From assembly GCA_002746255.1 (NCBI GenBank), contig NVWO01000003.1, forward strand, positions 80,570 through 120,933: 40,364 nucleotides of DNA. Direction: 5' to 3'. Both the position numbers and the translations under genes were made by a program. This document shows positions 1 through 40,364 of this stretch, in pieces. The notes below the pieces were generated by a model. The model saw nothing but the letters and a program-made list of their open reading frames with translations, ran no database searches and was not told the DNA's origin. Origin of the DNA: Rhodospirillaceae bacterium. Its GTDB lineage: Bacteria > Pseudomonadota > Alphaproteobacteria > GCA-2746255. Numbering within the stretch: position 1 is the first letter of the stretch; the number at the start of each line of letters is the position of its first letter.

Positions 1-2
1 GA

Positions 3-281
3 AAGATGGTAAGTTTCGGCCAGTCTTCCGGCCGGGTGCCGCCTTTTGAAATTCTCGACCTGATGAACAAGGGGTCGCTTTTTTTAACGCGCCCGACGCT
101 TTTTACCCATATTGCAAAGCGCAAAGACCTGCTGGCCATTGCCTGCGAAATGTTTGTTGCCATCGATAAGGGCGTCTTTCATGTCGAAATTCGCCACAGC
201 TATCCTTTGCGCGAAGCCGCGCGCGCCCAGGTGGCCATCGCCGCAAGGCAAACGATGGGCGCATCGATCCTAAAACCTTAA
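3..281 (+). CDS. NADPH:quinone oxidoreductase, C-terminal fragment
   Basis: This is the last 90 or so residues of a zinc-independent medium-chain dehydrogenase/reductase of the quinone oxidoreductase (QOR/zeta-crystallin) type; the 5' end lies outside the window and the frame is open to the edge. The text FGQSSG-VPPF followed by KGSLFLTRPTL is the typical QOR segment after the Rossmann fold. The end, YPLREAARAQ then an arginine-rich stretch and G-SILKP, matches the usual family ending (YPL-EAA-AH, L-P). Such enzymes reduce quinones with NADPH in the cytoplasm. It converges on rho with a 43-bp gap. The family is clear; the substrate is not. Confidence 0.8.
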   Translation, partial: KMVSFGQSSGRVPPFEILDLMNKGSLFLTRPTLFTHIAKRKDLLAIACEMFVAIDKGVFHVEIRHSYPLREAARAQVAIAARQTMGASILKP

Positions 282-304
282 AAGAAAATTTTGGGCATCT
301 TGCC
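280..304 (-). terminator. Possible weak terminator after rho
   Basis: Read on the minus strand, just after the rho stop, a 4-bp stem (GGCA at 304-301, TGCC at 297-294) with a 3-base loop is followed by a run rich in A and T ending in CTTTT. The stem is short, so this is only a candidate end signal for the rho transcript in the convergent gap. Confidence 0.25.
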
Positions 305-324
305 GAACGCGGTGGCGAGTGGGC

Positions 325-1581
325 TTACGTGTTCATCGAGTCGAAGAAGTCGTCGTTGTTCTTCGTCGTTTTCAGCTTGCCCAGCAGGAATTCCATCGCG
401 TCCGTCACGCCCATCGGCGTCAGGATCCGGCGCAACACCCACATCTTTGAAAGACGCCCCTTGTCGACCAAAAGCTCTTCCTTGCGCGTGCCCGATTTGG
501 TGATGTCGATGGAAGGAAAAATACGTTTGTCGGCGAGTTTCCGGTCGAGGATGATTTCGGAATTTCCCGTTCCCTTGAACTCTTCGAAGATCACCTCGTC
601 CATGCGTGAGCCGGTGTCGATCAGCGCCGTGGCGATGATGGTCAGCGAGCCGCCGTCCTCGATGTTGCGCGCCGCGCCGAAGAATCGTTTTGGCCGTTGC
701 AGCGCGTTCGCGTCAACGCCGCCCGTCAGCACTTTCCCCGATGAGGGAACGACCGAGTTATACGCGCGCGCCAGACGCGTAATTGAATCAAGAAGAATGA
801 TCACGTCGCGCTTGTGTTCAACAAGGCGCTTTGCTTTTTCGATGACCATTTCGGCAACCTGCACGTGACGCGTCGCCGGCTCGTCAAAGGTTGAGCTAAC
901 CACCTCACCGCGTACCGACCGCGCCATGTCCGTCACTTCTTCCGGCCGTTCGTCCACCAAAAGAACGATCAGGTAACAGTCCTTGTTGTTCTCCATAATG
1001 GCGTGCGCGATGTTTTGCAGCATCATCGTTTTACCGGTGCGCGGCGGCGCGACGATCAGGGCGCGCTGACCTTTTCCAAGCGGCGCGATAAGATCGATCA
1101 CGCGCGCGGTGGTGTCCTTCACCGTCGGATCGTTAATCTCTAGGTTGATTTTATCTTCCGGGTAAAGCGGCGTTAAATTGTCAAAATTAATGCGGTGACG
1201 CGTGGATTCCGGTTCGTCGAAATTAATCGCGTTGACCTTGATAAGCGCAAAATAGCGCTCGCCATGTTTCGGCGACCGGATCTGTCCATCGACCGTATCG
1301 CCCGTGCGCAAACCAAAGCGTCTGACCTGGCTGGGCGAGACATAAATATCGTCCGGGCCGGGAAGATAATTTGCCTCGGACGAGCGCAGGAAGCCAAACC
1401 CGTCCTGAAGAATCTCAAGCACGCCGTCGCCATAGATCGGCGTATCGTTATCGGCCAGCTGCTTTAGGATTGCGAAGACCATGTCCTGCTTGCGCAAGGA
1501 GCCGGCATTCTCGATCTTCAGCTCCTCGGCATAGGCCAACAGATCGGCGGGGGCTTTTGTCTTAAGTTCCTGTAATTTCAT
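325..1581 (-). CDS. rho: Transcription termination factor Rho
   Basis: Rho is the hexameric RNA-dependent ATPase/helicase that ends transcription and releases RNA. The 418-residue protein has the full family length. The N-terminal helical domain begins MKLQELKTK. The cold-shock-like RNA-binding domain spans roughly 50-125 ([19 protein letters not shown]). The ATPase domain has the P-loop APPRTGKT near residue 180, the Walker B segment [17 protein letters not shown] and the Q-/R-loop region after [10 protein letters not shown]. It is last in the minus-strand series hemE-hemH-hemJ-rho but is preceded by a 260-bp gap, so it probably has its own leader. No good Shine-Dalgarno is visible before the ATG. 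Identification is secure. Confidence 0.98.
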
Positions 1582-1841
1582 AGAGTTATCTACATTTCAC
1601 GGGTGAGGTGCGGCGATTGCCGGAGGGGAGAACAGAGGCGACCAGAAGGATCGGGAGGACGAGCGGACATCCGCAGAATTGCCGGAAGCCGTTTCGATTT
1701 TCTGAAGAAGCGCGGACGATTTTTCCGCTCTTCGAAAAAGACTAGCGAGGCCCTTGCGAGAAGTCAAACGCCGAATTTTTCGATCCCGGATGTTTTCACG
1801 CGCGCGCTATGTTCAAAACGCCCCCGGATGCGCAAGGCCCT
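1582..1841 (-). promoter_or_regulatory. Long rho leader with a hairpin
   Basis: These 260 bp separate hemJ from rho and hold no gene I can support. On the minus strand GAAGAGCGGA (1733-1724) and TCCGCGCTTC (1716-1707) pair at nine of ten positions across a 7-base loop. There is no U-run after it, so it is not a standard intrinsic terminator. Rho is autoregulated by leader attenuation in other bacteria; a similar role for this leader is inference. Confidence 0.4.
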
Positions 1842-2291
1842 TTAAAAGGGTTTCACGACCACCAGGATGACGATGCCAATCATCAAAACCGTCGGCACTT
1901 CGTTTGCGCGTCGATAGAATTTTGCCGACCGCTGGTTGCGGTTCTCCAGAAAATCTTTTCGCCAACGCGCAAGAACGCCATGAAAGGCCGACATGGCCAG
2001 GACAAGGGCAAGCTTTGCGTAAATCCACCCCGCCGACCAATCGACCAGTTGCGGTGTCAAAAGCAAAAGGCCGCCGAAAAGAAACGCGGCCAGCATGGCC
2101 GGGTTGATGATGGCGCGAAGCAGGCGGCGCTCCATCACGTTTAACATGTCCGAGGCCTCGCCACCCGGCACCGCGTCACAGTGATAGACGTAGAGTCTCG
2201 GCAGATAAAGCATGCCCGCCATCCAGGCAATCACCGAAATGATGTGCAGCGCTTTGACCCACCCATAGAAATTGATCAGCCCGTCTTCCAT
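1842..2291 (-). CDS. hemJ: Protoporphyrinogen IX oxidase HemJ
   Basis: HemJ is the membrane protoporphyrinogen oxidase used by many alphaproteobacteria in place of HemG or HemY; it makes protoporphyrin IX, the substrate of ferrochelatase. The 149 residues form about four membrane segments. The family N-terminus is plain: WVKALHIISVIAWMAGMLYL, then PRLYVYH with the conserved histidine and arginine. The third segment, WIYAKLALVLAMSAFHG, and the ending RRANEVPTVLMI also match. It lies 24 bp after hemH, so hemE-hemH-hemJ supply the decarboxylase, chelatase and oxidase steps of late heme synthesis together. Length and start codon are normal. Confidence 0.95.
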   Translation of the reverse strand: MEDGLINFYGWVKALHIISVIAWMAGMLYLPRLYVYHCDAVPGGEASDMLNVMERRLLRAIINPAMLAAFLFGGLLLLTPQLVDWSAGWIYAKLALVLAMSAFHGVLARWRKDFLENRNQRSAKFYRRANEVPTVLMIGIVILVVVKPF

Positions 2292-2315
2292 CGCGGTTTT
2301 CCCTTCTGGCGGTCG

Positions 2316-3398
2316 TTACGGTTCGGTTCGGGTGCCGGGATTTACGCACCCGGAAAAGCCTTGCGGACAAATGCGCCGCCCCCCCTCGCCATCAAGCGGT
2401 GTGGCACGTGCGCAGGCCCCTCGCACAAGCCCGGCCAGGGCCTGAATGAACGGGGCCTCCGTGCCCACGGTCGGCACGCGCGTATAGGCTGGCACGCCAC
2501 GTTTTTCCGCCAACGCCCGGTAAGTGATGTCCAGCTCGACAAGGGTTTCCGAATGTTCCGAAACAAACGCCACCGGAACCACGATGACCGGCACGCCATC
2601 CCTCGCCGCCCGGTCGATTTCCTCATCAAGGGAAGGCCCAATCCATTCCAGCGGCCCGACCCGGCTCTGGTAGCAAATAGCCCAATCGATAGCGTTTTCG
2701 CCCGAATTTTCGCCCGAATTTTTGCGAAGTTCCGCAACGATGCCCTTTACGGTTTCGTTTATCTGCCATTCATACGGGTCGCCACCGGTAATGATTTTCT
2801 TTGGAAGGCCGTGGGCCGAAAACAGCACGCGCGCCCGCGCATTTTCTCCGGTTTTCCCAGCGCGCGCCTGACGTAACAATGCCGCCACCGCCTTTTGAAA
2901 CCCTGCAGCCAGCGGATAACAGCAAATGGCGTAAGTGGGGACATCGATGCCCGCTTTGCGCGCGGCTTTTTTCCAGGCTTTCAGGGACGAGCCGGTCGTC
3001 GTCGTCGAGAATTGCGGGTAAAGGGGCAGCAGAACAATCCTGTCCGGGGACCACGCTTTTACCTTGGCTGCCGTCTCGGCGCTAAGCGGATGCCAATAGC
3101 GCATGGCGACAAACACCCGGTATTGGTGATCGACCTCATCGCTTTCAAGTATTTGGGCCAGGGCCGCCGCCTGTTTTTCCGTCAGGGAACGGATGGGCGA
3201 GCCGCCGCCAAGCTTGGCATAAATGGCGCGTGCGGTCGGTGCACGGCGCTTCGCGATCCGCCACGCCAGCAAATTTCGAAAGGGCTGTGGCAGACGAAGA
3301 ATGGCGGGGTCTTTAAAGAGATTAAAAAGAAAGGGAGCTACCGCCTCCGGTCCGTCCGGTCCTCCCAGATTAAAAAGCACAACGGCTGTTTTTGTCAT
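2316..3398 (-). CDS. hemH: Ferrochelatase
   Basis: Ferrochelatase inserts Fe(II) into protoporphyrin IX, the last step to protoheme. The 360-residue protein has VLFNLGGPDGPEAV at the N-terminus, FSAHGLPKKII with the metal-site histidine, and FVSEHSETLVELDI with the catalytic glutamates. The C-terminal tail has two cysteines (ICPQGFSGC), and a CC pair occurs mid-protein; such cysteines bind a [2Fe-2S] cluster in some ferrochelatases, but I cannot confirm this here. A 12-bp duplication gives NSGENSGEN in the middle of the protein. The start lies in a perfect 17-bp tandem duplication shared with a 6-codon upstream cistron, and the gene follows hemE by 49 bp. Confidence 0.97.
   Translation of the reverse strand: MTKTAVVLFNLGGPDGPEAVAPFLFNLFKDPAILRLPQPFRNLLAWRIAKRRAPTARAIYAKLGGGSPIRSLTEKQAAALAQILESDEVDHQYRVFVAMRYWHPLSAETAAKVKAWSPDRIVLLPLYPQFSTTTTGSSLKAWKKAARKAGIDVPTYAICCYPLAAGFQKAVAALLRQARAGKTGENARARVLFSAHGLPKKIITGGDPYEWQINETVKGIVAELRKNSGENSGENAIDWAICYQSRVGPLEWIGPSLDEEIDRAARDGVPVIVVPVAFVSEHSETLVELDITYRALAEKRGVPAYTRVPTVGTEAPFIQALAGLVRGACARATPLDGEGGRRICPQGFSGCVNPGTRTEP
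2695..2718. repeat. 12-bp tandem duplication inside hemH
   Basis: The unit TTTTCGCCCGAA occurs twice in a row (2695-2706, 2707-2718), with a decayed third copy after it. It keeps the reading frame and encodes the repeated residues NSGE within hemH. Confidence 0.8.
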
Positions 3399-3428
3399 CG
3401 AAGCGTCCAGATCATCGAAGCGTCCAGA
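3395..3428. repeat. Perfect 17-bp tandem duplication over the hemH start
   Basis: TCATCGAAGCGTCCAGA is present twice with no mismatch (3395-3411 and 3412-3428). On the minus strand each copy carries CGATGA. The ATG of the copy nearer hemE opens a 6-codon frame (MIWTLR) whose TGA overlaps the hemH ATG of the other copy. The 17-bp period is out of frame, so the second ATG is not an alternative hemH start. Confidence 0.9.
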
Positions 3429-3447
3429 TTTGGTTGTGGGCTTTCAC

Positions 3448-4479
3448 TTAGGCTGTCTTGCGAACGCTTTCGACAAGCTCGGCGACATGTTCCGGCGGCG
3501 TCTTTAAATCAACCCCGTGGCCAAGATTAAAGATAAAAGGCCCGCCGCCCAGGCTTTCCAGTATCGATGCCGTTGCCACCGCCATCGTCTGGCCCCCTTC
3601 AATCAGAGCTTGGGGGCTTAAATTTCCCTGCACACAAACCTTCGGCTGAAGTTTTTCTGCCGCCCATTTCGGCAAAACATCTGTATCGATGCTGACCCCG
3701 TCCAGACCGCTTTTTTCGGCATAAATTTCATAGCGCGTCTTAACGCCACGGGGAAAACCAATAAGCGGTACCTCTGGAAAGGCTTTCCGTAATTTGCCGA
3801 CAATGGCTTGAGTTGGCGCAAGGCACCAGCGTTCAAATTGCGCTGGGGAAAGAAGGCCCGCCCAGCTATCGAAAATCTGGACCGCATCAGCGCCGGCTTC
3901 GATTTGGCGAATAAGGTGATGAGAAACGCTTTCAACCAGAATGTTGATTAGCTCGGAAAAGGAATCCGGGGCTTCATCGGCCCAGCGTTTTGCCTTTTTA
4001 AAACCCTGGCCACCGCGCCCTTCGATCATATAAGCGGCAAGAGTCCATGGTGCGCCCGCAAAACCAATTAACGCTGTTTTATCTGAAAGCTCGCTTCGCG
4101 TTTTTTTAATCGCCTCATAAACCGGAGCAAGCTTTTCTTCCTGCCAGACAAGGTTTTTTAGATCCGCGTCGCTTTTCAGTTCTTCCAGAACCGGGCCTTC
4201 ACCCTCTCGAAAGGCGACCCACTGACCAAGGGCATCTGGAACAACCAGAATATCTGAAAAAATAATTGCCGCATCAAAAGAAAAACGCCGGATTGGCTGC
4301 AACGTTACCTCAACCGCCAATTCTGGCGTATAGCAAAGTTCCAGAAAATTCCCGATCTTTTTTCTTACCTCCCGATATTCCGGAAGATACCGGCCTGCCT
4401 GACGCATGAGCCAGATCGGCGGCGGCGAAAGACATTCCCCACGCAAAGCCTGCAAAAACGGTTTTTTAGCATCAGACAT
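3448..4479 (-). CDS. hemE: Uroporphyrinogen decarboxylase
   Basis: HemE removes four carboxyl groups from uroporphyrinogen III to give coproporphyrinogen III in the cytoplasm. The 343 residues match the family length. The two signatures are present: PIWLMRQAGRYLPEYR near residue 22, with the substrate-binding arginines, and GFAGAPWTLAAYMIEGRG near 140. The catalytic aspartate is in IIFSDILVVPDALG. It heads the minus-strand heme set and reads away from the putative origin. Its 5' half is visibly richer in A/T than later genes in the window. No strong Shine-Dalgarno is seen before the ATG. Confidence 0.98.
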   Translation of the reverse strand: MSDAKKPFLQALRGECLSPPPIWLMRQAGRYLPEYREVRKKIGNFLELCYTPELAVEVTLQPIRRFSFDAAIIFSDILVVPDALGQWVAFREGEGPVLEELKSDADLKNLVWQEEKLAPVYEAIKKTRSELSDKTALIGFAGAPWTLAAYMIEGRGGQGFKKAKRWADEAPDSFSELINILVESVSHHLIRQIEAGADAVQIFDSWAGLLSPAQFERWCLAPTQAIVGKLRKAFPEVPLIGFPRGVKTRYEIYAEKSGLDGVSIDTDVLPKWAAEKLQPKVCVQGNLSPQALIEGGQTMAVATASILESLGGGPFIFNLGHGVDLKTPPEHVAELVESVRKTA

Positions 4480-4518
4480 TTTTGAAAGATCGTTTCACTT
4501 CGATGAAGACCACTTACC

Positions 4519-4549
4519 TTATCTATATAAGAATATTAAATAATAAATA
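4519..4549. other. AT-rich putative DNA unwinding element
   Basis: Of these 31 bases only two (4523 and 4531) are G or C, in a genome of about 60% GC. Such a tract beside DnaA boxes is the usual unwinding element of an origin. It could also hold the hemE promoter, but no well spaced -35/-10 pair stood out on the minus strand. Confidence 0.6.
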
Positions 4550-4667
4550 GTGGCTGTAGTAGGGCCTGTGAAAAGGAAGGATGCTTTCTTCATTCAGGAC
4601 TTTTCACCAATCGGCCAAAAACGCACCACGCCAAGCAGCCAGCCTGTGGAAATCCAATTGAAAACGA

Positions 4668-4676
4668 TGTGGATGA
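4668..4676 (-). promoter_or_regulatory. DnaA box, 8 of 9 to consensus
   Basis: TGTGGATGA reads TCATCCACA on the minus strand, one base away from the strong DnaA box TTATCCACA. Related TGTGGA copies at 4645 and 4681 flank it in the same orientation, about 23 and 13 bp away. Confidence 0.6.
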
Positions 4677-4711
4677 GCTATGTGGACCCTCGTGTTTTTA
4701 AAGAAAATTTC

Positions 4712-4732
4712 TTTTCCACAGGCTGTGAGAGA
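4712..4732. promoter_or_regulatory. DnaA box in an inverted pair
   Basis: TTTTCCACA (4712-4720) fits the degenerate DnaA consensus TTWTNCACA at every position. After three bases comes TGTGAGAGA (4724-4732), which fits the opposite orientation at seven of nine, so the two make an inverted pair around CACAGGCTGTG. Confidence 0.6.
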
Positions 4733-4902
4733 AAACCGGAATCTGGGGCGGTTTCGCCGCTTTTTGCTGGTGTTTTAAACCGGCGGGGATAACGTTGTTC
4801 CAGTACCAAAAAGACGAAGAAGAACCGGTGGGGGAAAGAGAGCTCTTTTTCCCCCTCGAAGAAAATAGACGACATACACACATCTTTGAAGAAAGTGTCC
4901 AC

Positions 4903-5730
4903 ATGTCTCCGGTGAAAAATTTTCATCTACATCTTGTTTCAGATGCGACGGGTGAGACAATCGGCAACGTTGTTCGCGCCTGCCTTGTTCAATTTGAAAA
5001 CGTTACAACGCAAGAACACAACTGGTTTCTCATTCGCTCAGAGGCACAGATCGGGCGCGTTTTGGAAGCGGCGGCGGCGACGCGCGGCGTTGTGCTTTTC
5101 ACCCTGGTTAATTCCAGGCTCCGTAAGGCGCTGGAGAACGGCTGCCGGAAATTAAAGCTGCCTTGTATCCCGGTTCTGGATCCGGTCATGGGCGCGCTTC
5201 GTGGCCATTTGGGAATCGAAAGCCAGGACCAGCCCGGTCGCCAGCACGCGCTGGATGAAAAATACTACCACCGGCTCGACGCCATGAGCTTTGCCCTTTT
5301 AAACGACGATGGGCAGCATGCGGAAAATTTGAACGATGCCGATGTCGTGCTTGTCGGAGCTTCGCGGACGACGAAAACACCAACCTGCATCTATCTTGCG
5401 AACCGGGGCCTTCGTGCCGCGAATGTCCCCATCGTACCGGGCGCGCCGCTTCTTGATGCCGTAGGGAAGGCGGTTCGCCCGCTTGTTGTCGGGCTGACGA
5501 TGGAGCCCTCTCGCCTTGCCGAGGCACGCCAGTCGCGCCTGCCGGAAAGCGGTGGTGCAACGGGCTACACGGATTTTGAAAGCGTTCGGGAGGAAGTTCT
5601 GCGTGCGCGACGGATCTTCAGCGAACATGGCTGGCCGGTGATTGATGTGACGCGGCGCGCCATCGAAGAAACGGCTTCGGCTATCCTGCAGCTTTACACC
5701 GAACGGCGAAGTGTGGCGGCCCATGAATAA
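4903..5730 (+). CDS. ppsR: Pyruvate phosphate dikinase / PEP synthase regulatory protein
   Basis: This DUF299-family protein is a bifunctional serine/threonine kinase and phosphorylase that switches pyruvate phosphate dikinase or PEP synthase off and on, using ADP and phosphate. From the ATG at 4903 it has 275 residues, the family length, and begins with the typical KNFHLHLVSDATGET. An earlier ATG at 4795 would add 36 low-complexity residues and run through the origin region, so I reject it. The P-loop-like motif GASRTTKTPTCIYLANRG is near residue 150. Its homologues (RP001, CC_0001) flank the origin in Rickettsia and Caulobacter. It overlaps maf by 8 bp. Confidence 0.93.
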   Translation: MSPVKNFHLHLVSDATGETIGNVVRACLVQFENVTTQEHNWFLIRSEAQIGRVLEAAAATRGVVLFTLVNSRLRKALENGCRKLKLPCIPVLDPVMGALRGHLGIESQDQPGRQHALDEKYYHRLDAMSFALLNDDGQHAENLNDADVVLVGASRTTKTPTCIYLANRGLRAANVPIVPGAPLLDAVGKAVRPLVVGLTMEPSRLAEARQSRLPESGGATGYTDFESVREEVLRARRIFSEHGWPVIDVTRRAIEETASAILQLYTERRSVAAHE

Positions 5731-6325
5731 ATCAAAGCCTGAGGTTGTTCTGGCCTCGAAAAGCCAGATTCGCGCGCAATTGCTTCGAAACGCCGGCCTT
5801 GCCTTTGCCTGCGAGCCGGCCCCGGTTGACGAGGGGGAAATCAAACACTCGATGCAGGGCGAACCGATTGAAGCTGTTGCGCAGGTGCTAGCCGAAATGA
5901 AGGCGCAGCATGTCTCGCGTAAATTTCCAGATGCGCTCGTCATTGGCGCTGACCAGATTCTTGAATGCGACGGCGTACGCTATGACAAACCAGCGGACCT
6001 TACCCAGGCGCGCAAACAGCTTGCCACCCTTCGTGGACGTTCCCACGATCTGGTAAGCGTCGCCATGGTCGTTCGGGGCGGCGCGCGTTTGTGGCATCAT
6101 GTGGATCGCGTTCATCTGGAAATGCGCCCCTTCAGCGATGCGTTTCTGGACGCCTATCTTGCGTCGATCGGGGAAGATGCGCTGATGAGCGTCGGCAGCT
6201 ACCAGTTGGAAGGCCGGGGCGCGCAGCTTTTTTCGCGCGTTCGGGGCGATTATTTTGCCATTCTTGGGCTTCCGCTTTTACCGTTGCTTGGTTTTTTGCG
6301 GGAGCAGGGGGCGTTGGCGCGATGA
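5723..6325 (+). CDS. maf: Maf-like nucleotide pyrophosphatase
   Basis: Maf/YceF-family enzymes hydrolyse non-canonical or modified nucleoside triphosphates to monophosphates and may sanitise the nucleotide pool; some affect septum formation. The 200 residues begin VVLASKSQIRAQLLRNAGL (family pattern LAS-S--R--LL---G). The acidic motif ALVIGADQILECDG, with the catalytic aspartate, is near residue 70, followed by DKPADLTQARKQLATLRGR. SVGSYQLEGRGAQLFSRVRGDYFAILGLPL closes the fold in two matching stretches. I chose ATG 5723 over GTG 5711, since it overlaps the ppsR end and sits five residues before the conserved core. It shares an ATGA overlap with aroE. Confidence 0.93.
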   Translation: MNKSKPEVVLASKSQIRAQLLRNAGLAFACEPAPVDEGEIKHSMQGEPIEAVAQVLAEMKAQHVSRKFPDALVIGADQILECDGVRYDKPADLTQARKQLATLRGRSHDLVSVAMVVRGGARLWHHVDRVHLEMRPFSDAFLDAYLASIGEDALMSVGSYQLEGRGAQLFSRVRGDYFAILGLPLLPLLGFLREQGALAR

Positions 6326-7200
6326 ATCTTACCGGAAAGGCATGCATTGCCGGCGTGATGGGATGGCCGGTGGCCCATTCCCGCTCGCCTGCCTGCCACG
6401 GCTATTGGCTGGCGCATTATGGGGTCGATGGTGCCTATGTGCCGCTGCCCGTGCGGCCGGAAAATCTGGAAACAGCGTTGCGTGCGTTGCCGCTTCTGGG
6501 CTTTGCCGGGGTGAATGTGACGGTGCCCCATAAAGAGGCAGCCCTGGCCATCGTCGATGAAGCGGACGCGCTTGCTACGCGCATTGGTGCCGTCAACACG
6601 GTGAGCGTCCGGTCAGATGGCGGGCTTGTCGGCACCAACACGGACGGCTTTGGCTTTCTCGAAAACCTTCACCATGGCGCGCCGTCCTGGCGGGCCGCAG
6701 CGGGGCCGGCCGTTGTGCTTGGGGCGGGCGGGGCCGCGCGCGCGATTGTCGCGGCCCTTCTTGATGCCGGCGCGCCGGAAATCCGGCTGGTGAACCGGAC
6801 AGCGACCCGGGCTGAAAACTTGCGCGACGCCCTTGCCGGGCCGATCCGGGTTGAAAGCTGGGCAGGCCGCGCTGACGCCCTTGCCGGGGCAAGCCTGCTT
6901 GTGAATGCGACCACCCTCGGCATGACGGGGGGCGAGGGTCTGGATCTGGATTTGGGGCAATTGCCGGGTGCGGCTCTGGTGACGGACATCGTCTATGCAC
7001 CCCTTGAAACGCCGCTTTTGATGGCAGCGCGTGGCCTTGGTCACCCGACCGTTGACGGGCTGGGCATGCTGTTGCACCAGGCCCGGCCGGGATGGCGTAT
7101 GTGGTTTAGCGGGGCGGCACCGGGCGGGGATACCGGGCCCATCGACCCCGAGGTGACTGACGCGCTTCGCACCGCCGTGCTTTTGGATATGGCTCGGTGA
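6322..7200 (+). CDS. aroE: Shikimate dehydrogenase
   Basis: AroE reduces 3-dehydroshikimate to shikimate with NADPH in aromatic amino acid synthesis. From ATG 6322 the protein has 292 residues. The shikimate-binding start IAGVMGWPVAHSRSP, the catalytic lysine in NVTVPHKEAAL and the NTDGFGF motif are all present. The NADP fold carries VLGAGGAARAIVAAL and LVNRTATRAENL. The C-terminal VDGLGMLLHQA is also diagnostic. The ATG overlaps the maf stop (ATGA), and its own TGA overlaps the GTG start of coaE, so the chain is translationally coupled. The gene is very G/C-rich, unlike hemE. A longer upstream reading from 6091 would overlap most of the maf 3' end and is rejected. Confidence 0.97.
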   Translation: MNLTGKACIAGVMGWPVAHSRSPACHGYWLAHYGVDGAYVPLPVRPENLETALRALPLLGFAGVNVTVPHKEAALAIVDEADALATRIGAVNTVSVRSDGGLVGTNTDGFGFLENLHHGAPSWRAAAGPAVVLGAGGAARAIVAALLDAGAPEIRLVNRTATRAENLRDALAGPIRVESWAGRADALAGASLLVNATTLGMTGGEGLDLDLGQLPGAALVTDIVYAPLETPLLMAARGLGHPTVDGLGMLLHQARPGWRMWFSGAAPGGDTGPIDPEVTDALRTAVLLDMAR

Positions 7201-7811
7201 GCGACGGCCTGACGGTTCTTGGGTTGACCGGCTCAATCGGGATGGGAAAATCGACGGCTGCGGAAATGTTACGGCAGCTTGGCCTTCCCGTCTTTGACGC
7301 GGACGCAGTCGTGCACAAATTACAGGCGCCGGGCGGGCGGGCCATCCCGGCAATCGCGCGCGCCTTTCCTGATCTTGTGATGGGCGGCGTTCTGGATCGG
7401 GCGCGTCTGGCAAAGCGCGCCTTCGAGGCACCGGATGTTCTCCGTCGGCTTGAGCACATCCTGCACCCCCTCGTCCACGAGGCGGAAACGCGCTTTCTTC
7501 GCTTGGCGGCGCTTGGGCGGCGGCCTCTGGTTGTGCTGGATATCCCGCTTCTTTTTGAAAGCGGTGCCGAGCGGCGTTGCGACTACACGCTTGTCGTGAC
7601 CGCGCCGCCCTTCGTTCAGGCGGCCCGGGTTTTAAAACGCCCCGGCATGACACCGGCACGTTTTCGTGCCGTATTGGACAAACAAATGCCGGATTTAGAG
7701 AAACGGAAACGCGCCGATTTTGTTATTCCCACCGGCGCGGGCCGCCATTATACGCGAAGCGTGCTTCGTGAAATTGTCCGGCAAACGCGCGCCCCATTGG
7801 GGATCAGGTGA
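7197..7811 (+). CDS. coaE: Dephospho-CoA kinase
   Basis: CoaE phosphorylates the ribose 3' hydroxyl of dephospho-CoA, the last step of coenzyme A synthesis. The 204 residues have the P-loop GLTGSIGMGKST near the N-terminus, the DAD segment (VFDADAVVHKL), HPLVH near residue 87 and the lid-side motif VLDIPLLFESGAERRCD. It starts with GTG inside the aroE stop (GTGA). Its 3' end carries half of a short direct repeat shared with the dnaQ start. Family length and motif order are normal. Confidence 0.96.
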   Translation: MSDGLTVLGLTGSIGMGKSTAAEMLRQLGLPVFDADAVVHKLQAPGGRAIPAIARAFPDLVMGGVLDRARLAKRAFEAPDVLRRLEHILHPLVHEAETRFLRLAALGRRPLVVLDIPLLFESGAERRCDYTLVVTAPPFVQAARVLKRPGMTPARFRAVLDKQMPDLEKRKRADFVIPTGAGRHYTRSVLREIVRQTRAPLGIR

Positions 7812-7820
7812 GGGATCAGG
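7800..7820. repeat. Short direct repeat at the coaE/dnaQ junction
   Basis: GGGATCAGG occurs at 7800-7808 and 7812-7820, a 12-bp period. The first copy ends coaE; the second ends in AGGA, the likely ribosome binding site for the dnaQ ATG at 7826. Confidence 0.7.
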
Positions 7821-7825
7821 AAAAA

Positions 7826-8530
7826 ATGCAGCAGAAAACAACGCAACAGGACGCCGTGCGTCAGATTGTGCTGGATACGGAAACGACGGGACTGAACCCG
7901 AAAGGAGGGGATCGTATCGTCGAGCTTGGCTGCATTGAACTCGTCAACCTTCTTCCCACCGGCGAGCGCTTTCACGCCTATTTTAACCCGGAACGAAACG
8001 TCCCCGAGGAAGTTGTCCGGGTGCATGGGCTGACGGAAGAATTTTTAAGCGGCCATCCGCTGTTTGCCAAACGCGTCGATGAATTTCTCGACTTTATCGG
8101 GGACGCGCCCCTGGTCATTCATAACGCGGCATTTGACATGGGGTTTTTGAACGCCGAATTGACGCGGGCCGGAAAGACGCCGCTGGAAATGACGCGCGCC
8201 ATTGATACGCTGACCCTCGCACGTAACAAATTTCCCGGCTCCCCGGCAAGCCTGGACGCGCTTTGCAAGCGCTTTGGCATCGATCTTTCCGGGCGGGAAA
8301 AGCACGGCGCGCTTCTCGATAGCGCGCTTTTGGCCGAAGTCTATCTGGAACTGATCGGAGGGCGACAGCCGGGACTGGGGCTGACCGTTGCCGAACGTGC
8401 CACCGCCTCGCAGGCTCGCCCTGCCGAAAAAACCTTCCGCGAACCCCGGCTCCATGGGCCAACGGAAGACGAGCTTGCCCTGCACGCGGCCTTCGTCACG
8501 CGGCTGAAAAACCCGCTTTGGGAATCCTGA
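7826..8530 (+). CDS. dnaQ: DNA polymerase III epsilon subunit
   Basis: DnaQ is the 3'-5' proofreading exonuclease of the replicative polymerase. From ATG 7826 it has 234 residues. The exonuclease motifs are clear: Exo I VLDTETTGL, Exo II VIHNAAFDMGFLN near residue 100, and Exo III with H and D in KHGALLDSALLAEVYLEL. A C-terminal tail (ELALHAAFV---KNPLW) resembles the polymerase-binding tail of alphaproteobacterial homologues. An in-frame GTG at 7808 overlaps coaE and is the alternative start; I prefer 7826 because AGGA stands four bases upstream. It ends the origin-proximal chain and converges on secB. Confidence 0.96.
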   Translation: MQQKTTQQDAVRQIVLDTETTGLNPKGGDRIVELGCIELVNLLPTGERFHAYFNPERNVPEEVVRVHGLTEEFLSGHPLFAKRVDEFLDFIGDAPLVIHNAAFDMGFLNAELTRAGKTPLEMTRAIDTLTLARNKFPGSPASLDALCKRFGIDLSGREKHGALLDSALLAEVYLELIGGRQPGLGLTVAERATASQARPAEKTFREPRLHGPTEDELALHAAFVTRLKNPLWES

Positions 8531-8555
8531 CGGACGGTTCTGGCAGGCCCCGGCT

Positions 8556-9062
8556 TTAAGAGGCGGCTTTGCCACCCGGCTGTGCCTCAAGATAGCGGGC
8601 CTGATAAAGCGCCGCGAAGTCGATCGGATTGATCAACATGGGCGGCAGGCTGCTTTCCTGGGTGAGGCTGGCAACGATGCTGCGCGCAAAGGGAAACAGA
8701 TAGCGCGGGCATTCAATGTAAAGCGCCGGTTTTAGCTGATCTGCGCCCAGGCCGGTCAGCGTGAAGACGCCGGCATAGGTCAGTTCAAGAATAAAGATGG
8801 ATGCCGTATCCGTCTTCGCCTCGCAGCGGATGGAAAGCGCGACCTCATAGGTGTTTGCTTCCAGATCCCGGGTGGCGACCTCAATGTTGATGTCCACATT
8901 CGGTGCCCCCTTCAGGCCCGAAATGCTTTCCGGGGCTCCCGGAATTTCAAAGGAAAGATCCCGAATATACTGGCCACGAATGGCAAGCGGAGATTCTTGC
9001 GCGGGTGCGCCTTGGGGCGTTACGGCGCTATCGGAAGACTTTGACGATCCGTTGTCTTTCAT
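8556..9062 (-). CDS. secB: Protein-export chaperone SecB
   Basis: SecB is a homotetrameric cytoplasmic chaperone that keeps preproteins unfolded and delivers them to SecA. From the ATG at 9062 the protein has 168 residues. The core starts at IRGQYIRDLSFEIPGAPE, followed by the VDINIEV and YEVALSIRCEAK strands and the YAGVFTLTGL segment. The SecA-contacting end is CPRYLFPFARSIVASLTQE then PPMLINPIDFAALY. A longer start at 9104 adds 14 unconserved residues and lacks a better ribosome binding site; AAGGGAAAG precedes 9062. Acidic and serine-rich extensions at both ends are usual in alphaproteobacteria. fxsA lies upstream on the same strand. Confidence 0.96.
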   Translation of the reverse strand: MKDNGSSKSSDSAVTPQGAPAQESPLAIRGQYIRDLSFEIPGAPESISGLKGAPNVDINIEVATRDLEANTYEVALSIRCEAKTDTASIFILELTYAGVFTLTGLGADQLKPALYIECPRYLFPFARSIVASLTQESSLPPMLINPIDFAALYQARYLEAQPGGKAAS

Positions 9063-9137
9063 GGTCGGCTTTCCCTTTGTATGCGGTTGGACCGTGGCTA
9101 TCATGGATTGTGAAGGCGAACAACCGTGAAGGGGCCG

Positions 9138-9683
9138 CTATTCTTCCCGTTTGCGGTCTTTCGGCGCTTCCTTGGACGGTGCCGGCGTCTCTCGGGTTGT
9201 TTCGGATGACGTTTCAGACGTCGTTTCGGACCCTATTTCCCAGTAAACGCCCTCGATCGTTTTGTCACCCATCGTGTCATTTGGCCCCGGCCCGGTTTCG
9301 GGTCCGCCCGGCGTGTTGGGCCAGGGCGGGTGCATTAAATGCCGTTCCGCGATGTGGTGAAGAAAATGGCGGAAAGGCGGGAAAAACAGCAAAAAACCAA
9401 GGCTATCGGTGACAAATCCCGGCGTAATCAGCAACGTTCCGGCGATCAGCAGGCAAAGGCCGTTGAACACCTCACGCGCCGGGAAGACATTGGTCGCAAG
9501 GCTTGCCTGGGCCTGGCGAAGGGTCGCGAGGCCCTGTATCCGAAAAAGCATCGCCCCAAGCATCGCTGTTAGCACGACGATCCCGATGGTCGGCCAAAGC
9601 CCAAGCAGGCCGCCAACCTCGATGAAGACCGCGATTTCAACAAGCGGGACGGAAAGAAAAAGAAGAAAAAGAAAGAGGGGCAT
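9138..9683 (-). CDS. fxsA: FxsA-family membrane protein
   Basis: FxsA is a small inner-membrane protein; in E. coli its overproduction relieves exclusion of phage T7 by the F plasmid, but its normal role is unknown. The 181 residues start with a hydrophobic segment LFLFLLFLSVPLVEIAVFI, then GGLLGLWPTIGIVVLTAMLG, a cytoplasmic stretch with GLATLRQAQ, and a third segment LCLLIAGTLLITPGFVTD, the most typical FxsA motif. The tail after residue 120 is rich in T, E and S and predicted soluble. It reads with secB and is divergent from the Tim44-like gene; fxsA-secB-Tim44 adjacency is common in alphaproteobacteria. Confidence 0.9.
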   Translation of the reverse strand: MPLFLFLLFLSVPLVEIAVFIEVGGLLGLWPTIGIVVLTAMLGAMLFRIQGLATLRQAQASLATNVFPAREVFNGLCLLIAGTLLITPGFVTDSLGFLLFFPPFRHFLHHIAERHLMHPPWPNTPGGPETGPGPNDTMGDKTIEGVYWEIGSETTSETSSETTRETPAPSKEAPKDRKREE

Positions 9684-9815
9684 TCGCTGTAACGTCGCCT
9701 TTGGCTAGACGGAAGAATATACAAACAGACTGGGAAGCGCTTATATGTACGTTATATACTGTACGACTGTGCGGAGGCCACCGGATGAACGTCGCCTGGT
9801 GGGCTCGCGTGATGG

Positions 9816-10556
9816 ATGGCTCGCGACGACCCCGCGAATGGGCGGGTGGAGGCCAACGCCTTGCAATTCCTAGATATCCTGTTCTTTGCTGCGATCGCGG
9901 CGTTTCTGGCTTTCCGGTTGTGGGGTGTCCTTGGCCGGCGAAGCGATATTGATCGCCGCCCGCCCGCACCTTCCTGGCGCCCGCACGAAGACAAAGACGA
10001 TGCGTCGTCGGTGCGAAGCAAGGGGGAAGAAGAAAACGTCGTTCGCTTGCCGGATCGAAGCGAGAAGAAAACGCCACCGTCCCAGCCATCCGATGATACG
10101 CCGTCCTCGGCCCCCATTGACGCGGCGATGCGCAAGGCGGATCCCGGCTTTGATCCAGACGAGTTCCTTGCCGGTGCGAGCGCCGCCTTCGAGATGGTGG
10201 TTGATGCGTTTGCGCATGGCGACAAGGAGACGTTGCAGCCCCTTCTCAGCAAGGACGTTTATTCGCGTTTTGCCGGCGCGATCGACGTGCGCGCGAAAGC
10301 GGAAGAAGTCCTTGAAACGACGGTCATCCGTATCGTCGACGCCACGATCAAAAAGGTCGTTTTGAAGGGGAATGTTGGGCAAATCACGGTGGCGTTTGTT
10401 TCGGAACAGATCAAGGTTACCTGGAACAAAGCCGGCGATATTCTTGATGGCGACCCGAACCACGTGAAATCGGTCGCCGATCTGTGGACGTTTCAGCGCG
10501 ACCTGCGTGCTGCCAATCCGAACTGGGTTTTGACGGCTACCCACGGGTCGGCATGA
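9816..10556 (+). CDS. Tim44-like domain protein
   Basis: Bacterial Tim44-like proteins share the C-terminal fold of the mitochondrial import motor subunit; their bacterial function is poorly known, though in Caulobacter one (TimA) is a membrane protein. The 246 residues have one N-terminal membrane segment (FLDILFFAAIAAFLAFRLW), a charged linker rich in P, E and K (about 45-105), and the Tim44/calcium-channel-like domain from about 115: FLAGASAAFEMVVDAFAHGD, LLSKDVYSRF, then strands ending VADLWTFQRDL--PNWVL. A GTG at 9846 just before the membrane segment is an alternative start. mltA follows four bases after the stop. Confidence 0.88.
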   Translation: MARDDPANGRVEANALQFLDILFFAAIAAFLAFRLWGVLGRRSDIDRRPPAPSWRPHEDKDDASSVRSKGEEENVVRLPDRSEKKTPPSQPSDDTPSSAPIDAAMRKADPGFDPDEFLAGASAAFEMVVDAFAHGDKETLQPLLSKDVYSRFAGAIDVRAKAEEVLETTVIRIVDATIKKVVLKGNVGQITVAFVSEQIKVTWNKAGDILDGDPNHVKSVADLWTFQRDLRAANPNWVLTATHGSA

Positions 10557-10560
10557 GGGC

Positions 10561-11712
10561 ATGCCGGCCTTCCGCCCGCTTTTTTTCCTTGTCTTTTTTC
10601 TGCTAGCTGCCTGTGACGCACCCTCGCCGCCGCCGGATTTCCGGCTGCAGCCGGTTGATTTTGATGCGCTTCCGGGATGGGCGGACGGGCGGTCCGAGGG
10701 CGGCCTGCTGGCATTTCGCAAAGGTTGCGCGCGCCTGATTGCGTCCCCCCAGAGCGAAAAAAAATGGGGTCGGGTCTGCGCTCAGGCGGCCACCGTCCCG
10801 GAAGGGGATACGACGGCCGCGCGTCTTTTCTTCGAGCGCGTCTTTACGCCGCACCGCGTGCTTGGCCATGGCAGGACGGAAGGTCTTTTCACCGGCTATT
10901 ACGAAGCGGAACTTCGGGGCGCCTGGAAACGGGACGCGCAATACCGGTTTCCCATCTATGGTCGTCCGGCAGACCTCGTCATGGTTGATGTGGGGCGCTT
11001 TCGTGAAGAACATCGCGGCTTGACCCTGGCCGGGCGCGCGCAGGACGGCGCACTTCTTCCCTATGCGACGCGCGCCGAAATCGCCGCCGGTGCTCTTGTG
11101 GGAAAAGGGCTGGAACTTCTCTGGGCCGACGACCCGGTGGATGTCTTTTTCCTGCACATTCAGGGGTCCGGCCGGGTGCGGATGCGGGACGGCAGCGTCC
11201 TTCGCCTGGGCTACGCGGGGAAAAATGGGCACCGTTATCGCTCCATCGGGCGCGAGATGATCGCGCGCGGGGAAATGTCCAAAGAGGGTGTTTCAATGCC
11301 GGCGCTTCGTGCCTGGCTTGCGGCACATCCGGAGAAAGCCCCGGATTTGCTGGCCCACAACCCGTCCTTCATCTTTTTTCGGACCCTGGAAGGGGATGGC
11401 CCGATCGGCAGTCTGGGCGTGGCATTGACGCCGGGCCGAAGCCTGGCGGTGGACCGGGCGTTTCTGCCCCTTGGCGCGCCGCTCTGGCTTGATAGCGTCG
11501 AACCCCTTGATCCGGAAAAACCGCTTCGCCGCCTCGTCGTCGCCCAGGACACCGGCGGGGCGATCAAGGGGCCGGTGCGCGGCGATCTTTTTTGGGGCTT
11601 TGGGGCGGAGGCCGAGCGCCAGGCCGGCAGCATGAACGTTTCCGGAAAATATTATCTTTTGCTTCCCAAGGTGGGGGCGGCCCCGGGGGAGAAAGAAGTG
11701 GGCACAGAATAG
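10561..11712 (+). CDS. mltA: Membrane-bound lytic murein transglycosylase A
   Basis: MltA cleaves peptidoglycan between MurNAc and GlcNAc, giving 1,6-anhydro products, at the outer membrane. The 383 residues begin with a lipoprotein signal ending LLAAC, so lipidation at Cys19 is expected. The MltA domain shows FTGYYEAEL near 115, FPIYGRP, and VFFLHIQGSGRV--RDGS--RLGYAGKNG. The 3D domain has VVAQDTGGAIKG, with the catalytic-type aspartate, and FWGFG then AGSMNVSGKYYLLLPK. GAGGGC stands before the ATG. It is the second gene of a tight series and lies two bases before lutA. Released anhydromuropeptides could be taken up by AmpG, whose gene begins at 40222. Confidence 0.96.
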   Translation: MPAFRPLFFLVFFLLAACDAPSPPPDFRLQPVDFDALPGWADGRSEGGLLAFRKGCARLIASPQSEKKWGRVCAQAATVPEGDTTAARLFFERVFTPHRVLGHGRTEGLFTGYYEAELRGAWKRDAQYRFPIYGRPADLVMVDVGRFREEHRGLTLAGRAQDGALLPYATRAEIAAGALVGKGLELLWADDPVDVFFLHIQGSGRVRMRDGSVLRLGYAGKNGHRYRSIGREMIARGEMSKEGVSMPALRAWLAAHPEKAPDLLAHNPSFIFFRTLEGDGPIGSLGVALTPGRSLAVDRAFLPLGAPLWLDSVEPLDPEKPLRRLVVAQDTGGAIKGPVRGDLFWGFGAEAERQAGSMNVSGKYYLLLPKVGAAPGEKEVGTE

Positions 11713-11714
11713 GC

Positions 11715-12497
11715 ATGCGCGTAGGACTTTTTGTCACCTGTCTGGTTGATCTTGTGCGCCCCAGGGTGGGGCTTGCCGCCGTCCGGCTGCTTGAGGACGC
11801 GGGCTGCGAAGTGGTTGTGCCGCGCGGCCAGACCTGTTGCGGCCAACCGGCTTACAACGCTGGCGCGCGTGATGATGCGGCGGCGCTGGCGCGCCAAACG
11901 GTGCGGGCTTTTGGCGAGGCGGACGTGGATTACGTCGTCGTGCCCTCGGGTTCCTGCGCCGCCGTTCTACGCGGCCATTACCCGGAACTTTTGGCGGACG
12001 ATCCGGACATGGCGGCGCTGGCCAAAAAATTCAGCGGCCAGGTTTATGAATTGACGGCGTTTCTGGCAGACGTTCTCGACATCGCGCATTTGCCTGAAAG
12101 GACGCCGGGGAAAAACCCGCGCCGGATTGCCTATCACGATGCCTGCGCGGGCCTGCGCGAACTGGGCATTCGTGAAGCCCCTCGCCGCCTGCTTGAAAAA
12201 ATACCGGGCCTTGATGTGGCGACCCTTGCCGATGGCGAAATCTGCTGTGGTTTTGGCGGCGCGTTCTGCACCAAATTTCCAGAAATTTCCGAACGCCTTG
12301 CCACCGATAAATGCCGGGCCGCAGAAAAAGACGGCGCGACGGAACTTACCGGCGGCGATCTGGGTTGCCTGCTGCATCTGGCGGGCAGGCTTCAGGACCA
12401 GGGATCGAATTTACGCGTCCGCCATGTGGCAGAAATTCTGGCCGGTCTTGATGATGGTCCGGCGATCGGCGAACCGGTTGAAAAGGCGCGAGACTAA
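11715..12497 (+). CDS. lutA: L-lactate oxidation complex subunit LutA
   Basis: LutA is the cysteine-rich (Fe-S) subunit of the LutABC complex, which oxidises L-lactate to pyruvate. The 260 residues hold two CCG domains. The first starts GLFVTCLVDLVRPRVG and has GQTCCGQPAYN and a cysteine in PSGSCAAVLR. The second has YHDACAGLRELGI and ADGEICCGFGGAFCTKFPEI. I start at ATG 11715, two bases after the mltA stop; an upstream reading from 11592 overlaps mltA. lutB follows after one base. The family is clear; lactate as substrate follows from the intact three-gene set and is not shown by sequence alone. Confidence 0.94.
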   Translation: MRVGLFVTCLVDLVRPRVGLAAVRLLEDAGCEVVVPRGQTCCGQPAYNAGARDDAAALARQTVRAFGEADVDYVVVPSGSCAAVLRGHYPELLADDPDMAALAKKFSGQVYELTAFLADVLDIAHLPERTPGKNPRRIAYHDACAGLRELGIREAPRRLLEKIPGLDVATLADGEICCGFGGAFCTKFPEISERLATDKCRAAEKDGATELTGGDLGCLLHLAGRLQDQGSNLRVRHVAEILAGLDDGPAIGEPVEKARD

Positions 12498-12498
12498 A

Positions 12499-13917
12499 AT
12501 GGAAATTACATCGAACGACTTTCGGGCGCGCGCCGCCTGCGCCCTTCGTGATGCCGATTTGCAGACCGCCCTTGGCAATCTGAAACGCGGCTTTCAGGAA
12601 AAACGCGCGCGCGCCGTGGCGGATTTGCCGGAATTCGAAGATTTGCAAAGCCACGCCATCGCCATCAAGGATCACACCCTTGGCCTTCTCGATCTGTACC
12701 TCGAACGCTTTGAAGACGAAGTGGTTGCGCGCGGCGGCCATGTGCATTGGTGTCGCGACGCCGCCGAGGCGCGCGTGACGGTTCTGGAAATTTGCCGGGC
12801 CGCGAACGCACGTCGCGTGGTAAAGGCAAAATCGATGATTACCGAGGAAATCGCCCTCAACGATTATCTTGAAGCGAACGGCATCGAAGCATGCGAAACG
12901 GACCTTGGGGAATACATCATTCAACTGCGCAACGAGCCGCCAAGCCACATCATCGCGCCAGCCATTCATCTGCGGCGCGAACAGGTGGCCGACACGTTTC
13001 GCAAACATCACCGCGATTTTTCCGAACAACGCGATCTGAACGCGGCGCGCAACCTGGTTGACGAAGCAAGGCAGGTCATGCGCGAACGCTTTCTTTCGGC
13101 GGATGTTGGCATCAGCGGTGCCAATCTTTTGATTGCCGAAACGGGAAGCGCCGTACTGGTTTCAAACGAAGGCAACATTGATCTTTCGCGCGCCCTGCCA
13201 AACACGCACATCGTGATTGCCAGCATCGAAAAAATGGTTCCCACCCTTACGGACGCCGCCGTTATTTTGCGCCTGCTTTGTCGTTCCGCGACCGGACAGG
13301 AAGCGACGACCTATGCAAGCTTTCTGACCGGTCCAAGGGCGGCAGACGAAGTGGACGGGCCGGAAGCCTTTCACGTTCTCCTGCTCGACAACGGGCGAAG
13401 CGAACTTTTGAAGGGCGAGTTCGAATCGATCCTTCGCTGCATCCGCTGCGGCGCGTGCCTGAACCATTGCCCGGTCTATGGGGTGACGGGGGGCCACGCG
13501 TATGGCTCTGTCTATACGGGGCCGATGGGGGCCGTGTTGACGCCGCTGCTTGAGGGGCTTGAGAATGCGGCGCCACTGCCAGAGGCATCGACCTTTTGCG
13601 GGCGGTGCGAAACGGTCTGCCCAATGGGAATTCCGCTGGTCGGCCTGTTGCGAAAGCTGCGCGAACGGCTTTGGAAAAGAAAATCGGGTCGGGTGATGCC
13701 GCGCATTTTTCTTGGTGTCTGGCTGTTTTTGGCCAGACGGCCGTCACTGTACCATGGGCTTGCCAGCTTTTTCCTGACCATGACGGCTCTATTTGGCCGG
13801 CGTCGCGGCCGGCTGCCCTTTGGACCCCGGGCCGGTGGTTGGGGCAAACGCTTTCCAGCACCCGAAGGCGAAACCTTTCAGGCGTTGTGGCGCGCGCGTG
13901 AAAAGGGGAATGAATGA
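12499..13917 (+). CDS. lutB: L-lactate oxidation iron-sulfur protein LutB
   Basis: LutB is the large iron-sulfur subunit of LutABC. The 472 residues match the family. The N-terminal LUD domain (about 60-300) includes VKAKSMITEEIALNDYLE, ETDLGEYIIQL and GISGANLLIAETGS then VSNEGN. Two 4Fe-4S motifs follow: CIRCGACLNHCPVYG near residue 310 and CGRCETVCPMGIP near 370. The C-terminal tail is basic with a hydrophobic stretch. The ATG at 12499 lies one base after the lutA stop, and its own stop overlaps the lutC ATG by four bases. Longer upstream frames run through lutA and are rejected. Confidence 0.95.
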   Translation: MEITSNDFRARAACALRDADLQTALGNLKRGFQEKRARAVADLPEFEDLQSHAIAIKDHTLGLLDLYLERFEDEVVARGGHVHWCRDAAEARVTVLEICRAANARRVVKAKSMITEEIALNDYLEANGIEACETDLGEYIIQLRNEPPSHIIAPAIHLRREQVADTFRKHHRDFSEQRDLNAARNLVDEARQVMRERFLSADVGISGANLLIAETGSAVLVSNEGNIDLSRALPNTHIVIASIEKMVPTLTDAAVILRLLCRSATGQEATTYASFLTGPRAADEVDGPEAFHVLLLDNGRSELLKGEFESILRCIRCGACLNHCPVYGVTGGHAYGSVYTGPMGAVLTPLLEGLENAAPLPEASTFCGRCETVCPMGIPLVGLLRKLRERLWKRKSGRVMPRIFLGVWLFLARRPSLYHGLASFFLTMTALFGRRRGRLPFGPRAGGWGKRFPAPEGETFQALWRAREKGNE

Positions 13918-14594
13918 TGGACGCACGCACGCTTATTCTGGAACGGTTGCGCGCGCGTCTTGGCCACGACACGGCATCACCGGCGACGATGCAGGCAAAG
14001 CGGCGGGAGATCGCCGGGCGGATTGCCGCCCCCCCTGCCCATCCCATTCCTGCGCGCAGTCGCGTCGGCGATGCCGCGCGCCGCGACCTTTTTATCCGCA
14101 TGGCGGAAAAGGCAAAGGCCAGCGTTACGCGTCTTGCCACAGCGGCGGCGGTGCCGGAAATTCTTGGCGGCGTTTTGGACGAACGCGGCTTTGGCCGACA
14201 CCTTCTGGCGACGCGTGAAGCCCAGATACTTGCGCTGCCCTGGGCTTTGGCCGGGCTGTCTCTGCATCACGGGCGTGGGAACGGCACGACGCAGGCAAGC
14301 GTTGCCTTGGCCGTCGCCGGCGTTGCTGAAACCGGCAGCCTTCTTTTTATTTCCGCACCCGAAAGCCCGATGACGGTGCAGCTTCTTTGCGATTTGCATT
14401 GCGTTCTGCTTTTGGAAAGCCGCATCTTTGGCACGATGGAAGAAGCCCTGGCGGATTTGCGCGCGGTACGTCCGGACCTGCCCGCGGCGGTTACGTTTGT
14501 AACCGGCCCCTCGCGGACGGCGGATATCGAACAACAGATGCAGCTTGGCGCGCATGGTCCGAGAGAACTCAGGATTTATCTGGCGGAAGGGTGA
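13914..14594 (+). CDS. lutC: LUD-domain protein LutC
   Basis: LutC is the small LUD-domain subunit of the LutABC lactate oxidation complex. The 226 residues have the diagnostic GVAETGSLLF near 140 and a following segment HCVLLLESRIFGTMEEALADL, given here in parts, then the ending FVTGPSRTADIEQQMQLGAH and GPRELRIYL. The start ATGATG overlaps lutB by four bases; the second ATG is an alternative. Its TGA overlaps the smr ATG by one base (TGATG), so the lut genes are translationally tied to the DNA-maintenance genes downstream, which is unusual. Confidence 0.93.
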   Translation: MMDARTLILERLRARLGHDTASPATMQAKRREIAGRIAAPPAHPIPARSRVGDAARRDLFIRMAEKAKASVTRLATAAAVPEILGGVLDERGFGRHLLATREAQILALPWALAGLSLHHGRGNGTTQASVALAVAGVAETGSLLFISAPESPMTVQLLCDLHCVLLLESRIFGTMEEALADLRAVRPDLPAAVTFVTGPSRTADIEQQMQLGAHGPRELRIYLAEG

Positions 14595-15166
14595 TGGCCT
14601 TGGATCGAGACAGCGGCGATGACACCGGCGACGATCAGGAAGACGCATTGTGGCGTCGCGTAAAGGAAGCGTCGCAGCCGCTTTTGGGAAAGAAACGCCT
14701 TGTTCCAGAGGGGGCAGCCTCCCCCCGGAAGGCGTCCGCGCCACTCGTGGCCGCGCCGCCTGTGGTCGCGCCACCCGTGGTCGTGCCACCTGTGGCTGCG
14801 CCGGTGAAGGCACCGCTAGCGGTGATAGGGGGCGGTCTGGATCGGCGCAGCGCCGAACGGCTTCGGCGTGGCCAGATGGCCATTGCGGCGACCCTTGATT
14901 TGCACGGGCTGACCCAGGCGGAAGCGCACAGCTTGTTGAACCGTTATCTTTTGCACGCCCAAAAGGCGGGCAAGCGAACGGTTCTTGTCATTACCGGCAA
15001 GGGAACGGGCAAGGCGGGTGGCGGCGTGTTGCGCGCAAATGTTCCAAGGTGGCTTGGGTTGCCACCGCTTTCGAACCTTGTGCTTGAAACGGCCCCGGCG
15101 CGGGGGCGCCACGGCGGCGATGGTGCGCTTTACGTTCTTTTGCGCAAGCTGAAACAAAGCCGATGA
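14594..15166 (+). CDS. Smr-domain protein
   Basis: Smr domains are related to the MutS2 C-terminus and act as nucleases on DNA or RNA. The 190 residues comprise an acidic N-terminus (DSGDDTGDDQED), a proline/valine linker made by four 15-bp repeats, and the Smr domain from about 100: LDLHGLTQAEAHSLLNRYL, VLVITGKGTGKAGGGVLR, then VPRWL and ARGRHGGDGALYVLLRK. The LDLHG and TGKG-(H/G) motifs are the family hallmarks. In Caulobacter-like genomes smr sits directly after mltA; here lutABC lies between them. The ATG overlaps the lutC stop by one base. Confidence 0.92.
   Translation: MALDRDSGDDTGDDQEDALWRRVKEASQPLLGKKRLVPEGAASPRKASAPLVAAPPVVAPPVVVPPVAAPVKAPLAVIGGGLDRRSAERLRRGQMAIAATLDLHGLTQAEAHSLLNRYLLHAQKAGKRTVLVITGKGTGKAGGGVLRANVPRWLGLPPLSNLVLETAPARGRHGGDGALYVLLRKLKQSR
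14747..14806. repeat. 15-bp repeats coding the Smr linker
   Basis: Four consecutive 15-bp units beginning GTGG (14747, 14762, 14777, 14792) encode VAAPP, VVAPP, VVVPP and VAAPV. The units differ at a few third positions, so the linker arose by tandem duplication and has diverged. Confidence 0.85.
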
Positions 15167-15522
15167 CGCCTCTTGGCACCAGGATACGCGCCCTGCGTGC
15201 GGCACGCGGCGTGACACAAAAGCGTATGGCGGAAGACCTGCAAATTTCTGCGGCCTATCTTTCGTCGCTTGAACATGGCCGGCGTGGCCGGCCAAGCCGT
15301 ATGCTGATTTTACAGATGGGCGTTTATTTTGAACTTGGCTGGGAAGCCCAGGAAGAACTGGAAAGTCTGGTCCGCCTTTCAAACCCGCGGGTGATGGTGG
15401 ACACCGCCGGGCTTAGCCCAAAGGCAACGGAACTTGCCAATTTATTGGCGCGGCGTATTGCGCGGCTTTCCGGGTCGGCGGTGGAACGCCTGTTGCGCAT
15501 CCTTCAGGATGAAAAAACGTAA
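15163..15522 (+). CDS. Small XRE-family transcriptional regulator
   Basis: This 119-residue protein has an N-terminal helix-turn-helix: IRALRAARGVTQKRMAEDL, ISAAYLSSLEHGRRGRPS. The remainder is helical and includes LVRLSNPRVMVDTAGLSP, which I recognise only as typical of the small XRE protein often found after smr in alphaproteobacteria. It overlaps smr by four bases (ATGA) and ends the operon, converging on hslU with a 27-bp gap. Its targets are unknown; with lutABC in the same operon, control of that operon is one possibility, but nothing in the sequence shows it. Confidence 0.88.
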   Translation: MTPLGTRIRALRAARGVTQKRMAEDLQISAAYLSSLEHGRRGRPSRMLILQMGVYFELGWEAQEELESLVRLSNPRVMVDTAGLSPKATELANLLARRIARLSGSAVERLLRILQDEKT

Positions 15523-15549
15523 CGCCACGCGGTTTAAACGTTGTGCGCT

Positions 15550-16872
15550 TTAAAGAATAAACTTTGAAAGGTCGGCGTTCTTTACCAGACTGCTTACCCG
15601 TTCGCGAACATGTTCGGCATCGATCTGAATTTTTTCACCGGCGCGGTCGGTGGCAGTGAAGCTGATTTCTTCCAGCAGGCGTTCCAGAATTGTATGCAGG
15701 CGTCGGGCACCGATGTTCTCGACGTTCCGGTTCACTTCCGTTGCGATGTCTGCCAGCTCGGCAATGGCGTCTTCGGTGAAGTTCAAGGTGACGTCCTCTG
15801 TTGCCAGCAACGCGCGATATTGCATGACAAGGTTTGCCTCCGGCTCGGTAAGGATGCGGATAAAGTCTTCTTTCGTCAGCGCCTTTAACTCGACACGGAT
15901 GGGCAGGCGGCCCTGTAGTTCCGGCAGCAGATCGGATGGCTTGGAAAGGTGAAACGCGCCCGACGCGATAAAAAGAATATGGTTTGTCTGCACCGGCCCA
16001 TGTTTTGTGGCGACGGTCGTCCCCTCGATAAGGGGCAACAGGTCGCGCTGCACGCCTTCGCGGCTTACTTCCGCACCGCGCGCATCGGAACGCGCGGCGA
16101 TCTTGTCAATTTCGTCCAGGAAAACGATGCCGTTTTGTTCGGTTTCGGTAATGGCGTCGCGGATGACGCGGTCCTGATCCAACAAGGCGTCGCTTTCTTC
16201 GTCGATCAGCGATTCCATGGCTTCGGCGATCGCCAAGCGCCGTGATTTATGCGCGGACTCGCCAGACTTTCCAAAAATCTCGCCTAAATTCAGCATGCCC
16301 ATTTGTGCGCCGGGCATGCCTGGAATTTCGATGGTTGGCATTGCAGATCCGCCGTGATCGACCAATTCAATATCAATTTCGCGCGCGTCCAATTCGCCTG
16401 CGCGCAGCATTTTGCGGAATTTTTCGCGGGTTTCGGATGATGCATTGTCGCCGACAAGGGTGTCCAGCAGGCGTGCTTCCGCCTGCGCTTCCGCTTTGGT
16501 CGTGACGTTGCGGCGCATCTTTTCGCGGGTCATGGCGATGGCGATTTCCAGCAGGTCGCGGATAATCTGTTCAACGTCACGTCCGACATAGCCGACTTCC
16601 GTAAATTTCGTCGCTTCGATTTTCAGGAAAGGGGCCTGGGCCAGCCGCGCCAGGCGGCGGGCGATTTCCGTCTTGCCGCAGCCGGTGGGGCCGATCATGA
16701 GGATGTTTTTCGGCAACACTTCTTCGCGCAGTGCTTCGGGAAGCTGCTGGCGGCGCCAGCGGTTGCGAAGCGCGATGGCAACCGCGCGCTTGGCGTCATT
16801 CTGGCCGATGATGTGGCGGTCAAGCTCGGAAACAATCTCGCGGGGCGAGAAGAAGGCGGGCGCGATATCCAT
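15550..16872 (-). CDS. hslU: ATP-dependent protease ATPase subunit HslU
   Basis: HslU (ClpY) is the AAA+ unfoldase that feeds proteins to the HslV peptidase. The 440 residues begin with the family helix [17 protein letters not shown]. The Walker A motif [15 protein letters not shown] is near 60, the pore motif [11 protein letters not shown] near 92, the inserted I domain spans about 110-235, and Walker [16 protein letters not shown] is near 250. The C-terminal ending [11 protein letters not shown] is the tail that docks into and activates HslV. It lies three bases after hslV, so the two form one transcript. Confidence 0.98.
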
Positions 16873-16875
16873 GTG

Positions 16876-17424
16876 CTAAACGGTCTCGATTGTAAGAGAT
16901 GTGTTTGTGTAAACGCAGATTCCGGCGGCGACAGCCATCGCCTTTTTCACAACCGTTTCGGCGTCCAGATCGGTCGCTTCCAAAAGCGCGCGCGCGGCAG
17001 CAAGGGCGTAATTGCCGCCGGACCCGATGCCGATCAGGCCGTCTTCGGGTTCCAGAACGTCGCCGGTGCCGGTCAGAACCAGGGCGACGGATTTATCGGC
17101 CACCGCCATCATCGCTTCGAGGCGGCGCAAATAGCGGTCCGTCCGCCAATCCTTTGCCATTTCAACGGCGGCCCGTGTTAATTGGCCGGGATGCTGTTCG
17201 AGGCGCGTTTCCAGGCGCTCGAAAAGAGTGAGCGCGTCTGCCGTCGCGCCGGCGAATCCGGCAATGACGGAGCCATCGCCAAGGCGGCGTACTTTTTTGG
17301 CGCTGGTTTTGATCACCGTGTCGCCGAGGCTGACCTGGCCGTCGCCTGCGATGACGGTCTTGCTGCCTTGCCGCACGCAAAGAATCGTTGTGCCGTGCCA
17401 GATTTGTGCGCTTCCGTTCGTCAT
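16876..17424 (-). CDS. hslV: ATP-dependent protease peptidase subunit HslV
   Basis: HslV (ClpQ) is the proteasome-beta-like threonine peptidase of the HslVU complex. From ATG 17424 it has 182 residues. The sequence [20 protein letters not shown] shows the catalytic threonine after HG; alphaproteobacterial HslV carries such a short propeptide that must be removed, whereas E. coli loses only Met. [31 protein letters not shown] and [16 protein letters not shown] are standard. A longer frame to 17676 overlaps the divergent hisB start and is rejected. A candidate heat-shock promoter lies 50-80 bp upstream. Confidence 0.97.
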
Positions 17425-17473
17425 GGTTGCCGTGCTTCCCGGGAATATGGGGTGGGCTTTAAAGGTCGCCCAA

Positions 17474-17503
17474 AGATGTGGGCAATCGCAAAGCAAGGTC
17501 AAG
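17474..17503 (-). promoter_or_regulatory. Possible RpoH (heat-shock) promoter of hslVU
   Basis: On the minus strand, CTTGAC (17503-17498) is followed after 15 bases by CCCACATCT (17482-17474), resembling the sigma-32 pattern CTTGA and CCCCAT. It lies about 50 bp before the hslV ATG. Heat-shock control is usual for hslVU; the match is by eye and imperfect. Confidence 0.4.
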
Positions 17504-17599
17504 GACTGTGATTGCCGGGCGGGTGTGGCGGAACGCTGGCGATTTCTCCCGGTTCTTGGTAAAACGGCCCTTTCTGGATCAGGAAAGAGGATGCGGGTC

Positions 17600-18202
17600 A
17601 TGCGCCGCGCAACGGTCGAGCGGAAAACGAAGGAAACCCGGATCGAGGTCGAAATCGACCTGGATGGCACGGGCATCTACGACGTGGCGACCGGCATTGG
17701 CTTTCTTGACCACATGCTGGAACAGCTTTCACGCCACAGCCTGATTGACCTCACCTGCAAGGCCGAGGGCGATCTGCACATCGACGGGCATCACACAACG
17801 GAAGACACCGGCATCGTTATCGGTGAGGCCTTTGCCCGCGCGCTTGGCGAGCGCCGTGGCATTGTCCGTTTCGGTGAGGCAACGATCCCCATGGACGAGA
17901 CGCTGACCCGGGTTGCGCTGGACATTTCCATGCGCCCCCATCTGATCTGGAAGGTCCGCCTGAACCGTCCGAAAGTGGGCGAAATGGATGCCGAACTTTT
18001 CAAGGAGTGGTTTCAGGCGTTTTCCCAGGCTGCCGGCATCACGCTTCACATCGAAAACCTGTATGGCGAAAACACGCATCATATTATCGAATCATGTTTC
18101 AAGGGCGTGGCACGGGCGCTTCGCGTGGCGATTGCAATCGACCCCAGAAAGTCGGATGCGGTTCCATCCACGAAAGGCGTTCTCGGCGGCACGCTTTCAT
18201 GA
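17600..18202 (+). CDS. hisB: Imidazoleglycerol-phosphate dehydratase
   Basis: HisB dehydrates imidazole glycerol phosphate to imidazole acetol phosphate, step six of histidine synthesis. This is the monofunctional form, 200 residues. It begins [20 protein letters not shown], and the two metal-binding histidine clusters are present: [12 protein letters not shown], then [16 protein letters not shown] in the first half, and [20 protein letters not shown] in the second. The end STKGVLGG is typical. I chose ATG 17600, where AAGAGG stands nine bases upstream; ATG 17591 adds three residues and is possible. It is divergent from hslV and leads the his cluster. Confidence 0.96.
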
Positions 18203-18223
18203 CGCAAGAATCCGGAGTTGACG

Positions 18224-18595
18224 ATGGCGATCTATACGGTCCATCGGTTTGTGCCGATTGAGGCCAGCGGCGGGGAACGCGACATCTTCGTGAAGGAGGC
18301 GTTTGCCTGGCCGGCTTTTTTCTTTACGGGCTTTTGGGCTTTCACGCAGCGTATGTGGTGGGTCGGCCTGGTGCTGCTTGCTGTGCTGTTGATGCTGGAT
18401 GGTGGCCTGGCGATGCTTGGCATCGACGCGTATGCGCGTGCGGTGGTTCTGTTTGGTTATCTTCTTGCCGTCGGCTGCTTTGCAAATGACTGGCGCCGTG
18501 CCTGGCTGAAGCGCCGCGGCTTTGTGTTTGTCGGCGTGGCAAGCGGGGCCGGGCTGGAAGAGGCAACGCGCCGCTATTACGATCATGCTCAATGA
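18224..18595 (+). CDS. DUF2628 membrane protein
   Basis: This 123-residue protein begins MAIYTVHRF and has two or three membrane segments: AWPAFFFTGFWAFTQRMWWV, LVLLAVLLMLDGGLAML, and AVVLFGYLLAVGCFANDW. The pattern (short N-terminal strand, F-K-AF-WPAFFF, and a basic W-R-WLKRRGF) fits the DUF2628 family, whose function is unknown. It lies between hisB and hisH, the place such genes often hold in alphaproteobacteria. Its stop starts a chain of ATGA overlaps leading to hisH through two duplicated 5-codon frames. CCGGAG stands before the ATG. Confidence 0.82.
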   Translation: MAIYTVHRFVPIEASGGERDIFVKEAFAWPAFFFTGFWAFTQRMWWVGLVLLAVLLMLDGGLAMLGIDAYARAVVLFGYLLAVGCFANDWRRAWLKRRGFVFVGVASGAGLEEATRRYYDHAQ

Positions 18596-18619
18596 GCACC
18601 GCCCGATGAGCACCGTCCG
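18592..18619. repeat. 14-bp tandem duplication before hisH
   Basis: ATGAGCACCGCCCG (18592-18605) is followed directly by ATGAGCACCGTCCG (18606-18619), then by the ATGA of hisH at 18620. Each ATG opens a 5-codon frame (MSTAR, MSTVR) whose TGA overlaps the next ATG. The first ATG also overlaps the stop of the DUF2628 gene, so there are three ATGA junctions in a row. Confidence 0.9.
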
Positions 18620-19264
18620 ATGAACGTCGCGGTTGTTGATTATGGTTCCGGCAATCTGCGTTCGGTGGCCAATGCGCTGGCCAAGGCCGCCCGCGAAGCG
18701 GGGCTGGACATGGCTATCGAGGTGACGGCTTCGGCTGCGGACGTTGCGCGCGCAAGCCATGTTGTGCTTCCGGGCGTTGGCGCCTTTGCCGATTGCCGCG
18801 CCGGGATCGCCGGCATTGCCGGCATGTCGGCGGCGTTGCGCGAGGTGGCCATCGAAAAGCGCCGGCCTTTTCTTGGCATTTGCGTCGGCATGCAATTGAT
18901 GGCGGGTTTTAGCAGTGAACATGGCCGGCATCCGGGTTTCGGCTGGATCGAGGGCGAGGTGACGCCGATCATGCCGAAAGACGCAGGCTTGAAAGTGCCG
19001 CATATGGGCTGGAACGAATTGCAGCTGGAAGCGCCGGATCACCCGCTTTTTGAGGGCATTGCAAACGGGGCCCATGCCTATTTCGTGCACAGCTATGCTC
19101 TGGCGCCCGCCCATGGCAACGAATTGCTGGCCAGCGTCGATCATGGCGGCCAGATCACCGCCGCCGTTGGCCGGGACAATCTGGTTGGCACCCAGTTTCA
19201 CCCGGAGAAAAGCCAGCGGGTGGGCGCGACGCTGCTTGCCAATTTTCTGCGTTGGCGGCCCTAG
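18620..19264 (+). CDS. hisH: Imidazole glycerol phosphate synthase, glutaminase subunit
   Basis: HisH releases ammonia from glutamine and passes it to HisF for closure of the imidazole ring. The 214 residues form a class I glutamine amidotransferase: VAVVDYGSGNLRSVANAL at the start, VVLPGVGAFADC (oxyanion strand), the nucleophile cysteine in LGICVGMQLM, and the histidine and glutamate in TQFHPEKSQ. YFVHSYAL is also typical. No clear Shine-Dalgarno precedes the ATG; it is reached through the overlapping mini-frames of the 14-bp repeat. The hisA ATG follows three bases after its stop. Confidence 0.97.
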   Translation: MNVAVVDYGSGNLRSVANALAKAAREAGLDMAIEVTASAADVARASHVVLPGVGAFADCRAGIAGIAGMSAALREVAIEKRRPFLGICVGMQLMAGFSSEHGRHPGFGWIEGEVTPIMPKDAGLKVPHMGWNELQLEAPDHPLFEGIANGAHAYFVHSYALAPAHGNELLASVDHGGQITAAVGRDNLVGTQFHPEKSQRVGATLLANFLRWRP

Positions 19265-19267
19265 GCG

Positions 19268-20005
19268 ATGATCCTTTATCCAGCCATTGATCTAAAGGGC
19301 GGGGAATGCGTGCGTCTGTTGCAGGGCGACATGGAAAAAGCCGTGCGCTTCAATGACAGTCCGGCGGCCCAGGCGAAAAGTTTCAAGGCGTCTGGTTTTT
19401 CCCGGCTCCACCTTGTCGATCTTGATGGTGCCATTGCGGGCCGGACGATCAATGGCGACGCCGTGCGCGCCATTTTGGACGCGGTTGATTTACCGGTGCA
19501 ACTGGGCGGCGGCATTCGCGACATGGCGACCATCACCGCCTGGCTTGAAGGTGGCATCGCGCGTGTCATCCTTGGCACCGTCGCCCTTGAAGACCCGGAA
19601 CTTGTCCGCGAGGCGGCGCGCCGCTTTCCAGGGCAAATTGCCGTCGGCATCGATGCGCGCGACGGCCGTGTCGCCGTTCGGGGGTGGGTGGAAGCCACCG
19701 ATGTGACGGCGCTGGATCTTGCGCGCCGTTACGAAGATGCCCATGTCGCGGCCATTATTTATACGGACATCGCGCGCGACGGCATGATGCGCGGCGTCAA
19801 TGTTGATGCGACGGCAGCCCTTGCCGACGCGCTTTCCATTCCCGTGATTGCGTCCGGTGGTGCCGCCTCTCTGGCGGACATAACAGCCCTGCAGGAAAAG
19901 GCATCTTGCGGCATTGAAGGCGTCATTCTGGGCCGCGCCCTTTACGATGGACGCATCGAACCAAAGGAGGCCCTTAAAATTGCAGGCGGCGCATCCCATG
20001 CTTAA
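19268..20005 (+). CDS. hisA: Phosphoribosyl-ProFAR isomerase
   Basis: HisA isomerises ProFAR to PRFAR by an Amadori rearrangement. The 245 residues form a TIM barrel with the general-acid/base aspartates in [18 protein letters not shown] and [12 protein letters not shown] near residue 170. LQLGGGIRD-type ([10 protein letters not shown]) and [13 protein letters not shown] are the phosphate-binding loops. Internal resemblance to HisF is the family norm. It follows hisH by three bases and overlaps hisF by eight bases, so the channel enzymes are made together. Confidence 0.97.
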
Positions 20006-20768
20006 GGCGCGCGTCATTCCCTGCCTCGATGTGAAGGATGGCCGCGTCGTCAAGGGAGTGAATTTTGTCGATCTGGTCGATGCCGGCGACCCGGTTGAAC
20101 AGGCGGCGTTTTACGACAGCGAACAGGCGGACGAGCTTTGCTTTCTCGACATCACCGCGTCCCATGAAAATCGCGAAACGATTTACGACATTGTGACGGG
20201 CACGGCGAAACGGTGCTTCATTCCGCTTACCGTTGGCGGCGGCGTGCGCGAAACGGAAGACGTTCGTCGTTTGTTGCTGGCCGGGGCCGACAAGGTATCC
20301 ATCAACACCGCCGCCATTGTTCGACCGGAATTCGTCGCCGAAGCGGCGCAGCGTTTCGGCACTCAATGCATCGTTGTTGCCATGGACGCGAAACGGGCAT
20401 CGTCGGGGGAGTACGAAATTTTTACCCATGGCGGGCGCAACGCGACCGGGATTGAGGCGGTTGGATGGGCGCGCCGGATGGCAGAGCTTGGCGCGGGCGA
20501 AATTCTGCTGACGTCGATGGATCGCGACGGCACGCGCCAGGGGTTTGACATCGGCCTCACCCGCGCTGTTGCCGACGCGGTTTCGATCCCCATCATTGCG
20601 TCCGGCGGCGTCGGCAATCTCGACCATCTGGTCGAAGGCATTCGCGACGGCCATGCGGCAGCCGTCCTGGCGGCGTCCATCTTTCATTTTGGTGAGCATT
20701 CAATTGGGGCGGCGAAGGCCCATATGGCGGCGGCCGGAATTCCGGTGCGGCCGATGGAATTTTCATGA
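19998..20768 (+). CDS. hisF: Imidazole glycerol phosphate synthase, cyclase subunit
   Basis: HisF uses ammonia from HisH to turn PRFAR into imidazole glycerol phosphate and AICAR. The 256 residues have the catalytic aspartates in [17 protein letters not shown] and [15 protein letters not shown], the phosphate loops [17 protein letters not shown] and [13 protein letters not shown], and the TH-GR motif [10 protein letters not shown]. The end [18 protein letters not shown] is typical. The ATG at 19998 overlaps hisA by eight bases; a longer frame from 19914 is rejected. Confidence 0.97.
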
Positions 20769-20796
20769 GGGCGGCTTTTCTGACAAGAATGAAGAA

Positions 20797-20816
20797 ACCT
20801 GCTAGGAAACGCAGGT
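20797..20816 (+). other. Small hairpin before hisE
   Basis: ACCTGC (20797-20802) and GCAGGT (20811-20816) can pair around an 8-base loop in the 78-bp hisF-hisE gap. There is no U-run, so a processing or stability element is more likely than a terminator. Confidence 0.3.
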
Positions 20817-20846
20817 CTTGCGCGCCCACACCGGGGAGAATTTCCG

Positions 20847-21179
20847 ATGGCGGTACCCGATAACGAAAAGACGCTCACTGAACTTTTTGCGGTGATCGAA
20901 AGCCGCAAAGGTGGGGATGCTTCGCGCTCTTACACGGCGAAGCTGTTCGCGGGCGGCATCGACAAAATGGCTGAAAAACTTGGCGAAGAAGCGGTTGAAA
21001 CGGTGATCGCCGCTGTCAAGGGCAGCCAAGCCGAATTGGTCGGGGAAAGCGCCGACCTTCTTTATCACCTTCTTGTGCTGTTGGCGGCGAAGGGCATCAC
21101 TCTGGAAGAGGTGATTGCCGAACTTCGTCGTCGCGAAGGCATGTCCGGAATTGACGAGAAGGCCGCCAGAAAAAAATAA
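20847..21179 (+). CDS. hisE: Phosphoribosyl-ATP pyrophosphatase
   Basis: HisE hydrolyses phosphoribosyl-ATP to phosphoribosyl-AMP, step two of histidine synthesis. The 110 residues match the all-helical MazG-like fold: LTELFAVIESRKGGD, SYTAKLF, the metal-binding glutamates in KLGEEAVETVIAA, and ESADLLYHLLVLLA. The fused HisI cyclohydrolase domain of enterics is absent, so hisI must lie elsewhere. It is separated from hisF by 78 bp and may have a partial promoter of its own. HIT hydrolase follows 21 bp on. Confidence 0.95.
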   Translation: MAVPDNEKTLTELFAVIESRKGGDASRSYTAKLFAGGIDKMAEKLGEEAVETVIAAVKGSQAELVGESADLLYHLLVLLAAKGITLEEVIAELRRREGMSGIDEKAARKK

Positions 21180-21200
21180 CCGATCGGGAGGGCCTGGGCG

Positions 21201-21569
21201 ATGGCGTATGATCTGAACAACGTGTTTGCAAAAATCCTTCGCAAAGAAATTCCCTGCGATAAAATTTACGAAGACGAATTTGCGCTCGCCTTTCGCGACG
21301 TTAATCCCCAAGCGCCGACCCATGTTCTGGTCATCCCAAAGGGGGCTTACGTGTCGATGGCAGATTTTTCAGAGGCCGCCACGGATTCTGAAATCACCGG
21401 CTTTTTTCGCGCTGTCGGCCAGGTGGCACGCGATCTGAAAGTTGAAAACGCCGGCTACCGCATCCTTGCCAATCATGGCGTGGACGCGCATCAGGAAGTG
21501 CCGCATTTTCATGTGCATCTTTTTGCGGGACGGAAACTGGGCTCGATGCTTGCACAGCCCAAAGGCTAG
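21201..21569 (+). CDS. HIT-family purine nucleoside phosphoramidase (HinT-like)
   Basis: HinT-type enzymes hydrolyse AMP-lysine and similar phosphoramidates. The 122 residues have FAKILRKEIPCDKIYEDE near the start, AFRDVNPQAPTHVLVIPK, and the histidine triad in VPHFHVHLFAGRKLG, where HFHVH carries the nucleophile. GGGAGG precedes the ATG. Its place after hisE is common in alphaproteobacteria. It converges on the cytochrome b561 gene. HinT is the best family fit; the physiological substrate is unknown. Confidence 0.93.
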   Translation: MAYDLNNVFAKILRKEIPCDKIYEDEFALAFRDVNPQAPTHVLVIPKGAYVSMADFSEAATDSEITGFFRAVGQVARDLKVENAGYRILANHGVDAHQEVPHFHVHLFAGRKLGSMLAQPKG

Positions 21570-21609
21570 GGCGCGTGGCGGTCCCGGGTGGTGGCCTGTC
21601 ACAGAAATT

Positions 21610-22368
21610 CTATCCATCTTTTTGATCGCCGGATTCTTCGTAATCCACCGGGGTGCCGGAAAGAATTTTTCGCCCGGTAAACAACGCGGAAACCAAAGAG
21701 CCACCCTCACGAATTTCGGTGACGATGACAGCGGCAACATGGGCAACAATCACCGCCAGCAGCCCGTAGAACACATAAACATGGGTTGTGATGACCGGGT
21801 CCCGAAACGCGCGCATCTCTTGATAGGCCTGCATGTTGTAGGTGTCTTTGGCGTATGGCATCAGGCTTGCCGGATCGACGCCATCTGCGGCGATCCACTC
21901 GGCGATCCAGTGGCCGAAGGGCGGATAGAAAATATCCGTTCCGGCAAGGATCAGGCCGGCGGACGCTTGGGTCACAAGCAGAAGAAACAGGACGGCGACG
22001 CTTAGGCGGCCGAGCGGATTATGTCCCAGATACCGGTTGGGGCGCTTGTTGGAGAAATCCGCCGCGTAATCGCGGACGGAACGAACATAGCCAGCACCAC
22101 CGGGAAGGATGCTGCGCCAGCGCGCGTAACGGTTTCCCATAAATCCCCAGATGATTCGAATGGCAAGATTAATGGCAAAGACATAGCCAACCCAGACATG
22201 GGTTTCTTTCAGAAGGATTTTTCCCGGCGTGGAAACGCCAAGAATTTTGGCGTTGAGAAGAACGATCCCGATGCCCATGAGTCCCACAATCGCCAAGACG
22301 TTTATCCAATGGAACCACCGCGTTGGCCGGTCCCATACGGCATAAGCCCGCAACGGTTTTTCATTCAT
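21610..22368 (-). CDS. Cytochrome b561-type membrane protein
   Basis: This 252-residue protein is a Ni/Fe-hydrogenase-type b-cytochrome. It has four or five membrane segments, with heme-ligand histidines in RWFHWINVLAIVGLM, THVWVGYVFAINLAIRIIWGF (quoted in part) and TTHVYVFYGLLAVIVAHVAAV. GRLSVAVLFLLLVTQASAGL is the third segment, and FVGNRYARW-type FMGNRYARW follows the second. Such proteins pass electrons between quinone and a partner, often a soluble cytochrome c; no partner gene is adjacent. It lies downstream of comM on the same strand after a 161-bp gap with nested inverted repeats. Confidence 0.88.
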   Translation of the reverse strand: MNEKPLRAYAVWDRPTRWFHWINVLAIVGLMGIGIVLLNAKILGVSTPGKILLKETHVWVGYVFAINLAIRIIWGFMGNRYARWRSILPGGAGYVRSVRDYAADFSNKRPNRYLGHNPLGRLSVAVLFLLLVTQASAGLILAGTDIFYPPFGHWIAEWIAADGVDPASLMPYAKDTYNMQAYQEMRAFRDPVITTHVYVFYGLLAVIVAHVAAVIVTEIREGGSLVSALFTGRKILSGTPVDYEESGDQKDG

Positions 22369-22450
22369 GTTTCTGATGCTCCCATTGTCAGTCCGGGACC
22401 CGGCAAGATGGTGCCGCCCATCTACTCATAACCGTAGTGCATTGCGGTGT

Positions 22451-22542
22451 GATCGCAAATATCCTCGGTCCGCAACTTGGGCCCGCGCCCTCGGTTTGCG
22501 ATCTGGGCCGAACGGTCTTGGCCGAAAGGTTAGACCGAGGGC
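22451..22542. repeat. Nested inverted repeats between comM and cytochrome b561
   Basis: Two perfect 9-bp inverted repeats interlock. GATCGCAAA (22451-22459) pairs with TTTGCGATC (22495-22503). GCCCTCGGT (22487-22495) pairs with ACCGAGGGC (22534-22542), the last arm lying in the comM 3' end. The arms share base 22495, so the two stems compete in RNA. The motif CCTCGGT appears a further time at 22463. Confidence 0.7.
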
Positions 22543-24071
22543 AAAAGCGGATTTCTTCCCGGCACGATGCGGCGGTAACTTAGCGCCTCGGCGATGTGAT
22601 GGCGAAGGACGCCGTCGCGGCCTTCAAGGTCCGCCAATGTGCGCGCGACGCGCAACACCCGGTGATAGCCGCGTGCCGTGAGGCGCATTTTTTCCGCTGC
22701 CTCTTTCAGCAGAGCCCGGCCTGCTTCGTCGGGGGCGGCGATCGCTTCCAGAAGCGTGCCGTCGGCTTCGGCGTTCAGGCGAATGCCGTCGGCTTTGGCC
22801 TGTTTTTTGTAACGCGCCGTGGCAATGGCGCGCGCGGCCAGCACGCGCTCGCGCACGGTGGCCGACGGTTCGGCCGCTGCCGGTCGGCCAAGGTCGTCGG
22901 GTGAAACGGCGGGCACTTCGACATGAAGATCGATGCGGTCGAAAAGCGGCCCGGAAATCTTTGCCTGATAATCGGCGGCGCATTTTGGCGCCCGCCCACA
23001 ATCCTGGCCGGGGTCGCCGAAATAACCGCAACGGCACGGGTTCATCGCGGCGATAAGCTGGACCCGGGCCGGATAGGTCACATGCGCGTTGGCGCGCGCG
23101 ATTGTGACTTCGCCGGCTTCAAGGGGCTGGCGCAGGGCTTCAAGGGCCTGACGGGAAAATTCCGGAAATTCATCCAGAAAAAGAACGCCGTAATGGGCGA
23201 GGGAAACCTCTCCCGGACGCGCCTTGCTGCCGCCGCCGACAAGGGCCGGCAGGGAGGCGGAATGATGGGGGCTGCGAAAGGGCCGCTGGCGTGAAAGACG
23301 CTTGCCCTTCAACGTGCCGGCCACACTCTGGATCATGCTGACGGCCAGCGCCTCGCGCGCATTCAAGGGCGGAAGAATACCGGCAAGCCGTTGGGCAAGA
23401 AGAGATTTTCCAGAACCCGGGGGGCCGACCATCAGCAAATTATGCCCGCCTGCGGCGGCAATTTCCAGCGCCCGCCTGGCGGTTTCCTGGCCTTTGACAT
23501 CGGCCAGATCCGGATAGCGTTCGTCGTTTTCGGCAAGCTCCGCCCGGGGCGGAGTCAGCACCTGGCTGCCCTTGAAATGGTTGACCAGGGCGAGCAGGTT
23601 TTCCGGTGCCAGCACATCGACCCCTTCCGCCCAGGCCGCCTCCGGCCCGCAGGCGGCGGGACAGATGAAGCCGTAGCCCCGAACCGCCGCCGCGATGGCG
23701 GCAGGCAACACGCCGGCGACGGCGCTTAACCCGCCATCCAAGGAAAGCTCGCCGATCGCCAGAAAACTGGCGACTTCTTCCTTGGGCAGGACATCCATGG
23801 CGGCAAGAAGGGCGAGCGCGATGGGAAGGTCAAAATGGCTGCCTTCTTTCAGCAGATCGGCCGGTGCCAGATTGACGATAATGCGCTTTGGCGGCAGGGA
23901 AAGCCCCATCGATTCGAGCGCGGCGCGCACGCGCTCGCGGGATTCAGCCACCGCCTTGTCGGCAAGCCCGACGATCGTAAAGGCGGGCAGGCCGTTGGCG
24001 ATCCGGACCTGAACGTCCACGTCCTTTACGTCAATGCCGTTGAAGGCCACGCTTGCTACCCGGGCAACCAT
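22530..24071 (-). CDS. comM: ComM/YifB-family AAA+ Mg-chelatase-like helicase
   Basis: ComM is a hexameric helicase that promotes branch migration during natural transformation; homologues occur widely, also in bacteria not known to be competent. From ATG 24071 it has 513 residues. The N-terminal domain shows VARVASVAFNGIDVKDVDV and AVAESRERVRAAL. The AAA+ domain has Walker A MVGPPGSGKSLLAQRLAGIL near 220 and Walker B GVLFLDEFPEF. AAMNPCRCGYFGDP is a zinc-like cysteine motif, and the C-terminal Mg-chelatase domain includes GYHRVLRVARTLADLEG. A longer frame to 24200 overlaps gshB and is rejected. Confidence 0.95.
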   Translation of the reverse strand: MVARVASVAFNGIDVKDVDVQVRIANGLPAFTIVGLADKAVAESRERVRAALESMGLSLPPKRIIVNLAPADLLKEGSHFDLPIALALLAAMDVLPKEEVASFLAIGELSLDGGLSAVAGVLPAAIAAAVRGYGFICPAACGPEAAWAEGVDVLAPENLLALVNHFKGSQVLTPPRAELAENDERYPDLADVKGQETARRALEIAAAGGHNLLMVGPPGSGKSLLAQRLAGILPPLNAREALAVSMIQSVAGTLKGKRLSRQRPFRSPHHSASLPALVGGGSKARPGEVSLAHYGVLFLDEFPEFSRQALEALRQPLEAGEVTIARANAHVTYPARVQLIAAMNPCRCGYFGDPGQDCGRAPKCAADYQAKISGPLFDRIDLHVEVPAVSPDDLGRPAAAEPSATVRERVLAARAIATARYKKQAKADGIRLNAEADGTLLEAIAAPDEAGRALLKEAAEKMRLTARGYHRVLRVARTLADLEGRDGVLRHHIAEALSYRRIVPGRNPLLPSV

Positions 24072-24114
24072 TGATGCCCCCGGTCTTTGCCGCATGCCTT
24101 CCGGTCTGTCCGGT

Positions 24115-25083
24115 TCATTCCGCCTGCCCGCCCCGGCCCAGGGCGGCATGGCGCGCTTCAATCGCGTCCCAGATTTGTTTCTCGATGGTGACGTTGTCAA
24201 AACGGTTGATCTCGCGAATGCCGGTTGGCGAGGTGACGTTGATTTCGGTCATGCAATCGCCGATGACATCGATGCCGACAAAAAGAAGGCCGCGATCGCG
24301 CAGGGTTTCGCCGATGGCTTCACAGATAAGATGATCGCGTGCCGTTAGCGTTGCTTTTTTTGCAACACCGCCAACGTGCAAATTCGAGCGCGCTTCGCCT
24401 TTTGGCGGCACACGGTTGACGGCACCGACCGGCACGCCTTCGACAAGAATGATTCGTTTGTCGCCATCGCGAACCTCGGGAAGGTAGCGTTGAACGATGA
24501 CCGGTTCGCGATAAAGCTCGGTGAACAATTCCAGCAGCGCGTTCAGATTTTCGTCTTCCGGCGAGATGTGGAAAACGCCGCGCCCGCCATTTCCGAAAAG
24601 CGGTTTTAGAATGATGTCCTTCTGTTCTTTGCGGAAAGCGAGAATTTCTTCCCGATCGGATGTAATCAACGTGGGCGGCATCAGTTCCGCGAAATGCGTC
24701 ACGAATAATTTTTCCGGCGCGTTGCGAACCTCGGTCGGGTTGTTGACGACAAGCGTTGTTGCCATCAGATGTTCAAGCAAATGCGTTGCCGTGATGTAGG
24801 CCATGTCGAAAGGCGGGTCCTGGCGCATCAGCACGACGTCGATCGGGGCAAGGTCGATGGAACGGGCTTCGCCGAAGGTGAAGTGGTTTCCTTTTTCGTA
24901 ACGGACCTGCATCGGGTGCGCGCGCGCAACAACCCGGCCATGGCGGAAGGTCAGGTCCTGGGGAAGGTAATGAAAAAGGGCGTGGCCACGGCGTTCGGCT
25001 TCGACCGCCAACGCAAACGTGCTGTCGGCGTCGATGTCAATTCCCTCCATGGGGTCCATCTGGATGGCGACGGCAAGGCTCAT
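24115..25083 (-). CDS. gshB: Glutathione synthetase
   Basis: GshB joins glycine to gamma-glutamylcysteine with ATP, forming glutathione. The 322 residues form a prokaryotic ATP-grasp enzyme: [19 protein letters not shown] at the start, [14 protein letters not shown] near residue 90, [15 protein letters not shown], the ATP-grasp loop [13 protein letters not shown] near 175, and the metal-binding end [24 protein letters not shown] stands before the ATG. It lies between comM and the BON lipoprotein on the same strand, a common alphaproteobacterial arrangement. Confidence 0.97.
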
Positions 25084-25167
25084 GGCGGTTCAGTCCTGTT
25101 TTGGCAGTGGAAGGTGGAAGGATAGAAAAGAATGGCCGCCGGCGCCAGTTGCGCCAAATGCCGGTTT

Positions 25168-25776
25168 TTAAGGGGTCTTTCGTCGCGGATCGTCTTTCAG
25201 GATGACATGGCTGATGATTTTTTCGACATATTCGATGTCGCGGGCGGTTCGGATAACGCGGTCAAGTTCTTCGCGGTTCTGGGCGATGCCAAGGATGTAG
25301 ATGACGCGACCGACCGTTTCGATCGAATAATTAATGGCTTCGATTTCCTTATCGAACATGATGCGTGTGCGAATCTTGGTGCTGATCCAGCCGTCGCGAA
25401 CGCTGTCCAGGAAGGCTTCGTCCGGTGCGACGTGCAGTTCGTTGATGACCTCGCGGGTTCCTTCTGCTTGCCAGGCAAGGCGCACGGCGTCGGCCATGGC
25501 TTCCGGGTTGGGCACGATGCCCATCAGAAGAACGCGGCCTTCATGGACGCTGGTGCTGACGCGGCGGAAAAGGCGAAAATCCTTATCCAGAAGCGCGACG
25601 TTGATTTTGGTGTGCAGGGCCGCATCCGCAACCGTGCCGCCAAGGCCGCGTTCTTCGGACGCGGCGACGGCCGTTCCGGCGCCGGCGCCGGTGGCAAGCC
25701 CCACCACCGAACAGGCGGAAAGGCCAACATGGCCCAGAAGAAGAACGGGCAGAAGGTAAAGAAAAAGACGCCGCAT
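25168..25776 (-). CDS. BON-domain lipoprotein
   Basis: BON domains bind phospholipids or envelope surfaces; E. coli relatives are DolP and OsmY. From ATG 25776 the 202-residue protein starts MRRLFLYLLPVLLLGHVGLS with a lipobox around LSAC, so it should be an outer-membrane lipoprotein. A glycine/alanine stretch follows, then BON1 (about 50-115: DAALHTKINVALLDKDF, VHEGRVLLMGIVPN) and BON2 (about 125-190: DGWISTKIRTRIMFD, ETVGRVIYILGIAQN). Two BON domains suggest a DolP-like role in outer-membrane integrity. The earlier start at 25824 adds 16 residues before the signal and is less likely. Confidence 0.9.
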   Translation of the reverse strand: MRRLFLYLLPVLLLGHVGLSACSVVGLATGAGAGTAVAASEERGLGGTVADAALHTKINVALLDKDFRLFRRVSTSVHEGRVLLMGIVPNPEAMADAVRLAWQAEGTREVINELHVAPDEAFLDSVRDGWISTKIRTRIMFDKEIEAINYSIETVGRVIYILGIAQNREELDRVIRTARDIEYVEKIISHVILKDDPRRKTP

Positions 25777-25846
25777 GAAAAATCCGCCAATGAAAACGGG
25801 AGGGTTGCGATTTCGTGGCCGCAAGGATGTCCGCCCATCTAACGCC

Positions 25847-26239
25847 CTAAAAGTCCTTTCGCCAAGCGTCCTTCACATGGTGCGGCCAGGGAGCGCGACC
25901 GATCAGCATCGCATCGAAGCGGATGGCGATATTTGTTGCGCCAGGTGCCAGATTTGGCCGTTGGCTCAGGAAATGTTCGGCGGCACGCGTAAGGCGGGCC
26001 CGTTGTTTTGGTCGCAGGGCTTCGGCGGCGGCGGCTACGCTTGCGCGCGCTTTGATCTCGACGAAGACAAGGGTGCGGCCACGGCGCGCGACGATATCCA
26101 GCTCGCCCACGGGGGTGCGGTAACGCTGGGCCAGAATGCGATAGCCCTTGCAGCGCAAGATCCAGGCACAGAGCGTTTCCGCGCGGCGGCCAGCGCGTTC
26201 GGCCTTGCGGCCGCGTTGCGAACGCGCCGGGCTCGGCAC
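25847..26239 (-). CDS. YraN/UPF0102 nuclease-like protein
   Basis: YraN proteins have a PD-(D/E)XK nuclease-like fold of unknown role, nearly always next to rsmI. From GTG 26239 it has 130 residues. The motifs are AWILRCKGYRILAQRYRTP, GELDIVARRGRTLVFVEIKA (the GE, D and E-x-K catalytic set) and RLTRAAEHFL. The GTG start lies five bases after the rsmI stop; a longer ATG start at 26299 would overlap the rsmI end. The ending RFDAMLIG is typical. Confidence 0.92.
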   Translation of the reverse strand: MPSPARSQRGRKAERAGRRAETLCAWILRCKGYRILAQRYRTPVGELDIVARRGRTLVFVEIKARASVAAAAEALRPKQRARLTRAAEHFLSQRPNLAPGATNIAIRFDAMLIGRAPWPHHVKDAWRKDF

Positions 26240-26244
26240 GCGCG

Positions 26245-27198
26245 TTATTTCCTTCCGGTCAGTTCGAGGGCAAGGGCATAGACTTTGCGCCGCGCGCATC
26301 CCGTTTCCAGGGCAACAGCGTCGGCGGCATCGCGGAGGCTTCCCCGGTCAAGCATTGGCTTGAGGCGTTCGCGCAAGGCATCATCCGACAGCGTGTTTGC
26401 GGTCGCCGCTGGTGGGCCGATGGCAAGCACGACCTCGCCTTTCGGCGGCCCGGCCTGGGTGTAAAACGCCGCCAGTTCTTCAAGGGAACCCCGGCGCACT
26501 TCTTCATAGAGCTTTGTTGCTTCGCGGATGACGGCGGCCTCTCTTGTGCCAAGGATGTCGGCGAGTTGACGCAAGGTCGCGGCCAGACGTCGCGGGGATT
26601 CGAAGAAAAGAAGCGTCGCAGCGAGGCTCGCGACACGCTCAATCTCGCCCCGCCGGGCTTCGGCCTTCACCGGCAGGAAGCCGCCAAAGAAGAAGCGATC
26701 GGGCGGCAGGCCGGAAAGGACAAGGGCGGTGATGACGGCGGAAGGCCCGGGAAGAAAGGTCAGCGGAATGTCTGCGGCGATTACGTCGCGGACAAGCTTG
26801 TACCCCGGATCCGAGATAAGGGGCGTTCCGGCGTCGGACACAAGGGCGATGGTTTTTCCAGCGGCAAGCTCGCGCAGCAGGCGCGGGCGCATTCGGGCGG
26901 CGTTGTGGTCGTGATAGACGACGCGTTTGGTGTCGATCCCATATTTGCGGAGCAATTTGCCCGTCACACGCGAATCCTCACACGCGATGCTGTCGGCCTC
27001 GCGCAAGGCGTCGAGGGCGCGGGAGGTCATGTCGCCTAAATTGCCGATGGGGGTCGCAACAAGAAGCAGGCCCCCCCGTTTACTTCCATCGGGCTGAGGG
27101 CTAGCCTTGGCGGAGCATTCGATGCTTTTTTCAGAGGCCTTCCGTGGGTTTTTCCGCCGTTTATCCCCTTTGCCGGAACCGTCTTTTAATCGGGGCAT
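26245..27198 (-). CDS. rsmI: 16S rRNA 2'-O-methyltransferase RsmI
   Basis: RsmI methylates the 2'-O of C1402 in 16S rRNA, in the decoding centre. From ATG 27198 it has 317 residues. The core begins LLLVATPIGNLGDMTSRAL, continues EDSRVTGKLL, and has the SAM-binding loops LVSDAGTPLISDPGYKLV and LPGPSAVITAL, then FFGGFLP. A lysine/arginine-rich 40-residue leader precedes the core, because no usual start codon lies nearer to it. This start is inside the divergent lpoA-like gene, so the two 5' ends overlap by 55 bp. AAGG stands eight or nine bases before 27198. yraN follows. Confidence 0.95.
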   Translation of the reverse strand: MPRLKDGSGKGDKRRKNPRKASEKSIECSAKASPQPDGSKRGGLLLVATPIGNLGDMTSRALDALREADSIACEDSRVTGKLLRKYGIDTKRVVYHDHNAARMRPRLLRELAAGKTIALVSDAGTPLISDPGYKLVRDVIAADIPLTFLPGPSAVITALVLSGLPPDRFFFGGFLPVKAEARRGEIERVASLAATLLFFESPRRLAATLRQLADILGTREAAVIREATKLYEEVRRGSLEELAAFYTQAGPPKGEVVLAIGPPAATANTLSDDALRERLKPMLDRGSLRDAADAVALETGCARRKVYALALELTGRK

Positions 27199-28613
27199 GC
27201 CTGATCGCCTTGCTTGTGCTGATGGCCGGATGCGGCAGGGTATCGAATGGGTATCCCGGCGCGCAAGGGGGGCGCACCTTTCCTGATGCGCCGCCGCCGA
27301 AAAGTTCGCCCTCGACGCCGGTTCAGGAAGCGCCGCTTCCCATTCCCAGCGAATATGACCGGACGCGCAGCGAGGATGTCTCTCTGAGAGAGACGACAAC
27401 GGCCATCGCCTCGCTCAGTCAGGGGTCGCCCCTAAAGGGCGCCCCGCGCCGTGTTCAGGCCGCGCCGGCGGCAAAGGCGCGCCAGCGTATTGCCATCCTG
27501 CTGCCGCTTTCGGGACAAAATGCGGTTCTTGGAAAGGCCATGTTGAACACAGCTCAGATGGCGCTTTTCGATTTGGCGGGTTCGAATTTTGCGCTGCTTC
27601 CCTTCGACACGAAAGGCACGCCGCGTGGTGCCGCCACGGCGGCGGAAGCCGCCTTTGAAAGCAACGTGTCTCTGATTCTCGGGCCGCTGCTTTCGACATC
27701 CGTATCGGCGATCAGCGACGCGGCGCGCGCGCGCAACATCCGGGTTGTCGCGTTTTCGACGGATCGAAGCGTTGCCGGGCGCGGGATTTACACCATGGGC
27801 TTTCTTCCGCGCACCCAGGTCGAACGCGTCGTTACCTTTGCACACAACAAGGGCCTTTCGCGTTTTGCGATCCTGTCGCCCCGGAATGCTTATGGCTATG
27901 CGGTTGTCGAGGAATTGCGCCGCGCCGTTGAAAAGGTGGATGCGGTTGTAACGCGGGTTGTTTTTTATGATCCGGCGGTGGCAATGGACACCAAAAAACT
28001 GTCGGAAATTGTTCGCGACCTTGCCGATTACGATTTGCGCGCCCACGCCCTGAATGAACACCGCGTCGAGCTTGAAACCCTGGACGATGAAATTTCCAAA
28101 CGGGAACTGGAGAGACTCAAAGGGCAGGAAACCCTGGGCGACGTTGATTTTGACGCGGTTCTGCTACCGGTCGGCGGCGATCACCTGAAAAGCATCGCCC
28201 CGTTGCTGTCCTATTACGACGTCGATCCGAAGAAGGTTCGCTTTCTTGGAACCGGCCAGTGGGACGATGCGACGATTGGAACCGAGCCGACCCTGGTCGG
28301 TGGCTGGTACGCCACGTCCGGCCCTAAGGAATGGGAACGCTTCGTTCGGCGTTACGAGGATCGTTTTCAGGCCGCGCCGCCGCGCCTTGCCAGCCTGGCG
28401 TATGATGCGACCGCGCTCGCCGCCGTGCTTGTCGGCACGGGGACGTCCCTGGACGATTTTTCGCTGACCGTGCGTGGCGGCTTTGCCGGTGTCGATGGTA
28501 TTTTCCGGTTTCATCCGGACGGCCTGGTCGAACGTGGCCTGGCGGTGTTGCAGGTCGGCCACCGTGGCCCGCGTGTCGTCAGCCCGGCACCGGTGAAATT
28601 CACCGACGGCTAA
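27144..28613 (+). CDS. LpoA-like penicillin-binding protein activator
   Basis: This 489-residue lipoprotein has a signal ending LVLMAGC (Cys29), a proline-rich spacer to about 110 and a type I periplasmic-binding-protein fold: RIAILLPLSGQNAVLGKAML, LILGPLLSTSVSAIS, VVAFSTDRSVAGRGIYTMGF (strand and ligand region), and RFLGTGQWDD. Alphaproteobacterial members of this family are usually annotated as penicillin-binding protein activators, by likeness to the LpoA C-terminal domain. The start is GTG 27144, since no other start precedes the signal, and GAGG stands six bases upstream. It is divergent from rsmI with overlapping 5' ends. Activation of PBP1A is inference. Confidence 0.85.
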   Translation: MGFSAVYPLCRNRLLIGACLIALLVLMAGCGRVSNGYPGAQGGRTFPDAPPPKSSPSTPVQEAPLPIPSEYDRTRSEDVSLRETTTAIASLSQGSPLKGAPRRVQAAPAAKARQRIAILLPLSGQNAVLGKAMLNTAQMALFDLAGSNFALLPFDTKGTPRGAATAAEAAFESNVSLILGPLLSTSVSAISDAARARNIRVVAFSTDRSVAGRGIYTMGFLPRTQVERVVTFAHNKGLSRFAILSPRNAYGYAVVEELRRAVEKVDAVVTRVVFYDPAVAMDTKKLSEIVRDLADYDLRAHALNEHRVELETLDDEISKRELERLKGQETLGDVDFDAVLLPVGGDHLKSIAPLLSYYDVDPKKVRFLGTGQWDDATIGTEPTLVGGWYATSGPKEWERFVRRYEDRFQAAPPRLASLAYDATALAAVLVGTGTSLDDFSLTVRGGFAGVDGIFRFHPDGLVERGLAVLQVGHRGPRVVSPAPVKFTDG

Positions 28614-28630
28614 GCCACCGGCTAAGCCGC
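28607..28630. repeat. 12-bp tandem duplication at convergent stop codons
   Basis: CGGCTAAGCCAC (28607-28618) and CGGCTAAGCCGC (28619-28630) differ at one base. The TAA in the first copy ends the lpoA-like gene. The CTA in the second, read on the minus strand, ends hemW (TAG). Confidence 0.8.
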
Positions 28631-29818
28631 GCTTAACAATCTTTCCAGCACGGCGTTCAGCCGTTGCCGTCCGCGCGGCGTCGCGCGCAGGCCCGCCGCA
28701 TCAAGGACAAGAAAATCCCCGGTGATGAGAGAGGCCAAGGCTTCACACGGGAATGCCGCCTCGATTTCAAGGCCGGTCTGTCGCCGGAACGTGTTGCGCG
28801 AAAGGCCCTCGCGAAGACGCAAACCCATCATTGTCAGTTCCGCAAGCCAGGCGTTGCGCTCAAGGCCTTCCACCGCTTCGCAGCCGTGACCCTGGCGTTC
28901 GACGGCTTCCAGCCAGCGTTCCGGAAGCCGGATGTCGCGGGTGGTGGTACGCGCTTCGTCAGGCCGGCGACCGCCGTGGCGGCCATGGGCACCGGGGCCG
29001 ATGCCGATATATTCACCGCCGCGCCAATAGGTAAGGTTGTGGCGGCATTGTGCCCCGGCACGCGCATGGTTGGAAATTTCATAGGCCGGCATGCCCGCGT
29101 CTTCCAGCATCGCTTGGGTCGTTTCGTAAAACGCCACCATTGCCGGTTCGCCCGGCAACGGCAGGGCACCTTGGCGTTGCTGCTGGAAGAAGGCGGTGCC
29201 GGCCTCGATCGTTAATTGATAGAGGGACAGATGATCCGCCGCCAGCGCCAGCGCCTGACCAAGCTCCGCTCGCCAATCGGCCGGTGTCTGTTCCTGGCGG
29301 CCATAGATGAGGTCGAAGGAAATTCGCGGAAAGGTTTTTCTGGCCCATTCCAGGGCGCGGAGCGCCTCGCGCACATCGTGTTCGCGGCCAAGGAAGCGCA
29401 GCGCCTCTTCACGCAGGGCTTGCACGCCAAGGGAAAGTCGGTTCACGCCGGCTTCGGCGAAAGCCTGGAAACGGGCCGCTTCTGCCGAGGTCGGATTCGC
29501 TTCGAGGGTGATTTCCAGATCCGGGTCCGCAGGCCAATGGGTTTTTGCGCGCGCGATAAGTCGCGCGACGGTTTCCGGAGCCATCAGCGATGGCGTGCCG
29601 CCGCCGAAAAAAAGGCTGCCCAGGCGACGCCCCGGCATTTGTCCGGCGGCGTGATCCAGCGCGTCCAGCAGCGCGCGTTCCCAGCGCCCGGCATCGATGC
29701 GATCGCGCACATGGCTGTTAAAATCGCAATAGGGACATTTTGAGCGGCAGAAAGGCCAATGGATATAAAGCGCGAGGGGTGGTTCCCCGGTCACGGCTTC
29801 GGAGGCCTGCGCGCTCAC
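28622..29818 (-). CDS. hemW: HemW heme chaperone, radical SAM family
   Basis: HemW is a radical-SAM protein related to HemN; it binds heme and passes it to respiratory-chain proteins and lacks coproporphyrinogen dehydrogenase activity. The 398 residues have the CX3CX2C motif in CRSKCPYCDFNSHV and the glycine loop LFFGGGTPSLM, then LEANPTSAEAARF and NRLSLGVQALREEALRFLGR (cut into parts). The C-terminal HemN domain includes YEISNHARAGAQCRHNLTYW. HemN has CX3CX2CXC with a fourth cysteine; its absence here supports HemW. It starts with GTG two bases after the rdgB stop. Confidence 0.95.
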   Translation of the reverse strand: MSAQASEAVTGEPPLALYIHWPFCRSKCPYCDFNSHVRDRIDAGRWERALLDALDHAAGQMPGRRLGSLFFGGGTPSLMAPETVARLIARAKTHWPADPDLEITLEANPTSAEAARFQAFAEAGVNRLSLGVQALREEALRFLGREHDVREALRALEWARKTFPRISFDLIYGRQEQTPADWRAELGQALALAADHLSLYQLTIEAGTAFFQQQRQGALPLPGEPAMVAFYETTQAMLEDAGMPAYEISNHARAGAQCRHNLTYWRGGEYIGIGPGAHGRHGGRRPDEARTTTRDIRLPERWLEAVERQGHGCEAVEGLERNAWLAELTMMGLRLREGLSRNTFRRQTGLEIEAAFPCEALASLITGDFLVLDAAGLRATPRGRQRLNAVLERLLSAA

Positions 29819-29820
29819 GT

Positions 29821-30414
29821 TTAAAAACAGGCCGCGATCAATTTTTGAAAAGCGGCTGCCCGGTGGCTGATGGCGTGTTTTTTGTCAGCGTCCATTTCAC
29901 CGAAGGTAATTTCATAGCCATCGGGCATGAACATGGGGTCATAGCCAAACCCGTTTTCGCCGCGAAGCGGCCAGACAAGCGTGCCTGAAACCGCGCCTTC
30001 AAAGGTTTCGCAATGGCCGTCGGGCCAGCAAAGCGTCAGCGCGCAAACGAATTTGGCGGACGCATCGGGATGGCCTTCTATCATTTCGTGGACCCGGCGC
30101 ATCGCGTCGCTGAAATTTCCGCCCGGCCCGGCCCAGCGCGCCGAACGCACGCCGGGACGGCCATTTAGGACTGTCACGGCAAGGCCGGAATCGTCGGCCA
30201 GGGCAGGCAGGCCGGTGGCGGTGGTTGCGGCCATCGCCTTTATTTCGGCATTTTGGGCGAAGGTGGCGCCGGTCTCCGGCGGCGCTTCCAGCCCCAGTTC
30301 ACCGGCAGACAGCACGGTGACGTGGTAGGGGGCCAGCAAGGCGGAAATTTCGCGCACCTTGCCGGAATTGTGGCTGGCCAGCACCAGCTTTTCTTCGCGG
30401 AAGGGGCGTGTCAC
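29821..30414 (-). CDS. rdgB: dITP/XTP pyrophosphatase RdgB
   Basis: RdgB hydrolyses deaminated purine triphosphates (dITP, XTP) to keep them out of DNA. The 197 residues start [18 protein letters not shown], and have [14 protein letters not shown] near residue 45, [20 protein letters not shown] with the catalytic DDSG, and [13 protein letters not shown]. The start is GTG, six bases beyond the rph stop. The gene lies between rph and hemW, the standard rph-rdgB-hemW order. Confidence 0.96.
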
Positions 30415-30420
30415 CGGTGG

Positions 30421-31140
30421 TCAGTCCAGGCCAAGTGCTGCGCGCTGGTGGCGGGCAAGCTCGCCGACGCCCTTTTCGGCTAAGGCCAGCATTTCCAGGA
30501 ACCGGGCCTGGGGGAAGGGTTTGTCCTCGGCGGTTCCCTGAATTTCAACGATCGCGCCCGATGCGGTGAGAACGAAATTTGCGTCGGCTTCCGCGGTGCT
30601 GTCCTCGGCGTAGTCGAGGTCGAGGATGGGCGTGTCTTTCCAAATGCCGCAGGAAATGGCGGCAAGCTGATCGTACAGCGGGATTTTTTCGATCGCGCCG
30701 TTTTTCACCAGCAGGTCGCAAGCCTGGTAAAGCGCGACATAGGCCCCGGTGATCGCCGCCGTCCGTGTGCCGCCATCGGCCTGAAGGACGTCGCAGTCGA
30801 TCCGTATCTGGCGTTCGCCAAGGGCTTTAAGATCGGTCACCGCGCGAAGGCTGCGGCCGATCAGGCGCTGGATTTCGTGGGTGCGTCCGGATTGCTTGCC
30901 CCGGGCGGCTTCGCGGTTGCCCCGCGTATTGGTGGCACGCGGCAGCATGCCATATTCGGCGGTGACCCAGCCCGTGCCCTGGTTGCGCAGGAAAGGCGGC
31001 ACCCGGTCTTCGATGGAAGCCATGCACAGCACCTGGGTGTCGCCGAAATGGGCCAGACAAGACCCCTCCGCATGTTTGCTGACGGCAGTTTCCAGGCGAA
31101 TGGTGCGAAGCGCATCAAGGGCGCGGCCGGATGGGCGCAT
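30421..31140 (-). CDS. rph: Ribonuclease PH
   Basis: RNase PH trims the 3' ends of tRNA precursors by phosphorolysis. The 239 residues begin [20 protein letters not shown], followed by [54 protein letters not shown] and the phosphate-site segment [19 protein letters not shown]. The protein is full length, unlike the frameshifted E. coli K-12 allele. AAGGA precedes the ATG. It is divergent from hrcA across 192 bp, an arrangement common in alphaproteobacteria. Confidence 0.97.
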
Positions 31141-31273
31141 GGGTTCGTCCTTCTATCAAAAATGGGTCAAAAAAGCAGGGTGCTGGGCAAAAAAGCAGAC
31201 AGGCGGCCAAGCTAGCCTGCAAAAGAAGGGGAAGTCCAGTTTTTGGCCCCCGGCTTCCGATTTTTGCTCTGCG

Positions 31274-31302
31274 TTGACGCTTGGGGGACGGCTTACTAGA
31301 TT
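31274..31302 (+). promoter_or_regulatory. Promoter of hrcA
   Basis: TTGACG (31274-31279) and TAGATT (31297-31302) are spaced by 17 bases, a good housekeeping-type promoter, ending 30 bp before the hrcA ATG. No CIRCE element is visible beside it. Confidence 0.6.
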
Positions 31303-31332
31303 TAAGGCTTCAAAAATCCAGATGGTTCGCCT

Positions 31333-32400
31333 ATGGCCGAGAACATCGCTGACAACAGCAAGCTGGCATTCGTCGAATTAAACGCGCGCAGCCGAGAGAT
31401 TTTTAGCCACATCGTCGAAGCCTATGTCGAGACAGGCTCGCCGGTTGGTTCGGCGGTGCTGGCGCGGATGTTGCGCGTGCCGCTTTCCTCGGCGACGGTC
31501 CGCAACGTGATGGCGGAACTTGAAATGGCAGGGTTGCTGTATTCGCCGCATATTTCCGCCGGGCGATTGCCGACGGAGGCGGGTCTGCAGCTTTTCGTTG
31601 ACGGTATCCTTGAAATTGGCGGGTTGAGCGAGACGGAATGCCGCGACATCGAGCGGCAATGTGCGCCGGAAGGGCGCAGCATGCAGGAGCTTCTGGAAGA
31701 AGCGACCCAGGCGCTGTCGGGCCTTTCCTGCTGTGCCAGCCTGGTGGTTGCGCCAAAGACGGAACGCGCGCTAAAGCACATTGAATTCGTTCGGCTTGGC
31801 CCTGATCGCGCCCTTGTTGTCATCGTGACGGAAGATGGCACCGTGGAAAATCGTATTCTTGAACTGCCGATTGGCCTGCCGGCGTCCGCCCTGGTCGAGG
31901 CGACGAACTATCTCACCGCCCGGCTTGTGGGCCGGACCTTTGGCGAGGCGCAGGCGGAAATCCTGGAAGAAATCCGTGCCCAGCGCGCGCAGCTGGACAC
32001 GCGGACGTCTCGGGTGGTTGCCGCCGGGCTGGCCACCTGGGCGGGCGGGGAAGGCCGGGGGTCCCTCATTGTTCGCGGTCAGGCGCGGCTTCTGGAAGAC
32101 GTCACTGCGGTTGAAGAAATCGAAGGAATCCGCGCGCTTTTCGATGCGCTCGAACGAAAGGAAATGCTAAGTCGCTTGCTTTCGCTTTCCCAAGATGCGC
32201 AGGGTGTGCGCATCTTCATCGGTTCCGAAAGCGAACTCTTTGGCCTTTCGGGTTGTTCCATGATCGTCTCGCCGTTTCGCAACAGCCGCCAGCAGATTGT
32301 TGGCACCATTGGCGTTGTCGGCCCGACGCGGATCAATTATGCGCGGATCATTCCGATGGTAGATTACACCGCCCAGTTAATCGGGCGCTTTGTCGGCTAA
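31333..32400 (+). CDS. hrcA: Heat-inducible transcription repressor HrcA
   Basis: HrcA represses heat-shock operons by binding CIRCE and depends on GroEL to fold. The 355 residues begin with a winged-helix domain: LNARSREIFSHIVEAYVETG, SPVGS, SSATVRNVMAELEMAGLLY, then SPHISAGRLPTEAGLQLFVD. The C-terminal GAF-like dimerisation domain ends IGVVGPTRINYARIIPMVDY (family hallmark). It heads the hrcA-grpE-dnaK-dnaJ group; with no CIRCE here, its targets are probably elsewhere, such as groESL. Confidence 0.97.
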   Translation: MAENIADNSKLAFVELNARSREIFSHIVEAYVETGSPVGSAVLARMLRVPLSSATVRNVMAELEMAGLLYSPHISAGRLPTEAGLQLFVDGILEIGGLSETECRDIERQCAPEGRSMQELLEEATQALSGLSCCASLVVAPKTERALKHIEFVRLGPDRALVVIVTEDGTVENRILELPIGLPASALVEATNYLTARLVGRTFGEAQAEILEEIRAQRAQLDTRTSRVVAAGLATWAGGEGRGSLIVRGQARLLEDVTAVEEIEGIRALFDALERKEMLSRLLSLSQDAQGVRIFIGSESELFGLSGCSMIVSPFRNSRQQIVGTIGVVGPTRINYARIIPMVDYTAQLIGRFVG

Positions 32401-32436
32401 CATTTTATTGGATAAGAACGGTCGCGATTGCTTGAA

Positions 32437-33096
32437 ATGATGAAACCAGACGAAAACGAAACACCGCCATCAGACAATATTCCGACCCCGGAACCGGCCC
32501 GGACGGGCACGCAAGAAGCATCCGACGCCATCCCGGCATCGGACGCCCCGCAAGATGCGGCGGCGACCGAGGAAGAAAACCCCACTGCCGATCTTGAAGG
32601 CGAGCTTGCCGAGGCGAAGGACCAATTGTTGCGGACCCTTGCCGATATGGAAAATCTGCGCGCGCGCACCACGCGTGAACAGGCGCAGACGCGCAAATTT
32701 GCCATTGCCGATTTTGCCCGGGCGATTTTAAGCGTTGCGGACAATCTGCGCCGCGCCACGGATCTGGCGCCAGACCCGGAAAGCCTGTCAGACCCACGCC
32801 TGAAACCGCTGGTTGAAGGCGTGACGATGACGGAAAAAGAGCTGTTTGCCATCCTTGAGCGGCACAACATCAAGGAAGTCGCGCCGATGGGCGAAAAATT
32901 TAACCACAATTTGCATCAGGCAATGTTCGAGGTGCCGACCGCGGATGCGGCGCCCGGAACCATCGTCGAGGTCATGCAGATCGGCTATGTGCTCCACGAT
33001 CGCCTGCTGCGCCCGGCGATGGTCGGCGTTGCCAGGCCACCGGCGGAAGGTGAAGACAGCACCAAGCCTGCGCCTCGGGTGGATACGGAGGCGTAA
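32437..33096 (+). CDS. grpE: Nucleotide exchange factor GrpE
   Basis: GrpE releases ADP from DnaK and acts as a heat sensor of the chaperone cycle. The 219 residues have a disordered N-terminus rich in P, E, A and T, then a long helix (LAEAKDQLLRTLADMENLRA) and the core FAIADFARAILSVADNLRRA, GVTMTEKELFAILERHNI, GEKFNHNLHQAMFEVP and GTIVEVMQIGYVLHDRLLRP. ATGATG at 32437 and 32440 are both possible starts. It follows hrcA by 36 bp; dnaK is 221 bp on, with its own promoter candidate. Confidence 0.96.
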   Translation: MMKPDENETPPSDNIPTPEPARTGTQEASDAIPASDAPQDAAATEEENPTADLEGELAEAKDQLLRTLADMENLRARTTREQAQTRKFAIADFARAILSVADNLRRATDLAPDPESLSDPRLKPLVEGVTMTEKELFAILERHNIKEVAPMGEKFNHNLHQAMFEVPTADAAPGTIVEVMQIGYVLHDRLLRPAMVGVARPPAEGEDSTKPAPRVDTEA

Positions 33097-33142
33097 GCGC
33101 GTTCACTTTTTGTCCCGGTTTCCGCGCGGCCCGGCAAAAAAA

Positions 33143-33165
33143 GCGGCGGCGGTGGTTGCCGCCGC
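33143..33165 (-). terminator. Hairpin facing the minus strand between grpE and dnaK
   Basis: GCGGCGGC (33143-33150) and GCCGCCGC (33158-33165) form a perfect 8-bp stem with a 7-base loop. Seven A or more lie just upstream on the plus strand, so on the minus strand the stem is followed by a T-run, as in an intrinsic terminator; on the plus strand there is no T-run. No minus-strand gene here needs it. Confidence 0.45.
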
Positions 33166-33184
33166 AGAAATCACACCTTATATA
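33156..33184 (+). promoter_or_regulatory. Possible dnaK promoter
   Basis: TTGCCG (33156-33161) and TATATA (33179-33184) are 17 bases apart. The -35 lies in the 3' arm of the hairpin. A 221-bp gap before dnaK makes a separate promoter likely; a sigma-32 pattern was not found. Confidence 0.45.
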
Positions 33185-33202
33185 TCCAGCATATATCCAG
33201 CG
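33181..33202. repeat. 11-bp tandem repeat in the dnaK leader
   Basis: TATATCCAGCA (33181-33191) and TATATCCAGCG (33192-33202) differ only in the last base. The period is about one helical turn, and the repeat lies at the predicted start of the dnaK transcript. Confidence 0.75.
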
Positions 33203-33317
33203 ACCAATTCCCGAAAATGTTAAGGGATTTCACGATCCTGCATATCACGGGTCGAAACGGGGGCCATGAGGGTGCCAATTGTGGCTCTCTGGGTTCGCCA
33301 GCGAAGAAGAGGAGACC

Positions 33318-35252
33318 ATGGGCAAAGTCATCGGTATTGATTTGGGGACCACGAATTCTTGTGTCGCCGTTATGGAAGGCAAGAACGCGAAGGTCATCGA
33401 AAACGCAGAGGGCGGGCGCACCACCCCGTCCATGGTGGCATTCACGGAAGACGGCGAACGTCTTGTCGGTCAGGCGGCAAAACGTCAGGGCGTGACCAAT
33501 CCGAAAAACACCTTGTTTGCGGTCAAGCGGTTGATCGGGCGCGCCTATGACGATCCGACGACCCAGGAAGACAAGACAATGGTCCCCTACGAGATCGTGC
33601 GCGCCGACAATGGCGATGCCTGGATCGAGGCTCGTGACGAGCGTTACAGTCCAAGCCAGATCAGCGCCTTCATTCTTCAGAAAATGAAAGAGACGGCAGA
33701 AAGCTATCTTGGCGAGGAAGTCACCCAGGCGGTGATTACGACGCCGGCCTATTTCAACGATTCCCAACGTCAGGCAACGAAGGACGCCGGCAAAATCGCC
33801 GGGCTTGAAGTGCTGCGCATCATCAACGAACCAACGGCGGCTGCCCTTTCCTACGGTCTTGAGAAGAAGGATTGTGGCATAATTGCCGTTTACGATTTAG
33901 GCGGCGGTACGTTCGACGTTTCCGTTCTGGAGATTGGCGACGGTGTTTTCGAGGTGAAGTCAACGAACGGCGATACGTTCCTTGGCGGCGAAGACTTCGA
34001 TAAAAACATCATCGATTACCTTGCCGACGAATTTAAAAAGGACGCGGGCATCGACATCCGCTCGGACCGTCTGGCGCTTCAGCGTTTGAAGGAGGCTGCG
34101 GAAAAAGCAAAGATCGAACTTTCCAGCGCCATGCAGACGGACGTAAACCTTCCCTTCATTACGGCCGACGCGTCGGGGCCAAAGCATCTGAACATCAAAT
34201 TGACGCGCGCCAAGCTCGAAGAACTTGTCGATCCGCTGGTTCAGCGCACCGTTGGGCCGTGCAAGGCGGCGTTGAAGGATGCCGGTCTTAAGGCATCTGA
34301 CATTGATGAAGTTATTCTTGTCGGTGGCATGACGCGGATGCCGAAAATCTACGACATCGTTCAGCAGATCTTTGGCCGGGAGCCGCATCAGGGCGTAAAC
34401 CCCGATGAGGTCGTTGCCATCGGCGCCGCCATTCAGGCCGGCGTTCTGCAGGGCGACGTAAAAGACGTGCTGCTGCTTGACGTCACGCCGCTTTCCCTTG
34501 GCATTGAAACCCTGGGGGGCGTCTTTACGCGTCTCATTGACCGCAACACGACGATCCCCACGCGCAAGAGTCAGACGTTCTCGACGGCCGAGGACAATCA
34601 GACGGCGGTGACGATCCGTGTGTTTCAGGGCGAGCGCGAAATGGCCTCGGACAACAAATTGTTGGGTCAGTTCGACCTGGTAGGCCTTCCGTCGGCGGCG
34701 CGCGGTACGCCACAGATCGAAGTGCGTTTCGACATTGATGCCAACGGCATTGTCAATGTGTCTGCGACGGACAAAGCAACCGGCAAAGAGCAGACCATCC
34801 ACATTCAGGCTTCGGGCGGCCTTTCGGATGAGGACGTCGAAAAGATGGTTGCGGACGCAGAAAGCCATGCCGATGAAGACAAGGAAAAACGCGCACTTGT
34901 CGAGGTGCAAAATCAGGCGGAAGTCTTGCTCTATTCGACGGAAAAAAATCTGAAAGAGTATGGCGAAAAAATTCCGGAAGAAGATAGGTCCGCCATCGCG
35001 GGCGACCTTGAAGCGTTGCGCGACGTAAAGGACGGCACCGATGCCGACGCAATCCGTTCGGCGGTCGAGAAACTGGCCCAGTCCGCGATGAAGCTTGGCG
35101 AAGCGATGTACAAGGACAGCCAGGAAGCGGAAGGTGGCGAGATGCCGGAAGGTGGCGAGATGCCTTCGGGCGAAGAGGCGGCGCCAAAAGAAGACGACGT
35201 CGTGGATGCCGACTTCGAGGAGGTCAAGGACGAGAACGAAAAGAAAGACTAG
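33318..35252 (+). CDS. dnaK: Molecular chaperone DnaK (Hsp70)
   Basis: DnaK folds and protects proteins using ATP, with DnaJ and GrpE. The 644 residues have all family signatures: [17 protein letters not shown] at the start, [20 protein letters not shown] near 195, and [17 protein letters not shown] near 335. The substrate-binding domain starts at [19 protein letters not shown]. The C-terminal lid ends in an acidic tail with duplicated EGGEMP and [12 protein letters not shown] chose ATG 33318, preceded by AGAAGAGGAG. dnaJ follows after 68 bp with two hairpins between. Confidence 0.99.
35129..35164. repeat. 18-bp tandem duplication in the dnaK tail
   Basis: GGAAGGTGGCGAGATGCC occurs twice without mismatch (35129-35146, 35147-35164). 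It keeps frame and encodes the repeated EGGEMP in the disordered DnaK tail. Confidence 0.85.
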
Positions 35253-35287
35253 CCGTTCGGCGCTTTTGAACGGCATCTTTTCGATGC
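35253..35287 (+). terminator. Two hairpins between dnaK and dnaJ
   Basis: CCGTTC (35253-35258) pairs with GAACGG (35268-35273) directly after the dnaK stop; GCATC (35273-35277) pairs with GATGC (35283-35287) around TTTTC. A short T-run separates them. They may reduce read-through into dnaJ or protect the dnaK mRNA end. Confidence 0.4.
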
Positions 35288-35320
35288 GATAGAGCCTTTT
35301 CCACCTCTGGAGCTTCCCTT

Positions 35321-36451
35321 ATGGCCAAACGCGACTATTACGAAGTTCTTGGCATTGAAAAAAACATGTCTCCTGCGGAGATGAAAAAAGCCTATCGCAA
35401 GCTGGCGATGAAATTTCATCCGGATCGCAACCCAGACGACAAATCCGCCGAGCAGAAGTTCAAGGATGTCAACGAAGCCTACGACATCCTGAAGGACGAA
35501 CAGAAGCGTGCTGCCTATGACCGTTTTGGCCATGCGGCCTTTGAAAATGGCGGTCCCCAGCCGGGCCAGCCGGGCACCGGCGACTTCAGCGGTTTTGCCG
35601 ATATCTTCGACGAAATGTTTGGCGATTTTGGTCACGGCGGACGGTCCAGATCCGGTGCCGGGCGCGGTTCCGATCTTCGCTACAATCTCGAAATCACCCT
35701 TGAGGAAGCCTTTAAGGGCAAGCAGACGGAAATTCGTGTGCCCACCCTTGTTGGTTGCAAGACGTGCGACGGCAGTGGCGCGTCGCCGGGTTCGGGCCCG
35801 GTCACCTGCAAAGCCTGTGCGGGTGCCGGCAAGGTCCGCGCCCAACAGGGGTTTTTCACGGTCGAGAGGACCTGCCCCACCTGTCGTGGCGCTGGCCGCG
35901 TCATCGAAAAGCCGTGCACGGCCTGCAACGGTCTTGGCCGGGTGCAAAAAGAAAAGAAGCTTTCTGTGGCAATTCCGGCGGGTGTGGAGGAGGGCATGCG
36001 CATTCGCCTCACCGGCGAGGGCGAGTCCGGGGTGCGTGGCGGTCCCTCCGGCGATCTCTATCTTTTCATCGCAATCAAACCGCATCGTTTTTTCCGGCGC
36101 GAAGGGCCGCATCTTTTCTGCCGGGTGCCGGTGCCGATGATGGTGGCGGTCCTGGGGGGCAAGGTCGACGTGCCGACAATCGACGGCACGCGGACGCGGG
36201 TCGCTATTTCGGCAGGCACCCAGACCGGCCGTCAGTTTCGCCTGAAGGGCAAGGGAATGGTCACGCATCGGCGTTCGACCCGTGGCGATATGTACATTGA
36301 CGCCGTCGTCGAAACGCCGGTCAATCTCACGAAGCGCCAGCAGGAATTGCTGCGCGAATTTGGAAAGTCCGGCAATCCGAAAAAAATGCACCCGGCGTCG
36401 GAGGGGTTCCTCGACAAGGTGAAAGAGCTTTGGGACGATCTTCGCGATTAG
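35321..36451 (+). CDS. dnaJ: Molecular chaperone DnaJ (Hsp40)
   Basis: DnaJ delivers substrates to DnaK and stimulates its ATPase. The 376 residues comprise the J domain (1-70) with [10 protein letters not shown] carrying HPD, a Gly/Phe-rich linker (75-125), four zinc-binding repeats [24 protein letters not shown] and CTACNGLG (about 147-210), and the C-terminal beta domains ending with a helix ([13 protein letters not shown]). All CXXCXGXG repeats are intact. GGAGC stands before the ATG. Confidence 0.98.
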
Positions 36452-36566
36452 TCACATCGCCCTACGGCCTTGCTTTGCCGCCTCGCCTGGCCGACGGGTC
36501 AAAAATTTTCCTCTGCTTCCCATTCCGCCTTGTGTTTAAATCCCGAAGAAGACTGGGAGAAATGAA

Positions 36567-37319
36567 ATGACGGAAACCCGTATCGGAATTTTGGGCGCGG
36601 GCGGGCGCATGGGCTGCATGTTGATCCGCGAAATCGCGGAACAGAACCTTTGCCTTGCTGCCGCAGCGGAAAAGGCAGGCCACGCGGCCTGCGGCGAAGA
36701 TGCCGGCTGTGTGGCCGGGCTGGCGCCTCTTGGTGTGACCGTTACCGATAACCCGGCCGCGCTTTTCTCGGCGTCGGACGTTGTGATTGATTTTACATGG
36801 CCGACGGCGACGGTGTGTCACGCCAGCCTGGCCGTTGAAACAAAGACAGCTCTGGTTATCGGCACGACCGGAATGGACCCGGATCAGGAAAAGGCCATTG
36901 CCACCGCTGCGGGTCACGCCGCCATCGTCAAGGCGCCGAATATGAGCCTGGCCGTTAATCTTCTCTTTGCGCTCGCCCGGCACGCCGCCTCCGTTCTGGA
37001 CGCGGCGTATGACGTTTCGGTATCGGAAATTCATCACCGTCACAAGCTGGACTCGCCGTCCGGAACGGCGCTGGCGCTTCGTGACGCGGCGGTTGCGGGC
37101 GGGCGGAAAACAGACGAAATCGCCATGACAGCGATTCGGGCCGGCGACATCGTCGGCGAACACGGCATTCTGTTTGCTGGCGCCGGCGAACGACTGGAAA
37201 TCACTCACAAAGCAACGTCCCGCGAAGTTTTTGCCCGCGGTGCCGTGCATGCGGCGCGCTGGGTTGCGGGCCAGCCCCCAGGTCTTTACGGCATGGCGGA
37301 CGTGCTCGGCCTGGATTAG
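36567..37319 (+). CDS. dapB: 4-hydroxy-tetrahydrodipicolinate reductase
   Basis: DapB reduces hydroxytetrahydrodipicolinate in lysine and meso-diaminopimelate synthesis, which feeds peptidoglycan. The 250 residues have the nucleotide fold GILGAGGRMGCMLIREI, VVIDFTWP, VIGTTGMD and the catalytic block SVSEIHHRHKLDSPSGTALA with the HH and the KLDSPSGTA lysine. AGDIVGEHGILFAGAGERLE and TREVFARGAV-like (TSREVFARGAVHAARW) are also standard. It follows dnaJ after 115 bp; the dnaJ-dapB-nth order is common in alphaproteobacteria. Confidence 0.97.
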   Translation: MTETRIGILGAGGRMGCMLIREIAEQNLCLAAAAEKAGHAACGEDAGCVAGLAPLGVTVTDNPAALFSASDVVIDFTWPTATVCHASLAVETKTALVIGTTGMDPDQEKAIATAAGHAAIVKAPNMSLAVNLLFALARHAASVLDAAYDVSVSEIHHRHKLDSPSGTALALRDAAVAGGRKTDEIAMTAIRAGDIVGEHGILFAGAGERLEITHKATSREVFARGAVHAARWVAGQPPGLYGMADVLGLD

Positions 37320-37362
37320 AGCTGGGCGCATTTTCGTCCTTTAGGGAAGGCATATCTGCCTC

Positions 37363-37998
37363 ATGCAACGCGCAAAGATTGAAAAGTTTTTTGCGGCCCT
37401 TGCCAAGGCAAATCCGGACCCGAAAAGTGAACTCAACTATTTCAACCCCTACACGTTGCTGGTTGCGGTCGTGCTTTCCGCCCAGGCAACGGATGTTGGC
37501 GTCAACAAGGCGACCGGGCCGCTCTTTGCCATCGTTCGCTCACCGGAAAAGATGGTGGAACTTGGCGAGGAAAAGCTTCGTCACGCCATTCGCACGATCG
37601 GCCTTTTCAATACGAAGGCAAAACACATCATCCGCCTCAGCCAATTGCTTGTGGATCGCCATGGCAGCAAGGTCCCGCAAGACCGCGCCGCCCTTGAAAG
37701 CCTTCCAGGCGTTGGGCGCAAGACAGCAAACGTTGTTTTAAACGTTGCCTTTGGGCAGCCGACGATGGCCGTCGATACGCATATTTTTCGTATTGGCAAC
37801 CGGACGGGGCTGGCACCGGGGAAAACGCCGCGCGCCGTTGAAGATGGCCTGCTAAAGGCGGTGCCGAAAAAATATCGCCGCCATGCGCATCATTGGCTCA
37901 TTCTTCATGGCCGCTATGTTTGCAAGGCGCGCAAACCGGATTGTACGCGCTGCCTCCTGCGCAGTCTCTGTGAATATAAAGCAAAAACAGAAGCTTAG
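37363..37998 (+). CDS. nth: Endonuclease III
   Basis: Nth is the bifunctional glycosylase/AP lyase that removes oxidised pyrimidines from DNA. The 211 residues have LVAVVLSAQATDVGVNKAT, the helix-hairpin-helix SLPGVGRKTANVVLN with the catalytic lysine, the aspartate in AVDTHIFRIGNR, and the [4Fe-4S] motif C-X6-C-X2-C-X5-C in CKARKPDCTRCLLRSLC. Its stop overlaps that of the convergent lipoprotein gene by four bases. It follows dapB by 43 bp. Confidence 0.98.
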   Translation: MQRAKIEKFFAALAKANPDPKSELNYFNPYTLLVAVVLSAQATDVGVNKATGPLFAIVRSPEKMVELGEEKLRHAIRTIGLFNTKAKHIIRLSQLLVDRHGSKVPQDRAALESLPGVGRKTANVVLNVAFGQPTMAVDTHIFRIGNRTGLAPGKTPRAVEDGLLKAVPKKYRRHAHHWLILHGRYVCKARKPDCTRCLLRSLCEYKAKTEA

Positions 37999-38399
37999 CT
38001 TAAAGGTGGCGCGTCTTTCGCCGCCAGGATTTGCTCAAAACACCGTTCGCGTGGAAACGCCGCATCCGGCTGAATGCGCAGTTCCAGATAGTTGACGCGA
38101 TGGGTTGCGCCGTCTTCGTAAAGAAAAAGATCAAGAATGCAGGCGCCTGCCAGATATTGCCAGACCTCCGCCGGGCCGTCGCGCCGGATAAGCTGTGGCG
38201 CGCCAAGCTGATTTTGAACCGCCGCTTTGTTCAGCCCAACAAGTTCGGCCGCGTTCGGGTGTGTCGCCGTTTCTTGTGGCGTTGTGCCCTGAACAGTGGG
38301 CGGGCGCATGCTATGGGATTGCGTTGTTGCGGCGCATCCCGAAAGCAGCATCGGGAAAAGCGCGAACAGAAAAAGCGGCGCGGTTTCTTTTTTTCTCAT
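37995..38399 (-). CDS. Small lipoprotein of unknown function
   Basis: This 134-residue protein has a signal peptide with lipobox LLSGC (Cys22), a Ser/Thr/Pro-rich spacer and a folded part from about 50: AAELVGLNKAAVQNQLGAP, EVWQYLAGACILDLFLYED and VNYLELRI. The motif L-G-----V---LG-P--RR-GPAEVWQY recalls the SmpA/BamE-like fold of small outer-membrane lipoproteins, but I cannot assign it to BamE. The start overlaps the EI24 gene stop by four bases (ATGA), so the two are translated together. It converges on nth. Confidence 0.75.
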   Translation of the reverse strand: MRKKETAPLFLFALFPMLLSGCAATTQSHSMRPPTVQGTTPQETATHPNAAELVGLNKAAVQNQLGAPQLIRRDGPAEVWQYLAGACILDLFLYEDGATHRVNYLELRIQPDAAFPRERCFEQILAAKDAPPLS

Positions 38400-39067
38400 G
38401 TTGTTTTCTTTCGCAGCTGCTCAAAAAGATGCAAGGCCAGCGCCGCCCCAAAGGCTGGTGCGACAAGGTTGATGCCCGGAAGGACGGAAAAAAGCGCGAT
38501 GGTCATGCCGCATAGAAAAATACGTCCCCGATGGGTTTGGCGAAAGGTGCGCGCTTCAATGGGGTCGAGACGCCGCATGGCGACAAGTTCGTAATATTCA
38601 CGTCCCAGAAGATAGCCGTTCATTCCAAGAAAAAGAACGGCCCCAAGAAAGGGGAAAAAATAGGCGGGCAGAAAAAGCAGGTTGAGAAGAACAAGCACCC
38701 CGGTGAATTTTGCTGTCGTCATCAACACGTCGGCAAAGCCTTGCCTGCGTGGCGGTGCCAGGGCCGGGTAGGCGCGTTTTTCGACGGTGACGAGAAGGTC
38801 TTCCAGAAAAAAGCCCAGGCTTAGGGTGACGAAGGCGGGAAAGAGAAAAAGCGTCAGCAGGAAAACGGCAACAAATCCGCCAAGGTCGAAAAAGCTCTCC
38901 AGCCAGCCGCTTTCAAAAAAAGTGGTGCCGTAAAAAAAAGCCCCGCCAAGACCCCACAGGCAAATCGTTGCCACGACGGCAAACCCGGCGCCGCGCAACA
39001 GAAGGCTGCGGAAAACCGGATCGCCAAACTGGCCAAGCGTTCGCAGAAAGGCAATAAGCATGGGCAT
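38396..39067 (-). CDS. EI24/CysZ-like membrane protein
   Basis: This 223-residue integral membrane protein has four or five hydrophobic segments (GAGFAVVATICLWGLGGAFF, FVAVFLLTLFLFPAFVTLSL, VLVLLNLLFLPAYFFPFLGA, FLCGMTIALFSVLPGINLVA) and the segment NGYLLGREYYELVAMRRL, which marks the EI24/CysZ family. CysZ transports sulfate, yet the alphaproteobacterial EI24 proteins are not shown to do so, and no sulfate genes lie near. ATG 39061 is an alternative start with better ribosome binding spacing. It is divergent from the kinase gene. Confidence 0.85.
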   Translation of the reverse strand: MPMLIAFLRTLGQFGDPVFRSLLLRGAGFAVVATICLWGLGGAFFYGTTFFESGWLESFFDLGGFVAVFLLTLFLFPAFVTLSLGFFLEDLLVTVEKRAYPALAPPRRQGFADVLMTTAKFTGVLVLLNLLFLPAYFFPFLGAVLFLGMNGYLLGREYYELVAMRRLDPIEARTFRQTHRGRIFLCGMTIALFSVLPGINLVAPAFGAALALHLFEQLRKKTT

Positions 39068-39197
39068 CTCTTAAGCAGGGCTTGCAAACTTGCAGGCAGG
39101 TTTACCCGGCGCCATTCCGCCCTGCAAGGGCCGTCTTGTCGTGGATGGCGGGGGCGGCTAAGGTCCGGTGCAAAGCAGGTTTTGAAAGGAGTTGCAG

Positions 39198-40205
39198 ATG
39201 GGAGACGGTTCGCTGGATGTTGTTGGCATCGGCAATGCCATTGTTGATGTGATCACCCATGCGGCGGAAAAAGATATTGCCGACCTGGAGCTGACGAAAG
39301 GCGCGATGACGCTGATCGACGCGGCCCGGGCCGAATTCCTCTATGAGCGAATGGGGGCTGCCGTTGAGATTTCCGGCGGTTCGGCGGCAAACACGATGGT
39401 CGGCTGCGCGCAGCTGGGCGGGGCCGCCGCCTATATCGGCAAGGTGCGAAACGACCAGTTCGGTGGTATTTTCCTTCATGATATTTCCGCCGCTGGTGTT
39501 GAATTCCCGACGCCCCCGGCGATCACCGGCGAGCCGACGGCGCGGTGCCTCGTTTTTGTTACTCCGGATGCCCAACGCACGATGGAAACCTATCTCGGCG
39601 CTTCCGTCGGGCTTGGGCCGGACGACATCGACGCGGCCTGCATCCGCCGTGCAAAAATCACCTATCTTGAAGGCTATCTTTGGGACGCGCCGCCGGCGAA
39701 GGAGGCCTTCGTGCGTGCGTCTAAAATTGCACATGAAGCCGGGCAAAAGGTCGCGTTGACTCTTTCAGACGCCTTTTGTGTTGATCGCCACCGTTCGTCC
39801 TTTCAGGAACTGATTGCGGCGCATGTCGATATTCTTTTTGCGAATGAGGCAGAGATTCTTTCGCTCTATCAGGTGACGGATTTCGATCAGGCCCTGGCGC
39901 AGGTAAAAAATCACTGCGAAATAGTGGCACTGACCCGAAGCGAAAAAGGCGCGGTCATCCTTTCCCGGGACGACACTCATACAATCGAAGCGGAGCCTGT
40001 CGCACAAGTGCTCGACACCACCGGTGCCGGGGATCTTTTCGCAGCGGGCTTTCTGTTTGGCGTAACGCGTGGTCACAGCCCCGCAATTTGCGGTCGCATT
40101 GGCAGCATCTGCGCCGCCGAGATCATCAGCCATTTCGGCGCGCGGCCGGAAAAATCACTGGATCAACTGGTGGTCGAGCGCATGGGACCGGGCGTGCTTG
40201 GCTAA
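39198..40205 (+). CDS. PfkB-family carbohydrate/adenosine kinase
   Basis: PfkB-family enzymes phosphorylate sugars or nucleosides; alphaproteobacterial members like this one are often annotated adenosine kinase. The 335 residues start LDVVGIGNAIVDVITHA, and have ISGGSAANTMVGCAQLGG (substrate-binding GGSAANT), YIGKVRNDQFG, FANEAEILSLY, and the catalytic DTTGAGDLFAAGFLFG near the C-terminus with the base aspartate. AAGGAG stands six bases before ATG 39198, deciding this start over the TTG at 39192. It is followed by the AmpG-like gene after 16 bp. The substrate is not certain. Confidence 0.9.
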   Translation: MGDGSLDVVGIGNAIVDVITHAAEKDIADLELTKGAMTLIDAARAEFLYERMGAAVEISGGSAANTMVGCAQLGGAAAYIGKVRNDQFGGIFLHDISAAGVEFPTPPAITGEPTARCLVFVTPDAQRTMETYLGASVGLGPDDIDAACIRRAKITYLEGYLWDAPPAKEAFVRASKIAHEAGQKVALTLSDAFCVDRHRSSFQELIAAHVDILFANEAEILSLYQVTDFDQALAQVKNHCEIVALTRSEKGAVILSRDDTHTIEAEPVAQVLDTTGAGDLFAAGFLFGVTRGHSPAICGRIGSICAAEIISHFGARPEKSLDQLVVERMGPGVLG

Positions 40206-40221
40206 ACAGCCGTCGTTTGCA

Positions 40222-40364
40222 ATGGCGTTGGGGGTTTGGGACAGGCGTTTGTTTGAAGCTGTAAAAATCTATGGGGACAAACACGTCCTCCGTCTGCTTT
40301 TTTTAGGCTTTGCAAGCGGCCTGCCGCTTCTTCTCACCGCCTCGACCCTTGCCGTATGGCTCAC
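40222..40364 (+). CDS. AmpG-like MFS permease, N-terminal fragment
   Basis: An open frame runs from ATG 40222 off the window end, giving 47 residues. It starts MALGVWDRRLFEAVKIYG and continues RLLFLGFASGLPLLLTASTL, AVWL, which matches the start of AmpG-family muropeptide permeases (FASGLP-LLT-STL-WL). AmpG imports anhydromuropeptides for peptidoglycan recycling, possibly the products of MltA (10561). Only the first membrane segment is visible, so the call rests on this short motif. Confidence 0.72.
   Translation, partial: MALGVWDRRLFEAVKIYGDKHVLRLLFLGFASGLPLLLTASTLAVWL

Follow-up and report, generated by a model that had tools for sequence, protein, structure and literature searches.

A very probable chromosomal replication origin in the hemE–ppsR gap of an alphaproteobacterium, with a putative DnaA-trio array beside its AT-rich element

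The 423-bp gap between the divergent genes hemE (minus strand) and a ppsR-type gene (plus strand) of a Rhodospirillaceae bacterium is almost certainly the chromosomal oriC of this alphaproteobacterium. Its opening is likely, at roughly 75–80%, to follow a trio-based mechanism like that of the basal unwinding system (BUS) described in Bacillus subtilis, a reading that draws on analogy with that system. The gap occupies positions 4480–4902 of the window, i.e., the whole stretch of 40,364 nucleotides that was analysed, which corresponds to positions 80570–120933 of contig C3 (161,518 bp). The source genome comprises 2.10 Mb in 33 contigs and is 99.8% complete, and the genome-wide scans for skew, boxes and arrays covered 2.02 of the 2.10 Mb (96%). 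The features of the gap are collected in Table 1.

Table 1. Features of the hemE–ppsR gap and its flanks, in window coordinates
Feature	Position	Strand	Remarks
hemE (uroporphyrinogen decarboxylase)	3448–4479	−	left flank; Pfam PF01208, E 5e-115
oriC interval (assignment almost certain)	4480–4902		contig's cumulative GC-skew minimum at 4644
AT-rich DNA unwinding element (predicted)	4519–4549		29/31 A/T; ATCTATATAAGAAT identical in two congeners
Putative DnaA-trio array TAG TGG CTG TAG TAG	4548–4562	+	T1+G3 score 9/10; in all four genus members
GC spacer GGCC, trios to box	4563–4566	+	4 bp, the average spacer of published BUS
Trio-proximal DnaA box CTTTTCACA	4567–4575	−	degenerate, 8/9
Conserved GGAT downstream of trio-proximal box	4579–4582	+	CTGTGGATAACGGGGA in other orders
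DnaA box ATTTCCACA	4645–4653	−	8/9; segment absent from G002, G003
DnaA box TCATCCACA	4668–4676	−	8/9; segment absent from G002, G003
Weak DnaA box GGGTCCACA	4681–4689	−	from sequence; segment absent from G002, G003
DnaA box TTTTCCACA	4712–4720	+	sole full TTWTNCACA match; CCACAG invariant in four genus members
Weak inverted partner box TCTCTCACA	4724–4732	−	from box scan
Conserved GGGGATAAC block (TTATCCCCG, 7/9)	4784–4792	−	congener G002 has a full TGTGGATAAC box here
Weak DnaA box GTGTCCACA	4895–4903	+	overlaps ppsR start; CCACATG also in G002
ppsR-type Kinase/pyrophosphorylase (Kinase-PPPase; COG1806/DUF299 family)	4903–5730, ATG at 4903	+	right flank; Pfam PF03618, E 3e-85

Position of the gap on the chromosome

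The cumulative GC-skew minimum of C3 falls at 85213, i.e., at window position 4644 within the gap, and in 5-kb bins the skew is negative in every bin to the left of the gap and positive in every bin to the right, which places the replichore switch of a bacterial oriC at this very interval. A comparable switch from negative to positive was absent from all other contigs of the 2.02 of 2.10 Mb scanned. The remaining contigs carry a single sign of skew, with four exceptions: C1 dips briefly, C2 contains a stretch of low GC, C4 has a flip, and C18 is mixed. The flip in C4, at about 122 kb, runs from positive to negative and is a candidate for the replication terminus, and the stretch in C2 (70–105 kb, GC about 0.49–0.57) is skew-neutral within an otherwise positive contig and is perhaps a mobile island. 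Contig C18 also carries a paralogue resembling domain IV of DnaA (G000:C18:29882–30160, part of a 306-aa frame; identity 53% across 91 aa). The dnaA gene itself lies on a contig other than C3, and in two congeners it is found ~97 kb from ppsR. A perfect parS occurs as a single copy in the scanned genome; it lies at C3:72573, at a distance of 12.5 kb.

An oriC at this place is what synteny leads one to expect. The divergent placement of hemE and ppsR that characterises the alphaproteobacterial hemE–COG1806 origin was identified by Pfam, the gene order continues leftward with rho, UPF0093/hemJ and hemH and rightward with maf, aroE, coaE, dnaQ and secB, and hemE and ppsR are arranged alike in relatives; hemE–ppsR synteny was seen at this locus and at 60 of 64 further alphaproteobacterial loci. 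At the alphaproteobacterial loci L033, L038, L039, L053 and L035, hemE was not found beside ppsR, and the neighbour was rho, secB or hemH, or none was found, so that at these loci one of the two genes may have carried the origin along with it. The preliminary description had proposed that 4480–4902 is oriC and had suggested GC skew as a check. This check, when run, put the minimum inside the gap and not elsewhere, and the proposal is supported by that minimum together with synteny, parS and the conserved core of unwinding element, trios and box described below.

Divergent genes need promoters, and the gap could be an ordinary hemE/ppsR promoter region, AT-rich as promoters can be and with DnaA boxes that arose by chance, while the origin lies elsewhere; the TTWTNCACA counts of the gap are equalled at other places in the genome. 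Such a reading has to contend with the skew minimum in the gap, the parS 12.5 kb away, a genus-wide core and a class-wide array, and no sigma-70-like promoter was detected in 4400–5000 (by a scan that is weak for alphaproteobacteria). It is already largely refuted, and we give it hardly any credence.

The AT-rich element, the boxes and the conserved core

The AT-rich element, which had been described as a 31-mer with two G/C bases, exceeds every other 31-mer of the window in A/T content, and its share of 29/31 is reached at only nine places genome-wide; when 50-bp segments were scored for duplex instability, the best one in the gap was equalled or exceeded by 0.03% of those in the genome. Beside the 29/31 A/T stretch lies a cluster of four boxes within 155 bp, each with at most one mismatch, the pairing that is looked for in an origin. 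By the count of TTWTNCACA with at most one mismatch, this cluster only ties for third in the genome, and box counts by themselves thus fail to set the locus apart. A search for a stronger DnaA-box cluster, also suggested earlier, gave none that was clearly stronger in 96% of the genome. With five copies in 300 bp, TCCACA/TGTGGA reaches a unique genome maximum in the gap (the next elsewhere being 3), for a motif that was picked after seeing the site. Copies of TGTGGA start at 4645, 4668 and 4681, 23 and then 13 bp apart, with the inverted pair CCACAGGCTGTG after them at 4716–4727; this layout, and the one full TTWTNCACA match, are as they had been described.

The three TGTGGA copies stressed in the preliminary description lie in a segment that is missing from two of three congeners (G002 and G003), and the conserved core was overlooked there. 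The four genus members have in common this core at 4519–4590, CCACAG at 4715–4720 and a GGATAAC-type block at 4786–4792. The core consists, in order, of the AT-rich element, TAG TGG CTG TAG TAG, GGCC, TGTGAAAAG and GGAT, and each of the four members has a degenerate box next to the trios. In congener G002, where hemE–ppsR is likewise present, the trios read TAG TAG TGG TGG TTG. When the 14-mer ATCTATATAAGAAT was searched in 59 genomes with one mismatch allowed, exact copies occurred within the genus only, and matches outside it were no commoner than in the control. The conserved GGGGATAAC block, noted at 4784–4792 and at locus L013, lies in the right-hand portion of the gap.

By analogy with the BUS, we infer that a DnaA oligomer would form here and capture a strand. 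DnaA probably binds the boxes at 4567–4575, 4645–4689 and 4712–4720, and an oligomer starting at the box beside the trios would grow to the left along the plus-strand trios at 4548–4562. By stretching the trio strand, it would then open the AT-rich element at 4519–4549 for helicase loading.

Trio arrays and DnaA residues across Alphaproteobacteria

The array was followed into other hemE–ppsR gaps with a score over five successive triplets that counts a T in first and a G in third place and ignores the middle base; the threshold was a score of at least 9/10, and the expectation was taken from dinucleotide shuffles of the same gaps. T-N-G arrays were found in 15 of 42 gaps of a first set, against 0.61 expected, and in 17 of the 64 gaps of a hold-out set, many of them from families not sampled earlier, against 0.67 expected. 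Pooled, this amounts to 32 of 106 alphaproteobacterial gaps versus about 1.3 expected, with 29 distinct arrays among the 32; as the loci are related and the counts not independent, the figures overstate the significance somewhat. On the opposite strand of the 64 hold-out gaps no array was found (0.17 expected). The stretch that precedes the arrays has a mean A/T content of 73% in the hold-out set, and in the scanned part of the source genome, which holds 160 arrays with a score of at least 9, only the one at window position 4548 follows at least 24/30 A/T. About two thirds of the gaps stay below the threshold. The Rhizobiales-like gaps L048, L050, L052, L055, L057 and L058 seem to have no T-N-G array and may be opened at a different element.

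The bare pattern TDGx4-N(0,14)-TGTGG was not enriched above a reversed control in 385 whole genomes and is therefore unspecific without position and AT context. De novo motif discovery in distant alphaproteobacterial gaps gave CTGTGGATAACGGGGA. A gapless EM motif from 38 distant gaps misses the site studied here, which has a spacer shorter by 1 bp and a degenerate box, and for this reason conservation was tested via trio phase and alignment.

That motif CTGTGGATAACGGGGA resembles the E. coli R1 box with its flank and thereby lends some weight to an opening in the manner of E. coli, in which DnaA sitting on its boxes in the duplex would recruit a T-rich single strand and the T-N-G repeat would merely reflect a G-rich, C-poor strand. 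The trio centres, which are not adenine-specific, and the presence of Lys at 202 and of Val or Ile at 190 in E. coli DnaA as well point the same way. The T-rich strand of E. coli oriC, however, reads TGTGGATAA at R1, whereas the equivalent strand of this gap is A-rich in the AT-rich element, and the phased array, which stands between AT-rich element and box on one strand only and far above shuffles, also speaks against this reading; we consider E. coli-style opening unlikely. A G-quadruplex or R-loop might instead form on the G-rich strand of the repeat and aid opening, with DnaA not reading trios at all, as the TGGTGGTGGTGG arrays at L027, L302 and L333 could suggest. The array of this gap (TAGTGGCTGTAGTAG) and other TTG/TAG-rich arrays are devoid of the necessary G-tracts and yet keep the phase of T and G, which makes this a very improbable account. 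An Rfam search gave no match.

In the trio-based reading, the middle base deserves attention, and its composition is informative because it was left out of the scoring. Across the 160 trios of the 32 arrays it is A in 60, G in 50 and T in 50; C makes up 24% of the gap DNA, yet is never a trio centre. Three A-centred trios in a row occur in 4 of the 32 arrays. At position 187 of DnaA, 47 alphaproteobacterial proteins have Tyr (42), Phe (3), Gln (1) or Asn (1), the figures being made up of 29 tabulated proteins (Tyr 28, Phe 1) and 18 read by eye (Tyr 14, Phe 2, Gln 1, Asn 1), and Lys at position 202 and Glu at position 228 were found in 29 of 29 tabulated DnaAs. The numbering follows a sequence that we take to be that of B. 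subtilis DnaA; it agrees with the numbers in print at the key residues, and the alignment to PDB 8btg is consistent with it. Asn and Gln align at position 187 in the solved DnaAs of Thermotoga and Aquifex, and the corresponding residue in E. coli is Gln208.

In B. subtilis, the middle adenine of the trio is contacted by Asn187 (and Glu183) of DnaA and the guanine by Arg202 and Glu228, and at the centre C can replace A while G and T work poorly (PMC10721633). The authors of the BUS work observed that the trio-capturing residues of DnaA are not universally conserved. Of the capture residues Asn187, Arg202 and Glu228, the alphaproteobacterial proteins keep the Glu, with Lys in place of Arg202 and mostly Tyr in place of Asn187. 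A centre that is A, G or T and never C, in combination with Tyr at 187, makes a relaxed trio code plausible: the alphaproteobacterial opening code would be T-D-G (D = A, G or T), co-evolved with the change from Asn187 to Tyr in DnaA and with the guanine contacts largely kept, a proposal that we put forward tentatively and at less than even odds. That alphaproteobacterial DnaA might tolerate A, G or T at the centre on account of its Tyr is speculative, a tie suggested by the sequences of arrays and proteins.

Comparison with known origins

The hemE/COG1806 interval was experimentally identified as the origin in Caulobacter and assigned as such in Rickettsia, and Cori of Caulobacter crescentus and the Rickettsia prowazekii ori resemble the present gap in their flanks, their length of ~400 bp, their AT-rich element and their several DnaA boxes (PMC1914354). 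The IHF pattern WATCA-N4-TTR, at up to one mismatch, had no match in the gap; the consensus in PMC1914354 is spaced differently (WATCA-N5-WTR). The box layout is unlike that of the Caulobacter and Rickettsia origins, a departure from the Caulobacter plan that had been pointed out in the preliminary description along with the lack of a visible CtrA pair. TTAA-N7-TTAA, the CtrA pair of the Cori plan, was indeed not found in the gap with 0–1 mismatch, and it appears at two mismatches only, in AT-rich DNA. As this is so despite a ctrA gene on contig C11, a Caulobacter-type CtrA control is not supported.

E. coli oriC, with its DUE–R1 arrangement, is similar in that a box with similar flanks, CTGTGGATAACGGGGA, is found in other alphaproteobacterial gaps. 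It differs in that it is not known to have a hemE–ppsR neighbourhood, and the strand polarity of its AT-rich element is opposite to that of the gap.

The gap also resembles the BUS, for which PMC8287927 gives the order box, spacer of ~4 bp and 3'-GAT-5' trios running into the opening site. In B. subtilis and other bacteria, according to the same paper, an AT-rich stretch, trios, a short GC spacer and a box follow one another in the order and on the single strand seen here, and TAG is among the commonest trios, as it is in the present array. Trios lie between the box and the AT-rich DNA within the BUS spacer limit of at most 16 bp, at 4548–4562 with GGCC leading to 4567–4575. The published search rule asks for at least three consecutive A-centred trios; in the proximal array the centre is A in three of five trios, not three of them consecutive, and the in-register run AAT AAT AAA TAG stops at a distance of 16 bp from the box, just at the limit that the rule sets. 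The tree of the 2021 BUS survey (PMC8287927) includes the five proteobacterial classes, so BUS in Alphaproteobacteria were probably predicted there by the A-centred rule. In the literature searched, no title or abstract on Caulobacter or Sinorhizobium described trios in an alphaproteobacterial origin, and the one paper that joins Alphaproteobacteria, DnaA-trio and oriC concerns, by title and abstract, Epsilonproteobacteria.

The published BUS search required adenine at every trio centre, a contact shown for B. subtilis DnaA only, and those who solved the BUS structure did not settle what other homologs of DnaA bind. From the known BUS, the gap differs by a trio centre of A, G or T in place of A, a box that is degenerate in its own genus, and a DnaA in which Tyr replaces Asn187. 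If alphaproteobacterial T-D-G trios are read by a Tyr-bearing DnaA, trio specificity would evolve with one DnaA residue.
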